Source: Stappia sp. WLB 29
GTDB taxonomy: Bacteria; Pseudomonadota; Alphaproteobacteria; Rhizobiales; Stappiaceae
Assembly: GCF_023507705.1 (NCBI RefSeq)
Contig: NZ_JALBGD010000013.1
Span: forward strand, 1 to 64,000
Direction: 5' to 3'
Length of the DNA: 64,000 nt
Below, piece after piece: positions 1 to 64,000 of the stretch (its first letter is position 1; every line of letters begins with the position of its first letter). Position numbers and translations under genes: made by a program. The notes beneath the pieces are model-generated. The model worked only from the letters and a program-made list of their open reading frames with translations. It ran no database searches and was not told the DNA's origin.

Positions 1-1681
1 TGGCGATCACCGTCTTGCCGGCCATCAGCTCGTTGAGGCTTTCCTGGATCGCCGCCTCGACTTCGGAGTCGAGCGCCGAGGTCGCCTCGTCCAGCACCAG
101 GATCGGCGCGTTCTTCAGCAGCACCCGGGCAATCGCGATGCGCTGGCGCTGGCCGCCGGACAGCTTCACGCCCCGCTCGCCGACCCGCGCATCGAAGCCG
201 GTGCGGCCGCGGCTGTCGGCCAGCGCCTCGATGAACTCCAGCGCGTGCGCCCGCCGCGCCGCCTCGCGGATCGCCGCTTCGTCCGCGCCCGAAGCCCCAA
301 GTGCAATATTGTCGCGGATCGAGCGATGCAGCAGCGAGGTGTCCTGCGTCACCATGCCGATCTGCGCCCGCAGGCTCGCCTGCGTCACGCCCGCAATGTC
401 CTGCCCGTCGATCAGAATGCGCCCGCTCTCCACGTCGTAGAAGCGCAGCAGCAGGTTCACCAGCGTCGACTTGCCCGCGCCCGAGCGCCCGACGAGGCCC
501 ACCCGCTCGCCCGGCCGGATCGTCGTCGTCAGGTCCTCGATCACCCCGCCCTTCTTGCCATAGTGGAAGCGCACGCCCTCGAACTCGATCCGCCCGGCCT
601 CGACCCGCAGCGCCGGGGCGTTCGGCCGGTCCGTCACGGTCACCGGCCGGGTGATCGTCTCGGCGCTGTCCTGCAACGTGCCCAGCGCCCGGAACAGCCC
701 GTTGAGCTGGCCGAGCAGCCGGCCGAGCAGCACGTTGAGCCGCAGCACCAGGCCGAGCACCAGCGCCACGTCGCCGGTCGTCACCCGCCCCGCCTCCCAG
801 GCGAACACCGCCAGCGCGCCGATGGCGGCGATCATCGCGCCCGACAGCAGGCTCATCAGGCTGCGCACCGCCGTCAGCGTGCGGGTGAAGCGCCGGATCG
901 CGGCGAGGAAGGTCTGGTAGCTCTCGCGGGTGCCGATCCCCTCGCGCTGCGTGTCGCTGAACAGCTTGATCGTCTGGATGTTGCCGTAGGTGTCGACGAA
1001 GCGTCCCGTCACGCCGGACGAGGCATGGGCGCTCTCCTTCGCGGTCCGGCGGATGCGCGGCACGTAGATGACGGCAAGTCCGGCGAAGCTCGCAAGCCAC
1101 AGCGCCACGACGAGGCCGAACCACGGGTCGAGCGCGCTCACCAGCGCCAGCGTCGACACCGCGAAGACGACGATGAACCATATGACCTGCAGCAGGCTGA
1201 CCATGAAGTCGCCGGCCGCCTGCCCCGATTGCCAGACCTTCTGCGAGATGCGCCCCGCGAACTCGTCCTGGAAATAGGCCAGCGACTTGCCCACCACCTG
1301 CGCATGGCCCTGCATGCGCACCAGGTTGAAGAAGCCTGGCACCACGACCTGCTCCTCCACCAGCGCGGTCAGCGCGGCGATGACCGGGCGCACCACCAGC
1401 ACGGTCAGGCCCATCAGGATCAGGATCGTTGCGTTCTGCGCGAGGAAATCGGCCCGCGTGCCGGCCTGCATCATGTCGACCAGATCGCCGACGAAGACGT
1501 AGAGCGCCGCCTCGATCAGGGCGGTGATGCCGCCGAGCACCAGCATGACGAGGAAGGTCGCCCGCGCCTGCGAGACGAAGAACCACAGATAGCCGAAGCC
1601 CGTGCCCGGCACCGGGCGGTCGGGCAGCGGGGTCAGCGGATCGAGACGCCCTTCGAACCAGGCGAACAGTCTTTCGAGCAC
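1..1681 (-). CDS. ABC transporter, fused permease/ATPase half-exporter (partial)
   Basis: Half-size ABC exporter with an N-terminal membrane domain followed by a nucleotide-binding domain. The gene runs off the left edge, so about 560 codons are present and the last part of the ATPase domain is missing. On the minus strand the Walker A motif [12 protein letters not shown] lies near 458-491, the Q-loop segment [13 protein letters not shown] near 300-345, the signature LSGGQRQR near 140-166, and the Walker B/D-loop [11 protein letters not shown] near 70-100. The region from about 660 to 1640 encodes the hydrophobic core. I chose a GTG start at 1681 ([15 protein letters not shown]), with AAAGGA about 11 bases upstream; no in-frame ATG lies nearby. 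The family exports lipids or drugs as a homo- or heterodimer; the substrate cannot be told from sequence. It is divergent from trmL. Confidence 0.9.
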
Positions 1682-1825
1682 GGGAGCGCGGGTCCTTTGC
1701 TGTTGCCGGGAGGGCGGGTCGCGGGCAAGAAGGGGCGCTGAGGGGATGCGGGCGCCGCCCGCACCTGCATATGGGACACCCCGCCCCGCTTCCAAGCCCC
1801 GCTTCCAAGCCCGGACGTCGCACGC

Positions 1826-2317
1826 ATGCCAGACCTTGTGCTCTTCCAGCCCGACATTCCGCAGAACACCGGCACCATCCTGCGGCTCAGTGCCTGCCTC
1901 GGCGTCACCGTGCATGTGATCGAGCCGGCCGGCTTTCCTCTGTCCGATCACGCCCTACGCCGCGCCGGCATGGACTATCTGGAGCGCGCCGCCATGGTCC
2001 GCCATGTCGACTTTGCCGCCTTCGAGGCCTGGCGCGCAGGCGAAGGCCGGCGCCTGGTGCTGCTGACCACCTCGGGCGCGGTCTCGCATCTCGATCACGG
2101 CTTCGAGGCGTCGGACCTGCTGATGCTCGGGCGCGAATCCTCCGGCGTGCCGCAGGAAGTCCACGCCCGCGCCGATGCCCGGATCGCCGTGCCGATGGTC
2201 GCCGGCCTGCGCTCGCTGAACGTCGCGGTCACCGCCGCCATCGTGCTCGGCGAGGCGCTGCGTCAAACCGGCGCCTTTCCCCCTCTCTCCCTCGCCTCCC
2301 CTTCCACCGGGCAATGA
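1826..2317 (+). CDS. trmL: tRNA (cytidine(34)-2'-O)-methyltransferase
   Basis: SPOUT-class RNA methyltransferase that 2'-O-methylates the wobble base (C34 or cmnm5U34) of leucine tRNAs using S-adenosylmethionine. The 163-residue length is normal for TrmL. The N-terminus [13 protein letters not shown] is the diagnostic start of the family. The SAM-binding trefoil knot is visible as [12 protein letters not shown] (about 95-106) and [20 protein letters not shown] (about 121-140). The C-terminal dozen residues are proline- and serine-rich and unremarkable. It is followed closely by hemF on the same strand, so the two may be co-transcribed. Confidence 0.95.
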
Positions 2318-2370
2318 GTTCTGCCATGAAGCGGGGACGGGACGCCCCTTCACGGACGAGGAAAGCAGGA

Positions 2371-3318
2371 ATGAGCGCAGCGACGACGGACACCAGCGGC
2401 GAGACGCGCGGGGGCGCCATTCCGGACGGGATCGACGACAAGAAGGTCCAGGCCGAGACCTGGTTCCGCAGCCTGCGCGACCGCATCTGCGCCGCCTTCG
2501 AGGCGATCGAGGACGATGCCGCCGAGCACGCCGCCCTGCCGGGCGAGCTTGCAGACCGGCCGGCGGGCCGCTTCGAGCGCACGCCCTGGGAGCGCACCGA
2601 TTCGACCGGGGCAAAGGGCGGCGGCGGCATCATGTCGATGATGAAGGGCCGGGTCTTCGAGAAGGTCGGCGTCCACATCTCCACCGTCCACGGCGAGTTC
2701 TCGCCCGAGTTCCGCGGCCAGATTCCCGGCGCCTCGGAGGATCCGCGCTTCTGGGCCTCCGGCATCTCGCTCATCGCCCACATGCACAATCCGCATGTGC
2801 CGGCGGTGCACATGAACACCCGCATGGTGGTCACCACCCGCCAGTGGTTCGGCGGCGGCGCCGACCTGACGCCGGTGCTCGATGCCCGCCGCACCCAGGA
2901 GGACGCCGACACGCGCGCCTTCCACGCGGCGATGCAGGGCGCCTGCGAAGCCCATGCGGTCGCCGACTATCCTCGCTACAAAAAATGGTGCGACGAGTAT
3001 TTCTTCCTCAAGCATCGCAACGAGGCGCGCGGCATCGGCGGCATCTTCTACGACTATCTCAACTCCGGCGACTGGGACGCGGATTTCGCCTTCACCCGGG
3101 ACGTCGGCCTTGCCTTCCTCGACATCTATCCGAGGCTCGTGCGCGCCAACTACCACAAGCCGTGGGGCGAGGCGGAGCGCGAGGAACAGCTGATCCGCCG
3201 CGGGCGTTACGTGGAATACAACCTGCTCTACGACCGCGGCACGATCTTCGGCCTGAAGACCGGCGGCAATGTCGCATCGATCCTGTCGTCGATGCCGCCC
3301 TTGGTGAAATGGCCGTGA
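2371..3318 (+). CDS. hemF: oxygen-dependent coproporphyrinogen III oxidase
   Basis: Aerobic enzyme of heme biosynthesis that oxidatively decarboxylates two propionate groups of coproporphyrinogen III to give protoporphyrinogen IX. The 315-residue length suits the family. Recognisable segments are [34 protein letters not shown] (conserved histidine region), [21 protein letters not shown] and the C-terminal [17 protein letters not shown]. The same frame is open upstream, but ATG 2371 is preceded by GAGGAAAGCAGGA and follows the end of trmL by about 50 bases, so I use it. The enzyme acts as a soluble dimer and needs O2, which implies an aerobic lifestyle. Confidence 0.96.
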
Positions 3319-3333
3319 GGCGAGGCTGATCCC

Positions 3334-4455
3334 ATGTCGATGCCGCCGCTGACATCCCTGTCCGTCACCGGCTACCGTTCCTTGCGCATGCTGCACATGC
3401 CGGTCGGCGCGCTCAACGTCTTCGTCGGCCGCAACGGCACCGGCAAGACCAACCTCTACCGTGCCCTCTCCCTGCTGCAGCAGGCGGCCCTCGGCCGCAT
3501 CACCCGCGCCATCGCCGAGGAAGGGGGCGTCGAGAGCGTGCTGTGGGCCGGCACCCGCAAGCGCGGCGCCCCGGTGCGGCTGATCCTCAAGGCCCGGCTC
3601 GGCGACATGACCTATTCCATCGAGGTCGGCCTGCCGAACAAGATCTCGGATGCGGCGCTGCCGCTGGAGCCGCTGGTCAAGGAGGAGAGCCTGACGCTCG
3701 CCGCCGGCGCCCGCGAGGTGACGTTGATGCAGCGCGGCGGCCCCACCGCCTGGCTGCGCGCGGCCGACGGCACGAGGCTGACCTACGAGAACGAGCTGCT
3801 CGGCTCGGAAACCGCGCTCGGCGCCTTTCGCGACGGCGCCCGCTTTCCAGAGCTCGACATCGCCCGCCGCACCTTCGCCGACTGGCGCTTCTACCACGGC
3901 TTTCGCACCGACGAGGCCTCGCCGCTGCGCCAGCCCGCCCTTGCCCTGACGACGCCGACCCTGTCGTCCGACGGAGCGGACCTTGCCGCCGTCCTCGCCA
4001 CGCTGACCATGGTACGGGGCGACGCCCGCGACATGGAGGCGGCCATCGAGGATGCCTTTCCCGGCGCCCGCCTCGGGGTCGAGGTGGTCGAGGGAACCGC
4101 ACGCCTGTCGCTGCGCTTTGCCGACATGCCGCGCGCCTTCTCGGCCCGCGAGCTTTCCGACGGCACGCTCAACTATCTGGCGCTTTCCGGCGCGCTGCTC
4201 GCCTACCGTCTGCCGGCCTTCGTCGCGCTGAACGAGCCGGAGGCGAGCCTGCATCCGGAGCTTCTGGCGCCGCTCGCCCGCGTCGTGGCGCGGGCTTGCG
4301 AACGCACCCAGGTCTGGATCGTCACCCATTCGCAGGACTTCGCCGACGCGCTGGCGCGCGAGGCCGGTGCCGTGCCGCGCACGATCGTGAAGACCGAAGG
4401 CGCCACCGGCATCGAGGGGCTGAAGATCACGGGCGAATTCGCCGACGACGTTTAA
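3334..4455 (+). CDS. AAA family ATPase (RecF/COG4637-like)
   Basis: Predicted ATPase of the RecF/SMC-like ABC-ATPase superfamily. The N-terminal 'SVTGYRSL' strand is followed by Walker A GRNGTGKT (about 33-40). A signature-like segment FSARELSDGTLNYLALSGAL lies near 270, the Walker B-like segment ALNEPEASLHPELL near 300, and the H-loop VTHSQDFAD near 330. No coiled-coil arms are evident, so this is the compact 370-residue form. It lies 15 bases after hemF on the same strand and ends a few bases before the convergent CCA-adding gene. The cellular role of this family is not known to me; a DNA repair or defence role would be speculation. Confidence 0.85.
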   Translation: MSMPPLTSLSVTGYRSLRMLHMPVGALNVFVGRNGTGKTNLYRALSLLQQAALGRITRAIAEEGGVESVLWAGTRKRGAPVRLILKARLGDMTYSIEVGLPNKISDAALPLEPLVKEESLTLAAGAREVTLMQRGGPTAWLRAADGTRLTYENELLGSETALGAFRDGARFPELDIARRTFADWRFYHGFRTDEASPLRQPALALTTPTLSSDGADLAAVLATLTMVRGDARDMEAAIEDAFPGARLGVEVVEGTARLSLRFADMPRAFSARELSDGTLNYLALSGALLAYRLPAFVALNEPEASLHPELLAPLARVVARACERTQVWIVTHSQDFADALAREAGAVPRTIVKTEGATGIEGLKITGEFADDV

Positions 4456-4461
4456 GCCGTC

Positions 4462-5721
4462 TCAGGTCCGGCCAAGCACCGCCGAGACCAGCGCCGCCCG
4501 GTCGAGCGAAAAGCCGCTGTCGATCCAGTGCGTCTCGGCGAGGCGCAATCCCTCGCCGACCTTCGGTCCCGGCGCGAGGCCGGCCTTGGTCAGGTCGCCG
4601 CCCGAGACCGGCAATCTGGGCACGTCCAACGCCGCCACCGCCGCCAGCAGCGCACGCAGGCCCGCATCGTCCGCGGCACGCCTCGCCTCCGCCGCGGCCA
4701 GCAGCACGCCGTCCGTCGCCGCCTCGCGCCCGTGGCGATAGAGCAGTTCCAGCGCAGAAAGGCGCAGGGCCTCGGGCTCCGCAGGATCCGGCTTCCCTCC
4801 CGCCAGCTTCGCGCGCGCTGCATCGGCGGCAAGACGCGCCGCCTTCATCCGTCGGCGCTCGGCATTGGAGAGCCGCAGCCGGTCGGCCAGCGCATCGAGT
4901 TCCGCTTCGCCCCCCTCGCTGAGAGCGGCTAGCGCCAGCGCCGGCTCGCGCGTGCTCGCGCAAAGGGCATCGAGCGCCCGCAGAGCCCTGAACGGCGCCA
5001 GCCCGCCATGCGGCACCAGCACCAGCGGCATGATGTCGGCGTCCAGCATCGCCTCCAGCGTGGCGACCGCACCGCGCGCGCCGACGAGCTTGCGCATTTC
5101 CGCGCCGATGCGCTCAGCCGAAAGGCCAGCGAGCCCGTCCTTCAGCCTTTCGCAGGCGGCCAGCCCCTCGGCGTCGGGCTCGCCCTCGCCATACTGGGCG
5201 TGGAAGCGGAAGAAGCGCAGGATGCGCAGATAGTCCTCGCGGATGCGCCGGTCCGCTTCGCCGATGAAGCGCACTCGCCGCGCTGCCAGATCGGGCAGCC
5301 CCCCGACCGGATCGAACAGGGTGCCGTCGCGTGCCGCATAGAGCGCGTTCATGGTGAAGTCGCGCCGCGCCGCATCGTGCTGCCAGTCGCGGCCGAAGCG
5401 CACGGTAGCGTGCCGCCCATGCGTCTCCACGTCCTCGCGCAGGGTGGTCACCTCGAAGGCCCGGCCCTCGCTGACCACCGTCACCGTGCCGTGGTCGACG
5501 CCGGTCGGCACCGCCTTCAGCCCGGCCGCCTCGACCCGCCGGATGACGGTGTCAGGCTCCGCCGTGGTGGCGATGTCGATATCGCTGACGGCAACGCCGA
5601 GCAGCGTGTTGCGCACCGCACCGCCGACCACCCGCACCGCGTCGCCCGCCTGCTCGAGCGCGTCGAACACGGCCTGCAGGGCAGGCTCGCCCAGCCAGTC
5701 GGCCTTGATCCGATCGTCCAT
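4462..5721 (-). CDS. cca: CCA tRNA nucleotidyltransferase
   Basis: Class II nucleotidyltransferase that adds or repairs the 3'-CCA end of tRNAs using CTP and ATP. The head domain carries VVGGAVRNTLLG (about 29-40) and the catalytic DID triplet in VSDIDIATTAEPD (about 43-55). The second motif DFTMNALYAARDGTLFDP follows near 115, then the RIREDYLRILRFFRF motif. The remaining two-thirds is the helical tRNA-binding body. At 419 residues it is of usual alphaproteobacterial size. ATG 5721 is preceded by GGGAGGGGCGC. The frame is open for about 130 codons upstream, but that part overlaps the neighbouring genes and looks non-coding. It is last in a leftward cluster behind DUF6111. Confidence 0.95.
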   Translation of the reverse strand: MDDRIKADWLGEPALQAVFDALEQAGDAVRVVGGAVRNTLLGVAVSDIDIATTAEPDTVIRRVEAAGLKAVPTGVDHGTVTVVSEGRAFEVTTLREDVETHGRHATVRFGRDWQHDAARRDFTMNALYAARDGTLFDPVGGLPDLAARRVRFIGEADRRIREDYLRILRFFRFHAQYGEGEPDAEGLAACERLKDGLAGLSAERIGAEMRKLVGARGAVATLEAMLDADIMPLVLVPHGGLAPFRALRALDALCASTREPALALAALSEGGEAELDALADRLRLSNAERRRMKAARLAADAARAKLAGGKPDPAEPEALRLSALELLYRHGREAATDGVLLAAAEARRAADDAGLRALLAAVAALDVPRLPVSGGDLTKAGLAPGPKVGEGLRLAETHWIDSGFSLDRAALVSAVLGRT

Positions 5722-5747
5722 GCGCCCCTCCCAGCGACTGCTGCCTG

Positions 5748-6008
5748 CTATTCGTAGCGGCCGGGGATGAACTGGCCGTCGCGCAGTTCGGCCGGGCGGT
5801 AGCTCTGGCCGTCCGGCAGCCCGCCATGGGTGGTCAGCATCACCAGCCCGCCGACGACCAAGAGGCCGCCGGCAATGACCAGCCACAGCATCGGCCCCTT
5901 GCGCCAGTTCTCCGAGGTTTGCGCCTTCTTGTTGATGAACAGCCAGATCGCGAAGCCGATGAAAGGCAACGAGAACAGCAGGAGTTGGGTGAGAATGATA
6001 CGCAGCAT
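5748..6008 (-). CDS. DUF6111-like small membrane protein
   Basis: An 86-residue inner-membrane protein with two hydrophobic segments: ILTQLLLFSLPFIGFAIWLF near the N-terminus and WLVIAGGLLVVGGLVMLT in the middle, followed by a short polar tail. It resembles the small DUF6111 proteins of alphaproteobacteria, whose function is unknown. The ATG at 6008 overlaps the stop of the Nudix gene by one base (TGATG), so translation is probably coupled. A GTG three codons upstream (6017) is an alternative start. Its position between a CoA-type Nudix hydrolase and the CCA enzyme is the usual conserved context. Confidence 0.8.
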   Translation of the reverse strand: MLRIILTQLLLFSLPFIGFAIWLFINKKAQTSENWRKGPMLWLVIAGGLLVVGGLVMLTTHGGLPDGQSYRPAELRDGQFIPGRYE

Positions 6009-6694
6009 CAGCGGCACACCGTGTCATGGAGGAGGCGGAGGATACCGGCGGTAACCCCCCAGATGTACCGTTCGCCATAGGGCATGGCGTAGAAATAACG
6101 AGGCTTTCCGGCAAAGATCCGGGATTGCCGGTGGTGGTTGACGTCGTTCATCAGGAAGCGCAGCGGAACCTCGAAGACTTCCGCAACCTCGTCCGGATTG
6201 GCGGAAATCGACGCCTGCGGCGACACCAGGCCCAGCACCGGGGCGACCCGGTAGCCCGATCCGGTCAGATAGGTCGGCAGCACCCCGACAGGGCGCACGG
6301 CCCTCGGTTCGAGGCCGATTTCCTCGTTCGCCTCGCGCAGCGCCGCGCCGATCGGGCCATCGTCCTCGGGGTCGATCTTGCCGCCCGGCAGCGAGATCTG
6401 GCCCGCATGGCTGGTCAGGTGGTCGGTGCGCCGGGTTAGGATGATCGAGGCCCCGGCCGGCCTGTCCACCACCGGGATCAGCACGGCCGCATCGCGCGGC
6501 GGGCGCTTGGCGAAGGCGAAGGGTCCCATGTCGGGATTGAGGATGTGGTCGCCCACCTCGTCCATCGCCGCCAGCGCAAGACGCAGCCGCGCCTGCTCGA
6601 CAAAGGCTTCCGCGCTGTCCAGCACAGCTGCCATGTCCGACGACAGCTCCGGCGTTGTCCGCGCCTCGCGTTCCCGCTCGATCTCCAGGCTCAC
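6008..6694 (-). CDS. NUDIX hydrolase, CoA pyrophosphatase type
   Basis: Nudix hydrolase that probably cleaves CoA or related nucleotide-linked compounds (NudL/YeaB-like). The Nudix box is GGKIDPEDDGPIGAALREAN followed by EEIGL. A CoA-type signature just before it, LTRRTDHLTSHAGQISLPGG, supports the subfamily. The start is a GTG at 6694 that overlaps the stop of the upstream DUF1285 gene by four bases (GTGA), with GGGGCAGG in front. Internal methionines farther downstream would truncate the N-terminal helix. Length 228 residues, typical. Confidence 0.9.
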   Translation of the reverse strand: MSLEIEREREARTTPELSSDMAAVLDSAEAFVEQARLRLALAAMDEVGDHILNPDMGPFAFAKRPPRDAAVLIPVVDRPAGASIILTRRTDHLTSHAGQISLPGGKIDPEDDGPIGAALREANEEIGLEPRAVRPVGVLPTYLTGSGYRVAPVLGLVSPQASISANPDEVAEVFEVPLRFLMNDVNHHRQSRIFAGKPRYFYAMPYGERYIWGVTAGILRLLHDTVCR

Positions 6695-7365
6695 CCTGCC
6701 CCGCCTGTTTCCGTATCCGTCTCGCCGGCCGCAACCGCCGGAAAGAAGACGCCGCCGCTCCATACGCCGAGCATGGCGCGTCCCCCGCTCTCGTGGTCGA
6801 CGTCATGTTCCTCGAAAAGCTCGGCCAGCTGATAGAGCAGCGGCCGCGCCAACAGCGCATCGAGTGCGCCGCGTACCCTGATATAGGGTTTCAGCCCGTC
6901 GGTGCCAGCTTCCCGCTCGAAGCGGAGCGGATGGTCTGCATCCGCCTTTACCACATCGCCGACATTGGTGCGCAGGGTCAGCAGCCGGTCGCGGCCCTCG
7001 CCCTGCGCATGCATCTCCACCGCGATGAAGGGCGCATCCTCGACGGCGATGCCCACCCGCTCGACCGGCGTCACCAGATAGTGCCGCCCGTCCTCGTCGC
7101 GCCGCAGCACCGAGGCGAACAGCCGCACCAATGCCTCGCGCCCGATGGGCGAGCCCATGTAGTACCAGCGGCCGTCGCTGGCTATCCGCATGTCGATGTC
7201 GCCGCAGAAAGGAGGGTTCCAGCGCTCCACCGGCGGCGTTCCGCGCGTCTTGCCGGCCCGGGCGACGAGATCGGCCAGTCCGGCGGGCATCTTGCCGGCG
7301 TCCTCGGCCTGCCTGTGCGTCATCCCTGTCGCATCTCCCATTGTCGCCGCCATCATTTGGCCCAT
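6691..7365 (-). CDS. DUF1285 domain-containing protein
   Basis: Conserved proteobacterial protein of 224 residues. Recognisable family segments are PVERWNPPFCGDIDMRI (about 44-60), WYYMGSPIGREALVRLFASV (about 67-86), YLVTPVERVGIAVEDAPFIA and PYIRVRGALDALLARPLLYQL. No enzymatic role is established for the family. It is the first gene of a leftward run DUF1285-Nudix-DUF6111-cca and is divergent from the MoxR operon. Among the clustered methionines at the N-terminus the true start could lie a few residues downstream (MGDATG or MTHRQAE). Confidence 0.85.
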   Translation of the reverse strand: MGQMMAATMGDATGMTHRQAEDAGKMPAGLADLVARAGKTRGTPPVERWNPPFCGDIDMRIASDGRWYYMGSPIGREALVRLFASVLRRDEDGRHYLVTPVERVGIAVEDAPFIAVEMHAQGEGRDRLLTLRTNVGDVVKADADHPLRFEREAGTDGLKPYIRVRGALDALLARPLLYQLAELFEEHDVDHESGGRAMLGVWSGGVFFPAVAAGETDTETGGAG

Positions 7366-7529
7366 ACCCTATCATGACATGGGTTACCATCGACGGATGG
7401 CAGACTGAGTCCCGGGCCGTTTCCCGCCGCAAGACTGCAACGGGGAGGCGGCGGATGGCAACCGCGGGCCGGCCCTGGCAGAACGAGCGATGTCGCAGCT
7501 GCCGCGTGATCAGGAGGTAAGAATCGACC
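7366..7529. promoter_or_regulatory. divergent promoter region, DUF1285 / MoxR operon
   Basis: The 164 bases between two diverging operons must hold both promoters. The sequence CAGGAGGTAAGAATCGACC just before the MoxR start is a strong ribosome-binding site. I see no convincing -35/-10 pair or operator that I would assign with confidence. Confidence 0.45.
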
Positions 7530-8534
7530 ATGAGCGCCGTCACTTCACCGGAAGTTGATCACGAGCAGGTCGCCCGCGATGCGGAAGCGGCGATGGACAG
7601 GATCACCGCCGCCCGCACCGAAATCGCCCGCATCATCTTCGGCCAGGAAAGCGTCGTCGAACGCGCGCTGGTCACCTTGCTCGCCGGCGGCCACGGCCTG
7701 CTGGTCGGCGTGCCCGGCCTTGCCAAGACCAAGCTGGTGGAAACGCTCGGCACGGTGCTCGGCCTCGATGCCCGGCGCATCCAGTTCACGCCGGACCTGA
7801 TGCCCTCCGACATTCTCGGCGCCGAGGTGATGGACCAGGCCCGCGACGGCAGCCGCGCCTTCCGCTTCATCAAGGGGCCGATCTTCTCGCAGGTCCTGAT
7901 GGCCGACGAGATCAACCGCGCCAGCCCGCGCACCCAGTCGGCCCTGCTGCAGGCGATGCAGGAATACCACGTCACCGTCGCCGGCCAGAGCTACGACCTG
8001 CCGCGCCCCTTCCATGTGCTCGCGACCCAGAACCCGCTGGAGCAGGAGGGCACCTATCCCCTGCCCGAGGCGCAGCTCGACCGCTTCCTGATGCAGATCG
8101 ACGTGCACTACCCCGACCGCGAGGCGGAACGGCGCATTCTCATGGAGACGACCGGCGCCCAGGACGCGAAGGCGACCGCCGTCATGTCGGCTGAGGATCT
8201 CGTCGCCTGCCAGCAGCTCGTGCGCCGCATGCCGGTCGGCGAGAGCGTCGTCGAGGCGATCCTCGAGCTCGTCCGCTCCGCCCGTCCCGGCGAGACCGAC
8301 GACGAGATCACCAGCCAGATCGCCTGGGGCCCCGGACCGCGCGCCAGTCAGGCCTTGATGCTCACCGTGCGTGCCCGCGCGCTGGTCGACGGCCGTCTTG
8401 CACCGTCGGTGGACGACGTGCTGGCGCTGGCCGAGCCGGTGTTGCAGCACCGCATGGCGCTGACCTTCGGCGCGCGCGCCGACGGGCAGACGATCCGCGG
8501 GGTGATCGGTCGCATCAAGAGCCGGATCGGGTAA
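7530..8534 (+). CDS. MoxR family AAA+ ATPase
   Basis: AAA+ chaperone-like ATPase of the MoxR/RavA class, thought to help insert metals or assemble VWA-containing protein complexes. Walker A is GVPGLAKTK (about 61-69), Walker B LMADEINRA (about 124-132), and sensor 1 LATQNPLEQEGTYPLPEAQL (about 163-182). The C-terminal lid domain ends with a GVIGRIKSRIG helix. The 334-residue length is usual. It heads a four-gene cluster (MoxR, DUF58, BatA/DUF4159, large membrane protein) with 6- to 10-base gaps or overlaps. This order matches the aerotolerance (Bat) type operon of many bacteria. ATG follows AGGAGGTAAGAATCGACC. Confidence 0.95.
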   Translation: MSAVTSPEVDHEQVARDAEAAMDRITAARTEIARIIFGQESVVERALVTLLAGGHGLLVGVPGLAKTKLVETLGTVLGLDARRIQFTPDLMPSDILGAEVMDQARDGSRAFRFIKGPIFSQVLMADEINRASPRTQSALLQAMQEYHVTVAGQSYDLPRPFHVLATQNPLEQEGTYPLPEAQLDRFLMQIDVHYPDREAERRILMETTGAQDAKATAVMSAEDLVACQQLVRRMPVGESVVEAILELVRSARPGETDDEITSQIAWGPGPRASQALMLTVRARALVDGRLAPSVDDVLALAEPVLQHRMALTFGARADGQTIRGVIGRIKSRIG

Positions 8535-8540
8535 CGGCTC

Positions 8541-9497
8541 ATGAGCGGCCTAGGGCGCTTTTCTTTCTCCTCGCCGGGCTCCGCCGCGCAGGACGACCCA
8601 CAGGGAGCCCCCTGGCCGCAGGTCGTCGCCGGCGCGCGATCGCTCGCCGAGGCCCTGCCCGACCTCCTGGTCGAAGCCCGCCAGGTAGCCATGACGATCA
8701 ATGCCGGCTGGCACGGCCGCCGCCGCTCCGGCACCGGCGAGAATTTCTGGCAGTTCCGCCCCTTCATCGCCGGCGAGCCGGTGCGCCGCATCGACTGGCG
8801 CCGTTCGGCCCGCGACGATCATCTCTATGTCCGCGAGCGCGAGTGGGAGGCCGCCCACACCGTCTGGCTCTGGGCGGACCTGTCGCCCTCCATGGGCTTC
8901 CGCTCGCATCTTTCGGCAACGCTGAAGCGCGACCGCGCCCTCGTTCTGCTGCTGGCGCTCGCCGATCTACTCGCCGACACCGGCGAGCGTATCGGCCTGC
9001 CCGGCCTGCGCCGCCCCGTCGCCGACCGCCATGCGGCCGAGCGCATTGCCGATGCGCTGGGGCATCTCGCCGATCCGGTCGGCCTGCCGCCGACGGAGGA
9101 TATCCGCCGCTTCTCCGAAGTCGTTCTGATCGGCGACCTGCTCGACCCGGTCGAGGAAACGCTCGCCTGGATGCGCAAGGTCGCCGCCACCGGCGCCCGC
9201 GCCCATGTGGTCATGGTCCTCGACCCCATCGAGGAGACCTTCCCCTTCACCGGCCGCACCGAGTTCCGCGACCCCGAGACCGGCTTCAAGCTCACCAGCG
9301 GCAAGGCCGAGCAGTGGCGGCGCGCCTATCGCGACCGGCTGGAGGCGCACCGCCAGGCGCTGTCGGATGCCGCCCGCCGCGCCGGCTGGACCTTCGTCGT
9401 GCATCACACCGACCGCCCGGCGTCCGAGCCGATGCTGGTGCTGCACAGCCGCCTCAGCGGCATTCCGCTCAATGGACCGGGAGGCGCCGGCAGATGA
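8541..9497 (+). CDS. DUF58 domain-containing protein
   Basis: Protein of 318 residues with the DUF58 core: FRPFIAGEPVRRIDWRRSAR (about 70-89) followed by LYVREREWE. After it comes a VWA-like half with WLWADLSPSMGF, whose D-x-S-x-S pattern resembles a degenerate MIDAS. Members are encoded beside MoxR ATPases and are presumed clients or partners. No membrane segment is visible here, so this copy is likely cytoplasmic. The gene starts six bases after the MoxR stop, and its TGA overlaps the ATG of the next gene (ATGA). Confidence 0.92.
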   Translation: MSGLGRFSFSSPGSAAQDDPQGAPWPQVVAGARSLAEALPDLLVEARQVAMTINAGWHGRRRSGTGENFWQFRPFIAGEPVRRIDWRRSARDDHLYVREREWEAAHTVWLWADLSPSMGFRSHLSATLKRDRALVLLLALADLLADTGERIGLPGLRRPVADRHAAERIADALGHLADPVGLPPTEDIRRFSEVVLIGDLLDPVEETLAWMRKVAATGARAHVVMVLDPIEETFPFTGRTEFRDPETGFKLTSGKAEQWRRAYRDRLEAHRQALSDAARRAGWTFVVHHTDRPASEPMLVLHSRLSGIPLNGPGGAGR

Positions 9498-12328
9498 CCT
9501 CCTTCCTGCCCCTCGGCTTCACCGCTCCGCTGGTGCTCACCGCCCTGCTGCTGCTGCCGGTGATCTGGTGGCTGCTGCGCCTGATCCCGCCGAGCCCGCG
9601 CCGCGTGGCCTTTCCGCCCGCCCGCCTCCTCGCCGATATCGACAAGCGCGAGGAGACGCCGGACAACAGCCCGTGGTGGCTGACCCTTCTGCGCCTGCTG
9701 CTGGCCGCCGCGATCATCCTCGCGCTGGCCGGGCCGATCTGGCGCCCGCTGGCCGATGCCCCCGCCGGCTCCGGTCCCCTGTGGATCGTCCTCGACAACG
9801 GCTGGGCCTCCTCCTCGGGCTGGGAAACCCGCCGCCGCACGGCCGAGCGCCTCGCCGAGACCGCCGCCGACACCGGCCGGCCGGTCCTGCTCGCCGCAAC
9901 CGCGGAAGGCGCCGACCAGCCGCTCGTGCCCCAGAACGCCCGCCTCGCGCTGGAGCGTCTGCGCGTGCTCGAGCCGCGCTCCTGGCCCGCCAACCGGGGC
10001 GAGCTGACGCTCGGCCTGCGCAAGGCCGCGCAGGAGACCCTGCCCGGCTCGGTCGTCTGGCTCGCCGAGGATGCGGCAACTGCCGGAACTCCGCGCTTCG
10101 TCGAGGACCTGCGCGCCCTTGCCGGCGACAGCGAGCTGACCGTCATGACCGGGCTCGGCCGCCCCACTGTTCTGGCCGACGCCCGCAACGACATCGAGGC
10201 GCTGACCGTCTCCCTGCTCGCCGACACCCCCTCCTCCGAATCGCGCACCATCCGCGCGCTCGACATGCGCGGCCTTACCCTCGGCGAGGCCGACGCCGCC
10301 TTCGAGGCGGACGGCGTGACCGGCACGGCCCGGTTCGACTTCCCCGTCGAGCTGCGCAACGACGTCGCCCGGCTGGAGCTGGTCGGCCAGGACAGCGCCG
10401 CCGGCGTGCAGCTGCTCGACGACCGCTGGCAGCGCCGCACCGTCGGCATCGTCTCCGGCGCCTCCGCCGATCAGGCGCAGCCGCTGCTGTCGCCGCTCTA
10501 CTATCTGGAGCGTGCGCTCTCGCCCTTTGCCGAATTGCGCCGCCCGCGCCAGGAAAACCTCGCCGAAGCCCTGCCGGATCTCATCGAACAGGGCGTCTCC
10601 GTCATCGTGCTGGCCGATGTCGGCCGCCTGCCGGAAGGCGCGACGGAGTCCGTCGCCGCCTGGGTCGAGCAGGGCGGCGTGCTGCTGCGCTTCGCCGGCC
10701 CGCGCATGGCCGGCGGCACCGACGACCTGGTGCCCGCCGCCCTTCGCGCCGGCGACCGGACGCTGGGCGGCAGCCTGTCCTGGGAGCAGCCGCAGCCGCT
10801 GGCAAGCTTTGCGGAAACCTCCCCCTTCGCCCGCCTCGACGTGCCGGCCGACGTCACGGTCAACCGGCAGGTGCTGGCCGAGCCGGGACCCGATCTTGCC
10901 GACCGCACCTGGGCCTCGCTCGCCGACGGCACGCCGCTCGTCACCGCCGCCGCGCGCGGGCGCGGCACGCTGGTCCTCTTCCATGTCACCGCCGACACCG
11001 GCTGGTCGAACCTGCCGATCTCCGGCACCTTCGTCTCCATGCTGCGGCGGATCGTGGCGCTCTCCTCCGCTTCCGGCGCAAGGGGCGAGGGCGCCGGGGC
11101 CGGTGCCGCCGCCGGCACGGTGCAGGAGCCGGCCGAGGTCCTGCTGCCCCCCGTGCGCGTGCTCGACGGGCACGGCCGCCTCGGCCCGCCGCCGGCCTCG
11201 GCCCTGCCCGTTTCGGCGCGCCAGGGCGAGGTTGCGGTCAGCCGCCGCCATCCGCCGGGCCTTTACGGCAGCGACGATGCCTTCCGCGCCATCAACCTCT
11301 TCGCCTCGCTCGACGAGGTCATGCCGCTCGACCTCGGCCCGCTCGACGGCGCCGCGACGGTCGCGACGTATCCCACCACGGAGGCGAGTGACCTCAGGCC
11401 GCTGCTCTTCCTCGCCGCGCTGCTGCTGCTCTTCGCCGATGCGATCGCGATGATGTGGCTGCGCGGCGACGCGCAGGGCCTGCGCGGCCGGCTGTCCCGC
11501 GGCGCGGCGGTGCTGCTTCTCGCCGGCCTCGCCGCGGCGCTCGCCCTGCCGCAGACGGCACGGGCGCAGGAGACGTCCGACGATCTTGCAGCGCTTGAGG
11601 CGACGCTCGACACCCGCCTTGCCTATGTGCTTACCGGTCAGCCGGACCGCGACGCCACCAGCCGCCAGGGCCTGCTCGGCCTCACCCGCTACCTCTCCAC
11701 CCGCACGGCGCTGGAGCCGGAGGCCCCCGTCGGCGTCGACATTGCGACCGACGAGCTCGCCTTCTACCCCGTGCTCTACTGGCCGATCTCGGAGACGACG
11801 CCGGTTCCCTCCGCCGAGGCGCTGGCGCGCATCGACACCTATATGCGCAACGGCGGCACCATCCTGTTCGACACCGCCGACCAGCTCTCGGCCGGGATTT
11901 CCGGCTTCGGCACCTCGCCGGCGGTGCTGCGCCTGCGCCAGGTGCTCGACGGGCTCGACATCCCGCCGCTGGAGCCGGTGCCGGCCGACCACGTCCTGAC
12001 CAAGGCCTTCTATCTGCTGGAGACCTTTCCGGGCCGCTATGCGGACGGCCCGCTCTGGGTCGAGGCAACGGAGACGCGGAACACCGGCGAACGCCCGGTC
12101 CGCGCCGGCGACGGCGTCTCGCCGCTGCTGATCACCGGCAACGACTTCGCCGCCGCGTGGGCGGTGGACGAGGCCGGCAACCCGCTGTTCCCGACCGTTC
12201 CGAACGATGCCGTGCAGCGCGAGTATGCCTACCGCTCCGGCGTCAACATCGTCATGTACGCCCTGACCGGCAACTACAAGGCCGACCAGGTGCACGTTCC
12301 GGCGCTGCTGGAACGGCTCGGACAATAG
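9494..12328 (+). CDS. BatA N-terminal / DUF4159 membrane protein
   Basis: Large membrane protein of 944 residues. The N-terminus carries two hydrophobic segments (about 8-30 and 57-80) flanking a PSPRRVAFPPARLLADI motif, which is the aerotolerance-regulator (BatA) N-terminal domain. A soluble region follows (about 85-630). Two further hydrophobic stretches come next, LLFLAALLLLFADAIAMMW near 635 and AVLLLAGLAAALALPQTARA near 675; the latter looks like an internal signal sequence. The C-terminal 250 residues are a DUF4159 domain, with DELAFYPVLYWPI and RNGGTILFDTADQ. The ATG at 9494 sits inside the DUF58 stop. The domain order suggests a periplasmic DUF4159 module tethered to the inner membrane. 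Confidence 0.9.
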   Translation: MTSFLPLGFTAPLVLTALLLLPVIWWLLRLIPPSPRRVAFPPARLLADIDKREETPDNSPWWLTLLRLLLAAAIILALAGPIWRPLADAPAGSGPLWIVLDNGWASSSGWETRRRTAERLAETAADTGRPVLLAATAEGADQPLVPQNARLALERLRVLEPRSWPANRGELTLGLRKAAQETLPGSVVWLAEDAATAGTPRFVEDLRALAGDSELTVMTGLGRPTVLADARNDIEALTVSLLADTPSSESRTIRALDMRGLTLGEADAAFEADGVTGTARFDFPVELRNDVARLELVGQDSAAGVQLLDDRWQRRTVGIVSGASADQAQPLLSPLYYLERALSPFAELRRPRQENLAEALPDLIEQGVSVIVLADVGRLPEGATESVAAWVEQGGVLLRFAGPRMAGGTDDLVPAALRAGDRTLGGSLSWEQPQPLASFAETSPFARLDVPADVTVNRQVLAEPGPDLADRTWASLADGTPLVTAAARGRGTLVLFHVTADTGWSNLPISGTFVSMLRRIVALSSASGARGEGAGAGAAAGTVQEPAEVLLPPVRVLDGHGRLGPPPASALPVSARQGEVAVSRRHPPGLYGSDDAFRAINLFASLDEVMPLDLGPLDGAATVATYPTTEASDLRPLLFLAALLLLFADAIAMMWLRGDAQGLRGRLSRGAAVLLLAGLAAALALPQTARAQETSDDLAALEATLDTRLAYVLTGQPDRDATSRQGLLGLTRYLSTRTALEPEAPVGVDIATDELAFYPVLYWPISETTPVPSAEALARIDTYMRNGGTILFDTADQLSAGISGFGTSPAVLRLRQVLDGLDIPPLEPVPADHVLTKAFYLLETFPGRYADGPLWVEATETRNTGERPVRAGDGVSPLLITGNDFAAAWAVDEAGNPLFPTVPNDAVQREYAYRSGVNIVMYALTGNYKADQVHVPALLERLGQ

Positions 12329-12338
12329 GAGCGCACCT

Positions 12339-14417
12339 GTGATCTGGTCCCTCTCCTTTGCCCCTCTCGTGCCGGTCTGGGCGCTCGCCGCCGCCGCGGT
12401 GGTCGCCCTGCTGCTGGTCGTCGGCGCCTTGGTGCTGCGCCTGCCGGCCTGGCCGTTGCGGGCGCTCGCCATGGCGCTTCTGTTGCTCGCGCTGACGGGC
12501 CCTGCGCTCGAACGCGAGGACCGCGAGCCGCTGTCCAGCGTCGTTTCCGTCATCGTCGACGAAAGCCAGAGCCAGCGCCTCGCCGACCGCACCAGCGCCG
12601 CCGCTGAAGCCTTGAGCGCGCTGGAGCAGCGCTTTTCCGGCCTGCCCGGCTACGAGGTCCGGGTGACGCGTGCCGGGCGCGGCGACGGCGCTACCGCCGA
12701 CGGCACGGCGCTGTTCTCCGCGCTTGCCGACAGCCTGTCCGACGTACCGCCGGACCGTATCGGCGGCGCCGTGATGATCACCGACGGCCAGGTCCACGAC
12801 ATTCCCGCCCGTGCCGCGGACCTGGGCTTCAACGCCCCGCTCCACGCGCTGGTCACCGGGCGCGAGGACGAGATCGACCGCCGTCTTGCCATCGCCCGCG
12901 CCCCGAAATTCGCGCTGGTCGGGTCCGAGCAGGTCGTGACGCTGCAGTTGCAGGACCGCGGCGTGACAGGCGCCAGCGGCCGGGTGCCCATCGTGGTGCG
13001 GCGCGACGGCGAGGTCGTCTCCCAGCAGATGGCCCAACCCGGCGCCACCATCGACATTCCCGTCACCATCGCCCATGGCGGCAACAACATCTTCGAGTTT
13101 TCCGCCGAGGTGCTGGAGGGCGAACTCACCGACATCAACAACCGGGTCGTCGTCACCATCGAAGGCATCCGCGAAAACCTGCGCGTCCTGCTGGTCTCCG
13201 GCAGCCCGCATGCGGGCGAGCGCACCTGGCGCAACCTGCTGAAGTCCGACGCCTCCGTCGATCTCGTCCACTTCACCATCCTGCGTCCGCCCGACAAGCA
13301 GGACGGCACGCCGATCCACGAGCTGTCGCTGATCGCCTTCCCGACGCGCGAACTTTTCTCGGTGAAGATCGACGAGTTCGACCTGATCATCTTCGACCGC
13401 TACGAGCGGCGCGGCGTGCTGCCCCTCCTGTATTTCGACAACATCGCCCGCTATGTGCGCGAGGGCGGCGCCGTGCTCGTGGCCGGCGGCCCCGACTACG
13501 CGGAGGGCGGCAGCATCTACCGCACGCCGCTGTCGCCGGTCCTGCCGGCAGAGCCCAGCGGCACGATCTACGAGGAGCCGTTCCGCGCCGGCATCTCCGA
13601 GGTCGGCAACCGCCATCCGGTGACGCGCGACCTGCCCGGCTCGGCCTCTGAGCCGCCGGCCTGGAGCCGCTGGTTCCGCCTGGTCGATGCGGCCGTGCGC
13701 AACGGCGAAACGCTGATGACGGGCACCGAGGACAAGCCGCTCCTGGTGCTCAGCCGCGAGGGCGAGGGCCGCGTCGCCGTGCTCCTGTCCGATCACGTCT
13801 GGCTGTGGGCGCGCGGCTACGAGGGCGGCGGCCCGCATGTCGACCTGCTGCGCCGTCTCGCCCACTGGCTGATGAAGGAGCCGGATCTGGAGGAGGAGGC
13901 CCTGCGCCTCACCTCGCGCGGGGCCGAGGTCGTCGCCGAGCGCCAGACCATCGGCGAGACCGTCGGCGACATGACGCTGACCCTGCCGGGCGGCGAAACG
14001 CGCAACCTCACCCCGACCGAGGTCTCGCCCGGCCTGTGGCGCGCCACCGCGCCGGCGCCCGATCTCGGCCTTTATTCCGTCGACGACGGCACCCGCAAGG
14101 CGCTGGTCCATGTCGGCCCGCCGAACCCGCGCGAGTTCACCGACGTGCTGTCGACCGTGGAGACCCTTGCGCCGGTTGCCGGCGAAACCGGCGGCAGCGT
14201 CCGCCGCCTCGCCGGAGCGGACGACCGCATCGTCGTGCCGCGGGTGGTGCCGATGCGCCGGGCGACCAGCTTTGCCGGCGACGGCTGGATCGGCTTCCGC
14301 ACGACGGAAGCCAGCATCCTGCGCGGCATCGACCGCTATCCCCTGTTCCAGGGCCTGCTCGGTCTCGCCCTGCTGCTCGGCGGCGTGTCGTTCTTGTGGT
14401 ATCGCGAGGGACGCTGA
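12339..14417 (+). CDS. large membrane protein with glutamine-amidotransferase-like region
   Basis: A 692-residue protein that completes the MoxR cluster. Two N-terminal hydrophobic helices (about 8-32 and 36-58) and one C-terminal helix, GLLGLALLLGGVSFLWY (about 670-686), bracket a large soluble part. VSVIVDESQSQR near 72 is a VWA-like strand with a D-x-S-x-S pattern. The segment LLVSGSPHAGERTWRNLL and the region around EGGAVLVAGGPDYAEGG resemble the class I glutamine amidotransferase-like fold seen at the end of such operons, but I see no obvious catalytic Cys-His pair. The start is GTG at 12339, 10 bases after the previous stop, with TAGGAGCG in front. Confidence 0.85.
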   Translation: MIWSLSFAPLVPVWALAAAAVVALLLVVGALVLRLPAWPLRALAMALLLLALTGPALEREDREPLSSVVSVIVDESQSQRLADRTSAAAEALSALEQRFSGLPGYEVRVTRAGRGDGATADGTALFSALADSLSDVPPDRIGGAVMITDGQVHDIPARAADLGFNAPLHALVTGREDEIDRRLAIARAPKFALVGSEQVVTLQLQDRGVTGASGRVPIVVRRDGEVVSQQMAQPGATIDIPVTIAHGGNNIFEFSAEVLEGELTDINNRVVVTIEGIRENLRVLLVSGSPHAGERTWRNLLKSDASVDLVHFTILRPPDKQDGTPIHELSLIAFPTRELFSVKIDEFDLIIFDRYERRGVLPLLYFDNIARYVREGGAVLVAGGPDYAEGGSIYRTPLSPVLPAEPSGTIYEEPFRAGISEVGNRHPVTRDLPGSASEPPAWSRWFRLVDAAVRNGETLMTGTEDKPLLVLSREGEGRVAVLLSDHVWLWARGYEGGGPHVDLLRRLAHWLMKEPDLEEEALRLTSRGAEVVAERQTIGETVGDMTLTLPGGETRNLTPTEVSPGLWRATAPAPDLGLYSVDDGTRKALVHVGPPNPREFTDVLSTVETLAPVAGETGGSVRRLAGADDRIVVPRVVPMRRATSFAGDGWIGFRTTEASILRGIDRYPLFQGLLGLALLLGGVSFLWYREGR

Positions 14418-14443
14418 GCTGCGCTATCGGCTGCGAAGACGTC

Positions 14444-14956
14444 TCAGGCCGCGATGGCGTCGCGGCCGCCGCGCACCTTGCCTTGCGGCATCTCGCTGCC
14501 CGGCACCAGGTTGGCGACCAGCAGCCGCGCCGGATCGACCGGCCCCGGCAGGGTGATCCGCCCCATCGGCACCGGCGCAAAGCCGAGCGGCCCGTAATAG
14601 GGCGCATCGCCGACCAGCAGCACGCTCTTCTCGCCCAGCGCCTGCGCGGTCTTCAGCGCCTGGTTGACCAGCAGCCGGCCCAGTCCCCGGTTCTTGAAGG
14701 CGGGCGCCACCGCCAGCGGGCCGAGCAGCTGCGAGGGCGCATCGCCGATGGTGATCGGCGTCAGCCACACCGAGCCGGCGAAGACGTCGCCGCTCATGCC
14801 CACGAAGCTCAGCCGCCGGTCGTGCTCGACCCCCTCGCGCAGACGGAAGGCCGTCTTGGCGAAGCGTCCCGGGCCGAAGGCTTCGGCCTGCAGGTCGAGA
14901 ATGGCGGGAAGGTCGGAAGGCAGTTCGTTCCGGATAAGCCAGGACAGTGCGAGCAT
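14444..14956 (-). CDS. GNAT family N-acetyltransferase
   Basis: Acetyl-CoA-dependent acetyltransferase of 170 residues. The acceptor side is followed by the CoA-binding motif LGPLAVAPAFKNRGLGRLLV (about 82-101), whose xxRGLGxx loop is the pyrophosphate-binding site, and by the strand KSVLLVGDAPYYGPLGF. The FGPGRFAKTAFRLREG segment near residue 27 resembles YhbS-type enzymes, which act on small molecules or proteins. The substrate is unknown. It converges on the end of the MoxR operon with a gap of only 26 bases. Confidence 0.9.
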   Translation of the reverse strand: MLALSWLIRNELPSDLPAILDLQAEAFGPGRFAKTAFRLREGVEHDRRLSFVGMSGDVFAGSVWLTPITIGDAPSQLLGPLAVAPAFKNRGLGRLLVNQALKTAQALGEKSVLLVGDAPYYGPLGFAPVPMGRITLPGPVDPARLLVANLVPGSEMPQGKVRGGRDAIAA

Positions 14957-15373
14957 GGATCGGATCTCGGTGGTCGGTACGGTCAGGCGGAAACTTGCGC
15001 CTTCGATCCGCTCCGCCGGTTCATCCCCAACGCTCTAGCCGGATCTCAAGGCACACGTGTGACGACGCGCGAGGGCTGGCCTCGTCGCAAGTCTCGTCGT
15101 CGCTGCCGTTCGATCCTGTTCATCGCGTCCTGCTCTTGCGGCACGCCTTTCGGCATCCGCGGCAACCGGTCTCGGTCCGACCCGCCTCCCGCAACCGGGA
15201 AGGCTATCATGGCCGGATGGGGTCGGTATCATGCAATGCCCGGACCGTAAAGCGCTTTTAAGGCCCGGACCATCGTTCACTCACCGTGAATGGTCCATTC
15301 GCGCGGTTGAAGCCGCGCGACCCGGTCCCATCTCCTATCGTGAACGACAGCGACACGAGAGGGGAAACGCGAC
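14957..15373. promoter_or_regulatory. 417-base divergent intergenic region with inverted repeat
   Basis: No gene is convincing here. It must contain the promoters of the leftward acetyltransferase and the rightward glutathionyl-hydroquinone reductase. CACACGTGTG at 15052-15061 is a perfect 10-base palindrome. At 15267-15296 GGACCA...TTCAC pairs with GTGAA-TGGTCC, giving an 11-base-pair imperfect inverted repeat with a three-base bulge. It lies about 80 bases before the reductase start and is a plausible operator. CGAGAGGGGAAACGCGAC just before 15374 supplies the ribosome-binding site. Confidence 0.5.
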
Positions 15374-16351
15374 ATGGGCATGCTGGTGGACGGAGTGTGG
15401 AAGGACGTGTGGTACGATACCAGTTCGACCGGCGGGCGGTTCGAGCGAAAGGAGTCCTCCTTCCGCAACTGGGTCACCCGCGACGGCGCCCCCGGCCCCA
15501 GCGGCAGGGGCGGTTTTTCCGCCGAAAGCGGCCGCTACCACCTCATGGTCTCCTTCGCCTGTCCCTGGGCGCACCGCACGCTGATCTTCCGCAAGCTCAA
15601 GGGCCTGGAGGACAAGATCTCGCTTGCTGCGGTCGAGCCGCTCATGCTGGAAAACGGCTGGACCTTCGCGAAGCCCGAACCCGAGACCGGCGCCGAGACC
15701 GCCTGGCAGGTCTATGTGAAGGCCGACCCGGATTACACGGGCCGCGCCACCGTGCCGATCCTCTGGGACCGCAAGACGCAGACCATCGTCTCGAACGAAT
15801 CGGCGGAGATCATCCGCATGTTCAATTCCGCCTTCGACGACCTTCCCGGCGTCGAGAGCGGGCTGGACTTCTTTCCCGAAGGCCTGCGTCCCGAGATCGA
15901 GGAGGTCAACGCCCGCATCTACGACGAGGTCAACAACGGCGTCTACAAGGCCGGCTTCGCCACCACGCAGGAAGCCTATGAGGAGGCGGTGACGACCCTT
16001 TTCACCGCGCTCGACTGGCTGGAGGACCGCCTGTCGCGCCAGCGCTATCTCGTCGGCGGCCAGTTGACCGAGGCCGACTGGCGCCTGTTCACCACGCTTT
16101 TGCGCTTTGATCCGGTCTATGTCGGCCACTTCAAGTGCAACATCCGCCGCATTGCCGACTATCCGGCGCTGTCCGGCTACCTGCGCGAGCTCTACCAGCA
16201 TCCCGGCGTTGCGGACACCTGCGACTTCGCCACCATCAAGCGGCACTATTACGGCTCGCACGGCACCATCAACCCGACCGGCATCGTGCCGCTCGGCCCG
16301 GTGCTCGACCTGGACCGCCCGCATGGCCGCGACGCGCTGCCGAAGGGGTGA
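15374..16351 (+). CDS. yqjG: glutathionyl-hydroquinone reductase (Ecm4/YqjG type)
   Basis: Xi-class glutathione transferase that reduces glutathionyl-hydroquinones to hydroquinones using glutathione. The diagnostic motif SFACPWAHR is present, with the catalytic cysteine at residue 63. The thioredoxin-like domain continues through VPILWDRKTQTIVSNESAEI, and the helical C-terminal domain includes YLVGGQLTEADWRLFTTLLR and the family ending TNPTGIVPLGP. At 325 residues the length is typical. It probably acts in the cytoplasm in quinone or redox detoxification. Confidence 0.94.
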   Translation: MGMLVDGVWKDVWYDTSSTGGRFERKESSFRNWVTRDGAPGPSGRGGFSAESGRYHLMVSFACPWAHRTLIFRKLKGLEDKISLAAVEPLMLENGWTFAKPEPETGAETAWQVYVKADPDYTGRATVPILWDRKTQTIVSNESAEIIRMFNSAFDDLPGVESGLDFFPEGLRPEIEEVNARIYDEVNNGVYKAGFATTQEAYEEAVTTLFTALDWLEDRLSRQRYLVGGQLTEADWRLFTTLLRFDPVYVGHFKCNIRRIADYPALSGYLRELYQHPGVADTCDFATIKRHYYGSHGTINPTGIVPLGPVLDLDRPHGRDALPKG

Positions 16352-16355
16352 CGCC

Positions 16356-16829
16356 CTACCAGAACGGCGAGGGCGGGCTTTCTCCGGAAAGCTCCGCGAT
16401 GCGCCGCAGCGTCGCCGGGCTGGTGTCCGGCGGCAGCGCCTCCGGCGCGAAGAACCCGGCCTCGCGGATCTCGCGATTGGGCGCCAGCGCCCCGTCCGGC
16501 ACCGCCTCCACCGCCGCGCGGTAGAGCGCGACATGGTCGCGGATATGGTTGCGCCGGTTGTGATAGACGGCAAAGAGCGCCGGCTCGCCGCCGATCACGC
16601 CGGTCTCCTCGCGCAACTCGCGCAGCGCCGCCTCGGCCAGCGTCTCGCCCGCATCCACCGCTCCGCCCGGCAGGTACCAGCCGGCCAGATAGGTGTGGCG
16701 CACCAGCAGCAGTCGCCCTTCCGCGTCCGTTGCCGCAACGCGCACGCCCAGCGTCATCGCCCGCTGATAGCGGGTGAGCGACAGCGTCAGCCGCCTCAGC
16801 CCCTTCATGCCCGGCAGGCTTCGCCTCAT
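16356..16829 (-). CDS. NUDIX hydrolase
   Basis: Nudix hydrolase of about 157 residues. The Nudix box [20 protein letters not shown] followed by ETGV is complete. It is preceded by [17 protein letters not shown], typical of the nucleotide-sugar/MutT-like branch. The frame is open 80 codons farther upstream, but that part shows no coding character. I chose ATG 16829 because GGAAGGG lies about 10 bases upstream; MKGLRRL at 16808 is a second possibility. The substrate cannot be assigned. It converges on the reductase gene with a 4-base gap. Confidence 0.87.
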
Positions 16830-16927
16830 CCCGTCCGTATCCCTTCCATCGCTGTCGGGCCCCATCCGGCCGGCAGAACCGCAAGCTTTGCTTAACCCAC
16901 CATGCGCGCCCTGCATGGGAGCACTGC

Positions 16928-16959
16928 CCGAATCGCGCTTGTTCGTGCCCGCGATTCGG
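16928..16959 (+). repeat. 10-bp perfect inverted repeat in leader of small ORF
   Basis: CCGAATCGCG at 16928-16937 and CGCGATTCGG at 16950-16959 are perfect inverted repeats around a 12-base loop. They lie about 108 bases before the 37-codon ORF and about 100 bases upstream of the divergent Nudix start. It could be an RNA hairpin in a 5' leader or a DNA operator; no T-tract follows, so it is not an intrinsic terminator. Confidence 0.6.
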
Positions 16960-17067
16960 CCAATTGTGCCATCGCAGCCGAAGGAGCGGCACCCGGACGA
17001 GAGAGCTCGAAAATGCGAGCGCCGGGACGAAGCCCGTCTCCAAGCTGCCTTCTCGAAGGAGAGACCC

Positions 17068-17181
17068 ATGTTGTCGGCCCTGTTCCCGGCTTTCGCTCGT
17101 CGTCGCTATGTGTGGCGTCCGGCGGTCGACCTGACCAACCCGCGCATCGCCGCGGTGCTGACCACGTTCAGCAGCAACTGA
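17068..17181 (+). CDS. small 37-residue protein of unknown function
   Basis: Short ORF beginning [18 protein letters not shown] and ending LTTFSSN. An excellent ribosome-binding site (CGAAGGAGAGACCC) sits at good distance before its ATG, and a hairpin-plus-T-tract terminator follows about 70 bases after the stop, so it looks like a stand-alone transcription unit. The peptide is basic, with a hydrophobic N-terminus and an RRR cluster. I do not recognise it. It could be a functional small protein or a leader peptide within a regulatory RNA. Confidence 0.55.
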
Positions 17182-17253
17182 CAGGATCCTCGGCAGGGCG
17201 CGCATCGCGCCGCCGCAGAGCCTTTGTGAGCACCGTCCGCATGGGACGGATGG

Positions 17254-17282
17254 AAGCGCCCGGCCCCTCCGCGGCGCTTTTT
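17254..17282 (+). terminator. intrinsic terminator after small ORF
   Basis: AAGCGCC (17254-17260) pairs with GGCGCTT (17273-17279) around a 12-base loop and runs into TTTTT. It ends the transcript of the 37-codon ORF and separates it from the phosphoesterase gene. Confidence 0.7.
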
Positions 17283-17319
17283 GCTTGACCGCCCGCCTTC
17301 CTGTTCCTGATGTGGGCGC

Positions 17320-18231
17320 ATGTTTCGTCTCGCCCACCTCTCGGACCCGCATCTGGGTCCCATGCCCGATGCCAGCTTCCGCGATCTCGTGTCCAAGCGG
17401 ATGCTCGGCTACGTCAACTGGCACCGCTCGCGCGCCCGCTCGATGACGGCGAGCTGGCTGGACCTGCTGCTCGACGACCTGAAGGCGCAAGTGCCGGACC
17501 ACGTCACGGTCACCGGCGACCTCGTCAACATCGCTCTGGATATGGAGATTTCGGCGGCCCGCCACTGGCTCGACGCGCTCGGCTTGCCGGAAGAACTGAC
17601 CGTGGTGCCCGGCAACCACGATGCCTATGTGCCCGGCGCCCTGCGCCGCGCGGTGCATGCCTGGGGTCCCTACATGACCGGCGACCTGCCGCTGCAGGAC
17701 GGCTTTCCCTTCATCCGCCGCCGCGGCGGCGTCGCACTGGTCGGCGCGTCCAGCGCCCGCGCCAGCGGCCCGTGGTTCGCCACCGGCCGGCTCGGCAGCG
17801 GACAGTCCCGCCGCCTGCGCGACGAGCTCGGTCGCCTCGGCGAGGAAGGCGCCTTCCGCGTGCTGCTGATCCACCACCCCCCGCAGCGCGGCGCCACCGC
17901 CTGGAACAAGCGGCTGACGGATGCCTCGCGCGTGCGCGCCGCCGTCAAGCGCGCCGGCTGCGAACTGGTGCTGCACGGCCATACGCATCTCGCCACCCGT
18001 ACCGAGATCGAGGGGCCGAACGGCCCCGTCCCGGTGATCGGCGTGCCCTCCGCCTCTAACGGCCCGGGCCGCAAGCGCCCGGCCGCCCGCTACAATCTTT
18101 TCTCGATTTCCGGAAGTCCCGGCGACTGGCACTGCGAGATGGAGGAGCGCGGCATTCCCTCGTCCGCCAGGCGCGACGAACCGGCCGAGGTCGAGCTCAT
18201 CGCACGGCACAAGCTGAAGATACCCGGCTGA
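17320..18231 (+). CDS. metallophosphoesterase
   Basis: Calcineurin-like phosphoesterase of 303 residues. Metal-binding motifs appear in order: LSDPHLG (D-x-H, about 7-13), VTGDLVN (GD, about 64-70), PGNHDAY (GNHD, about 97-103), LLIHHPP (about 195-201) and HGHTHLAT (GHTH, about 235-242). The full set argues for an active di-metal enzyme. Substrates in this family include cyclic nucleotides and phospholipids and cannot be predicted here. No signal peptide is present. Confidence 0.92.
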   Translation: MFRLAHLSDPHLGPMPDASFRDLVSKRMLGYVNWHRSRARSMTASWLDLLLDDLKAQVPDHVTVTGDLVNIALDMEISAARHWLDALGLPEELTVVPGNHDAYVPGALRRAVHAWGPYMTGDLPLQDGFPFIRRRGGVALVGASSARASGPWFATGRLGSGQSRRLRDELGRLGEEGAFRVLLIHHPPQRGATAWNKRLTDASRVRAAVKRAGCELVLHGHTHLATRTEIEGPNGPVPVIGVPSASNGPGRKRPAARYNLFSISGSPGDWHCEMEERGIPSSARRDEPAEVELIARHKLKIPG

Positions 18232-18302
18232 CGCAAGGCTGCGTCCCGGGCACCGGTTTTCCGACGGCGTGTCTTGACGGCGTGTCTTCTGGTGAAGAAA
18301 CG

Positions 18303-18923
18303 TCAGTTCAGGGGATTGGCGAACCAGGCATAGCCGATCAGCGCGGCAACGCCGACCAGGATGCCGATGGCGAAGGCCGCGAACGGTCCCCACAGCCCCC
18401 GCACCGTCGGCACGGCCGCGGTGGCCGGCGCGGCCTGCTGCGGCTGCACGGCGGCCTCGGACTGCGTCGTGCGCGGCGGCTCCTTCAGGCGCTTGTTCAG
18501 CCAGTCGCCCTCGACCGCCCGCTCGCGCTCCAGCACCCGCTCGGCGATGTATTCGGTGATGCAGTCGGCCATGTCGTCGAGCTCGGGCGTCTCGAGGATG
18601 ACGGTGCGGCCGAGCCTGGTGTCCTTGACGAAGCGATAGGTGCGCTTGTCGCGGCCCATCGCCACGTGGCTGGTGATGTCGATCCACAGCCGCGGCAGGT
18701 TGCCCGGCACGATCTGGAAGGAGAACTGGTCGTCGTCCTCCGGCACTTCCTTGAAGACGTCCTGCAGCTCCTCGGCGAGGAGTTCAAGACGGGCCCGCTC
18801 CGATTCCTGCAACTCCACCACCACATCGGTGCGCTCGACTTCGGCGAACTTGACCTTCCGGATGGCGTCCCGAAGGCTGCGCACCTTGGCATGCGGTACA
18901 ACATTGTCGCGCGGTCTGGTCAT
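18303..18923 (-). CDS. conserved hypothetical protein with C-terminal membrane anchor
   Basis: Protein of about 206 residues. The first 150 residues are charged and mixed alpha/beta (for example VKFAEVERTDVVVELQESE and DDDQFSFQIVPGNLPRLWID). A low-complexity Q/A/P linker follows (about 150-175), then one hydrophobic helix near the end, GPFAAFAIGILVGVAALIGYAWF. The layout is that of a tail-anchored protein with its main domain in the cytoplasm. I do not recognise a named family. I start it at MTRPRDNVVPHAKV (18923); the frame is open 25 codons farther upstream through AT-rich promoter sequence. Confidence 0.75.
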   Translation of the reverse strand: MTRPRDNVVPHAKVRSLRDAIRKVKFAEVERTDVVVELQESERARLELLAEELQDVFKEVPEDDDQFSFQIVPGNLPRLWIDITSHVAMGRDKRTYRFVKDTRLGRTVILETPELDDMADCITEYIAERVLERERAVEGDWLNKRLKEPPRTTQSEAAVQPQQAAPATAAVPTVRGLWGPFAAFAIGILVGVAALIGYAWFANPLN

Positions 18924-19069
18924 GCATCGTTCCGATTCGAGCGAGGTAAACGAACCCTTAATAAAATTTGTACCATAGACTCGCATTAACCGCAGCATCG
19001 TGGGCAGTCGTTCGCGAGTCGTCCACGGACAAACAACGAGTTATAGTTAACGGAGATTAAGACTTCTCC

Positions 19070-19543
19070 ATGGCAATCAGCAGTACAGATCGGGTCCGCC
19101 AGGCCGCCGCAGAGGCCGGACTCGCCATCGAGATCCGCCAGATGCCGTCGTCCACGCGCACGGCGGAAGATGCGGCCAATGCCTGCGGCTGCTCCGTCTC
19201 CGAAATCTGCAAGTCCCTCGTCTTCCTCGGCAAGTCCAGCGGCGAGATCGTCCTGCTGCTGGTCAGCGGCTCCAACCGGGTCGATGAGGCCGCCGTTGCC
19301 CAGCGCATCGGCGAGGAGCTCGGCCGGGCCGACGGACGCACCGTGCGCGAACGCACGGGCTTTGCCATCGGCGGCGTCGCCCCGATCGGGCATCTTGCCC
19401 CGGTCAAGGTCTATCTCGACGAGGACCTTACCCGATTCGAAGGCATCTGGGCCGCTGCAGGTGCCCCCAATTCGGTGTTTGCCACAACTGCGAGCGACCT
19501 GCTGAAGGCGACCGGCGCCGCCGTCATCCGCATGACGGCCTGA
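19070..19543 (+). CDS. YbaK/EbsC family protein (aminoacyl-tRNA deacylase-like)
   Basis: A 157-residue single-domain protein of the YbaK/ProX trans-editing family, which hydrolyses wrongly charged tRNAs such as Cys-tRNA(Pro) or Ala-tRNA(Pro). Visible features are EICKSLVFLGKSSGEIVLLL (with the conserved lysine of the active site) and GFAIGGVAPIGH (the conserved GG-xxP-GH loop). The exact mischarged substrate is not predictable. AT-rich sequence before the start, with TTAAC and TTAAG elements, holds its promoter and that of the divergent anchored protein. Confidence 0.9.
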   Translation: MAISSTDRVRQAAAEAGLAIEIRQMPSSTRTAEDAANACGCSVSEICKSLVFLGKSSGEIVLLLVSGSNRVDEAAVAQRIGEELGRADGRTVRERTGFAIGGVAPIGHLAPVKVYLDEDLTRFEGIWAAAGAPNSVFATTASDLLKATGAAVIRMTA

Positions 19544-19550
19544 TCCGGCC

Positions 19551-20174
19551 TCACTCGCCCTCGATCACCGGCACATGGGCTGCCGCATCGCGCGGCAGCA
19601 CGCCGGCAAGGCGCGGGTCGTCGGAGATCTCGATGGCCCGCTTGTAGGGCGTGAAGCCGCTCGCCCGGTAAAAGCCGAGCGCCTGCGGGCTGTCGGCGGT
19701 GCAGGTATGGACGAACAGCCGCCGCGTCTGCGGCCGCGACCACACCTGCGACAGCGCCTCGTTCATCAGCCAGCGTCCCGCGCCGTTGCCGATTTCCTCC
19801 GCCACCAGCCCGAAATAGGCGAGCTCCACATCCGCCGGGTCGGTGAAGTCCAGCTCCAGCAGGCCGACCGGCTCGCCGCCGCGGCCCTTGCGGCAGAAAT
19901 AGACCTCGTGCCCCGGCCGTGTCAGCGCCGCGACGAGATCCTGGTCGCTCACCGTCAGCCGCCCGAACCACAGCCACTCGTCGCCGATCCGGCGGAACAG
20001 GGCGCGATACTCGGCCGGATCGGGGCGTTCGATCCGTTCCAGCGACAGATCGGGCCGCTCGGCCCGCCGCGCCAGCGGCCGGGCCCGCATCTCCAGATAG
20101 GTGACGATGGTCGCGACCTTGCCGGCCGGCAGGTCGGTATAGCCCGACAGGTCAACGGTGATCGACGACGTCAT
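19551..20174 (-). CDS. GNAT family N-acetyltransferase
   Basis: Acetyltransferase of about 207 residues. The GNAT fold is indicated by VGLLELDFTDPADVELAYFG followed by the CoA-binding turn EEIGNGAGRWLMNEAL (about 130-145) and the C-terminal strand HTCTADSPQALGFYRASGF, a common GNAT ending. The N-terminal 40 residues (VDLSGYTDLPAGKVATIVTY) are an extra module seen in some alphaproteobacterial members. ATG 20174 is preceded by AAGGAGCGAGA. The target is unknown. Confidence 0.9.
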   Translation of the reverse strand: MTSSITVDLSGYTDLPAGKVATIVTYLEMRARPLARRAERPDLSLERIERPDPAEYRALFRRIGDEWLWFGRLTVSDQDLVAALTRPGHEVYFCRKGRGGEPVGLLELDFTDPADVELAYFGLVAEEIGNGAGRWLMNEALSQVWSRPQTRRLFVHTCTADSPQALGFYRASGFTPYKRAIEISDDPRLAGVLPRDAAAHVPVIEGE

Positions 20175-20309
20175 TCTCGCTCCTTCCGCGCTGCGATGCG
20201 GCACGGCTTGAGGTAATCCGTCCGGCTCCCGCGATCAAGCGCCCCGCGTTGGCGCCGGCCCCGCCTTGCGCTAGGCTCGAGCGAGTCCCGCCCCGCCACA
20301 GGAGCCTCG

Positions 20310-21215
20310 ATGAGACAGGTCACCCTCGCCGCCCTGCAGATGGCCTGCAGCCCCGACCGGCAGGACAATCTCGCCCGCATGGAGCGGTTGATCCGCAAAG
20401 CGGCGGCCGGCGGCGCCAATATCGTGCTGCCGCAGGAACTGTTCGAATACCCCTATTTCTGTCAGGACGAGGCGCCCGACCTGCTGCTGCGCGCGGAACC
20501 CGCCGACGGCCACCCGGCGATCGCGCGCATGCAGGCGCTTGCCGCCGAACTCGGCATCGTCATTCCGGTGAGCTTCTACGAACTCGCCGGCCAGGCCCGG
20601 TTCAACTCCATCGCCATCGTCGATGCGGATGGCAGCACTCTCGGCCTCTACCGCAAGAGCCACATCCCGCAAGGCTCCGGCTACCAGGAGAAGTATTATT
20701 TCTCCCCCGGCGACACCGGCTTTCGCGTCTGGTCCACCCGCTTCGGGCGCATCGGCGTCGGCATCTGCTGGGACCAGTGGTTCCCGGAAACCGCCCGCGC
20801 CATGGCCTTGAAGGGCGCGGAGATGCTGTTCTTCCCAACCGCCATCGGCTCGGAACTGCTCGATCCGCAGTGGGACTCCGCCGCCCACTGGCAGCGCGTC
20901 ATGCAGGGCCATGCCGGCGCCAACCTGATGCCGCTCGTCGCCTCCAACCGTATCGGCACGGAGCCGGGCCGCAACGGCACCGAGCTGACCTTTTACGGCT
21001 CCTCCTTCATCGCCGATGCCACCGGCGCCAAGGTCGCCGAAGCCGACCGCATCAGCGAAGACATCCTGCTGCACACGTTCGATCTCGACGCGCTCGCCGC
21101 CTTGCGCGCCTCCTGGGGCGTCTTCCGCGACCGCCGGCCGGAGCTCTACGGCCCGCTCGCCAGCCTCGACGGCGCCGCGCCCGGAACCTCTCGCGCCAGG
21201 CCCCCTCGTCCGTGA
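20310..21215 (+). CDS. aguB: N-carbamoylputrescine amidase
   Basis: Nitrilase-superfamily enzyme that hydrolyses N-carbamoylputrescine to putrescine, CO2 and ammonia. The Glu-Lys-Cys triad is present as E43 (LPQELFEYPYF), K116 (LYRKSHIPQG) and C153 (GICWDQWFPE). The segments YQEKYYFSPGDTGF and TAIGSEL are characteristic of AguB rather than other nitrilases. Length 301 residues, with a slightly extended C-terminus. Its stop overlaps the GTG start of the next gene, agmatine deiminase, which makes the preceding step's product, so the two form a coupled two-gene operon. Confidence 0.95.
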   Translation: MRQVTLAALQMACSPDRQDNLARMERLIRKAAAGGANIVLPQELFEYPYFCQDEAPDLLLRAEPADGHPAIARMQALAAELGIVIPVSFYELAGQARFNSIAIVDADGSTLGLYRKSHIPQGSGYQEKYYFSPGDTGFRVWSTRFGRIGVGICWDQWFPETARAMALKGAEMLFFPTAIGSELLDPQWDSAAHWQRVMQGHAGANLMPLVASNRIGTEPGRNGTELTFYGSSFIADATGAKVAEADRISEDILLHTFDLDALAALRASWGVFRDRRPELYGPLASLDGAAPGTSRARPPRP

Positions 21216-22306
21216 GCGCGCCACTCGCCTCCCTGCCGGCCGCCGGCGGCTTCCGCATGCCCGGCGAGTTCGAGCCCCATTCCGGCTGCTGGATGGCCTG
21301 GCCCGAGCGACCCGACAACTGGCGCGAGGGTGCTGCGCCCGCCCGCCGCGCCTTCGCCGCGATTGCCGCCGCGATCCATGCCAGCGATCCTGTTACCGTC
21401 ACCGTTTCCTCGGCGCAGGGGCGCGAGAGCGCGCAGGCCCTGCTGCCCGCCGGCATCCGCATCCTCGATATCCCTTCCGACGACTGCTGGATGCGCGACA
21501 TCGGCCCGACCTTCGTCACCGGCCCCGGCGGCGAGGTCCGCGCGGTCGACTGGCGCTTCAACGCCTGGGGCGGCGAGGCGAACGGGCTCTACGCGCCCTG
21601 GGACCGGGACGATGCCATGGCCGCGCGCATCGCCGAGGTGGAAGGGGTGGAGCGTTACCGCGCGCCCTTCGTCCTGGAGGGCGGCGCCATCCATGTCGAC
21701 GGCGAGGGCACCGTCTTCACCACCGCCGAATGCCTGCTCTCCGAGGGCCGCAATCCGCAGATGACACGAGGAGAGATCGAGCAGGGGCTGAAGGACTGGC
21801 TCGGCGCGACCGCCGTCGTCTGGCTGCCGCGCGGCGTTTACCTCGACGAGACCGACGGCCATGTCGACAACCTGCTGCATGTCTGCGCGCCCGGCACCGT
21901 CGCCCTCACCTGGACGAACGACAGGGGCGACCCGCAATACGAGCGCTCCGCCGAGGCGCTGGAGCATCTCGCCTCCTGCCGCGATGCGCGCGGCCGCCGC
22001 TTGCGCGTCGTCCGCCTGCCCATGCCCGGCCCGCTCCACATGAGCGCGCAGGAAGCCGCCGGGATCGCCGCCGGCGACAACGGCATGGTGCGCAAGCCCG
22101 GCGAGAGGCTCGCCGGCAGCTACGCCAATTTCTACATCGCCAATACGCGGGTGGTGTTTCCCCTGCTCGACGAACGGCACGACGCTGAAGCCGCCGCCAT
22201 CCTCGCCGGGCTTTTCCCGGGCCGCGAGATCGTCGGCGTTCCGGGGCGCGAGGTGCTGCTCGGCGGCGGCAACATCCACTGCATCACCCAGCAGGTTCCG
22301 GCCTGA
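21212..22306 (+). CDS. aguA: agmatine deiminase
   Basis: Converts agmatine to N-carbamoylputrescine and ammonia, the step before AguB. Recognisable motifs are CWMAWPERPDNWREGA near 27, DDCWMRDIGPTFV near 90 (substrate-binding Asp), WGGEANGLYAPW, FVLEGGAIHVDGEG near 152, YLDETDGHVDN near 210 (catalytic His), and the C-terminal GGGNIHCITQQ with the catalytic cysteine. The start is GTG at 21212, overlapping the aguB stop by four bases (GTGA). At 364 residues it is full length. Together the pair provides an arginine-decarboxylase-dependent putrescine route. Confidence 0.95.
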   Translation: MSAPLASLPAAGGFRMPGEFEPHSGCWMAWPERPDNWREGAAPARRAFAAIAAAIHASDPVTVTVSSAQGRESAQALLPAGIRILDIPSDDCWMRDIGPTFVTGPGGEVRAVDWRFNAWGGEANGLYAPWDRDDAMAARIAEVEGVERYRAPFVLEGGAIHVDGEGTVFTTAECLLSEGRNPQMTRGEIEQGLKDWLGATAVVWLPRGVYLDETDGHVDNLLHVCAPGTVALTWTNDRGDPQYERSAEALEHLASCRDARGRRLRVVRLPMPGPLHMSAQEAAGIAAGDNGMVRKPGERLAGSYANFYIANTRVVFPLLDERHDAEAAAILAGLFPGREIVGVPGREVLLGGGNIHCITQQVPA

Positions 22307-22455
22307 GGCCGGGGCCGCCCTCGGCCTTGTCGCATTCCGCAGCAAAGTGCCGTTACGGCAGATTCGACTGATAAGGGTTTGTTAACCCGTTTGCGGCGAC
22401 ACTGGCTCCGAACATCCGGCACCCCCCACAGCATCAGGGACCTCGTTCCACCGCC

Positions 22456-22797
22456 ATGCCTCTCATCGGAAAATCTTTTGGCGGCGGCTTCGGCAGTGCG
22501 AAGAAGGTGTCCGGCTATCAGCAGATCCAGCAGTGGAAGGCCAAGCAGAAGGCCCATTCCGAGAAGTTCCTGAACCAGCAGGCGGTGGCGAGCAACGTTT
22601 TCGCCGTCGGGGTCAGCGAGACCCAGACCGCGACCGAAATGCTGTTCAACAACGTTGCGGCCCGGGTGAAGAAGCAAGCTGAGGCCAAGATCGCCGAGCA
22701 GAACGAAGGCATCGACAAGGCCATCGACAGCCTCGATCTCGCCAAGAACGGCGACAAGGACACCAAGAAGACCGAAGGCGTCGACGTCACGGTCTGA
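22456..22797 (+). CDS. hypothetical protein next to flagellar genes
   Basis: A 113-residue protein starting MPLIGKSFGGGFGSAKK. A glycine-rich N-terminus is followed by a helical, lysine- and glutamine-rich body (QIQQWKAKQKAHSEKFLNQQ, ARVKKQAEAKIAEQ) and a charged tail. There is no signal peptide or membrane helix. I do not recognise it. Its position at the end of the flagellar block, facing flhA and with its own terminator, hints at a motility link, but this is only context. The 149 bases before it contain GGGTT-tgtt-AACCC, a small inverted repeat. Confidence 0.7.
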   Translation: MPLIGKSFGGGFGSAKKVSGYQQIQQWKAKQKAHSEKFLNQQAVASNVFAVGVSETQTATEMLFNNVAARVKKQAEAKIAEQNEGIDKAIDSLDLAKNGDKDTKKTEGVDVTV

Positions 22798-22831
22798 ACG
22801 CCCGTTCTTCAGGCCATCGATCGCGTTTTGG

Positions 22832-22856
22832 GCGCTCCGCTTGCGGGGCGCTTTTT
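22832..22856 (+). terminator. intrinsic terminator
   Basis: GCGCTCCGC (22832-22840) and GCGGGGCGC (22843-22851) form a stem with one G-U pair, directly followed by TTTTT. It ends the transcript of the hypothetical gene, 35 bases after its stop, and abuts the end of the convergent flhA. Confidence 0.8.
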
Positions 22857-22858
22857 CG

Positions 22859-25054
22859 TTACACCGATCCGACCGTCTTCAGCCTTGCACGCGGATGCAC
22901 CTCGTTCTGGCTCATCACGGTCGTGTGCGCGCGGAACCGCTCGACGATGGAGCGCACGAAGGGCCGGGTCTGCGGCGAGGTCAGCAGCACCGGCACCTCG
23001 CCCAGCTGCGCCGCCTGCTCGAAGGCATCGCGCACCAGGCGGACGAACTCCTGCAGCTTCGACGGCGCCATGGCCAGCGAGCGTTCCTCGCCCTCGCCGA
23101 CGATCGACTCGATGAAGGCCTGCTCCCATTGCGGCGACAGGGCGATCAAGGGCAGGTAGCCGCCCGGCGCCTGGTTCGACGCCGTGATCTGGCGCGCCAG
23201 CCGCGAGCGCACATGCTCGGCGATGGTGGCCGGGTTGCGGGTGAAGCCGGTCGCCTCGGCGATGCCTTCCAGGATCGTGCCGAGGTCGCGGATCGAGATC
23301 CGCTCGGCCAGCAGCGCCTGCAGCACGCGCTGGATGCCGGAGACGGTGATCTGCGAGGGCACGATGTCCTCCACCAGCTTCGCCTGCTCGCCGGGGATTT
23401 CCTTCAGCAGCTTCTGCACGTCCGCATAGGTGAGCAGTTCGGAGACGTTGCCGCGGATCGTCTCGGTCAAGTGCGTCGCCAGCACCGTCGCCGGATCGAC
23501 CACCGTGTAGCCGCGCAGCGCCGCATCCTCGCGGTACTGCCCCTCCACCCAGGTCGCCGGAAGGCCGAAGGTCGGCTCCGTCGTATGGGTGCCCGGCAGC
23601 TTCACCTGATTGCCGCTCGGGTCCATCACCATGTAGTGGTTCGGGTAGAGCTGGCCGCTGCCGGCCGGCACTTCCTTGACCTTGATGACATAGTCGTTGG
23701 CGCCGAGCTGGATGTTGTCGAGGATGCGTACCGGCGGCATCAGGATGCCGAGATCGGCCGCCAGCTGGCGGCGCAGCGCCTTGATCTGCTCGGTCAGCTG
23801 GTCGCCTTCCGCGCTCTGGTTGATCAGGGCCAGCAGCGCATAGCCGAGCTCGATGCGCAGCTCGTCCATCTTCAGCGAATCGGTCACCGGCGGCTCGGAC
23901 GGCTTCGGCGGCGCAGCCGCCGCCACCTCGGCGATGCGCACCTGTTCGGCCACCTCCTTGTGCGACCTGCTGGAGCGATAGGCGAGATAGCCGGCAAGGC
24001 CGGCGAGGCTGAGGAACGGGATCATCGGGATGCCCGGCAGCATCGCCAGCGTCGCCATCACGAAGGACGACATGCCGAGCGCCTTGGGATAGCCCGACAG
24101 CTGCTGGCCGAGCGCCTTGTCGGCCGAGCCGGCGACGCCGGCCTTCGACACCAGCAGGCCGGCCGCGGTGGAGACGATCAGTGCCGGGATCTGCGACACG
24201 AGACCGTCGCCCACCGTCAGCAGCGTGTAGGAGGCGGCCGCCTGCGAGAAGCTCAGTTCCATCTGCGCGACGCCGATGATGATGCCGCCGACGACGTTGA
24301 TGAAGGTGATCAGCAGGCCGGCGATGGCATCGCCCCGCACGAATTTCGAAGCACCGTCCATGGCGCCGAAGAAGGAGCTTTCGTCCTCCAGCTCGCGGCG
24401 ACGCTGGCGCGCCGTCGTCTCGTCGATCAGGCCCGAGGACAGGTCCGCGTCGATGGCCATCTGCTTGCCCGGCATCGCATCGAGGGTGAAGCGCGCCGCC
24501 ACTTCCGCGATACGGCCCGAACCCTTGGTGATGACGACGAAGTTCACGATCACCAGGATCGCGAAGACGATGATGCCGATGACGAAATTTCCGCCCATCA
24601 CGAAGTTGCCGAAAGCCTGGATGACCTCGCCGGCGGCATCCGTGCCCTCGTGGCCGTTGGCCAGGATCAGGCGGGTGGAGGCAAGGTTCAGCGCCAGCCG
24701 CAGCATCGTCGCGATCAGCAGCACCGTGGGAAAGGACGAGAATTCCAGCGGCTTCTGAATGAACAGGCCGGTCATCAGGATCAGCACGGAGAAGATGATC
24801 GAGATGGCCAGGAACAGGTCGAGCATCATCGCCGGCATCGGCAGGATGAGCACCACCAGGATGACCATGACGCCGAGCGCCAGCGCGATGTCGCCGCGCC
24901 GGATCGTGTCCCAGGCAGAGGCAAGGCTCAACCCGCCGAGCGAAGGGCGGAATCCGCCCCCGTCCGTGCCGCCCGGCACCGCTGCCGCAACCGGGGCCAA
25001 CCCTTGGGAAAGCCCCGGGGCGCCCTTGCCCTCGCCTGCCGTCACGTCGCTCAT
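22859..25054 (-). CDS. flhA: flagellar biosynthesis protein FlhA
   Basis: Inner-membrane component of the flagellar type III export gate. The N-terminal half has about eight hydrophobic helices, starting with IALALGVMVILVVLILPM near 57, and includes the cytoplasmic FHIPEP-type loop with LALNLASTRLIL and DAMPGKQMAIDADLSSGLID. The C-terminal half (about 340-731) is the soluble nonameric-ring domain that docks chaperone-substrate complexes. At 731 residues it is slightly long because of a glycine/alanine-rich N-terminal extension of about 45 residues. It is the last gene of the fliF-fliG-fliH-fliN-flbD-flhA block. Confidence 0.97.
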   Translation of the reverse strand: MSDVTAGEGKGAPGLSQGLAPVAAAVPGGTDGGGFRPSLGGLSLASAWDTIRRGDIALALGVMVILVVLILPMPAMMLDLFLAISIIFSVLILMTGLFIQKPLEFSSFPTVLLIATMLRLALNLASTRLILANGHEGTDAAGEVIQAFGNFVMGGNFVIGIIVFAILVIVNFVVITKGSGRIAEVAARFTLDAMPGKQMAIDADLSSGLIDETTARQRRRELEDESSFFGAMDGASKFVRGDAIAGLLITFINVVGGIIIGVAQMELSFSQAAASYTLLTVGDGLVSQIPALIVSTAAGLLVSKAGVAGSADKALGQQLSGYPKALGMSSFVMATLAMLPGIPMIPFLSLAGLAGYLAYRSSRSHKEVAEQVRIAEVAAAAPPKPSEPPVTDSLKMDELRIELGYALLALINQSAEGDQLTEQIKALRRQLAADLGILMPPVRILDNIQLGANDYVIKVKEVPAGSGQLYPNHYMVMDPSGNQVKLPGTHTTEPTFGLPATWVEGQYREDAALRGYTVVDPATVLATHLTETIRGNVSELLTYADVQKLLKEIPGEQAKLVEDIVPSQITVSGIQRVLQALLAERISIRDLGTILEGIAEATGFTRNPATIAEHVRSRLARQITASNQAPGGYLPLIALSPQWEQAFIESIVGEGEERSLAMAPSKLQEFVRLVRDAFEQAAQLGEVPVLLTSPQTRPFVRSIVERFRAHTTVMSQNEVHPRARLKTVGSV

Positions 25055-25119
25055 GCCGCGCCCTTCGTCACACCTTTCGGCCCGCCCGGACCGTCAACCG
25101 AACCGTTCGCCCGCCGCCC

Positions 25120-26493
<1,374 letters not shown>

Positions 26494-26510
26494 GGGTCTT
26501 CTCCTTCCGA

Positions 26511-26858
26511 TCAGCGATCGGACTTGATGATTTCCGTCATGGTCACGCCGAGCTTGTCCTCCACCAGGACGACTTCGCCGCGTGCCACCAGCCGGTCGTT
26601 CACATAGATGTCGATTGCCTCGCCGACCTTGCGGTCGAGCTTCAGCACCGTGCCCGGCGCCAGCCGCAGCAGCTCCGACACATGCATGCGCGAGTGTCCG
26701 AGCACGGCCGAGATCTGCACCGGAACGTCGAACACCGCTTCCAGGTCGGCGGCGCTGCGGGCCTGCGAATGGTCGCGCTCGCCCTCGCGGGGCGCGTCCT
26801 GCGCTTCCATGTCGGTGAGCTGGAAGCCGGTTTCCTGCACTTCGTTGGTATCGCTCAT
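26511..26858 (-). CDS. fliN: flagellar motor switch protein FliN
   Basis: C-ring component, 115 residues. The C-terminal SpoA/FliM-FliN domain is clear: VFDVPVQISAVLGHSRMHVS, LLRLAPGTVLKLDRKVGEAI and LVARGEVVLVEDKLGVTMTE. The first 35 residues are acidic and polar, as in other alphaproteobacterial FliN proteins. Its start overlaps the end of fliH by four bases, so translation is coupled. FliN forms the base of the switch complex with FliG and FliM; FliM is not in this window. Confidence 0.95.
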   Translation of the reverse strand: MSDTNEVQETGFQLTDMEAQDAPREGERDHSQARSAADLEAVFDVPVQISAVLGHSRMHVSELLRLAPGTVLKLDRKVGEAIDIYVNDRLVARGEVVLVEDKLGVTMTEIIKSDR

Positions 26859-27574
26859 CCGTCACTCCGCTCCTCGGCGGTCTCCTGGTTGAGGGACGCT
26901 TTGTGTCCCTTGCCGGCGCGCCGGCCCTCGAAATAGCGCTTGGCGGCCTGGTCGACCTGCCGCTCGATCGCCTTGCGGTCGCGCACGATGCCGCCGTCCG
27001 CCCATTCGATGCGGCAGTCGCCGGCGGCGATGTCCGGCTCGCCGAGCAGCACCAGCCGCCCGTCGAAACCCTTTTCCGCGACCAGCGGGTCGAGCCGCGG
27101 CTTCAGCTCGGCCAGGTCGCTGTCGCGCACCCGGATCACCAGATGCGGGGCCCGCCGCAGCGGGCCGAGACATTCCGAGATCAGCGCGATGATCTCGCCG
27201 AGCGGCTCGCGGGCGATCAGGTGGGCGCAGATCCGCCGCGCCACCAGGAAGGCCAGGGCAACGGCGTCCTTCTCGTGCCGCGCCTGCTCGACGTCGAGCT
27301 GGCCGATCAGCGCCGAAACCGATTCCGCCAGCCGCGCCGCCTCGTCGGCCAGCCGGCCTTCCTCGCTCTTCTGCTGCTCGCCGAGCGCCTCGACGCGCCC
27401 GCGCTGGAACGCCGCCTGCTCGGCGATGGCCAGCAGCGCCTTGTGCTCGGCCAGCGTGATCGTCGGCTCGACCGGCTCCACGATCTCCTCGACCTCTTCC
27501 TCTTCCGGAAGCTCGACGGCCGCGAAATTGCGATCGAAGAGGAAACGGTGAACCTTCATGTGCGCGCTCGCCAT
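26855..27574 (-). CDS. fliH: flagellar assembly protein FliH (FlbE-like)
   Basis: Export-apparatus stator that binds and restrains the FliI ATPase. About 239 residues: KVHRFLFDRNF at the N-terminus, an acidic linker rich in E and V (about 19-38), then a long helical segment (about 40-120) rich in A, E, Q and R as expected for the coiled-coil stalk, and a globular C-terminus with IEWADGGIVRDRKAIERQVD. I use ATG 27574, 12 bases after GAGGA. An ATG four codons upstream (27586) is an alternative but directly abuts the GAGGA. It sits between fliG and fliN, which supports the assignment despite weak sequence conservation in this family. Confidence 0.88.
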   Translation of the reverse strand: MASAHMKVHRFLFDRNFAAVELPEEEEVEEIVEPVEPTITLAEHKALLAIAEQAAFQRGRVEALGEQQKSEEGRLADEAARLAESVSALIGQLDVEQARHEKDAVALAFLVARRICAHLIAREPLGEIIALISECLGPLRRAPHLVIRVRDSDLAELKPRLDPLVAEKGFDGRLVLLGEPDIAAGDCRIEWADGGIVRDRKAIERQVDQAAKRYFEGRRAGKGHKASLNQETAEERSDG

Positions 27575-27598
27575 TCTTGTCGTCATTCCTCAGGCCGC

Positions 27599-28663
27599 TC
27601 AGTAGATGATCTCGTCGTCGCCCTTGCTCTTGGAAAGCATCAGCTCTCCCTTCGCGGCGAGATCCTTGGCCGTTGCGACCATGCCCGACTGGGCCTCGTC
27701 GACATCGCGCAGGCGGATCGGCCCCAGCGCTTCCATGTCGTCCTGCATCATCTTCGCCGCGCGCGACGACATGTTGGAGAAGAAGAACTCCCGCACCGAT
27801 TCCGAGGCGCCCTTGAGCGCGATCGCGAGACGATCCTTCTCCACGTTGCGCAGCAGGGTCTGGCAGCTGCCGGCGTCGAGCTTCATCAGGTCGTCGAAGG
27901 TGAACATCAAGGTCTTGATGCGCTCGGCCGAGTCGCGGTTCTCTTCCTCGAGCGCTGCCAGGAAGCGCGCCTCGGTCTGGCGGTCGAAATTGTTGAAGAT
28001 CTCGGCCATCATCTCGTGGCTGTCGCGCCGCGAGGTGTTGGTCAGGTTCGACATGAACTCGACGCGCAGCGTCTGCTCGACCTTCTCCAGCACTTCCTTC
28101 TGGATCGCTTCCATCTTCAGCATGCGCGAGATCACCTCCAGCGCCAGTTCCTCCGGCAGGATGCCGAGAACCTTGGCGGCATGGTCGGGATCGATCTTCG
28201 ACAGCACCACGGCGACGGTCTGCGGGTATTCGTTCTTCAGGTAGTTGGCGAGAACGTTCTCCTGAACGTTGGAGAGCTTCTCCCACATGTTGCGGCCCGC
28301 CGGCCCGCGGATCTCTTCCATGATCAGCGACACCCGGTCGCGCGGCAGGAAGCTCGACAGCAGCCGCTCGGTGACGTCGACATTGCCGTTCAGCGCGCCG
28401 TTGCTGGAAATCTTGCGTACGAAGTCAACGAACAGCTCGTCGAGCATGTTCGGCGTCACCGGGCCCAGCCGCGACATCGCCGCGGAGACCTCGCGCACCT
28501 CCATCTCGTCCAGCTGCTCCCAGATGCGCCGGCCGTGCTTTTCGCCGAGCGCAAGCAGCAGCACGGCGACGCGCTCGACGCCGCGCAGGTCGCGCTCCTT
28601 CTCGGTCGCGCTGATCGTCAGATGACTTCCCTGACCGGCCTGGATGCTGCCTGCGATGCTCAT
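27599..28663 (-). CDS. fliG: flagellar motor switch protein FliG
   Basis: Torque-generating component of the C-ring, 354 residues. The three FliG regions are visible: the N-terminal FliF-binding part ([20 protein letters not shown]), the middle domain with [19 protein letters not shown] (the EHPQ-like motif, here EYPQ), and the C-terminal domain carrying [10 protein letters not shown] and [16 protein letters not shown], with the charged residues that face the stator. Its start overlaps the end of fliF by four bases. Confidence 0.96.
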
Positions 28664-30288
28664 GCTGCCTCATTCATCCAGCTGCGGATGATACCCACTG
28701 CTTCCTTGGGATATTCGTCGATCAGGGCACCGACCTTGGCGATGGTGGCGACCTGCACGGCGCCCTGCGCCTGCGCTTCCTCCAGCCACTCGATGCGCGG
28801 CGCGCCGTCGCCCTCGTCCTCGCCGGCGCCCGCCGAATGGTCGGCGAGCAGCGCCGGCTCCAGCGGCTGGCCGTCGGCGCCCAGCAGCACGGGAGCCGCC
28901 GGCTCCTCCTTGGCCAGGATCCGCTTGATCAGCGGGCGCACCGCAAAGAGCGTCAGCAGCAGGGCGATCAGGAACAGGACGCCCAACTCGACGAAGCGCA
29001 TCAGGTCGGCGCGGGTGAACTCGAACAGGCCGGTTTCTTCCTCGCCCGGCAGCGCGTTCGGCGCCTGGGCGAAGCGCAGGTTGACCACCTCGACCGTATC
29101 GCCGCGCCGGTCGTCGAAGCCGACGGCCGACTGCACCAGGGTCTGGATACGCGCCAGTTCGTCGTCGGTGCGCGGGGTGTAGACCATGTCGCCGCCCGCA
29201 TCCGGCGCGTAGACGCCGTCGACCAGCACCGCGACGGAGAGGCGGCGGATGCCGCCCGCTTCCACAACCTCGGTCTTCACCGACTTGGAGATCTCGTAAT
29301 TGACGATCTCCTCGGACTGGTTGGCGATGTCGCGGTCGGCGGCCTCGCCCGTCTGCTGCTCGCCGCCCGGCACCTGGTTGCCGGCGGTGACGCCGCCCTG
29401 CCGCCCTTGCGTCGAGGAGTTCTCCTCGCGCGACTGGGTCGAGCGGACCACCTGGCCGTCCGGATCGAAGGTCTCCTGGGTCTCGGAGATGCGCGTGTGG
29501 TCGAGTTCGAGCGCCACCCGCACCCGCGACCGGCCGACGCCGACCACCGAGTTGAGGATCTCCTCGATCTGGTTGCGCAGCCGCGCCTCCATCGACTGGG
29601 TGCGCTCCTGCAGAGAGGAGGCGAGGTAGCCCTCGCCCTCGTCGCCCGCGCCGCTGGCCAGCAACCGGCCGGTCTCGTCGACGATGGACACGAAATTCGG
29701 CTGCAGCCCCTCGACGGCGGTCGCCACCAGGTGCTGGATCGCGCGGATCTGGCCCGGGTCCAGGTCGCCGCGCACCGACAGCGCGATCGAGGCAGACGGC
29801 GGCTGCGAGTCGCGCTGGAACAGGCGGCGCTCGGGGAGCACGAGATGCACGCGGGCCGACTTGATACGGCCGATGGAACGGATCGTGCGGGCCAGCTCGC
29901 CTTCGAGCGCCCGCGTCCGGTTGATGTTCTGCACGAAGCTGGTGGAGCCCAGCGTGTCGGCCTTGTCGAAGATCTCGTAGCCGACGGAACCGCCGAGCGG
30001 CAGGCCCTGCTCGGCCAGCCGCATGCGGGTGCGGAACACGTCGGCCTCCGGGACCAGCAGCGTCGCCCCCTCGTTCTGGATCTGGTAGGGGATCGCCAGG
30101 CTGTCGAGCTGGGAAATGATCGCCGAGGAATCCTCGAACGTCAGGTCCGTATAGAGCGGCGTCATCTGCGGCGTCGTCACCCGCAGCATGATGAAGGCGA
30201 AGACGCCCACCAGGATCGCCGCCACCGCGCCCATGGCACCGAGCCGCGCCGGGCCGAGTGTCTTCACAAGATCCGCAAGTCCGTTCAC
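28660..30288 (-). CDS. fliF: flagellar MS-ring protein FliF
   Basis: Inner-membrane protein that forms the MS ring, the foundation of the basal body. About 542 residues: N-terminal membrane helix ([15 protein letters not shown] near 20), periplasmic ring-building domains with [15 protein letters not shown] and [20 protein letters not shown], a Q/G-rich loop (about 300-330), a second membrane helix ([16 protein letters not shown] near 440), and a cytoplasmic C-terminus ending [12 protein letters not shown] that binds FliG. I use the GTG at 30288 ([20 protein letters not shown]), which aligns with the usual MNGL start; an in-frame ATG lies 17 codons upstream. Confidence 0.95.
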
Positions 30289-30806
30289 GTGCCCACCCGT
30301 CGATGCTGTCGCGGAAACCCTTTGGCGAGACCGGGCCACCCAGGGCAGCTTCTGGGGATGAGGGGATGGAAAAAAGCCACCCCGGATGGCCGGTAGGCAA
30401 TTTTTGCCCGCCAGATGGTAAACGAGTGGTTAACGCGCGTTAGGAAAGGGTAAATATCTCGGGATTTCCATCGGTTATCGTCGCGAAATGCGATAGGGAA
30501 CCGGCAAAATCGACCGGGTTCCGTTAACCTTTGGCCAAGCGTGATGAGTCGCGGCCGTCACCCGGCGGCATCCCGACCACCGAGACCCCCACTCCCTCAG
30601 ACGAACAATCCCGGCCAAGCGCAAGCGCAGAGCCGGGACCGGCGAGCCAGGGGCCTGTCGGCGACGCGCGCAAGGCGGCACGCAACGCCCCGACGCAAAC
30701 CCGCAAACGCCGAAAGGCCGGCGTTGCGGCCGGCCTTCTGGAATAACGTCTTGGGGCTTGATCTGCGTTGCAGGCCGATGCGGGGAAGCGAGCCGGCCGG
30801 ATTCGT
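30289..30806. promoter_or_regulatory. 518-base region: fliF operon promoter and sciP terminator
   Basis: No gene is convincing here. The part next to fliF must hold the promoter of the six-gene flagellar operon. The perfect 12-base palindrome TAACGCGCGTTA lies at 30431-30442, about 145 bases before the fliF start, and overlaps TTAA/TTAG elements spaced 6 bases apart, close to but not matching a CtrA box. The right half contains the terminator of the sciP gene and otherwise shows nothing I can name. Confidence 0.5.
30714..30737 (-). terminator. hairpin terminator after sciP
   Basis: AAGGCCGGC (30714-30722) and GCCGGCCTT (30729-30737) are perfect 9-base inverted repeats with a 6-base loop. Read on the minus strand the stem ends in CCTTTCGG, a weak T-run. 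It lies 70 bases downstream of the sciP stop. Confidence 0.6.
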
Positions 30807-31082
30807 TCAGTTCCGGTATTGCTGGACGCGCGTCGCGCGCAGTCCGGCGAGGCCGTGACGGTCGATGGAACTCTGCCAGGACAGGAACTCCTCGACGGTC
30901 AGCGTATACCGCTTGCAGGCCTCGTCGAGAGACAGCAGTCCGCCACGGACGGCAGCCACCACCTCGGCCTTTCGCCGGATCACCCAGCGCCGGGTCGTCG
31001 CCGGCGGAAGATCGGCGATCGTCAACGGCGAACCGTCGGGGCCGATTACATATTTGACACGCGCACTCGCTCGGTCGGTCAT
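30807..31082 (-). CDS. sciP: DUF1153 protein, CtrA inhibitor SciP
   Basis: Small (91 residues) alphaproteobacterial protein of the DUF1153 family. In Caulobacter, SciP binds the master regulator CtrA and blocks its recruitment of RNA polymerase. The sequence shows VKYVIGPDGSPLTIADLPP at the N-terminus, then a helix-turn-helix-like core RRWVIRRKAEVVAAVRGG and LSLDEACKRYTLTVEEFLSW, all typical. Its place beside the flagellar genes fits the CtrA-controlled flagellar hierarchy also indicated by FlbD. A CtrA-box-like element lies about 55 bases upstream. Confidence 0.93.
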   Translation of the reverse strand: MTDRASARVKYVIGPDGSPLTIADLPPATTRRWVIRRKAEVVAAVRGGLLSLDEACKRYTLTVEEFLSWQSSIDRHGLAGLRATRVQQYRN

Positions 31083-31135
31083 TGTACACTCACACTCAAC
31101 ATGACCACGTTGACTGTGAATGTAACGGTTTGCCT

Positions 31136-31150
31136 TTAAAAATTACCTAA
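31136..31150 (-). promoter_or_regulatory. candidate CtrA box upstream of sciP
   Basis: On the minus strand the sequence reads TTAG-GTAATTT-TTAA, matching TTAA-N7-TTAA with one mismatch. It lies 54-68 bases before the sciP start, and Caulobacter sciP is itself a CtrA target. The rest of 31083-31389 (307 bases) holds only this promoter and the flgD terminator. Confidence 0.4.
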
Positions 31151-31312
31151 GCGACAAGCAACAATTCGGTAAGAATTTGAACGACTCGCGGCTCGCAAAA
31201 CATGCCGCGAGCCGAGGAAAACCCTGACCTCCGGGCATGAACGGCACCAGTCGCAAAATGAGAAGGAAGGCGGGCGGGCGAAAATTTCTCAGCCCTTCGC
31301 AAGATTTCGCCG

Positions 31313-31352
31313 GAAAAGGAAACGCCGGGCCGGCATGTCCTGCCGACCCGGG
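31313..31352 (-). terminator. intrinsic terminator after flgD
   Basis: CCGGGCCGGCA (31325-31335) and TGCCGACCCGG (31341-31351) form an 11-base-pair stem with one G-U pair and a 5-base loop. On the minus strand it is followed by CGTTTCCTTTTCC. It lies about 40 bases after the flgD stop and ends the fliK-flgD transcript. Confidence 0.7.
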
Positions 31353-31389
31353 AATCGGGCGAGAAAGAAGCGCTGGGGGAAAAGTCCGC

Positions 31390-32055
31390 TCAGTTGCGGT
31401 TGACCGAAAGCACCGCGCTTGCCGACACATAGACGCCGCCGATCTGCAGCACCGCGCCGGACGAGGTGAACTCGATGCCGTCGACCGTGCCGGAGATTTC
31501 GGTCGCCACCGGCACAGTCGGCCGATTGTTGGCGTCGTAGCGGGCGATGGAGATGGTGTATTCGCCTTCCGGCGCGGTCGATCCCGCCGTCGTGCGCCCG
31601 TCCCAGCTGTAGCTGTTGCGGCCGTAGGACAGGTCCGCATCCTCGGAAAACACCACCGCCCCGAGATTGTTGCGCACTTCAACGCGCGCCTTGCCCGCTT
31701 CCGGCGTGTCGTAAGTCCACTCCGCCTCGCCGTCCTTCAGGCTGGTGGTGCTGCCGGAGGCGGTGACGTTCGTGCCGAGATAGCTGACATAGCCGGAGGC
31801 GGTCGTCGCGGCCATCACCGACAGCAGGTCGCCCAGCTGGTCGTTGGTCTTGATCTGCTGTTCGACCGAGGAATACTGAACCAGCTGCTCGGTATACTGC
31901 GCGGACTCCATCGGGTTGAGCGGATCCTGGTTCTGGATCTGCGTCGTCAGGATCGACAGGAACAGCTCGTAATTGTTCGACAGCTCCGTCAGCGACGAAG
32001 AGGTCGTCGTCGCCCCGCCGCTGGTGCCGCTTCCACCGATGCCGCTCGTCGTCAT
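31390..32055 (-). CDS. flgD: flagellar hook assembly protein FlgD
   Basis: Hook-capping scaffold, 221 residues. The conserved FlgD N-terminal motif is visible as YELFLSILTTQIQNQDPLNP followed by MESAQYTEQLVQYSSVEQQ (about 29-67). The C-terminal part has the FLG-D tudor/Ig-like strands, for example YSWDGRTTAGSTAPEGEYTI. The first 22 residues are Gly/Ser/Thr-rich. It lies directly downstream of fliK on the same strand, a usual pairing since FliK determines hook length. Confidence 0.95.
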   Translation of the reverse strand: MTTSGIGGSGTSGGATTTSSSLTELSNNYELFLSILTTQIQNQDPLNPMESAQYTEQLVQYSSVEQQIKTNDQLGDLLSVMAATTASGYVSYLGTNVTASGSTTSLKDGEAEWTYDTPEAGKARVEVRNNLGAVVFSEDADLSYGRNSYSWDGRTTAGSTAPEGEYTISIARYDANNRPTVPVATEISGTVDGIEFTSSGAVLQIGGVYVSASAVLSVNRN

Positions 32056-32113
32056 GTCGTCTCACTCCTGTCGCCGCCCAGCCGTGAGCTGCGGCGCCGC
32101 CGTTCGAGCGTTT

Positions 32114-34759
32114 TCAGATCTGTATGTCGAGGGCGCCGCTCGCGCCGCTCACATAGGCCCGTGCTGCCGCCATCGGCAGCGTGTCGCCGTCCTCCTTCTG
32201 GAGGCCGCCCCCCTCGCCCGACGCGAAGCGGTCGTGACCGCCCTCGCCCCGTTCGAATCCGGCGAAACCATTCTGGTTTTTCAGCGACATTTCCAGTCCT
32301 CCGCTGTCCAGCTTGAGGCCGGCGGCATCCAGTGCCCTTTCCAGCCCGCGCTGGTCGCGCAGGAACATGTCCAGCGTCTCGCTCCGCTCCACGGTGAGGT
32401 GCGCCCTCACCGTGCCGTCGCGCGAGACCTTCAGTTCGACGTCCACCCGGCCGAGTTCCGGCGGGTCCATACGGATCTGGAAGCGCGTTTGCCCCTTCTG
32501 GGCAAACCTGGCGACTTCTGTCGCCAGATGAGCGCTTGCCACTGCCACGTTCTGTGGCAGCGCCGCCGTCGATCCGCGCAAGGCGGCGGTTGAAACTTGG
32601 GCCTGCGCCTCGGCGCGGCCGATCTCCATGCGTCCGTCGAAGCTGCCGTCGAGCGGCGCCTCGTTGCGTCCCGTCTCGCCGGCGCCACCGTTCATCGCCG
32701 CCGCGAAGGCGAGCGCTGCGGCGCTCACGCCCGGCCGCTGCGTGTCGGCGGTCGCCGTGCCCTGCGTCGTCTGGGCCTGCGGCTTGGCGCCGGGCAGCGG
32801 CGCGTCGCCGTCCCCCTCGCCGCCGTCCGAAAGGCTCGCGCTGAGGTCGGCAGCCGCAAGGCTCTCCGCCTCGTCCATCGCCATGGCCCGAGCCTCGGCC
32901 GAGGCCATTCCGCGCGGCAGAACTGCGGCTGCGGCAGCTTCCACGGCCGGCATTTGCGCCTGGGTTGCAATCGCCTGCGGCCGCGCCACCGACGTCTCCG
33001 TCTTTGCCGCGCCGGCCTCGTCGCCGGCATCGACCGTCACCGAGACCCTGGCCTCGGCGGGCATCTCCGCCGCCGGCGTGCTCACCGCCGCACGGGCAGC
33101 AACAGCTGCCCCCGCCGCCCGTGCCGCCGCCTCGCTGACGCTCACGGTCACAACTGCCGGCTTCGCCTGCTGGCCGGCCTCGCGGGTGGCCGTCGTTCCG
33201 GTCGCGGCCTGGTCGTCGGCCGCAAAGGTTGCCGCCATGTCGGACGCTACCGGACGCGCGGCCCCTGCCGGCGACGCGGCAGAGGATATGGCCGTGGATG
33301 TCGGGCCTGCCGTCTCCGGCGAGGGCGTGGGGGCCGACGAGGAGATCGACGGGGAAACCGACGTGGAGGCGACGGGCGCCCGCCCTGCCGCCGCCAGGGA
33401 GACCTCGGCCTGTGCCGCCGCCGATGCCTGTGCCGATGCCGTCGCTGATAGGGATGCCGATGCCGGCGCCCCCTTGGCGGCGGTCTGCTGGAGCCGCGTC
33501 CGCGCCGCATCCGCCTGCCCCTGGCTCGGGGCGACCTGGCCTGCGCCGCCTGCGGCCAGAACCTTGCCGGCCTGCGCCGAAACTGCCGGGTCGACGGTGC
33601 CGGCCTGCGCCGTCGCAGTGCCGGGCTGCGCCGCCGCCGTCTCGCCCTTGCCGGAAAGCTGCATCGGAAGGGCCGTCTCGCCCTCCGCGTCCGCCGCTAT
33701 GCCTGCGGCAAGGCCGGCCGCGACCGTCGCCGGCCCACCGGCCTGCGTCTCGTGCTTGGCCGCCGCCTCGCCCGGCTGCTGGCCGCTTGCGACCGGCTGC
33801 GGGCTCGTTTCGCTGGTGGCGATGGTCTCGCCGCCGCGCTTTGCCGCCAGCGCCAGCTGCAGCGCCTGCAAGGCGGCATCGCCTTCGCCTTCGCTGCTGC
33901 CCGATGCGCTCGCCGCGGCAGTATCGATGCCGGCCCCCGCGCCTGCCGTCTTGCCGTCGGCCTTGCCGGCCGATGTCAGGTCCAGGTCCAGTTCGACGCC
34001 CGCACCCGGCAGCGTCGCGGCGAGCGAAACCGCCCCATCCGCCTTGCCGGCTCCGGCAGTTCCGTCTTGCGTGCCGGGCACCGCAGCGGCCTCGCTGCCG
34101 GCGACAGTCGCAGCACCGCCTGCGCCGACACCTGCACCCAGGGCGATCTCACCATCCGCCGCCGCGCCGGCCCCCTGGCCGGCCGGCGTCGTCGGCAGCA
34201 CCTCGGCCGCCTTGCCGTTCTCGGCGATCAGCCCGGAGAGAATGCCGGCAATCCCGGTCGCGCCGCCGTCCTTGCCCCCGTCCTTGCTGTGTCCCTGACC
34301 CTGGCCGGAAATAGCCGGATCCGCAGCGCCCGCATCCGCATCGATCCCGACGGTCACCTCGCCGCCGGCGGCAAGACCCGCTGCCGGCAGTTCGGCGCCG
34401 GTTCCCGCGATCAGGCGCTGGAGAAAGTCGAGCGGCAGCATGCTGCCCGTCTCGCCGAAGTCGACGCGGCCCGCCAGGTCGCTGGAGATCGGCCGCCCGG
34501 CCGAGACCGGGACGCTGCCCGCGCCGGCCTTGCCGGTGCTGCCCGTTGCCCCGCCGCTCGTCGCCCCGCCGATCGCCGTACCGGCCGCCTGCAGCACGCC
34601 CTGCACCGCCGTCCCGCCCGGCACCGCGCCCAGCAGCGCCGCGAACGCCGACATGGCGCCGGACGTGCCGGACGCGCCGTCGCCGCTGCCGGCAAGGCCG
34701 GAGCGGGCAGCCGCCATGACGCCTGTCGCTATCGTCGGGATGTGGCCTGCGAGGTTCAC
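32114..34759 (-). CDS. fliK: flagellar hook-length control protein FliK
   Basis: Secreted ruler protein that fixes hook length and triggers the export switch. The C-terminal Flg_hook domain (about 740-845) is recognisable: FQIRMDPPELGRVDVELKVS, VERSETLDMFLRDQRGLERA and LKLDSGGLEMSLKNQ. The rest, about 700 residues, is extreme low-complexity A/G/T/S/P/Q sequence with almost no aromatic residues. The family tolerates this, but 881 residues is long for FliK. I use the GTG at 34759 (VNLAGHIPTIATGVM), preceded by GGAGACACGC; the open frame continues about 80 codons upstream without coding character. flgD follows about 58 bases downstream. Confidence 0.85.
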   Translation of the reverse strand: MNLAGHIPTIATGVMAAARSGLAGSGDGASGTSGAMSAFAALLGAVPGGTAVQGVLQAAGTAIGGATSGGATGSTGKAGAGSVPVSAGRPISSDLAGRVDFGETGSMLPLDFLQRLIAGTGAELPAAGLAAGGEVTVGIDADAGAADPAISGQGQGHSKDGGKDGGATGIAGILSGLIAENGKAAEVLPTTPAGQGAGAAADGEIALGAGVGAGGAATVAGSEAAAVPGTQDGTAGAGKADGAVSLAATLPGAGVELDLDLTSAGKADGKTAGAGAGIDTAAASASGSSEGEGDAALQALQLALAAKRGGETIATSETSPQPVASGQQPGEAAAKHETQAGGPATVAAGLAAGIAADAEGETALPMQLSGKGETAAAQPGTATAQAGTVDPAVSAQAGKVLAAGGAGQVAPSQGQADAARTRLQQTAAKGAPASASLSATASAQASAAAQAEVSLAAAGRAPVASTSVSPSISSSAPTPSPETAGPTSTAISSAASPAGAARPVASDMAATFAADDQAATGTTATREAGQQAKPAVVTVSVSEAAARAAGAAVAARAAVSTPAAEMPAEARVSVTVDAGDEAGAAKTETSVARPQAIATQAQMPAVEAAAAAVLPRGMASAEARAMAMDEAESLAAADLSASLSDGGEGDGDAPLPGAKPQAQTTQGTATADTQRPGVSAAALAFAAAMNGGAGETGRNEAPLDGSFDGRMEIGRAEAQAQVSTAALRGSTAALPQNVAVASAHLATEVARFAQKGQTRFQIRMDPPELGRVDVELKVSRDGTVRAHLTVERSETLDMFLRDQRGLERALDAAGLKLDSGGLEMSLKNQNGFAGFERGEGGHDRFASGEGGGLQKEDGDTLPMAAARAYVSGASGALDIQI

Positions 34760-35163
34760 GCGTGTCTCCGCAACTCTCCGGCGCCGGCAGTCGGATGTCC
34801 CGCCTCGCGCCATCTTTCGCAAGGAAGGAGAGCAAATGCCGGGCCAGATCGGAAAAGTCGCGGAAATGCTCGCCTTTTCGGTGAACGACCTCTTGCGGAA
34901 TCGCCGCATGCGCCTCACATGCCGGGTAAAGTTTGCCGGGCAGGGCAAGCTTTGCCGGGCCGAAGGGGCGAAAACCGCCCTGCCGCGCGTCGGCGTCCCC
35001 TTTCCCATTGACCGGGTGATCCGCTATAGTCGCGGGCAACAGAAGCGGGCCGCCAGATACAGAGACCTCACGCGCGTCCTCCAGCGACCGTCCGCGCAGA
35101 GCCCGACCGCCGCCGCGCAGCGGCTGCCGGCCCGCATTCCGACAGGACCGCAAGGTGACATTC
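34760..35163. promoter_or_regulatory. 404-base divergent region between fliK and mnmA
   Basis: It must hold the promoters of both genes. TTTGCCGGGC is directly repeated at 34932-34941 and 34951-34960, 19 bases apart, with GGCAA-gct-TTGCC between. I see no certain sigma-70 or sigma-54 promoter. A rightward frame starting at 34836 with a good AAGGAAGGAGAG in front is open, but it runs on through mnmA in a non-coding frame. Confidence 0.4.
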
Positions 35164-36348
35164 ATGCTCAACAGTCTCGACATCCCGAAGCGACCGGAGG
35201 ACACCCGCGTCGTCGTTGCCATGTCCGGCGGCGTCGATTCCTCGGTCGTCGCCGGGCTGATGCAGCGCGAGGGATACGACGTCATCGGCGTCACGCTGCA
35301 GCTCTACGACCATGGCGAGGCGGTGCACCGGGCCGGTGCCTGCTGCGCCGGCCAGGACATCCAGGACGCCCGCCGCGTCGCCGAGCGCCTCGGCATCCCG
35401 CATTACGTGCTCGACTACGAGGACCGCTTCCGCGAGAAGGTGATCGAGCGCTTCGCCGAGAGCTACATCGCCGGCGAGACGCCGATCCCCTGCGTCGCCT
35501 GCAACCAGACGGTCAAGTTCTCCGACCTGCTGGAGACCGCGCGCACCCTCGGCGCCGACGTGCTGGCCACCGGCCATTACGTCCGCTCCCGTCTCCTCGA
35601 CGGTCACCGGGCGATGTTCCGCCCGGTCGATCTCGACCGCGACCAGAGCTACTTCCTCTTCGCCACCACCCAGGAGCAGCTCGACTTCCTGCGCTTCCCG
35701 CTCGGCGGACTGACCAAGCCGCAGACGCGCGAGCTCGCCCGCGAGTTCGGTCTCACCGTCGCCGAGAAGCAGGACAGCCAGGACATCTGCTTCGTGCCCC
35801 AGGGCCGCTATGCCGACGTCATCGAGCGGCTGAAGCCCAACGCCGCCGAACCGGGCGACATCGTCCATGTCGACGGCCGGGTGCTCGGCACCCACCAGGG
35901 CATCATCCACTACACGATCGGCCAGCGCCGCGGCATCGGCATCGCCACCGGCGAGCCGCTCTATGTCGTGCGCCTGGACGCGGAAGGCCGCCGCGTCGTC
36001 GTCGGCCCGCGCGAGGCGCTCGGCACCCGCGAGATCGTGTTGCGCGAGGTCAACTGGATCGGCCCCGGACGCCTTTCCGACATTCCGCCCGAAGGCATCG
36101 AGCTGCACGCCAAGGTCCGCTCCACCCGTCCGCCCAAGCCGGCGGTGCTGCGCCTCGTCGAAGGCCGCGCGGTGATCGATCTCGTCGACGGCGAGACCGG
36201 TGTCGCGCCGGGCCAGGCCTGCGTCTTCTTCGACGACGACGGCGACGGCGCCCGCGTGCTCGGCGGGGGCTGGATCGAGCGCACCATTCCCGTCAATTCC
36301 GGCCTCAGTGCCCCGCGCGCCGAGCCCGCCACCACGGTATCCCTGTAA
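35164..36348 (+). CDS. mnmA: tRNA-specific 2-thiouridylase
   Basis: Makes 2-thiouridine at the wobble position (U34) of Lys, Glu and Gln tRNAs, with sulfur delivered by a relay. The PP-loop [18 protein letters not shown] binds ATP near residue 16. The catalytic cysteine pair lies in [13 protein letters not shown] and [10 protein letters not shown]. The central domain has [13 protein letters not shown] and the tRNA-contacting [12 protein letters not shown], and the C-terminus is the beta-barrel domain. I use ATG 35164, 9 bases after AAGG; a GTG three codons upstream is possible. 394 residues, normal. Its TAA overlaps the next ATG (TAATG). Confidence 0.96.
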
Positions 36349-37052
36349 TGAGTGTCGAGTTCTTCCCCGTCAGCCGCCTGCGCCGCCTTGCCGAGCGCGT
36401 TGCCAAGCGCCTCGGCCTTGCCCGCGTGCCGGACCTGTCCACCGGTTCGGTGGAAAGCGCCTATGCCCGCTGGGCGCCGGTCTACGACTGGGTGTTCACC
36501 GCGCCGCTGGTCTTCGGCCAGCGCGCCGCCGCGCGCGAGGCCAACCGGCTGAGCGGCGAGCTGGTGGAAGTCGGCGTCGGCACGGGCCTGTCCCTGCCGC
36601 TCTACGGGGAGAACCTGACCGTCACCGGCATCGACCTGTCGAAGCCGATGCTGGAGCGCGCCCGCGAGCGCGTCCGCCGCAAGAAGCTGAAGAACGTCGC
36701 CACCTTGCGGGCGATGGACGCATCCGAAATGGATTTCGACGCGGCCCGCTTCGACATCGCCACCGTCATGTATGTGATGACCGTCGTGCCCGACCCCTCC
36801 GCCGTGCTCAAGGAGCTGGAGCGGGTGGTCAAGCCCGGCGGCACGGTGATCATCGTCAACCATTTCGCCGCCGACAAAGGTCTGCTGGCGCTGATCGAGC
36901 GCGGCCTTGCCCGCTTCGCCTCGACCCTCGGCTGGGACCCGCTGTTCCGCCGCGAGACGGTGCTCGACAACACCTCGATGGAACTGGTCCGCGAGGAACG
37001 CCTCGGCCCGCTCGGCCTCTTCACCATGATGGTCTTCCGCCGCCAGGCCTGA
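36348..37052 (+). CDS. class I SAM-dependent methyltransferase (UbiE/PmtA-like)
   Basis: Methyltransferase of 234 residues. Motif I is VEVGVGTGLSLPLYG (about 64-78), followed by VTGIDLSKPMLERARER (about 82-98), FDIATVMYVMTVVPD and LKELERVVKPGGTVIIVNHF (about 148-167). The N-terminal SAYARWAPVYDWVFTAPLVFG resembles phospholipid N-methyltransferase PmtA and UbiE families, so phosphatidylethanolamine is a plausible but unproven substrate. It is translationally coupled to mnmA, which is probably only a positional link. Confidence 0.85.
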   Translation: MSVEFFPVSRLRRLAERVAKRLGLARVPDLSTGSVESAYARWAPVYDWVFTAPLVFGQRAAAREANRLSGELVEVGVGTGLSLPLYGENLTVTGIDLSKPMLERARERVRRKKLKNVATLRAMDASEMDFDAARFDIATVMYVMTVVPDPSAVLKELERVVKPGGTVIIVNHFAADKGLLALIERGLARFASTLGWDPLFRRETVLDNTSMELVREERLGPLGLFTMMVFRRQA

Positions 37053-37118
37053 CCGGCGACGACAGGACCGGGCGCCTGCGCCGTCGACGCCTTGCGCGTG
37101 CCTGCTTGCGGGGCCTGC

Positions 37119-37940
37119 CTATTGCGCGGGCTTGCGGTAACGGCGGGCAAGATAGACGACACCGCCGGACTGCAGGTTGCGATAGAGCAGCGAGCCCTTG
37201 GCGCCGGAAAATTCCTTCAGGAACCGCTGCATCAGCGCGCTCTTCTGGATACGGCTCATCTTGCGCTCGTTGACCGCGTCGAGCGCGCTGACCACGCCCG
37301 GCGACAGGTTGGTCTCGCTCTCCAGCACCAGGCCCGAGGCGCCGAGGTCCCGGTCGAGCCCCTCGATCATCGTCGCCGCGCGCATGTCGGCCCAGGTGAA
37401 GCAGCCGCCCGGCGCCAGCACCCGCGCCACTTCCCGGGCGAAGGCCGGCACGTTGGCGTAGCAGTGGGAGGACTCGATGTTGACGACGATGTCGAAGCTC
37501 GCATCCGCAAACGGCAGCTCCTCCGCATCGCCCACCTCGAAGGCAAGGTTCGCCGTGTCGTCGTTGAGCTGCCGCGCCCGGCGCACCGTCTCCGGCGAGT
37601 AGTCGAGGCCGGTCACCGCGGCCGGTGCCATGTAGCGGGCAATGTAGCGCGCCCCGCCGCCGCGGCCCGAGCCCACTTCCAGCACGCGCGCGCCCTCGAC
37701 CGGGAGCCCGGCCATCGCCTGGTGGTAGAGGCCGATGAAGGCGCGCTCCGGCTCGTCCTCCGCCGTCAGGGCAAAGGCATCGCCCGCCGGCAGGTAGCCG
37801 TAGTTCATGAAACGCCAGTCGCTGTCGCGCCACAGCCGCGACAGCATGTTGTAGAGCCGCTTCCATGCCCATTTGCGGCTCTTCGGGAAGGCGCCGCGCT
37901 CGACCGCGCGCAAGATGTATCCGAAGGCGCGGCTGGTCAT
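37119..37940 (-). CDS. class I SAM-dependent methyltransferase
   Basis: A 273-residue methyltransferase. Motif I is VLEVGSGRGGGARYIARYM (about 86-104), then VTGLDYSPETVRRARQLN, DAEELPFADASFDIVVNIES (about 137-156) and EVARVLAPGGCFTWADMR. The N-terminal NMLSRLWRDSDWRFMNYGY is reminiscent of enzymes acting on lipid or polyketide-like substrates (phthiotriol-methyltransferase-like). Its ATG overlaps the stop of the upstream metal-dependent hydrolase (ATGA), and the two likely act on the same membrane-associated substrate. That substrate is unknown. Confidence 0.85.
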   Translation of the reverse strand: MTSRAFGYILRAVERGAFPKSRKWAWKRLYNMLSRLWRDSDWRFMNYGYLPAGDAFALTAEDEPERAFIGLYHQAMAGLPVEGARVLEVGSGRGGGARYIARYMAPAAVTGLDYSPETVRRARQLNDDTANLAFEVGDAEELPFADASFDIVVNIESSHCYANVPAFAREVARVLAPGGCFTWADMRAATMIEGLDRDLGASGLVLESETNLSPGVVSALDAVNERKMSRIQKSALMQRFLKEFSGAKGSLLYRNLQSGGVVYLARRYRKPAQ

Positions 37941-38827
37941 CGGGCGGGGATCTCCTTGGCCGGGTCGCCGGCGGCATATTCGTTGGCGAGCCAGGCCCGC
38001 CCCTTGCGGATCAGGTCGCTGTCGTCGACCTTGCGCGGATCGTAGCCCGGCATGTAGTAGCGCAGGAAGGCCAGCAGGCTCAACCGCGTGTAGCCGGGCC
38101 ACACCAGCAGCAGCCAGGCGAAGCGCGACCAGAAGCGAAACCCTGTGCGGATGCCGTCGGCCTGCGCGTGCAGGCGGACATTGCGCAGAAAGATGCGGCT
38201 GAAGTGGAAGATGGTGACGTTCATCGCCGAGACCCGCAGCCCGTAGCGCTTCCAGGCCGGCATGCCGGCCGCCGCGCGCTTGTAGACGTCGAGCGCGACC
38301 GCCTTGTGTTCCAGCTCCTCCAGCGCGTGCCACATCCACAGCCGCCGATAGGCCGGATTGGCATCGGCGAAAATCTCCTGGTGGCGCAGCGTCATGGTCG
38401 AGAAATTGGCCGTCAGATGCTCGATGGCGCAGGTCACCGCCAGCCGGACCAGCGGCACGGAGACGTTTCCGAGCACGGATCTGACCGGCCGTTCCATCTC
38501 CTCGACATCGTAGCCGAGCCTTGCCATCGTCCGGTTGTAGTCTTCGTGCTCGCGGGTATGGAACGCCTCCTGCACCGCGTAACCGTTGATTTCCTTGATC
38601 AGCTCCTGGTCGCCGAGCTTGGAGGCATAGTGCTTCAGCGAACGGATGAAGAAGCGCTCGCCCTCGGGCAGGAAGATCGAGAACCCGTCGACCATCGCCG
38701 TGCGCAGCGGATCGCCGCCGAACCAGTGCCGTTCCGCATTGCCGGAAATGTCGAAACGAATGTCGCGCGGCACGATCTCGTCGTCGGCATGCTCGCCGGC
38801 CCAGCCGGGCATGGTTTCGCTCGTCAT
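37937..38827 (-). CDS. predicted metal-dependent hydrolase (COG3687/PF10118-like)
   Basis: Protein of 296 residues related to the PF10118 metal-dependent hydrolase family. Iron-type ligands are suggested by QEAFHTREHEDYNR (E-x2-H-x3-H, about 87-100), TCAIEHLTANFST (E-x-H) and WHALEELEHKAVALDVYK (E-x2-H, about 166-183), a ferritin-like di-iron pattern. A hydrophobic segment FAWLLLVWPGYTRLSLLAFL near 248 suggests membrane association. The activity is not established. It is the first of a two-gene unit with the methyltransferase and is divergent from phoX. Confidence 0.82.
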   Translation of the reverse strand: MTSETMPGWAGEHADDEIVPRDIRFDISGNAERHWFGGDPLRTAMVDGFSIFLPEGERFFIRSLKHYASKLGDQELIKEINGYAVQEAFHTREHEDYNRTMARLGYDVEEMERPVRSVLGNVSVPLVRLAVTCAIEHLTANFSTMTLRHQEIFADANPAYRRLWMWHALEELEHKAVALDVYKRAAAGMPAWKRYGLRVSAMNVTIFHFSRIFLRNVRLHAQADGIRTGFRFWSRFAWLLLVWPGYTRLSLLAFLRYYMPGYDPRKVDDSDLIRKGRAWLANEYAAGDPAKEIPAR

Positions 38828-38899
38828 TTATACGGATCCTCTGGTCAGATGGCCGCAACGTAGATTGAGCGATGGGTCCTGACAAGCAAGGGCTTCATC

Positions 38900-38919
38900 G
38901 TCACACACATGAGTCACAC
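38900..38919. promoter_or_regulatory. direct repeat GTCACAC upstream of phoX
   Basis: GTCACAC occurs at 38900-38906 and again at 38913-38919, spaced 13 bases. PhoB boxes are repeats of CTGTCAT at 11-base spacing, so this is only a loose match, but it lies about 70 bases before a phosphatase gene that is normally PhoB-controlled. Confidence 0.25.
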
Positions 38920-38985
38920 CGGCGCTAGGGTCGAGCCCGAGGCCGCCGATGCGGCCCGCTTCCGGCCAGCGACAGGAGAGCCAGC

Positions 38986-40893
38986 ATGGATCGCGATACT
39001 CAGCCCAGCATCGATTTCGAGGACTTTTCCTTCGACGCGTTCGACGAAGCCCGCCGGCCCGGCCCGCAGTCGACCGGCTTCGACCAGGTGGTCGAGCGCG
39101 CACTGAGCCGCCGCGGCTTTCTCGGTGTCCTGGCTTATGGCTCGGGCGCGGCCGCCATGGGGCTCGGGACCGGCGTGACCGGTCTGCTGTCGTCCGTCTC
39201 CGCCGAGGCCGCCACCTCGCGCTTCGCCTTCACGCCGATCCCGATCGCCACCGACGCCACCGTCCATGTGCCGGAAGGCTACACCTGGCAGGTGCTGGCG
39301 CGCTGGGGCGACCCGCTGTTTTCCGATGCCGGGGAGTTCGACCACGCGACCGGCGGCGATGCCGCCACCTCCGACCGCGTCTTCGGCGAGAACACCGACG
39401 GCATGGAGCTTTTCACCGTCGGCGGCCGCCAGGTGATCGCGGTCAACCACGAATACGTCAACCCGAAGCTCAACCTGCCGCAGAACGACGGCGGCACGCC
39501 GGCAAGCGCTGAGGACGTGCGCAAGCTGCAGAACCTGCAGGGCGTCACGGTGATGGAAGTGGCGGAAGGCGAAGACGGCTGGCACATCGTCGTCGACAGC
39601 CCGCTCAACCGGCGCATCGACCACAACACCGAGATGCGCCTTTCCGGTCCGGCCGCCGGCCACGACCTCCTGAAGACCGAAGCCGATTCGACCGGCACAA
39701 GCTCGCTCGGCACCTTCAACAATTGCGGCGCGGGCCGCACGCCCTGGGGCACCTACCTGACCTGCGAGGAAAACTTCAACGGCTATTTCGGCTCGACGGA
39801 CGAGGCCTTCGCCCTGCCCGAGCACTACAAGCGCTACGGCATCGGCGCCAAGAGCGTCTATTCCTACGAGAAGTTCGATCCGCGCTTCGACGTCTCGAAG
39901 AACCCGAACGAGCCGCACCGCGCCGGCTACATCGTCGAGATCGACCCCTCCGACCCGGCCTCCGTGCCGGTCAAGCGCACTGCCCTCGGCCGCTTCAAGC
40001 ACGAGAATGCGGCCACCGTGATCGCCCGCGACGGCCGCGTCGTCGTCTACATGGGCGACGACGAGCGCGGCGAGTTTCTCTATCGCTTCGTCTCGGACGG
40101 CATCTACACGCCGGGCGCCGACACCTCGGCCCTGCTGGACGAGGGCACGCTCTCCGTCGCCCGCTTCGCCGACGACGGCAAGGGCGAGTGGATCGCGCTG
40201 ACGCCGGAGGCGACCAGCATGTCGGCCGCCGAGATCGCCGTCTTCACGCGCGTCGCCGCCTCGAAGGTCGGGGCCACCACCATGGACCGGCCGGAATGGG
40301 TCGCGGTCAACCCGGTCGCGGTCGAGGCTTACTGCGCGCTGACCAACAACACGCGCCGCGGCGTCAAGCCGAATGCCGGCGGCGACGAGACGCCGGTCGG
40401 CGGGCCGAACCCGCGCGCCGAGAACCAGTACGGCCAGATCGTGCGCTGGTATCCCGAAAACGACGACCACGCCGCCGACGGCTTCGCCTGGGACCTCTTC
40501 GTCATGGCCGGCAACCCGGCCGTGCACAAGGACGCCTATGGCGGCTCGGACAACATCAACGAGGGCAACATGTTCAATTCGCCCGACGGGATGATGTTCG
40601 ATACGACCGGCCTTCTGTGGATCCAGACCGACGGCGACGACGACAACGAGGGCGACTTCGCCGGCCACGGCAACAACCAGATGCTGGCGGGCGACCCGGT
40701 GACGGGCCGCATCGAGCGCTTCCTGACCGCTCCCTACGGCGCCGAGGTGACCGGCCTCACCTGGTCGGCGGACCGGCGGACCATGTTCGTCGGCATCCAG
40801 CATCCGAAGGCGCCCTTCCCGGACGGCGAGGGCAAGCTCGCCCGCTCGAGCGTCATCGTGGTGAAGCGGGCGGACAACGCGCCGGTCGGCTGA
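38986..40893 (+). CDS. phoX: PhoX family alkaline phosphatase, Tat-exported
   Basis: Periplasmic calcium/iron-dependent phosphatase that releases phosphate from organic esters. The N-terminus has a twin-arginine signal, with SRRGFLGVLAYGSG at 41-54, a hydrophobic stretch and SAEAATS as the likely cleavage region. The PhoX core follows: AVNHEYVNP, FNNCGAGRTPWGTYLTCEEN (about 244-263, cysteine-bearing iron site region), ENAATVIARDGRVVVYMGDD and SPDGMMFDTTGLLWIQTDG. At 635 residues it has normal length. The 158 bases before it also serve the divergent hydrolase, and a strong terminator follows. Confidence 0.95.
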   Translation: MDRDTQPSIDFEDFSFDAFDEARRPGPQSTGFDQVVERALSRRGFLGVLAYGSGAAAMGLGTGVTGLLSSVSAEAATSRFAFTPIPIATDATVHVPEGYTWQVLARWGDPLFSDAGEFDHATGGDAATSDRVFGENTDGMELFTVGGRQVIAVNHEYVNPKLNLPQNDGGTPASAEDVRKLQNLQGVTVMEVAEGEDGWHIVVDSPLNRRIDHNTEMRLSGPAAGHDLLKTEADSTGTSSLGTFNNCGAGRTPWGTYLTCEENFNGYFGSTDEAFALPEHYKRYGIGAKSVYSYEKFDPRFDVSKNPNEPHRAGYIVEIDPSDPASVPVKRTALGRFKHENAATVIARDGRVVVYMGDDERGEFLYRFVSDGIYTPGADTSALLDEGTLSVARFADDGKGEWIALTPEATSMSAAEIAVFTRVAASKVGATTMDRPEWVAVNPVAVEAYCALTNNTRRGVKPNAGGDETPVGGPNPRAENQYGQIVRWYPENDDHAADGFAWDLFVMAGNPAVHKDAYGGSDNINEGNMFNSPDGMMFDTTGLLWIQTDGDDDNEGDFAGHGNNQMLAGDPVTGRIERFLTAPYGAEVTGLTWSADRRTMFVGIQHPKAPFPDGEGKLARSSVIVVKRADNAPVG

Positions 40894-40953
40894 GACCGCA
40901 CGCCAACGCCCTTATCCCCGCCCTATCCCTGTATGAGGGGCGTCACGACAAGC

Positions 40954-40988
40954 TCCGGCGCGCTGCGAAAGCGGCGCGCCGGATTTTT
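40954..40988 (+). terminator. strong intrinsic terminator after phoX
   Basis: TCCGGCGCGCTGC (40954-40966) pairs with GCGGCGCGCCGGA (40971-40983), including one G-U pair, with a GAAA tetraloop, followed by TTTTT. Thirteen base pairs plus a GNRA loop make this the clearest terminator in the window. Confidence 0.92.
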
Positions 40989-41255
40989 GAGACGATTGCG
41001 AGCGTTTGGGAGGCCGATTCTCGAAATTTCGCAAAATTCTGCAAAATCCTGCAAGAGCGGTTTCGGGGCACCTCGCCAGCCCGTTTTTCCGGCTGCATTG
41101 CAATTCGTAGAAACAGAACGGTTTCTGAAAATCAATCGCCAAAACCGATTGATGTCGCCCACCCATGGCGCTTGCGCCGGACCATGCCTACCTGACAGGA
41201 TCGCCAAGCAGCCTTTGCGCAAATGGCAGCTTTCAGCCGATCAAGGAGACAGACG
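40989..41255. promoter_or_regulatory. intergenic region with overlapping alternative hairpins
   Basis: This relatively AT-rich leader holds no convincing gene. CGGTTT (41119-41124) can pair with AAACCG (41142-41147). ATCAATCG (41131-41138) is the perfect inverse of CGATTGAT (41146-41153). The two pairings share bases 41146-41147 and therefore exclude one another. AAGGAGACAGACG is the ribosome-binding site of the following acetyltransferase. Confidence 0.45.
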
Positions 41256-41555
41256 ATGACCGACGCGATCACCATCGAGCTCGAGCAGTCCGGCAGCAAG
41301 GGACGCTACGTCGCCCGCGTCGCGGGCCGCGACGGCGAGGCCGAGCTCACCTTCTCGGTCGCCAGCGAGACGCTCGTCATCGCCGATCACACCGGCGTGC
41401 CGGAAAGCATGCGCGGCACCGGCGTCGGCCTTGCCCTGGTCGAGCGGCTGGTCGCCGACGCCCGCGAGAAGGGCTTCCGCATCATGCCGCTCTGCCCCTT
41501 CGTCAACGCCCAGCGCAAGAAGCATCCCGAGTGGGCGGACGCCTTCAACGTCTGA
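41256..41555 (+). CDS. small GNAT-type N-acetyltransferase (YjdJ/COG2388-like)
   Basis: A 99-residue protein. VIADHTGVPESMRGTGVG (about 42-59) and ALVERLVADAREKGFRIM form the CoA-binding loop and helix of minimal GNAT domains, and the ending LCPFVNAQRKKHPEWADAF is typical of the COG2388 subfamily. The first strand pair carries RYVARVAGRDGEAELTFSV. ATG 41256 is chosen for its AAGGAGACAGACG; an ATG 11 codons upstream lacks a good site. The function is unknown. Confidence 0.88.
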   Translation: MTDAITIELEQSGSKGRYVARVAGRDGEAELTFSVASETLVIADHTGVPESMRGTGVGLALVERLVADAREKGFRIMPLCPFVNAQRKKHPEWADAFNV

Positions 41556-41705
41556 TTGCCGAACACGCGCACAGCTCGCCATCCCGTCGAAATCGCCGAT
41601 GGAAATGGACTTTTTTCCGCCGCGCTCCATGTCATAGTCTGCAGTCTCACCACATCATGGGAGTCGGCGGCGCTGGACGGAGCCTCGCACGACGGAGGAG
41701 GACCG

Positions 41706-42626
41706 ATGGACGAGATGTCTGGCATCGACGGTGCGCCAGCGCGACGGAAAACCGCGAAGGACTTTCCGCAGGAACTGCTGGAGCTCTACGATTTCTACGC
41801 GCACGGCCGGATCGACCGCCGCGAATTTCTCGACCGGGCCGCCAAATTCGCCGTCGGCGGCGTGACCGCGCTGGCGCTGCTTCGGCAGCTCTCGCCCGAT
41901 TACGCGCTGGCCCGGCAGGTCGCCCCGGACGACCCCGCCATCGAGACGTCGCGGATCGCCTACGCCTCGCCCAACGGCCACGGCACGGTAAACGCCTACC
42001 TGGTGCGCCCGGCCGGCGTCGCCGAAAAGCTGCCTGCGGTGCTGGTGGTGCACGAGAATCGCGGTCTCAACCCGTATATCGAGGATGTCGCCCGGCGCAT
42101 GGCCAAGGCCGGCTTCATGGCGCTGGCGCCCGACGGGCTGACCTCTGTCGGCGGCTATCCGGGAGACGACGACCGCGGCCGCGAGCTGCAGCGCGCGGTC
42201 GATGCGACCAGGCTGCTGAATGACTTCTTTGCCGGTTTCGAGCATCTCGCCGCCCGCGACGACTGCACCGGCAAGGTCGGCGCCGTCGGCTTCTGCTATG
42301 GCGGCGGCGTGGTCAACGCGCTGGCGGTCGCCTATCCGGAACTGGGTGCCGGCGTACCCTTCTACGGCCGTCAGGCCCCGGCCGACGGCGTGCCGTCGAT
42401 CGAGGCGCCGCTGCAGCTCCACTATGCCGGGCTCGACGAGCGCATCAACACCGGCTGGCCGGCCTACGAGGCCGCGCTGCAGCAGCACGGCAAGAGCTAC
42501 GAGGTGCACTTCTATCCGGGCGTCAACCACGGCTTCCACAACGACACGACGCCGCGCTACGACGAGACGGCGGCACGGCTCGCGGAAGAGCGGACCATTG
42601 CCTTCTTCCGCAAGCATCTGATTTAA
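41706..42626 (+). CDS. dienelactone hydrolase family protein with Tat signal
   Basis: Alpha/beta hydrolase of 306 residues. A twin-arginine motif [14 protein letters not shown] (about 35-48) followed by a hydrophobic stretch and DYALA suggests export to the periplasm. The catalytic set is visible: GFCYGGG with the nucleophilic cysteine (about 197-203), the acid in AGLDERINT and the histidine in [10 protein letters not shown]. The family hydrolyses dienelactones and other esters; exported members have unclear substrates. ATG 41706 has GGAGGAGGACCG in front. Confidence 0.9.
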
Positions 42627-42664
42627 AAAAGGAAAACGGGCGGACATCCGCTCCGCTTGTCCGC
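42622..42664 (-). terminator. intrinsic terminator of the four-gene unknown operon
   Basis: GCGGACA (42640-42646) and TGTCCGC (42658-42664) are perfect inverse repeats. On the minus strand the stem is followed by CCGTTTTCCTTTTTT. It lies about 60 bases after the last gene of the leftward operon and abuts the convergent hydrolase gene. Confidence 0.75.
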
Positions 42665-42722
42665 ATCGAAGGGTCCGGGAGAAGGGCGCCGCCCCTCCTC
42701 CCGGACCGCCGCAGGCGTCGTC

Positions 42723-45700
42723 TCACTCGTCCTTCACCACTTCCGTGAGTTCCCAGACGGCGACGCCGGCGGAGCCGAGATTGCCGACGACGATCAGCGC
42801 CTCGCCGATGATCGCCGGGATGTAATAGGTCGCTTCCTGGATATCCGGAACGAACAGGAAGCGAGTGGCCTGACCGGGAATGACGTTGGTCAGCGCCCGA
42901 GACAGGCCGAGTTTGGCGAGCTTGTCCTTTTTCGGACTCGCCGCGTAATTCCATGAAATCATTCCGATATTGGCAAAGCCCCACAGCGTGATGGTCAGCT
43001 CCGCCGTATAGGTGCGCGCCTTGCCGCCGGGAAACGCCAGGATCAGCAGTCCGCGCGTCGGCCCTGCGATCACCTGGCAGATCCAGATGACGCCGGCAAA
43101 GCCGGGATCGCCGGCCGGACAGCTCGGCGCCGGCGAGCCGGGCCGGATCAGCCAGGGCATGGTGGCGAAGGTGGTGACGTAGCGCATCAGGACGGCAGCG
43201 AGGCCCGCAAGGTTCTTGCCCTTCGGCGTCCAGCTCTTCGAGTAATTCTTCAGCCCCTCCGGCACCTTGCTGCCCTGGTCGGGGATCGCGCCGGTGGAGC
43301 TGAGGAAGCCGGTGAGCCCGTCGGTGAAGATGCGCACGACCATGGCGGCGGCGTAGATGCCGAGCGAGACGCCGGCCACCACCTTCTCCGAGGTGCTGTC
43401 AAGCAGCACCTGCTTTTCCGTCGTCATGCCGAACTTCGACTTCACCCAGTCGACGGTGACGTAGTTCTTGTAGGCATCGAGCGAAGCCTCGTCCGGGAAC
43501 GGCGCCTTGCCGGTCGCCAGCTTGTAGATCAGCGTCGCCGGGATCGCGACCAGCCACGAGGCGATCTGGCTGACGCGGATCGACAGGCTCCTGCCGGTGA
43601 AGAACTTGTAGAGCTGCGACAGAACCGGAATTTCCCATTCCGAGAACAGCACGTCGCGGAAGGATTCCACCACCTCGCGGACCAGGTCCATCAGCGTCGC
43701 GATGACGCCCTTGGCCGCGTCCAGCGCGAAAAGGGCGACGCTCTCCATCAGCTTGATGACGCCGCTCATCAACAGGTTGAGAGCGTTGTTGGGATCATCG
43801 CCGATGGCGGTGAAGAAGGTCAGCGCCTCCTCGAACGCCTCCTTGCCGTCGCCGAACTGGAAGTTGTTGGCAAGGTCCTCCATCATCGCGATCAGCCCGT
43901 CGAGCGAACTCGACAGGGCGCTGGAACTCATCAGACTGACCGCACTGCCGCCGCCCCGTTCGTCGGCCTTCCCGCCATTCTGCTCGTAGGCATTGGCGAA
44001 GAGATTGTGTTCCATCTCGTAGGCTTGGTCGTCGGTCATCTCCTGCTGCGACGAGAACTGGTCGTAGGTCGGATTGTCGTCCTTGTTGAGCTCGTCGATC
44101 ATCGTGTCGACGACCGACTGGAGCGACTCCTTAAGCGTGTCGATGCCCGACAGGATCATGTCCTTGACGTGGTCGACGCCGGCGGCCGTGAAGTCGAGCA
44201 GCACCCGGGTGTTGTGTTCCACCGCCTCGGCCATGCGCTGGAAATCGCCGAGGTTGAACAGGAAGGCGAGCCATTCGAACAGCTGGCGCAGCTTGACCTT
44301 CAGCCAGTTCCAGACCCCTTGCACGAAGTCGAAGGCCTGCTGCACGAACTCGATGATCGCCTCGAACACCTTGCCGGCGATCTCGAACAGCACCCGGCCG
44401 ATGCCATCGATGATCTCGACGACGATCTTGGTCAGCCCGTCGATGACGAAGTTCGCCGCGTTCTTGATGCCGTTCCACACATCGCCCCAGTCGATGCCGA
44501 GGAACCCGGCGACCTCGGCACCGTCGTCATTGGCCGCCGAGGCGCGCATGGCGGCAAGGCGCTCGCCCTTCCACTCGGCGACCTGCGCGAGCGTCATCGG
44601 CTGGTACTGCGGAAAGCCGGAGGTGAAGTCGATGGACCAGGCCGTGCCGGACATGGCGCGCAAGTCCAGCCGCGGGTCGAAGCCGCGCGCCGCCTTGCGC
44701 CGGGAGACCGTGTGGTAGACGACCCGCGCGGCCCGCGTCTCGCGCTGACCGGCGATCTCCATCGAGGCCTGGGTGATCTGCTGCAGGCTCTGCGCATATT
44801 CATCGCTGCTGCGATATTCGGCCGGCAGCAGGTAGTTGCCGGCCGCATCCTTGGCGTTCTTGATGTCTGCGACCGAAAGGCTGGCGAGCTTTTCCTGAAG
44901 CTGCAGGTTCGGTTCCACCACGATGGGCGTACCGGCCAGCGTTCCCGGCGTCTCGATATAGATCGTCGCCGCCGCGAGCGCCGTCGCCTGCTGGTAGATC
45001 ACCAGCTTGCCGCCCGGTCCGGTCTGAGCAGCAACGCGGTTGAGCTGGCTGCAGCGGTAGGAGCGGCCGTCGACGAACAGGGTCACCAGGAACGAGGCCT
45101 GGATCGAGACCGGCGCGAAGGACAGCGGCATGCCGTCTTCGTCCAGCACCACCACTTCCAGCGCGTGGGTCTCCACCGGCACCATGTCGTTGTCCTGGCG
45201 CAGCAGATCGATGCGCTGGTCGAACCACTGGCGCGAGGTCGGCGACTGCCAGAAGCGGGTAAGGTCGCCGGCCGCCGACACCGTATAGGCCTCCGCATAG
45301 CCCGCCCGGTCGCGCCCGACGGTGAAGATCGTCGCCTTGGAGCCCGGATCGGACGGGATCTCGTTGCCGAGCGGAAACAGCGTCTGCCACACCGGATCGG
45401 CGCTGCGCCCGCGGCCCGGCGCCTGCCCGGCCCGCCACAGCCGTCCGTCGCTGCCGATGCCGAAGACCTGCAGCAGGTCGTCGAAGGTGACGGAGGCATA
45501 GATCTCGGTCAGCGGCACGCTCTGCGCGGGATCGACCTGGATCCAGTCGTCGAACTGCTTCACCGTGCCCGACTGGTACTTTTTCTCCTTTTTCAGCAGC
45601 AGCTTGCCGGTGCCCAGCTCGACCGCGAAGATCGCCAGCCGGTCGTTGGCATCCGCCACCACATAGAGCGCCGTCGCCTTCTTCGGCCCGAGCACCCGCA

Positions 45701-46397
45701 GCGCCGAAGTACGGTCGCTGGTCTCGCTGAACAGGACCGAATTGTCCTTGCCGATGGCGAAGATCGCCGATTGCACGGCGCTATTGGCCACCATGGCGAT
45801 GCTCTTGACCTGGGCCTGCGTGCCGCCCGGTCCCATCACCGGCGCCCAGACCGGGCCCGCCCATTCGCTGGTGCCCGGCTTGAAGAAATTGTTGGCGAGC
45901 AGGCCGTAGTCTTCGCCCGGCACATCCAGCATGACGTTGACATAGACATTGCCGGTGATGCCGCGCGCGCCGCGGAACTGGCGGATGGTCTCGCCTGCAT
46001 CGCGCGGCTTGGTTTCGCGCTGGTAGTAGCTGCCGGTGGTCGCCTGGTACTCGGCCAGCGACAGCTGCCCGGTATCGCCCAGCGTCATGATGTTGGGCGT
46101 GTCGCTGCCTTCGGTGCCGGAGGTGTAGAGGAAGAGCTGCCGGCCTCGGATATGCAGGTCGGTGTCGTCATAGGGCGCCATCGACTTCTCGCCCCGGCGC
46201 AGGCGGTAGACCTCGCCCCCGGTGCCGATGGTGTAGAGGTCGAGATCGCCGGCGGCATTCGCATAGGTGACGATATCGGTGCCGCCGAGCGCGGGCCGGG
46301 AGAGCTGGAAAGTCTCCATGTATTTGGTGCTGGCGCGCGCCGCCGGGCGCTCGCCGGCATCGAGTTCAGCAAGGACGGATCTGGGCATCGCAATCAT
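42723..46397 (-). CDS. large beta-propeller / membrane-inserting protein, unknown
   Basis: Last gene of a four-gene operon; 1224 residues, no named family recognised. Residues about 30-440 contain repeated propeller-like blades, for example DLDLYTIGTGGEVYRLRRG, SAIFAIGKDNSVLFSE, LLQVFGIGSDGRLWRAGQ and AYTVSAAGDLTRFWQS, giving roughly seven repeats. Residues about 440-610 are mixed. Residues about 630-770 form long amphipathic helices (starting GIDWGDVWNGIKNAANFVID). The C-terminal 215 residues contain about five hydrophobic segments, such as VSLGIYAAAMVVRIF near 1010 and AIIGEALIVVGNLGSAGVAV near 1185. There is no signal peptide. The ATG at 46397 follows CGGGAGGTTTCC and overlaps the end of the preceding gene by 32 bases. 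The architecture suggests a recognition domain attached to a membrane-inserting body; this is inference. Confidence 0.8.
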   Translation of the reverse strand: MIAMPRSVLAELDAGERPAARASTKYMETFQLSRPALGGTDIVTYANAAGDLDLYTIGTGGEVYRLRRGEKSMAPYDDTDLHIRGRQLFLYTSGTEGSDTPNIMTLGDTGQLSLAEYQATTGSYYQRETKPRDAGETIRQFRGARGITGNVYVNVMLDVPGEDYGLLANNFFKPGTSEWAGPVWAPVMGPGGTQAQVKSIAMVANSAVQSAIFAIGKDNSVLFSETSDRTSALRVLGPKKATALYVVADANDRLAIFAVELGTGKLLLKKEKKYQSGTVKQFDDWIQVDPAQSVPLTEIYASVTFDDLLQVFGIGSDGRLWRAGQAPGRGRSADPVWQTLFPLGNEIPSDPGSKATIFTVGRDRAGYAEAYTVSAAGDLTRFWQSPTSRQWFDQRIDLLRQDNDMVPVETHALEVVVLDEDGMPLSFAPVSIQASFLVTLFVDGRSYRCSQLNRVAAQTGPGGKLVIYQQATALAAATIYIETPGTLAGTPIVVEPNLQLQEKLASLSVADIKNAKDAAGNYLLPAEYRSSDEYAQSLQQITQASMEIAGQRETRAARVVYHTVSRRKAARGFDPRLDLRAMSGTAWSIDFTSGFPQYQPMTLAQVAEWKGERLAAMRASAANDDGAEVAGFLGIDWGDVWNGIKNAANFVIDGLTKIVVEIIDGIGRVLFEIAGKVFEAIIEFVQQAFDFVQGVWNWLKVKLRQLFEWLAFLFNLGDFQRMAEAVEHNTRVLLDFTAAGVDHVKDMILSGIDTLKESLQSVVDTMIDELNKDDNPTYDQFSSQQEMTDDQAYEMEHNLFANAYEQNGGKADERGGGSAVSLMSSSALSSSLDGLIAMMEDLANNFQFGDGKEAFEEALTFFTAIGDDPNNALNLLMSGVIKLMESVALFALDAAKGVIATLMDLVREVVESFRDVLFSEWEIPVLSQLYKFFTGRSLSIRVSQIASWLVAIPATLIYKLATGKAPFPDEASLDAYKNYVTVDWVKSKFGMTTEKQVLLDSTSEKVVAGVSLGIYAAAMVVRIFTDGLTGFLSSTGAIPDQGSKVPEGLKNYSKSWTPKGKNLAGLAAVLMRYVTTFATMPWLIRPGSPAPSCPAGDPGFAGVIWICQVIAGPTRGLLILAFPGGKARTYTAELTITLWGFANIGMISWNYAASPKKDKLAKLGLSRALTNVIPGQATRFLFVPDIQEATYYIPAIIGEALIVVGNLGSAGVAVWELTEVVKDE

Positions 46398-47325
46398 GGA
46401 AACCTCCCGAAAATCTGGCCGGTGAAAGAGACAGGTCGAAAGGGGTCGTCGCCCGGTCGGCAAGCAGCCGGGCAAGTTGCAGGGCGGGGGCACGCCAGAG
46501 CGGGCGGCCATGGGCATTGCAATAGAGGGGACGGTCATGCGGGCGGCGGGCGGCGCGGTCGCGCGCATCCACCGGGGCGAGCGATGCGGCAAGGCCGTCG
46601 AGGCCGGGGACGCCACAGGCCCGCGCCCGCAGCGCGGCGATCGCCAGTTCCGCCGGGTGGGCATAGTAGGGGCTGAGCACGCGCATCGCCGAACGGCTGG
46701 GCGCATGCTGGGAGACGGCTGCGGAGATGCGCCCGGCCAGCCGCGGCATCAGGGCGGAAAGCGAACAGCCCGAGCGCCCTGCACCGCAAACGGCGAGCGC
46801 CGCCAGCACGTTGAGATTGACCGTCAGGTCGACGGGGCCGGGATCGCTTTCGTGGAACCAGGTGCGCAGGAGCGGCGCCCGCGCGAACGGCGGATCGCCG
46901 CGGCGCAGCGGCCCGCAGGCAAGGCGCGGCAACAGGCCGGCAAGCCGCACCAGCCCTTCGCGCGCCTCGCGGCGGCGGCCGCCGACCAGCGCCATCCAGG
47001 CGAGCGCGCTGTCGTCCGCATCCGGCGGCAGGCCGTCGATCAGGCGAGGCCCGCGTCCCCCTTGCGGATAGAAGCGGAAGGCTCCCGGCAGGCTCGCATC
47101 CTCGCACGTCTCCAGGAAGTCCAGCGCCCGCGCATGCGCGTGGATCGCCGCCTCGCTTCGGCCGAGCGCAGCAAGCAGCAGTGCCACCTGCGCGGTGACG
47201 AAGCAGCTTTCGTCGGCGACCGCCTCCGCAGGCGTTTCCACTTGCGAGGGGAAAGCCCCGGACGGGGCCTGCAAGGCCAGAAGATCGGCCAAAAGATCGA
47301 CCAGACGCGGGGCAGGCTCAGCCAT
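46366..47325 (-). CDS. alpha/alpha-toroid (terpene cyclase-like) protein, unknown
   Basis: Third gene of the operon, 319 residues. Helical, with repeats resembling the prenyltransferase / squalene-cyclase toroid: LLALQAPSGAFPSQVETPAE (a QW-like 'LQ..SGAFPSQ' motif), DESCFVTAQVALLLAALG, DADDSALAWMALVGGRRREA and PVDLTVNLNVLAALAVCG. I see no DxDD protonation motif of true squalene-hopene cyclases, and the protein is only half the usual cyclase length. It may therefore be a single-toroid enzyme or a binding scaffold. It starts 8 bases inside the end of the second gene. Confidence 0.75.
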   Translation of the reverse strand: MAEPAPRLVDLLADLLALQAPSGAFPSQVETPAEAVADESCFVTAQVALLLAALGRSEAAIHAHARALDFLETCEDASLPGAFRFYPQGGRGPRLIDGLPPDADDSALAWMALVGGRRREAREGLVRLAGLLPRLACGPLRRGDPPFARAPLLRTWFHESDPGPVDLTVNLNVLAALAVCGAGRSGCSLSALMPRLAGRISAAVSQHAPSRSAMRVLSPYYAHPAELAIAALRARACGVPGLDGLAASLAPVDARDRAARRPHDRPLYCNAHGRPLWRAPALQLARLLADRATTPFDLSLSPARFSGGFHDCDAQIRPC

Positions 47326-48421
47326 GGCAGGCCTCCCGGCTCTGCCCGAAGGCGGCCAGCGTTGCCGTTACGCGCGCCGAAGCCTTGCCGGCCAGCACCA
47401 GGCCGACCAGCCCGTGCCGCTGCAGCGGGGCTTCGCCGTGCGGCGCGCCGGAACCGCTGAGGGCGTGTCGGTAGGCCGCCATGTCCCAGCCGCGCACGGC
47501 GCCCTCGGCAAGCAGCGCCTCGGTCACGCGCGCGTCCGGGCCGAGCAGGGCGGCAGCGTTCGAATAGAAGGTGAAGGCCAGCGCATGGGCGCGCTGCGCC
47601 CGCCCCTCGCCCACTATCTGGAAAGCGACGGAAAAGCCGACATCGCTGGAGGGGATCTCGAAGCGGACGCTCCGCCCGGTCAACCGCTCCACCAGCCGGC
47701 GGATCTCCCGTCCGCGCGGGACAAGGCCGAACCGGCGCATCAAGGTATCGAGATCGCCGGGGAACAGCGGGTCGGTGCGATAATAGAGCTCCAGCACGCC
47801 GCCATCCGGCGTGACACCCAGCATCGTCGGCCGGACGTTCCGCCCCGTCAGCACCGGCGGAGCGCCGGCAAGGCGCTGCTCGAAACCGACCCATCGCGGG
47901 CGACCTGCGGCATCCACCGCGGGTGCCACCTCCAGATAGAGCTTGGCCGCAAGGCGGCCCGATGCGCTTTGGCGCAGGCCCGCCCAGGCGCCATAGCGCC
48001 CGCCCGCCTGCCGCTGCCAGCAGGACAGGCGCGCGACGAGCCGCGACACCTCGGGCGACGGCTCCGCGCCCGCGACCGCCCGGCAGAGCGACAGCGCAGC
48101 CTCGAGCCGGGTCCCGGGCAGCGCGCCGGGCGCCGGATCGAGACTGACGCGGGGATCGCAGCCCGGCTCGCCGTCGGCCCACACGAAGGCCGCCTCCATC
48201 GGCGCGCCGGACGGCGTCAGGTCGCTCGGTAGACGGTCGGGCGCAAGCACCGCCGGCGGCAGCAGCGGACGGATCGCGGCCAGCAGGCGGTCGAGCAGCG
48301 AGACGGCTGCAGCCGGACCGGCTCCCGCCTGCAAGGACGGGAGTGGTGCCGGGGGAGCGGCCCCCGGCCCCTGCTGCAACCGCGCGCTCCCGGAGGGGAT
48401 CGGCGGGGACATGGCGATCAC
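47318..48421 (-). CDS. unknown protein, possibly ABBA-prenyltransferase-like
   Basis: Second gene of the operon, 367 residues. A proline/alanine-rich N-terminal 45 residues precedes a mixed alpha/beta body with alternating long strands: AAKLYLEVAP, VLELYYRTDPL, VGFSVAFQIVG and ALAFTFYSNAA, and a final VGLVLAGKASARVTATLAAF. This K/R-x-Y strand pattern at regular spacing recalls aromatic (ABBA-fold) prenyltransferases, but the similarity is by eye and weak. The start is a GTG overlapping the first gene's stop (GTGA); an ATG three codons in (48412) is an alternative. The adjacent toroid protein would fit prenyl chemistry. Confidence 0.7.
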   Translation of the reverse strand: MIAMSPPIPSGSARLQQGPGAAPPAPLPSLQAGAGPAAAVSLLDRLLAAIRPLLPPAVLAPDRLPSDLTPSGAPMEAAFVWADGEPGCDPRVSLDPAPGALPGTRLEAALSLCRAVAGAEPSPEVSRLVARLSCWQRQAGGRYGAWAGLRQSASGRLAAKLYLEVAPAVDAAGRPRWVGFEQRLAGAPPVLTGRNVRPTMLGVTPDGGVLELYYRTDPLFPGDLDTLMRRFGLVPRGREIRRLVERLTGRSVRFEIPSSDVGFSVAFQIVGEGRAQRAHALAFTFYSNAAALLGPDARVTEALLAEGAVRGWDMAAYRHALSGSGAPHGEAPLQRHGLVGLVLAGKASARVTATLAAFGQSREACHG

Positions 48422-50766
48422 CCGCCCTGACGCATCCGCGCGGCCAGCGCTCCGGGCTCCATCACCTGACGTACGAGGCCCGGCGTCACGGTCGCAGGCG
48501 GCAAGGCCGGCAGTTCCACCGAGAGGCGGCCCGAGACTTCCTGGCTTTCGAGCTCGCGGGTCGTGCCGTCCTTCAGCACATAGACCGCCGTGTAGTAGAA
48601 CTCGATCGTCGGCTCAGCAATCGGCCGCTGGATGCCGTAGAACCGCTCCAGGCTGTCGACGACGACGCCGGACGGCGCACCCAGCAGGCTGAACAGCATC
48701 ACATTCTGCTGGGAGGCCTCTGCCTCGATCCGCTGCGCGGTCGTCATCTCGTGGCGCGGCCGCGACAGGAAGGCCGGCACGTTTTTGCCGAACTTCTCGC
48801 GGACCTGCGGCTTCAACTGGAACATGGTCAGGTTGACGCTCGCCACCTGCGTCCAGTCGACGAGGCTGCTGTCGACCTTGACGCTGTAGTTCTGCACCGT
48901 GTTGGTGACCGTCATGGTCTTGTATTCGCTCGACTGGCGGTAGCCGTCGAGGGTGAAGCTCTCGCCGTTCGAGTAGAAGATCGTGCCTGAGAGGTTGAAA
49001 TAGGCATTGTTGGTGTTGTCGACCGCCTGGAAGTTCCAGCGGGGCTCGGCAAAGCTCAGGAGCCCTGTCGGCTGCCAGTTCGACCAGGTGTTCTCGGCGA
49101 TCCATTTGTCGCCATTGTTGACCGGATCGAAATACTGGGCGTTGACGTCCACCAGCAGCAGCGTCGTGGTTTCCGTCGTGTAGTTGAACGCCCGTAGCGT
49201 GAACTGGGTGAACAGCCCCTTCGGATCGGCCACGAAGACGATGTCGGCATTGCCCGAGCCCGTATAGTCGGGGGCGGACGACAGGGCGCCCGGTGGTTCC
49301 GAGACGATCTCGCTGTTGTCGGCCATCTGGTAGCGCAGCCGGTAGCTGTAGTTCTGGCCGATGGGTAGATTGTAGAAACTGTCGAAACGGACCCCGTTCT
49401 CCGCACCGTTGGCGGTGAGAGTCTTGGTCTGGACGATGGCCGGGTTGCCCGCCGGCGGCGCGAAGAAGAAGTCGATATTGACCTCCCGCACCCCGGCCGG
49501 ACCGGAAAACGGGATGTTCTGGCCGATGAAGGTCACTTGCCGCGTTCCGAAGACGTTCGGCGTGATGTTGACCAGCGTGTCCGTCGTGGTGATCGGATCG
49601 CTCTTGAAGGTCTTGCCGTCCTTGAAGTTGATCACATAGGTATAGGTGAATTCCGGATTGTAGCTGCCTCCAGAAAAGTCGCCCGGCGCGTCGTAGATCT
49701 TCGAGGACTGGTCGCCGTCGGTGACGATCAGCGTGAATGTGTTGTCGGTCGGCCGCGTCGGATAGGTGACGGTCACGGTGACGGTCTCGGCCACGGGGTC
49801 GTCCGTGCCGGAGCGGTTGAGCTCGCCGATCAGGTTGAACACCACCGACAGCTTACGGTTGTCGACCTTTGTGAAAACCTGCTTCCACTCGTCCGGGCTG
49901 AAGCGGCGCATGAAGCTGCTCACCGGCGTCGACCAGTCGATCACCGTGTCTTCCTGGTAAGTCTGGTTGAACGAGGTCGTCGCCGAGACCGGATTGGGAC
50001 CCGTGGCCATGACGGCGGCCGCCGCCACCGTATCGGCGACCTGGTTCTCCAGCGTCGTCCAGCCCCAGTCGCGCACCCTCTGGGCCAGTTCGTCGCTGCT
50101 GCCCGGCCCGAGCTCGACCTTGACTTCGCCCGCGCCCGACTGGCGCAGCACCTGCTTGACTTCCTGCAGCACCTGCTTCTGGTTGCCCCAGGTATCGCGG
50201 ACGGTCTTGTATTTCTTCTCGTACTCGATGGCCGCCTCGGCGGTGTAGATCACTGTGGCCTTGGCGCCGAGCAGCTTGGTCAGCACCTGCATCTCGTATT
50301 CGACGCGGAAGGTGGAGGCACCGCCCTCGTCGCCGCTGAAGGCGTTCTTGAAGCTGTTGACCGCTTCCGGCGTCGCCAGCTCGATCTGGAAAGCGGCGAC
50401 ATTGGTGCCGTAGAGCGTCGGCTCGACCGCCAGCACCTCGTTCTCGCCGGCGATGTCGTAGTAGAAATAGGCGGTACCGCCGACCCAGACGAAGCCGCCC
50501 CAGGAAATGTCGGAGCCGAGGATCTCCTCGGCCGCGCGGCGTGCCTCCAGCGGCTGCACGAGCTCCATCTCGAAGGTACAAAGACCGGCGATGCCCCCGC
50601 CATTGGAGGTGTACTCGGTCATCCCGAAGGACGGTGCCCCGTCCAGCGTCCGCAGGCGCGGCACCGGCACCATGTACCAGAGCTTGGGATTGTCGTGGTC
50701 CTGGTAGACATAGGTGACGCCGCTGGCGCCGTACTCGATCTCGCGAACGCTCGAGACGTCGAACAT
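48418..50766 (-). CDS. 782-residue all-beta protein, unknown
   Basis: First gene of the four-gene operon. The N-terminus reads VREIEYGASGVTYVYQDHDN then PKLWYMVPVPRLRTLDG. A duplicated beta-rich region follows, with a helical insert (EKKYKTVRDTWGNQKQVLQE). Residues about 300-700 are rich in T, S, N, Y and V with Ig/FN3-like strand patterns (TVTVTVTYPTRPTDNTFTLI, YSYRLRYQMADNSEIVSEP). It lacks a signal peptide, membrane helices and catalytic motifs I can name. Codon use seems less GC-extreme than in the neighbours. ATG 50766 is preceded by GGAGGGCTGTG; a GTG one codon upstream is possible. The protein may be a secreted-type adhesin or structural partner lacking a standard export signal. Confidence 0.78.
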   Translation of the reverse strand: MFDVSSVREIEYGASGVTYVYQDHDNPKLWYMVPVPRLRTLDGAPSFGMTEYTSNGGGIAGLCTFEMELVQPLEARRAAEEILGSDISWGGFVWVGGTAYFYYDIAGENEVLAVEPTLYGTNVAAFQIELATPEAVNSFKNAFSGDEGGASTFRVEYEMQVLTKLLGAKATVIYTAEAAIEYEKKYKTVRDTWGNQKQVLQEVKQVLRQSGAGEVKVELGPGSSDELAQRVRDWGWTTLENQVADTVAAAAVMATGPNPVSATTSFNQTYQEDTVIDWSTPVSSFMRRFSPDEWKQVFTKVDNRKLSVVFNLIGELNRSGTDDPVAETVTVTVTYPTRPTDNTFTLIVTDGDQSSKIYDAPGDFSGGSYNPEFTYTYVINFKDGKTFKSDPITTTDTLVNITPNVFGTRQVTFIGQNIPFSGPAGVREVNIDFFFAPPAGNPAIVQTKTLTANGAENGVRFDSFYNLPIGQNYSYRLRYQMADNSEIVSEPPGALSSAPDYTGSGNADIVFVADPKGLFTQFTLRAFNYTTETTTLLLVDVNAQYFDPVNNGDKWIAENTWSNWQPTGLLSFAEPRWNFQAVDNTNNAYFNLSGTIFYSNGESFTLDGYRQSSEYKTMTVTNTVQNYSVKVDSSLVDWTQVASVNLTMFQLKPQVREKFGKNVPAFLSRPRHEMTTAQRIEAEASQQNVMLFSLLGAPSGVVVDSLERFYGIQRPIAEPTIEFYYTAVYVLKDGTTRELESQEVSGRLSVELPALPPATVTPGLVRQVMEPGALAARMRQGG

Positions 50767-51015
50767 CACAGCCCTCCATCGAAAAAATTGAATGAACTTA
50801 AATCACACTCTATGCGCGAATTTTCGCACTGAGGGCAGGCTCACACAATCGATAGAAGCTGCAACATTGATCCTATTTTCGACATTGAACAGGCATTTCA
50901 AGTCAAAATTAAAATTACAACCTTATAAAAACTGTCATAGTTACGCAGAGGTATTTTATGAAAATAGTAAAATACATTGAAATGAAGGAACAAATCGCAA
51001 TCATCGGCGAAAATA
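50767..51015. promoter_or_regulatory. AT-rich control region of the unknown operon
   Basis: About 250 bases of markedly AT-rich sequence (for example AAAATTAAAATTACAACCTTATAAAAAC near 50910) in an otherwise very GC-rich window. It separates the metal-importer permease, which ends at 51016 and reads leftward into this region, from the four-gene operon. It must contain the operon promoter and possibly a terminator for the importer. I see no clear intrinsic terminator, so read-through from the importer operon is possible. Short frames here are not convincing genes. Confidence 0.55.
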
Positions 51016-51939
51016 TCAAGCCATAGGCTGGCCAACGCGCCGACGATGCGGAGCAAAAAGACAGGCAATGGCCAGGATGACGCCGGACACGGTGGCGATC
51101 ATGCCGGCGGCGCTGACGGCGTTGATAGCACCGAACCACTGCGGCCCGTAGCCGGCCAGCACATAGCCGAGCACCGCGGAGAGTGCGGCGAAGACTGTGC
51201 TCCAGGCGACTTGGCGCTCCAGCCGTTCGGTCACCAGCCGCGCCGTCGCCGGCGGACAGATGAACATGGCGATGACGATGATCGAGCCGACCGCGTCGAA
51301 GGCCGCAACGGCGGCAACGGCGGAGGCCGCAACAAGCCCCAGGCCGATCAGCCGCACCGGCAGTCCGAGCGTCGCGGCGAAGCCCTCGTCGAAGGTGGAG
51401 AGTTTCAGCGGCCGCCAGAGCACCAGCATCAACATGGTCATGACGGCGGCGACCAGTGCGATGCGCGGCAGCTCGGGCGGCAGGCCGGCAAGCGCCGCCG
51501 GATCAAGCAGCGAGCCCCAGCCGGTCGCGTCGAACCAGATCAGGCTTTCCAGATTGCCCATGAGTGCATGCTCGACATCCAGATGCACCCCGCTGGTGTC
51601 GCTCTGCTCCAGCAGCAGCACGCCGCCGGCAAACATCGCCGTAAAGACGACGCCCATTGCGGCACCCGGCTCGATGCGGCCGAGCCGGCGGACGGTCTCG
51701 ATGAGGACGACGGCAACCAGCGCGGCGCCGGCCGCGCCCAGGAGCATCGGCAGGCTGGCCAGGCTGCCGGTGACCAGGAAGGCAACGACGATGCCCGGCA
51801 GCACCACATGGCTGATCGCATCGCCGATCAGCGCCTGCCGGCGCAGGATCAGGAAATTGCCCGGTAGGGCGCAGGCAATCGCCGACAGCACGCCGATGAG
51901 GATCGGCGTCAGCGACAGCTGGACGAACTCGGCACCCAT
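51016..51939 (-). CDS. Zn/Mn ABC transporter permease (TroD-like)
   Basis: Inner-membrane permease of the ABC-3 family, 307 residues with about eight hydrophobic helices. Family motifs: LILRRQALIGDAISHVVLPG (about 30-49), GRIEPGAAMGVVFTAMFAGG (about 90-109) and FDAVGSIIVIAMFICPPATA (about 213-232). It pairs with the second permease upstream and starts in a TGATG overlap with it. It ends the importer operon (binding protein, ATPase, permease, permease). Confidence 0.92.
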   Translation of the reverse strand: MGAEFVQLSLTPILIGVLSAIACALPGNFLILRRQALIGDAISHVVLPGIVVAFLVTGSLASLPMLLGAAGAALVAVVLIETVRRLGRIEPGAAMGVVFTAMFAGGVLLLEQSDTSGVHLDVEHALMGNLESLIWFDATGWGSLLDPAALAGLPPELPRIALVAAVMTMLMLVLWRPLKLSTFDEGFAATLGLPVRLIGLGLVAASAVAAVAAFDAVGSIIVIAMFICPPATARLVTERLERQVAWSTVFAALSAVLGYVLAGYGPQWFGAINAVSAAGMIATVSGVILAIACLFAPHRRRVGQPMA

Positions 51940-53183
51940 CAGCTTCCCTCCCCGCGCCGCAGCATCGCCGAAGCAGCAAGCATGCGGTCGATCTCGGCGA
52001 TCTCGTCGCCCGTCATCACGGCCGTGATGGGCGTGAGCCCATCGTAGCGGTGGCTGAGCGGATCGTCCCGGTGGATCCGGCGCGCCACCTCGAAACGGCG
52101 CTCGTCGACCAGCGCGCGGCCCGCCTCGATGCGCCCGGCCTCGGTCGGCACCCGGTCGGGGCGGATCAGCCCCTCGCGGCGCAGGACCTTCAGCGTCAGC
52201 GGATCGAAGATCGGCTCGCCCCGCGCCAGCGACAGCAGGCCCTGGCGGCGATGCAGGCGCAGCTGGAAGCGGCGATGGCGAATGGCGGCAGCCAGCACGC
52301 CGCGCCCGGGCGCGAAGGCAAGGGACAGCAGGAAGAGCGAGAAGGCGACGAGCACGATGATCGGCCCCGTCGGCAGGCCCGGTGCGGCAGCGGACATGGC
52401 CGCGCCTGCATAGCCCGACACACCGCCGATAGCGCCGGCGATCAGCACCACATGGTCGGTCCGCTCGCTCCACAGCCGGGCGGCGACCGGGGGTATGATC
52501 AGCAGCGCCACCACCAGCACCAGCCCGACGATCTTCAGCCCCGTCACGGTGACGGCCAGCACCAGCAGCATCATGGCAAGATCGATGCGGCGGGTGTTGA
52601 GTCCGAGGGCGGCCGCAAAGCCCGGATCGAAGGACACCAGTGTCATCGGCCGGCGCAACGCGACCAGGGCGAGCACGGCGAGCACGCCGCCGAGCGCAAT
52701 CACCATCGCGTCGGAATAGAGCATGCCCGCCGTCGAGCCGAGCAGGAAGCCTTCCAGCCCCGCCTGCCTGCCTTGCGACAGGGTCTGGATCACCGTCAGC
52801 AGCACGATGCCGAAGCCGAAGAAGACGGAGAGCACCGCGCCGATCGCCGTGTCCTCGGCAAGGCGGGTGCGGCGGGTGATCCACTCGACGCACAGGAGAC
52901 CTAGCGCGGCCGACAGGGCGGAGCCGGCCAGCAGCCCGACCAGGCTGCGCCCGTCGAGCCCGAGGCCGACCATGACGAGAAAGGCGATGCCGACGCCCGG
53001 CAGCGTCGCATGGGCGATGGCGTCGCTCACCAGCGCTCTCTTGCGCAGGAACAGGAAGGTCCCCCCCGCCCCGGCGGCGATGCCGAGCAGCCCCGCGCCG
53101 ATGGCGACCAGCGCCGCGTTGTAGCCGGCCTGCAGCAGGAGCGCGGAAACAAAGGCTTCCAGCGGGGGGCTCGACATAGGCAT
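51939..53183 (-). CDS. Zn/Mn ABC transporter permease with DtxR-like C-terminal domain (TroC-like)
   Basis: ABC-3 permease of 414 residues. The first 285 residues form the membrane domain, with FLFLRKRALVSDAIAHATLP, TRLAEDTAIGAVLSVFFGFG and GLVLVVALLIIPPVAARLWS. The remaining 120 residues are a soluble winged-helix-like region: LTLKVLRREGLIRPDRVPTE, AGRIEAGRALVDERRFEVAR, then HRYDGLTPITAVMTGDEIAE. This resembles the tails of TroC/MntC-type permeases that match iron-dependent repressor domains and may sense metal. It is coupled to genes on both sides by TGATG overlaps. Confidence 0.92.
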   Translation of the reverse strand: MPMSSPPLEAFVSALLLQAGYNAALVAIGAGLLGIAAGAGGTFLFLRKRALVSDAIAHATLPGVGIAFLVMVGLGLDGRSLVGLLAGSALSAALGLLCVEWITRRTRLAEDTAIGAVLSVFFGFGIVLLTVIQTLSQGRQAGLEGFLLGSTAGMLYSDAMVIALGGVLAVLALVALRRPMTLVSFDPGFAAALGLNTRRIDLAMMLLVLAVTVTGLKIVGLVLVVALLIIPPVAARLWSERTDHVVLIAGAIGGVSGYAGAAMSAAAPGLPTGPIIVLVAFSLFLLSLAFAPGRGVLAAAIRHRRFQLRLHRRQGLLSLARGEPIFDPLTLKVLRREGLIRPDRVPTEAGRIEAGRALVDERRFEVARRIHRDDPLSHRYDGLTPITAVMTGDEIAEIDRMLAASAMLRRGEGS

Positions 53184-54016
53184 CACCCCTGCTCCGACAA
53201 CCGCAATTGGTCGATATGCGCAGAGGCCAGCCGTCCGCCATAGGTTGCCTGCAGGTTCTCGGCCGTGAAGACCTCGGCGACCGGCCCTTCCGCGATGCGG
53301 CGCGTGTTGATCAGCAGCACCCGGTCGAAATAGTCGGCGACGGTCGCAAGGTCGTGATGTACGCAAACCACGGTGCGGCCCTCGCCCTTCAGTTCCTTCA
53401 GAACGTCGATGATCGCCTTCTCGGTCGCCGCGTCGACGCCTGCAAAGGGCTCGTCCAGCAAATAGAGATCCGCCCCTTGCGCCAGCGCGCGGGCAAGGAA
53501 CACCCGCTGCTGCTGCCCGCCGGACAGCTGGCCGATCTGGCGCGTGGCGAAATCGGTCATGCCCACACGGGCAAGACAGGCAAGCGCCCGCTCGCGATGA
53601 CTGGCCCGCACCAGGCCCAGCAGACCGAGCTCCCGGTAGAGCCCCATCATCACCACGTCGATGACGCGGGTCGGGAAGTCCCAGTCGACCGACGCGCGCT
53701 GCGGCACATAGGCCACCCGCTCGCGCGCCCGCTCCAGCGGCGTGCCGAAGACGGTGACGGTGCCGGACAGGCGCGGCACGACACCGAGCGCGGCTTTCAG
53801 CAGGGTCGACTTGCCGGCGCCATTCGGGCCGACGATGGCGACGAGGCTGTCGCGCGGGAAGGTGGCGTCGACGGAGAAGACCGCCGGGCTTTCGCCGTAG
53901 GAGACCGTAATCTCCCGCAAGGCCATAGCCGCCCGTGCGGCCTCCGCCCGTGCCGCAGCCTCGGCCTCTCGACCCTGCACCAGTTCGATCCTGTCCCGCG
54001 CCCGCATGGCCATCAT
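53183..54016 (-). CDS. Zn/Mn ABC transporter ATP-binding protein (TroB-like)
   Basis: ATPase subunit of 277 residues. Walker A is [12 protein letters not shown] (about 63-74), the Q-loop [15 protein letters not shown] near 101 is typical of Zn/Mn importers, the signature is [16 protein letters not shown] near 163, Walker B is [13 protein letters not shown], and the H-loop is [10 protein letters not shown] 30-residue alanine/arginine-rich N-terminal extension precedes the usual start ([11 protein letters not shown]); the true start could be that internal ATG. It lies between the binding-protein gene (6-base gap) and the first permease (TGATG). Confidence 0.94.
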
Positions 54017-54022
54017 GCTCCC

Positions 54023-55009
54023 TCAGCTTCCCACCGCCAGCCGTCCGGCCATGCCCCGCTCGGGCGCTTCGCCGCCAAGGGCGCGGGAAATGATCGTGGC
54101 GTTGTGGTCGATCATGCCCGGATAGGTGCCTTCATAGGTACCCTCCGCCCCCATCGCGTCGGAAAAAAGCTCGCCGCCGATGACGACCGTGTGCCCCCTG
54201 GACGCGGCACCCTCGATCAAGGCCCGCACCGACCGGTCGGAGACCGAGCTTTCCACGAAGACCGCGCCGATCTTGCGCTGCACCAGGATATCGACGAGTT
54301 CCGCCACCCGCTGCAGCCCGGCCTCGCTCTGGGTCGAAATGCCCTGGATGCCGAGCACCTCGAAGCCCTGGGCGCGGCCGAAATAGCTGAAGGCGTCGTG
54401 CGCGGTCACCAGAACCCGCGCGGTTTCGGGCACGCTGGCGAAGACCGTGTCCGAATAGTCGGCAAGGCGCGCCAACTCGTCCTGATAGGCCTTGGCATTC
54501 GCGGCGAAGACCTCCGCATCCTCGGGCCGAGCCGCGGCGAGCGCCTCGTGCACCGTCTCGACGGCCCGCGACCACAGGCGCGGATCCATCCACACATGCG
54601 GGTCGAACTTGTCGGAATAGTCGACATGGGAGATCAGCAGCTCGCGCGGCAGGCTCTCCGCCACCGCGACGACCGGCTTGCGGGCGCCGAGCTCCTTCAT
54701 GAACTCCTCCATCTGCGCCTCGAGATAGAGCCCGTGCCACAGGACGAGATCGGCGCGGACCATGGCGGCGATGTCGGTGCGCGTCTGGCGATACGCATGC
54801 GGATCGACGCCCGGCCCCATGAGCGCACGCACGCTCACCCTGTCGCCGCCGATCTGCCGGGCCGCATCGGCGATCATGCCGGTGGTCGCGACGACCGACA
54901 GCGGCGGCTCGGCCCGCGCCCCGGCGGGCGAAAGAACGCCCAAAGCCGCCAGTGCGAGCGCACCCGCCATTGCGATCCGTCGAAGCCTGCTGAAGACCCT
55001 GCTGCACAT
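54023..55009 (-). CDS. Zn/Mn ABC transporter periplasmic binding protein (TroA-like)
   Basis: Cluster A-I metal-binding protein, 328 residues with a signal peptide (AGALALAALGVLSPAGARA, cleavage near 33). The metal ligands can be placed as H71 (GVDPHAY), H137 (KFDPHVWMD), H203 (LVTAHDAFSYF) and D283 (GGELFSDAMG). This three-His-one-Asp set and its spacing (66, 66, 80) closely follow TroA, which binds Zn or Mn. There is no histidine-rich loop as in ZnuA. It heads the four-gene importer operon and lies behind paired repeat sites that look like a metal-regulator target. Confidence 0.94.
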   Translation of the reverse strand: MCSRVFSRLRRIAMAGALALAALGVLSPAGARAEPPLSVVATTGMIADAARQIGGDRVSVRALMGPGVDPHAYRQTRTDIAAMVRADLVLWHGLYLEAQMEEFMKELGARKPVVAVAESLPRELLISHVDYSDKFDPHVWMDPRLWSRAVETVHEALAAARPEDAEVFAANAKAYQDELARLADYSDTVFASVPETARVLVTAHDAFSYFGRAQGFEVLGIQGISTQSEAGLQRVAELVDILVQRKIGAVFVESSVSDRSVRALIEGAASRGHTVVIGGELFSDAMGAEGTYEGTYPGMIDHNATIISRALGGEAPERGMAGRLAVGS

Positions 55010-55075
55010 GCGCTGCCATCCCGTGGTTCTGGTGTCGCTGCCGAGCTTGATGCGGGCCGGCAGCCTGCTTCCTTT

Positions 55076-55130
55076 TAATGATTATGAGAACCATTTGCAG
55101 TTTGTCAATGCAATTGCGAACCATTTGCAG
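55076..55130. promoter_or_regulatory. paired operator-like sites before the metal importer (Fur/Mur-type)
   Basis: GAACCATTTGCAG occurs twice, at 55088-55100 and 55118-55130, exactly 30 bases apart (three helix turns). The second copy sits in TGCAATTGCGAACCATTTGCA (55109-55129), whose ends TGCAA/TTGCA are inverse repeats as in alphaproteobacterial Fur/Mur boxes. The first follows TAATGATTATGAGAA, Fur-box-like. They lie 67-121 bases before the binding-protein start. Confidence 0.55.
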
Positions 55131-55211
55131 AAACAAACGACACCCCCTGCGACGCGGACAGCCGGCAAAACGAGACTTCAATTTCCGCCAAGGTGAATTC
55201 TGTCATTGTAT

Positions 55212-55245
55212 GTTCATATGAACGTTGTGCTATGTTCATATGAAC
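55212..55245. promoter_or_regulatory. two identical palindromic operators, GlpR-type
   Basis: The perfect 12-base palindrome GTTCATATGAAC occurs at 55212-55223 and 55234-55245, starts 22 bases apart, each preceded by AT or TAT. ATGTTC/GAAC half-sites match the known GlpR operator (ATGTTCG...CGAACAT). They lie 46-79 bases before the chosen repressor start, so autoregulation of the repressor-transporter operon is likely. This site also argues for the ATG at 55291 rather than the earlier in-frame start at 55225, which would place coding sequence over the second operator. Confidence 0.75.
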
Positions 55246-55290
55246 GAAGTAGAGACGAAACGTCCGCATTCGGGAGGAAGACAGTCGCTC

Positions 55291-56082
55291 ATGACCAGCG
55301 ACCTGGCCATAACTGCGCGCCAGCGCGAGATCGCCGATCTGGTGCAGTCGAACGGCTTCGCCTCGGTCGAGGCGCTGGCCGAGCGGTTCGAGGTAACCAC
55401 GCAGACGATCCGGCGTGACCTCACCCGGCTGTGCGAGCACGGCATTCTGCGGCGCACCCATGGCGGTGTCGAGCCCCCCGCGCCCGCCGGCAACCTTCAT
55501 TACGCACGCCGGCAGATCCTGAACCTGCCGCAGAAACGGGCGATTGCCGAGACCGTCGCCCGCCATGTGCCGGACGGCGCCTCGCTGGCGTTTTCCATCG
55601 GCACGACGCCCGAGATCGTGATGCAGACGCTCGGCCGCCACCAGGGGCTACGCGTGTTCACCAACAACCTGCATGTCGCCTTCTCCGCCTCGCAGAACCC
55701 GGACTTCGAAGTGACCATCGCCGGCGGACGGCTGCGCCACGGCGACCGCGACATCCTGGGCGCCGATACCGAGCGCTTCTTCTCCGCCTACAAGGTCGAT
55801 ATCGGCATTTTCGGCGTCGCCGGCGTCGATGCCGACGGCACGCTGCTCGACTTCCATGAGGACGAGGTCGCCGCGCGCCAAGCGATCCTTGCCAACTGCC
55901 GACGCGCGTTCCTCGTGCTCGACGCCAGCAAGTTCGGCCGGCCCGCGCATGTGCGCGGTGGCCACATCACCGACGTTGCCACGGTCTTTTGCGACGCTGC
56001 CCTGCCCGCCTCCGTCGAGGCGCTGCTGACGGCGGCCGGACGCGAGAGCGTGGTGTGCACCAACAACAACGAGGAGCGCTGA
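55291..56082 (+). CDS. DeoR/GlpR family transcriptional repressor
   Basis: Sugar-phosphate-responsive repressor of 263 residues. The N-terminal winged helix-turn-helix reads ARQREIADLVQSNGFASVEA then LAERFEVTTQTIRRDLTRLC, and LRRTHGG is the DeoR signature. The C-terminal DeoRC domain contains SIGTTPEIVMQTL, VTIAGGRLRHGDRDILG and FGVAGVDADGTLLDFHEDEV, typical of GlpR-like sensors. It is the first gene of a five-gene operon; its TGA overlaps the ATG of the transporter ATPase (TGATG). The palindromes before it are its likely operator. The effector is unproven, with glycerol-3-phosphate the obvious candidate. Confidence 0.92.
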   Translation: MTSDLAITARQREIADLVQSNGFASVEALAERFEVTTQTIRRDLTRLCEHGILRRTHGGVEPPAPAGNLHYARRQILNLPQKRAIAETVARHVPDGASLAFSIGTTPEIVMQTLGRHQGLRVFTNNLHVAFSASQNPDFEVTIAGGRLRHGDRDILGADTERFFSAYKVDIGIFGVAGVDADGTLLDFHEDEVAARQAILANCRRAFLVLDASKFGRPAHVRGGHITDVATVFCDAALPASVEALLTAAGRESVVCTNNNEER

Positions 56083-57161
56083 TGAACACGCCCGCGACAG
56101 ACGGCCGCCCGGGGGGCCAGGAAATCCTGCTCGAGAATGTCTCGAAGGTCTGGGGCGCCCACAAGGCGGTCGACGACCTGTCGATCCGCGTGCCCGCCGG
56201 CACGTTCACAGTCCTGCTGGGCCCGTCGGGCTGCGGCAAGTCGACGACGCTGCGGATGATCGCCGGGCTGGAAAGCGCCGATGCGGGACGCATCCTGATC
56301 GGCGGGCGGGACGTCACCCACCTGCCGGCGGCCGAACGCGACCTTGCGATGGTGTTCCAGTCCTATGCGCTGTTTCCCCATCTCGACGTTGCCGAGAACA
56401 TCGTCTTCGGCCTGAAGGTGCGCCGTGTGGCCAGGGACGAGCGCGAGGCGCGGCTGAAGCGCGTCGCCGACCTCCTGGGCCTGTCCGCCCTGCTCGACCG
56501 CAAGCCCTCGCAGCTGTCGGGCGGCCAGCAGCAGCGCGTGGCACTGGGGCGTGCCATCATCGCCGAGCGACCCGTCTGCCTGATGGACGAGCCGCTGTCC
56601 AATCTCGACGCCAAGCTGCGCCATGAGATGCGGGTGGAGATCCGCGCGCTGCAGAAGAAGCTCGGCTTCACCATGGTCTATGTCACCCACGACCAGGTCG
56701 AGGCCATCACCATGGCCGATCAGGTGGTGCTGCTGAACGGCGGCCGCCTGGAACAGGCGAGCGATCCGCGCGCCCTCTACCAGCGGCCCGAGACGCCGTT
56801 CGCGGCGCGCTTCATCGGCGTTCCGCCGATGAACGTGCTGCCGGGCGCGCTGCTGGCCGACCTGGACGCGGGTCTCGCCGCCCACAAGGTCGGCCTGCGG
56901 CCCGAGTCCTTAATGCTGGCGGACCGCGGCCCGCTCGCCGCACGGGTGGCGAGCCTGGAATATCTCGGCGCCGACATGCTGATCGACTGCGAGGCCGGTG
57001 GAACCATCTTTACCGTCCGCCTGCCGGGCGACCACGACATCGCCGCCGGCACGGACATCCGCCTCGGCTTCGCGCCGCAGGACCTGCACGTCTTCGACGG
57101 CACCACCGGCCATCGCCGCGACGATCTCGCGGCGGCCACGGGAGCCCGCATCGCCGGTTGA
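56082..57161 (+). CDS. ugpC: carbohydrate ABC transporter ATP-binding protein (UgpC/MalK type)
   Basis: CUT1-family ATPase of 359 residues. Walker A GPSGCGKSTTLRMIAGLE lies near 47, the Q-loop is VFQSYALFPHL, the signature is [16 protein letters not shown] near 144, Walker B is CLMDEPLSNLDAKLR and the H-loop is VTHDQVEA. The C-terminal 110 residues form TOBE regulatory domains (VGLRPESLML, IRLGFAPQDLHVFD). It powers the permease pair encoded downstream. Placing the ATPase gene directly after the repressor and before the binding protein is common for alphaproteobacterial Ugp-like operons. Confidence 0.88.
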   Translation: MNTPATDGRPGGQEILLENVSKVWGAHKAVDDLSIRVPAGTFTVLLGPSGCGKSTTLRMIAGLESADAGRILIGGRDVTHLPAAERDLAMVFQSYALFPHLDVAENIVFGLKVRRVARDEREARLKRVADLLGLSALLDRKPSQLSGGQQQRVALGRAIIAERPVCLMDEPLSNLDAKLRHEMRVEIRALQKKLGFTMVYVTHDQVEAITMADQVVLLNGGRLEQASDPRALYQRPETPFAARFIGVPPMNVLPGALLADLDAGLAAHKVGLRPESLMLADRGPLAARVASLEYLGADMLIDCEAGGTIFTVRLPGDHDIAAGTDIRLGFAPQDLHVFDGTTGHRRDDLAAATGARIAG

Positions 57162-57287
57162 GGCGAAGGACGACATCAACAGGAGCCGCAAACGGCCTCT
57201 GCAAGAAAACGCTTCCGCGCCGCGCGCGGGACGTCAAGCCGGCAAGGACAGCGCAAAGCGGCCGGCACAACATGAGGGAAGGCAGAC

Positions 57288-58583
57288 ATGTTGAAATCGA
57301 TGCTGATGAAGGCCGTCGCCACGGCGACCCTTTCGACCGGACTGGCACTCGGCACATGGGCCTCCGCCCAGGCCGTCGAGCTGCAGTTCTTCTTTCCGGT
57401 GGCTGTCGGCGGCAAGGCCGCCGAGACCATCCAGGCCCTGACCGACGAATACGTCGCGAACAACCCGGACGTGAAGATCGACGCGGTCTATTCCGGCTCG
57501 TACCAGGACACCATCGCCAAGGTGATCACCGCCTCGCGCGGCGGCACCCCGCCACAGCTGTCCATGGCCCTGTCGGCCGACATGTTCACCCTGATCGACG
57601 AGGACCTGATCGTCCCCTTCGACGACTACCTGAAGAGCGATGAGGACAAGGCCTGGCTCGAAGGCTTCTATCCCGCCTTCATGGAAAACAGCCAGACCGG
57701 CGGCAAGACCTACGGCATCCCGTTCCAGCGCTCCACCCCGGTGATGTACTGGAACAAGGAGGCCTTCAAGGAAGCCGGCCTCGACCCCGAAACACCCCCC
57801 GCGACCTGGGAAGAGCTGGTCGAATTCGGCAAGAAGCTGACCAAGAAGGACGCCAACGGCAACGTCACCCAGTGGGGCGTGCGCATCCCGAGCTCCGGCT
57901 TCCCCTATTGGCTGTTCCAGGGCCTGACGACGCAGAACGACGTCATCCTGGCCAACAGCGAGGGCAACAAGACCAATTTCGACGACCCGAAGGTCGCCGA
58001 GGCGCTGCAGTACATGGTCGACCTGTCGACCAAGCACGGCGTGATGGAGCCGGGCATCATCGAGTGGGGCGCAACGCCGAAGGCCTTCTTCGAGCGTCAG
58101 ACCGCGATCATGTGGACCACCACCGGCAACCTGACCAACGTGCGCGACAATGCGCCGTTCGAGTTCGGCGTCGGCATGCTGCCCGCCAACAAGCGTCGCG
58201 GCGCGCCGACCGGCGGCGGCAACTTCTACCTGTTCAAGGGCGCGTCCGAAGAGCAGCTGACCGCGGCCGCCGACTTCGTGAAGTGGATCACCGGTCCCGA
58301 GCAGGCGGCCAAGTGGACCATCGCCACGGGTTACGTCGCACCGCGTCCGGACGCCTGGGAAACCGAGGCGATGAAGACCTACGCCGCCGACTTCCCGCCG
58401 GCCACCGTCGCCCGCGACCAGCTCGAGTTCGCCGTCGCGGAGCTCTCGACCTACCAGAACCAGCGCGTGACGACGATCTTCAACGATGCGCTGGCCGCCG
58501 CGATCACCGGCCAGAAGGACGCCGCGACCGCTCTGAAGGACGCGCAGGCCCAGGCCGACGCGATCCTCGCCGAGTATCGCTGA
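57288..58583 (+). CDS. ugpB: carbohydrate ABC transporter substrate-binding protein (UgpB-like)
   Basis: Periplasmic binding protein of 431 residues with a signal peptide (ATLSTGLALGTWASAQA, cleavage near 29). The mature part begins VELQFFFPVAVGG and includes YQDTIAKVITASRGGTPPQL, GIPFQRSTPVMYWNKEAFKE and GAPTGGGNFYLFKGASEEQL, features shared with glycerol-3-phosphate binding proteins. Sugar binding rather than glycerol-3-phosphate cannot be excluded. The 126-base gap before it and the large hairpin after it suggest separate control of its higher expression. Confidence 0.88.
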   Translation: MLKSMLMKAVATATLSTGLALGTWASAQAVELQFFFPVAVGGKAAETIQALTDEYVANNPDVKIDAVYSGSYQDTIAKVITASRGGTPPQLSMALSADMFTLIDEDLIVPFDDYLKSDEDKAWLEGFYPAFMENSQTGGKTYGIPFQRSTPVMYWNKEAFKEAGLDPETPPATWEELVEFGKKLTKKDANGNVTQWGVRIPSSGFPYWLFQGLTTQNDVILANSEGNKTNFDDPKVAEALQYMVDLSTKHGVMEPGIIEWGATPKAFFERQTAIMWTTTGNLTNVRDNAPFEFGVGMLPANKRRGAPTGGGNFYLFKGASEEQLTAAADFVKWITGPEQAAKWTIATGYVAPRPDAWETEAMKTYAADFPPATVARDQLEFAVAELSTYQNQRVTTIFNDALAAAITGQKDAATALKDAQAQADAILAEYR

Positions 58584-58626
58584 CGCCTGACGGCAGGCCG
58601 GGCAACCGGCTCACGCCAAAAACCCA

Positions 58627-58656
58627 GGGGACCGGCAGCCATCGCTGCCGGTCCCC
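58627..58656 (+). repeat. 13-bp perfect hairpin between binding protein and permease genes
   Basis: GGGGACCGGCAGC (58627-58639) and GCTGCCGGTCCCC (58644-58656) pair perfectly around the loop CATC. No T-run follows. Such intercistronic hairpins after binding-protein genes are known to stabilise the upstream mRNA and lower permease expression. Confidence 0.75.
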
Positions 58657-58713
58657 GACCCGGTCCGGGGCAGGACGGGCCGACAGGAATGCGAGGGAAG
58701 GACCAAGGGCAAG

Positions 58714-59628
58714 ATGACGACCGCGACAGGCCGCACGAGAGTGCCGATGCTGATACGCAGCCGCGAGTGGGTGCACGCGTGGCTGTTGCTGCTTCCCGCG
58801 CTCTTCTTCCTTTTCGCCTTCACCCATGTGCCGGCGGTGATGACCCTGTGGAACAGCTTCCACTCGACCCCGCGCGGCCGGAGGCCGGCCCGCTTCATCG
58901 GCCTCGACAATTACGAGCGGATGATGGGCGATCCCATCTTCTGGAAGGTGCTCGGCAACAATCTGTGGTTCGCCTTCGGCACGATCCCGCTCTCCATCGG
59001 CATCGCCATCGTCATGGCCCTGTGGGTCAATGACCGCCTTGCGGGGCGCGGCTTCGTGCGCATGGCCTATTTCACCCCGACCGTGCTGCCGCTGATCGCC
59101 GTCGCCAATATCTGGCTGTTCTTCTACACGCCGGGCTTCGGCCTGATCGACCAGGTCGGCTCGGCCCTGTTCGGCTGGCCGCAGACCAACTGGCTCGGCG
59201 ACCCGTCCACCGCACTCAACGCCGTCATCGTCGTCACGGTGTGGAAGGAAGCCGGCTTCTTCATGATCTTCTATCTTGCGGCCCTGCAGGCGATCCCGCC
59301 CTCCCTGGTGGAAGCGGCGAAGATCGAGGGCGCTGGCCGCTGGACGATCTTCTGGCGCATCACCTTCCCCCTGATGATGCCGACCACCCTCTTCGTGTCG
59401 ATCAATGCGGTGATCAACTCGTTCCGCCTGGTCGACCACATCTTCATCCTGACCAATGGCGGCCCGGACAACGCCTCCTCGCTGCTGCTGTTCCACATCT
59501 ACGAGACGGCCTTCAAGTACTGGGAGACCGGCTACGGCGCGACGCTGACCGTCGCGATGCTGGCGATCCTGTGTGCGCTCGCCATCGGCCAGTTCTTCTT
59601 CTTCGACCGCAGGGTGCACTACAAATGA
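58714..59628 (+). CDS. ugpA: carbohydrate ABC transporter permease (UgpA-like)
   Basis: MalF/UgpA-type permease of 304 residues with six predicted membrane helices, starting with AWLLLLPALFFLFAFTHVPAV near 18. The EAA loop that contacts the ATPase is IPPSLVEAAKIEGAGRWTIF (about 192-211). NNLWFAFGTIPLSIGIAIVM marks the second helix pair. It ends in an ATGA overlap with the partner permease, so the two subunits are made together. Confidence 0.92.
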   Translation: MTTATGRTRVPMLIRSREWVHAWLLLLPALFFLFAFTHVPAVMTLWNSFHSTPRGRRPARFIGLDNYERMMGDPIFWKVLGNNLWFAFGTIPLSIGIAIVMALWVNDRLAGRGFVRMAYFTPTVLPLIAVANIWLFFYTPGFGLIDQVGSALFGWPQTNWLGDPSTALNAVIVVTVWKEAGFFMIFYLAALQAIPPSLVEAAKIEGAGRWTIFWRITFPLMMPTTLFVSINAVINSFRLVDHIFILTNGGPDNASSLLLFHIYETAFKYWETGYGATLTVAMLAILCALAIGQFFFFDRRVHYK

Positions 59629-60476
59629 CCGCCGCAGCCGACGCCCCCGCCCGCCCGCGCCGCCGGCGCTTCGACCTCGACCGGACGCTCAACACGCTCG
59701 CCGCCTGGGTGCTGGCCCTGATGTGGATCCTGCCGCTCGCCTTCGCGATCTGGACGGCGATCCACCCCTCCGCTTACGAGGCCCGCTTCGAGTTGCTGGC
59801 GCCGCTCACTTTCGAGAATTTCGAGAAGGCCTGGGGGGCCGCGCCCTTCGCGCGCTACTTCCTCAACACCTTCATGCTGGTGACGTTGATTCTCGCCGGC
59901 CAGTTCCTGCTGTGCACGCTGGCCGCCTATGCCTTCGCGCGCTTCACCTTTCCCGGCCGTTCGATCCTGTTCACGCTGGTGCTGCTGCAGCTGCTGGTGA
60001 TGCCGGACATCCTGATCGTCGAGAACTACAAGACCATGCGCATTCTCGGCCTGGTCGACACCATCCCGGCGATCGCGCTGCCCTATATCGCCTCCGGCTT
60101 CGGCATCTTCCTGCTGCGCCAGACCTTCATGACCGTGCCGCGCGAGCTCGACGAGGCCGCGCGCATCGAGGGCTCCAGCATCCTCGGCATCCTGTGGCGG
60201 GTCTACATCCCGCTCGCCAAGCCGACCTATCTCGCCTACGGCCTCGTCTCGGTCAGCCACCACTGGAACAACTTCCTGTGGCCGCTGATCGTCACCAACT
60301 CGGTCGACACGCGCCCGGTCACGGTCGGTCTCAGCGTCTTCTCGGCCATCGATTCCGGTATCGAGTGGTCGGTGATCAATGCGGCGACGCTGATGACCTC
60401 CGGACCGCTGCTGATCGCCTTCCTGCTGTTCCAGCGCCAGTTCGTGCAGAGCTTCATGCGCGCCGGCATCAAGTAA
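59625..60476 (+). CDS. ugpE: carbohydrate ABC transporter permease (UgpE-like)
   Basis: MalG/UgpE-type permease of 283 residues and the last gene of the operon. The N-terminal arginine-rich stretch is followed by the first helix (NTLAAWVLALMWILPLAFAI). The EAA motif is VPRELDEAARIEGSSILGIL (about 166-185). The C-terminal LIAFLLFQRQFVQSFMRAGIK is a hallmark ending of this family. ATG 59625 overlaps the ugpA stop by four bases. Confidence 0.93.
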   Translation: MTAAADAPARPRRRRFDLDRTLNTLAAWVLALMWILPLAFAIWTAIHPSAYEARFELLAPLTFENFEKAWGAAPFARYFLNTFMLVTLILAGQFLLCTLAAYAFARFTFPGRSILFTLVLLQLLVMPDILIVENYKTMRILGLVDTIPAIALPYIASGFGIFLLRQTFMTVPRELDEAARIEGSSILGILWRVYIPLAKPTYLAYGLVSVSHHWNNFLWPLIVTNSVDTRPVTVGLSVFSAIDSGIEWSVINAATLMTSGPLLIAFLLFQRQFVQSFMRAGIK

Positions 60477-60503
60477 GGACGGACTTCCTTCGCGCGAATG
60501 CAA

Positions 60504-60537
60504 GACACCCGGCGGGCGGGCGGCCTGCCGGGGTGTC
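60504..60537 (+). terminator. hairpin terminator after the sugar transporter operon
   Basis: GACACCC (60504-60510) pairs with GGGTGTC (60531-60537), with further GC pairing inside (GGC/GCC). Only a weak GCTTTCT run follows, so termination may be partial. The remaining bases to 60732 show nothing further I can name. Confidence 0.5.
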
Positions 60538-60732
60538 GCTTTCTGGAGCGAGAGCGCGTCCTCCTTGCACGGCGTCCGTTTTTTTCGGCGCTGCGTCCGG
60601 CAGCTGCGGATCGCGCTTGGCCGCGGGCGCGGCTGGCGACAAGAAGGAGCAGCGTGCCATCCGCCGCGTCGAGGGGGGCGATGTGGCACCGATCCCCGGA
60701 CCGACTTCCAGAACGGATTTCAGGATACGCGC

Positions 60733-61380
60733 ATGACCCTTTCCCGTACCGCACGCTCGGCTCGCGCCCAGGCGGCCACTGTCCTGCTGTTTGCCGCCGC
60801 CCTCGCCGGCTGCCAGGCTCCGGCCGGTTCAGGCCCGCCGCCACCGCCGCCGGCGTTTGCAGCGCCGAACTTCGGCTCTCCGGCCTTCGGAACCAACCAA
60901 GCCGCTTCCTCCTCGCCGATGCAACGCACCGCCACTCTCTCGTCCTCTTCGAAATCGTGGGTGACACCGGACGGCACCCGCCACACCAAGTCGTCCAGCA
61001 CCACCGCTTCGGTGCGTGTCGACCCCAACGCGATGGGCAATGCCGCTGCGATGCTGTTCGGCGCGATGATGGGTCAATCGGGCACCACCCCCGCCCCCGT
61101 TACCAAGGGGCAGATCGCCGGCGACTGGAATGTCGATGTCGACGGCAAGCAGTGCCGCCTGTCGCTGCGCCCGACCGGCGCGGGCATGGGCGACTTCGCC
61201 TCCACATTCGGATGCATGGGCACCGACCTGCAGAGCGTCTCCAGTTGGTCCCTGCGGGGCAACGAGGTCGTGCTGACCGGCATGATGAGCAAGCGCGTCG
61301 CGGTGCTCGCCCTCAACGGCACCAACCGTATGGACGGTACGGCGGACGGCTCTTCGGGCAGGATCATCGCCTGGCGCTGA
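60733..61380 (+). CDS. Omp19-like lipoprotein with protease-inhibitor (AprI/Inh) domain
   Basis: Outer-membrane lipoprotein of 215 residues. The lipobox LAGC (cysteine near residue 27) follows a hydrophobic signal. A P/S/T/A-rich linker (about 28-120) leads to a C-terminal beta-barrel: GQIAGDWNVDVDGKQCRLSL, FASTFGCMGTDLQSVSSWSL and EVVLTGMMSKRVAVLAL. The two cysteines and the spaced tryptophans fit the Inh/Omp19 family; Brucella Omp19 inhibits proteases. The role here is inferred from this resemblance. It is separated from the sugar transporter by about 256 bases. Confidence 0.82.
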   Translation: MTLSRTARSARAQAATVLLFAAALAGCQAPAGSGPPPPPPAFAAPNFGSPAFGTNQAASSSPMQRTATLSSSSKSWVTPDGTRHTKSSSTTASVRVDPNAMGNAAAMLFGAMMGQSGTTPAPVTKGQIAGDWNVDVDGKQCRLSLRPTGAGMGDFASTFGCMGTDLQSVSSWSLRGNEVVLTGMMSKRVAVLALNGTNRMDGTADGSSGRIIAWR

Positions 61381-61420
61381 CGCATGAGGCCGGCGCAGGA
61401 CCCGTTCGGCGCCGCATCCA

Positions 61421-62521
61421 TCAGGCACTGAGAAGCCGAATCCACTCCTCGTAGCGGCGGTCGAGATCGCGGTCGAAATCACTGCACGCCCGCTCCGCAC
61501 CGACCGGAGCCGCCCGCATGTCCCGCGCCGTGGTCCCGAAGCGGGCACGGAAGGCGCGCGAAAACGCACTGTCATTGGCGAAGCCGCAATCGGCCGCGAT
61601 GGCCGAGATCGGCCGTTCGGCAAAGCGATGGTCGATCAGCATACGCAGCGCCAGCCGCAACCGCTGTTCGCGGATATAGGCGAGCACCCCGCCGAAGGAC
61701 TCGAACATCTCGTAAAGCCGGGTCCGCGACACGCCTGACAGCCGCGCCACCCGTGCCGGCGACAGGTCCGGATCGCGAAGATGCTCGGCGATCCGCTGGC
61801 GCGCCCGCACCAGCAACGCAAAGGCGATGCCCGCCTCTCCCTGGCCGTCGTCGCGCCGGCTTGCGTTGAGGCAGGCGGCCGTCAGCGCCACGGTCGCCGC
61901 GCTGGCCTCGGTTGCCTGCGACAGGTGCATATCCGACGCCAGCGCCTTCAGCGTCGTCATGTGATCGATCAACAGGCGAGCGAGCGGATTTCCCTGCGCC
62001 TGAATGACCTGCATGTGCCGATCGCCGGCCTGCTTGAGCTGAGGCTCGATGAGCGAGCGCGGCACGAGCAGAGACAGGTTGGTGAAGTCGCTGGTTTCCG
62101 ACCGCATCTCCTGTGCCAGATCGAAGACCACCAGTGCATCCTGGCCGAAGACCTCGTCCCGGCCGCGGTGGTGGAACTCCATCCGACCCTGCTCGTAGAC
62201 CTGGATCATCAGATGATCCATGCCGTCGCGGGCGATGGTTGCCGACGAGCGCGCCCAGGATTGGGCCTCGGTCCTGGTCCGGGCCAACGCCACATCGCCG
62301 ATCACATGGGCATCGAGCTCCGCGCGAAATCCATGGGCACGACGCTCACGCGGCACGCCCACCTCGAAGACGCAACCGATGCTTTCGCGCCAGACCTCGA
62401 ACTGGTCGGCGAGCGGAATGGCATCCAGCGAGAATACAGAATGCGGAACGCGCGAGATGTCTTCCGTCGCCAAACTTCCCTCCTCGGGATTTATGCCGAG
62501 GAATTTAGCAGGAGTTGACAC
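61421..62521 (-). CDS. AraC family transcriptional regulator
   Basis: Regulator of about 366 residues. The N-terminal two-thirds is the AraC-binding-like sensor (PLADQFEVWRESIGCVFEVG and DHLMIQVYEQGRMEFHHRGR). The C-terminal AraC DNA-binding domain has both helix-turn-helices: DPDLSPARVARLSGVSRTRL YEMF and AIAADCGFANDSAFSRAFRA followed by RFGTTARDMR. The annotated start is GTG at 62521; a TTG at LATEDISRV with GGAGGGAAG in front is an alternative 16 codons downstream. It converges on the Omp19-like gene. The target genes are unknown. Confidence 0.9.
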   Translation of the reverse strand: MSTPAKFLGINPEEGSLATEDISRVPHSVFSLDAIPLADQFEVWRESIGCVFEVGVPRERRAHGFRAELDAHVIGDVALARTRTEAQSWARSSATIARDGMDHLMIQVYEQGRMEFHHRGRDEVFGQDALVVFDLAQEMRSETSDFTNLSLLVPRSLIEPQLKQAGDRHMQVIQAQGNPLARLLIDHMTTLKALASDMHLSQATEASAATVALTAACLNASRRDDGQGEAGIAFALLVRARQRIAEHLRDPDLSPARVARLSGVSRTRLYEMFESFGGVLAYIREQRLRLALRMLIDHRFAERPISAIAADCGFANDSAFSRAFRARFGTTARDMRAAPVGAERACSDFDRDLDRRYEEWIRLLSA

Positions 62522-62596
62522 CGCTGCAAGGGAACACGATGAGCCGAAGACGGCCCTTGCTCCCCAAACATGCCGCGCAAGGCCGGAATGGCTGGC

Positions 62597-63286
62597 TCAA
62601 TCTCCGTTGAGGCGGGCCGTCGTGTCCTCGGAAAAACCGGCTTTCGACTTTTTCTCGAATGCCGCACGCCAGGACGCCGACAACGGCGCCAACGCTGCGA
62701 TAGCGGCGGCCACCGACGGATCGAGGTGCGGATCGAAGCGGGCTGCAACGACCCTGTCGAGCGGCCAGTCTGGACAGGGACGGGCCGTCAGCTCCATCGT
62801 ATCGCCGACTGAGATCCGCCCGCCCTCCAGCACGCGGTAGTACCAGCCGGTGCGCCCGCTCTTCTGCATCGCCATCGCCATCTCGTCGATCCGCGTGTGG
62901 GCGGGCAGTTTCCAGCAAGGCTGGCGCCCCTGACAGATCTCGACAAGCGTGGATCCGATGCGGAAACGGTCGCCGATACAGACATCCGCCTCCGCCACGC
63001 CGAGCGTCGAGATGTTTTCGCCAAAGCCCCCGGCAACAAGGCGCTCGGCGTGCTCGGGCCACCGCGCCGCCCAATAGGCATAGTGATCGGCGGGATAGTG
63101 GTGCAGCGCCTTTTCCGGCCCGCCATGCACGGCCCGGTCCGCCTGCTCGTCGTCCTCAAAGCCGTCCAAGCCGAGCTCCAGGGGACCGGGGACGGCCTCC
63201 TTGCCGATAGCCGAAGGCGGCTTGCCATCCCAGCGCTCGCGCGCCTTCCCAATGTAAAGGCCGGTCACGGTGGCAATGATCTGCAT
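62597..63286 (-). CDS. MOSC domain-containing protein (YiiM-like)
   Basis: About 229 residues. The MOSC core is visible as RAVHGGPEKALHHYPADHYA, GGFGENISTLGVAEADVCIG and FRIGSTLVEICQGRQPCWKL, with the conserved cysteine of the family. YiiM-type proteins use a molybdenum cofactor to reduce N-hydroxylated bases such as 6-N-hydroxylaminopurine. The C-terminal part (ISVGDTMELTARPCPDWPLD) matches the YiiM extension. I use ATG 63286 (MQIIATVTGLYIG); the frame is open 38 codons upstream through the inverted repeat, which is unlikely to be coding. Confidence 0.88.
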   Translation of the reverse strand: MQIIATVTGLYIGKARERWDGKPPSAIGKEAVPGPLELGLDGFEDDEQADRAVHGGPEKALHHYPADHYAYWAARWPEHAERLVAGGFGENISTLGVAEADVCIGDRFRIGSTLVEICQGRQPCWKLPAHTRIDEMAMAMQKSGRTGWYYRVLEGGRISVGDTMELTARPCPDWPLDRVVAARFDPHLDPSVAAAIAALAPLSASWRAAFEKKSKAGFSEDTTARLNGD

Positions 63287-63371
63287 GAGGAAGCTCCGGT
63301 CGATCGGAAGGACCGGCACCTTACGCCTGCCCCGCCCACCTCTCAAGCGACCAGCTGTCGCGCGCCTTCCA

Positions 63372-63400
63372 TTGCGAACCAATAGATGATTGGTTCGCAA
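63372..63400. promoter_or_regulatory. 12-bp perfect inverted repeat, operator candidate
   Basis: TTGCGAACCAAT (63372-63383) and ATTGGTTCGCAA (63389-63400) are perfect inverse repeats with a 5-base spacer. It lies about 86 bases before the MOSC start and about 175 bases before the GntR start, in the shared divergent region. No gene ends here, so an operator is likelier than a terminator. Confidence 0.6.
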
Positions 63401-63575
63401 GCGCGAAAGTGCTCATGCAAATGCCAAAAGCATCAAACTAAGCCGAAAATTTCATCAACTGTGCACGTTTTGCAAGCTTTGAAAAAACCTGTTCCGCACC
63501 GGCTTGCCAGCTCTTTGCTTCTGCGCCAATAATGAGACCAATAAAGTAAAAGGTACAAGGCAGGCTCGAGTTCCC

Positions 63576-64000
63576 GTGACCGACGAGACCCCGATACAGC
63601 GCAACTCCAGCCTCGCCCTGGAGCGCCTACGCATCATCGTCGACCAGCTGGAACGGGAAGCCCGTGACCAGCTGCCGACCGAGCGCGAACTCGCGGAGGA
63701 AATCGGCGTCGGAAGGCGGGCCGTGCGCCGCGCCCTCGACGTGCTGGAAGCGGAAGGGCGGATCTGGCGCCGCCAGGGAGCCGGCACGTTCATCTCTGCG
63801 GCCCGCAACCGGGCTGAGAACCGCATTCGCCATCTGCCCGAACTTTCCAACATGTTCGAGGTAATGGAAGTTCGACTGCGCATCGAGCCGGCGCTCGCCC
63901 GCCTCGCCGCATTGCGGGCCACCGCCGCCGACATCGCCCGCATGCGCGAAATCTCGGAAAAGGTCGCCGCGGCAACCGACATGGACAGCCGCGAGCTCTG
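63576..64000 (+). CDS. FadR-type GntR family transcriptional regulator (partial)
   Basis: The gene is cut by the right edge after 141 codons. The GntR winged helix-turn-helix is clear: LPTERELAEEIGVGRRAVRR followed by ALDVLEAEGRIWRRQGAGTF (about 33-72). The beginning of the FCD ligand-binding domain follows (MFEVMEVRLRIEPALARLAA), placing it in the FadR subfamily that senses small carboxylic acids. The start is a GTG at 63576; I found no better in-frame start. It is divergent from the MOSC gene. The ligand and targets lie outside what the window shows. Confidence 0.88.
   Translation, partial: MTDETPIQRNSSLALERLRIIVDQLEREARDQLPTERELAEEIGVGRRAVRRALDVLEAEGRIWRRQGAGTFISAARNRAENRIRHLPELSNMFEVMEVRLRIEPALARLAALRATAADIARMREISEKVAAATDMDSREL

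What the first reader, a model, noticed from the sequence alone, without database searches (positions are those of the whole stretch)
42723..50766. Uncharacterised four-gene operon with beta-propeller/membrane, toroid and possible prenyltransferase proteins
Four minus-strand genes overlap end to start (GTGA; 8-base and 32-base overlaps), share one upstream control region and end at one terminator. None has a family I can name with confidence. The combination of a 782-residue all-beta protein, an ABBA-like protein, a half-cyclase-like toroid and a 1224-residue propeller/membrane protein is not a system I know. Established knowledge only covers the folds; the link between them is inference.
Basis: partly seen in the sequence, partly recalled or inferred. 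Interest (0 to 1): 0.85.

Follow-up and report, generated by a model that had tools for sequence, protein, structure and literature searches.

The report
Terpene-tailoring operon with giant lectin-like protein
A marine bacterium carries a four-gene unit pairing two enzymes that probably attach and fold up a terpene chain with two very large proteins, one apparently sugar-binding and membrane-seeking, which may be a new way of arming a protein with a lipid.

Summary
The four overlapping minus-strand genes are real and under purifying selection. A-B-C-D occurs in this order in 13 of 14 Stappia genomes searched and in 3 Nioella. A-B-C without D lies on an Azospirillum plasmid just behind Mak-type pore-forming toxin genes and on a Calothrix plasmid. 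B and C are adjacent in all 21 loci examined. B has the fold of ABBA prenyltransferases of the dimethylallyl-tryptophan-synthase type (model pLDDT 83; Z 23.0). C is probably a single-domain DxDD class II terpene-cyclase-like protein (profile-profile probability 80%, controls under 1%); its fold was not modelled. A is a beta-rich protein without a known family. D starts with a lectin-type beta-propeller (weak hits) and ends in helical, partly hydrophobic sequence. The closest known enzyme is NctPC, a fused ABBA prenyltransferase-cyclase acting on tryptophan (review PMC13290415, passages). Best reading: B and C install and cyclise a terpene on a partner protein, most likely A, in a membrane-targeting, toxin-like set whose other members differ between lineages. 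B's fold is predicted with confidence, the cyclase identity is likely, substrate and toxin role are inferred. New variant of a known kind.

The parts
48418..50766 (-). Gene A: 782-aa beta-rich protein, core of the A-B-C module; single cysteine at residue 63; Trp193 and Trp278 conserved
47318..48421 (-). Gene B: 367-aa protein with the fold of DMATS-type ABBA prenyltransferases (GxPxE with E76, R91, K160-x-Y162, E211-x-Y213 invariant in 14 aligned copies)
46366..47325 (-). Gene C: 319-aa probable single-domain class II terpene-cyclase-like protein; DADDS motif at residues 102-106
42723..46397 (-). Gene D: 1224-aa protein, N-terminal lectin-type beta-propeller (about residues 98-385, weak hits) and C-terminal helical region with hydrophobic segments (872-906, 1006-1024, 1103-1121, 1196-1214)
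42633..42710 (-). Hairpin region downstream of D, possible terminator
50767..51015 (-). Intergenic region upstream of A; no minus-strand promoter-like match found

Best explanation
A two-step terpene-tailoring pair works on a large membrane-targeting protein set. B, an ABBA prenyltransferase, transfers an isoprenyl group from its diphosphate to a side chain of a partner protein; C, a single-domain DxDD cyclase, protonates and cyclises that chain, as the fused enzyme NctPC does on a tryptophan. The most likely acceptor is protein A (candidate sites Cys63, Trp193, Trp278), which then anchors to a membrane together with D, whose lectin propeller would choose the target and whose hydrophobic helical part would act on the membrane. 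Shown: the operon, its conserved linkage, and B's predicted fold. Likely: C's relation to terpene cyclases, D's propeller. Inferred: enzyme activity, acceptor identity, the order of reaction, and a toxin-like role.
For: B fold: five beta hairpins between helix pairs, pLDDT 83.2; all 50 listed Foldseek rows and all 50 listed VIA rows are prenyltransferases of this fold; profile match to TleC at E 4.8e-4; E76, R91, K160, Y162, Y213 invariant in 14 rows. C: DxDD in 14 of 14 aligned rows; hhalign to the DxDD domain of ten squalene-hopene cyclases Prob 80%, P 1.4e-5, DxDD on DxDD (71.6% against their full length), against 0.9%, 0.07% and 0.06% in three controls. B and C adjacent in 21 of 21 loci from five lineages. 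The same pair of activities is fused in NctPC. Cys63 is in 14 of 14 A proteins taken from clusters with B-C and in 0 of 13 A-family paralogues, four of which lie in B-C clusters beside a Cys63-bearing A. Toxin-like context: MakB- and MakA-family genes above cut-off just upstream of A-B-C in Azospirillum, with one more Mak-like gene between; a MnuA-like nuclease (below cut-off) near A-B-C in Calothrix; lectin-propeller hits in D.
Against: No tool here shows activity or the acceptor. B has no Trp_DMAT hit in five copies scanned; one distant copy reaches only E 0.0077, below cut-off. C's link to the cyclases is sub-threshold in plain profile searches (E 0.026 and 0.021), the squalene-cyclase model PF13243 finds nothing in the window's own genome, and one Stappia copy has lost the DxDD stretch by an in-frame deletion. 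B and C are the fastest-evolving genes (dN/dS 0.35-0.53 and 0.18-0.39), unusual for enzymes. Neither A nor D starts with an obvious signal sequence (read by eye, no predictor run). The Cys63 pattern rests on few independent lineages, on rows that I chose, and on a tree with a key node at 0.60. D itself matches no toxin family, and two of its hydrophobic segments do not pass the same threshold in Nioella.
Confidence: 0.4

Rival explanations
1. B and C make a small meroterpenoid (for example a prenylated, cyclised indole or tryptophan) and A and D are its carrier, scaffold or target-recognition proteins.
For: The listed solved relatives of B are, by their titles, mostly enzymes acting on free amino acids or small molecules. 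DxDD cyclases mostly act on small isoprenoids (established knowledge). A tyrosinase gene follows a gene that may be a C/B relative in a Paracoccus cluster with A-family genes.
Against: No other pathway gene is in the operon. The constant partner of B-C is a large protein, and I saw no metabolite enzyme shared by the lineages.
Confidence: 0.25
2. The four proteins form a structural toxin or adhesin complex and B and C are inactive relatives that serve as chaperones or assembly factors.
For: B and C evolve fast; in the mak operon the accessory proteins MakC and MakD stay in the cell and are not essential for toxin activity (PMC11484084 abstract and passages, PMC8617504 passages); a C copy without DxDD persists in one species.
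Against: Residues expected for catalysis are kept between copies only 26-32% identical to the window's, which inactive relatives would not need.
Confidence: 0.13
3. The acceptor is an unannotated small ribosomal peptide, as reviewed for related enzymes, and A and D are neighbours with another role.
For: NctPC and ChrPC are presented in the review among peptide-modifying enzymes (passages). Two Nioella copies share a short ORF about 110 bases upstream of A, with Trp in one of them.
Against: No small Trp-bearing ORF is shared by the Stappia copies in the 254 bases upstream of A in the window and 301 bases in 7 relatives (ATG starts, 15 codons or more, sense strand only), and in the window the ORFs overlap end to start.
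Confidence: 0.08
4. No joint system: unrelated genes that happen to lie together.
For: D is absent next to A-B-C in Azospirillum and Calothrix and I saw none in the third genus.
Against: A, B and C are linked in five lineages and A-B-C-D in two families with different flanks.
Confidence: 0.04

Closest known systems
[quoted passage not shown] review PMC13290415, passages)
   Same: Same two enzyme types acting as a pair: ABBA prenyltransferase plus single-domain class II-like cyclase.
   Different: Here two overlapping genes, not one chain; no peptide precursor found; partners are a 782-aa and a 1224-aa protein.
Bacterial DMATS / indole prenyltransferases (5-DMATS, PriB, IptA, CymD, TleC)
   Same: Fold of B over about 300 residues (Z 19-23); GxPxE and Arg stretch aligned with TleC.
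   Different: 15-19% identity in the structural alignments, no Pfam hit for the window copy, no tryptophan-alkaloid genes seen around it.
Squalene-hopene cyclase, DxDD-bearing domain
   Same: DxDD and its surroundings align.
   Different: C is about 300 residues, one domain rather than two; low sequence similarity.
mak operon of Vibrio cholerae (tripartite alpha-pore-forming toxin)
   Same: MakA- and MakB-family genes sit just upstream of A-B-C in Azospirillum.
   Different: MakC and MakD are described with DALI neighbours 4lzk, 4q52 and 4pib (PMC11484084), none of which is in the rows listed for B or A's N-terminus; no Mak-family match in the window's A-D. MakC/MakD were not compared directly.
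CV39L / PHL-type beta-propeller lectins
   Same: Weak matches of the D N-terminus (window 5e-6 to NF052348, Nioella 4.6e-10 to NF052350).
   Different: Far below the family cut-offs, and followed by some 800 further residues.

Membership tests
ABBA / DMATS-type prenyltransferase (B) | PT-barrel of alpha-beta-beta-alpha repeats | tested here: met
   Model pLDDT 83.2 with five hairpins; Foldseek 2.9e-12, Z 23.0 over 310 residues to 6zrz
ABBA / DMATS-type prenyltransferase (B) | Sequence membership of PF11991 Trp_DMAT | tested here: inconclusive
   No hit for the window copy or five copies; distant copy L065 E 0.0077, 16.1 bits against 25; profile to TleC E 4.8e-4
ABBA / DMATS-type prenyltransferase (B) | Catalytic Glu and Arg/Lys/Tyr diphosphate cage | tested here: inconclusive
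   E76, R91, K160, Y162, Y213 invariant in 14 rows; E76/R91 region aligned to TleC; their role, and that E211 stands where DMATS enzymes have Lys, are recalled
ABBA / DMATS-type prenyltransferase (B) | Prenyl transfer activity | not testable with these tools
   no assay
Class II terpene cyclase (C) | DxDD motif | tested here: met
   14 of 14 aligned rows; one copy left out of that alignment (S. taiwanensis, L046) lacks it by in-frame deletion
Class II terpene cyclase (C) | Homology to known DxDD cyclases | tested here: inconclusive
   hhalign Prob 80%, P 1.4e-5, three controls under 1%; hmmsearch E 0.021-0.026; no terpene-cyclase Pfam hit in six copies, one copy weakly TED_complement 0.031; PF13243 finds nothing in the own genome
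Class II terpene cyclase (C) | Alpha/alpha toroid fold | not tested
NctPC-type prenyltransferase-cyclase | Both domains on one chain | tested here: not met
   two separate overlapping genes
NctPC-type prenyltransferase-cyclase | Ribosomal precursor peptide with Trp | tested here: inconclusive
   none shared by the Stappia copies upstream of A; a short ORF shared by two Nioella, Trp in one
CV39L/PHL beta-propeller lectin (D) | Score above NCBIfam cut-off | tested here: not met
   25.8 bits against 200; Nioella copy 39.1 against 350
Mak/HBL alpha-pore-forming toxin (D) | Match to MakA/MakB/MakE or Bacillus_HBL models | tested here: not met
   no such hit for A-D; the Azospirillum neighbours do match

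The most novel reading that the evidence does not exclude
A new class of terpenylated large proteins: an ABBA prenyltransferase and a stand-alone class II cyclase attach a polycyclic terpene to a side chain of a folded protein of some 780 residues, giving a membrane anchor to a toxin-like or membrane-active complex whose effector is exchanged between lineages (lectin-propeller protein, Mak-type pore former, nuclease).
Probability: 0.3. Interest if true: 0.92.

Novelty: new variant of a known kind. Interest (0 to 1): 0.72.

Why it matters
ABBA prenyltransferases are known for small molecules and short peptides (established knowledge; review passages); a conserved pair of such an enzyme with a single-domain cyclase, in every locus seen next to a large protein and in some next to toxin-like genes, would extend terpene tailoring to whole proteins. 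It would give bacteria a lipid anchor unlike acylation or cysteine prenylation, and would give enzymologists a protein-directed, separable prenyltransferase and cyclase. The prediction (mass shift on A, dependent on B, then on C) is directly testable with four genes.

Tried and rejected
Family libraries: for A-D Pfam and NCBIfam gave nothing above cut-off and PADLOC no hit. PHROGs, which has no cut-offs, gave tape-measure hits for D (best 2.1e-5), taken as amphipathic-helix resemblance, and a 'peptidase' hit for A residues 367-546 (3e-4), not followed. A or C in viruses: viral-contig scans with A and with C found no relative; the scan with D could not be run. B has no viral structural match at E 0.001. 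A's N-terminal part: model pLDDT 64.8, best Foldseek E 0.017, best VIA Z 7.1, no usable match; UNC119-type lipid-binding folds appear among the rows at E 0.1-0.3, not significant. A against PDB sequences: only a chance-level hit, E 1.8. MakC/MakD as homologues of A, B or C: set aside from their published description only. A protein of Paracoccus (L083 7476-9572) looked by eye like a C-B fusion; hmmsearch with both profiles missed it, and hhalign supports only the C half (Prob 17%, P 0.0015, above all decoys) and not the B half, where shuffled decoys score higher, so it is not used as evidence. Cysteine-only prenylation of A was considered; Cys63 tracks B-C, but ABBA enzymes prefer aromatic rings (established knowledge), so Trp193 and Trp278 stay candidates. 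Weak C hits in four other Pseudomonadota (E 1.6e-8 to 8e-4): two were fetched (L041, L042), tblastn of A-D found nothing there; the other two were not followed. The paper on EAD-type conflict systems (PMC7159879, passages) has no mention of prenyltransferase or tyrosinase.

Full report
Setting. The window lies in a 4.75-Mb genome of 37 contigs; its near relatives carry Stappia names (record titles; one is a metagenome bin titled Rhodobacteraceae). All four are under purifying selection in comparisons with five other copies: dN/dS for A 0.09-0.27, B 0.35-0.53, C 0.18-0.39, D 0.08-0.36; synonymous sites are saturated in the Nioella comparison, dS 1.1-1.6.

Linkage. With C as query 13 of 14 Stappia genomes have a match and 0 of the 73 other genomes of the family; with D again 13 of 14; the one without is 89% complete. 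In the 12 other Stappia loci that I fetched and in the window the order is A-B-C-D. Three Nioella species, of another family, have the same order with A at 53%, B at 44-46%, C at 40-42% and D at 55% identity; their flanks are unlike Stappia's, and two Nioella loci that share genes further upstream differ downstream (read by eye). Elsewhere it is rare: A in 2 of 150 genomes of the order, both Stappia; C in 6 of 398 genomes of the phylum, of which two strong (own and a Nioella) and four weak; A in 2 of 248 genomes of the Nioella family; C in 1 of 339 cyanobacteria, the Calothrix that served as centre; A in 3 of 385 genomes of the class, adding one new genus; C in 3 of 10 genomes of that genus's order. 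A scan of the genome collection with A gave 12 loci: 8 Stappia-like (the metagenome bin among them), 3 Nioella, 1 Calothrix.

The wider core is A-B-C. On plasmid AZO_p5 of Azospirillum lipoferum A, B and C lie side by side. On a Calothrix plasmid A, B, C and a short second A follow each other. In the new genus (handles G1232, G1434, G1545) B and C end a row of A-family genes. In all 21 loci where C was found strongly and that I examined, B is the gene directly upstream (window; 15 loci; 2; 2; 1); the S. taiwanensis C among them is the deleted copy named below.

B. A model from 13 aligned copies has pLDDT 83.2 and pTM 0.83 and shows five beta hairpins alternating with helix pairs. All 50 Foldseek rows shown are prenyltransferases (best E 2.9e-12). 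The second aligner gives Z 23.0 (rmsd 4.8, 310 residues) to 5-dimethylallyl tryptophan synthase and 22.9 to PriB; Orf2 of Streptomyces CL190 and AmbP1 follow at Z near 15. By sequence, a profile of 14 copies matches TleC at E 4.8e-4. Invariant residues include E76 in GxPxE, R91, K160, Y162, E211 and Y213. That Glu, Arg, Lys and Tyr of this kind form the active site of DMATS enzymes is recalled, not tested.

C. Pfam finds no terpene cyclase in six copies; one copy has a sub-cut-off TED_complement hit at 0.031. A profile of 6 or of 14 copies finds squalene-hopene cyclase first among PDB sequences, at E 0.026 and 0.021. PF13243 itself finds nothing in the window's genome. Compared with the DxDD domain of ten squalene-hopene cyclases collected through PF13243, hhalign gives Prob 80% and P 1.4e-5 with the DxDD of both in register (71.6% with full-length cyclases); B against the cyclases gives 0.9%, A 0.07%, and C against B 0.06%. 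The DxDD motif is in 14 of 14 rows; I left out of that alignment the Stappia taiwanensis copy, which has lost that stretch by an in-frame deletion, and several further Stappia and Nioella copies. C's fold was not modelled.

A. Only residues 1-330 were modelled, poorly (pLDDT 64.8), without a structural match. By BLAST, three A-family genes occur in a row in the new genus, four in a cluster of Pararhizobium qamdonense and five in Paracoccus SMMA_5. In 16 of 16 Stappia and Nioella copies looked at, A has a single cysteine, Cys63. In a 27-row alignment Cys63 is in 14 of 14 A proteins from clusters with B-C and in 0 of 13 other paralogues; Trp193 and Trp278 are in 13 of 13 full-length A proteins of the first kind, but also in one (Trp193) and three (Trp278) of the others, where the alignment is uncertain. 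I chose the rows: more distant cluster genes (X1, X2, the short a, PRZ_3380, PRZ_5841, PCC_21607, PCC_24603) and further Stappia and Nioella copies were left out. A tree of the N-terminal part does not make the Cys63 proteins one clade, but the node in question has support 0.60. Stappia and Nioella sequences are not independent, so the pattern rests on about five lineages.

D. NCBIfam's beta-propeller lectin model matches residues 98-385 at 5e-6, below its cut-off; the Nioella D matches the CV39L lectin model at 4.6e-10, also below cut-off. The C-terminal part holds hydrophobic segments near 872-906, 1006-1024, 1103-1121 and 1196-1214; in Nioella only the counterparts of the first and last, and one at 933-951, pass the same threshold (a hydropathy average, no membrane predictor). 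Of relatives on plasmids, the Stanieria protein also hits lectin-propeller models, the Undibacterium one is annotated LamG and the Kovacikia one has no family hit. So D may be a recognition module, exchangeable in part, on a shared helical part.

Context. In Azospirillum two genes upstream of A-B-C pass the NCBIfam cut-offs for MakB (2.7e-122) and MakA (5.4e-129); a third, between them and A, is a sub-cut-off MakA relative. Mak proteins form a flagellum-facilitated tripartite pore-forming toxin in Vibrio cholerae (PMC8617504, passages; PMC11484084, abstract and passages). In Calothrix a 309-residue protein, a MnuA-like nuclease (2e-5, below cut-off) and a 1494-residue protein follow. In Paracoccus, A-family genes lie beside EAD1, NTPase, trypsin-like, phospholipase-D-like and tyrosinase genes, but without a proven B-C pair. 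This is why I call the set toxin-like; it is guilt by association, and in the new genus no toxin-like gene was seen.

Precedent. A 2026 review (PMC13290415; [quoted passage not shown] B and C fit a split version of this. I did not see the primary report or the sequence. In nine literature searches I saw no description of an ABBA prenyltransferase-cyclase pair linked to large proteins or toxins; this is weak evidence of absence, because only open-licence papers are held, I read listings and starts of abstracts, and some lists were cut (15 of 5,723 papers).

Verdict. Confidence: B has the ABBA prenyltransferase fold, about 0.97; C is terpene-cyclase-related, about 0.75; the pair acts in sequence on one substrate, about 0.65; the substrate is a protein of the operon, about 0.4; a toxin-like role, about 0.45. 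These numbers are my judgement.

Noticed in passing
L081 5541-28883 and L083 5013-9572 (Paracoccus sp. SMMA_5_TC plasmid pNSM5TCa): Five A-family genes with EAD1/trypsin-like, EAD1, an AAA/STAND-like NTPase, a PLD-like protein, a possible C-B fusion (only the C half weakly supported), a tyrosinase and a second trypsin-like protease: possibly a larger conflict system.
   Followed up: partly
L080 3380-20444 (Pararhizobium qamdonense plasmid p2): Eight hypothetical genes, four of them A-family by BLAST, with a 588-aa protein that looks cysteine-protease-like by eye (no Pfam hit); cytochrome P450 genes lie further out on both sides; no B or C recognised.
   Followed up: partly
L046 13337-14238 (Stappia taiwanensis): C has an in-frame deletion that removes the DxDD stretch; the other Stappia copies that I aligned keep it.
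   Followed up: partly
L005 11089-14682, L006 8402-11875, L008 7778-10996: Plasmid proteins of Stanieria, Undibacterium and Kovacikia share D's C-terminal part; their N-termini differ (propeller-lectin hits, LamG annotation, no hit). Neighbours include a TIR-domain protein (L008) and an Avs1c-annotated gene (L006).
   Followed up: no
L061 11674-12552 (Bradyrhizobium diazoefficiens plasmid pNK6d): A fragment like the N-terminus of A (36% over about 116 residues with the Azospirillum A) among transposases: probably a remnant.
   Followed up: no
L007 12698-17182 (Calothrix plasmid): A 1494-aa protein without any family, whose last 100 residues look by eye like the repeats in the second half of A.
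   Followed up: no
L004 9572-10954 (Azospirillum): The MakA-family protein has an extra N-terminal stretch of about 97 residues before the MakA match.
   Followed up: no
L066 2372-4672 (genome G1434): This A reads like the front of A joined to the back of A'' of the sister genomes (by eye, and by BLAST to A and A'' of L087), as if two genes had fused.
   Followed up: no
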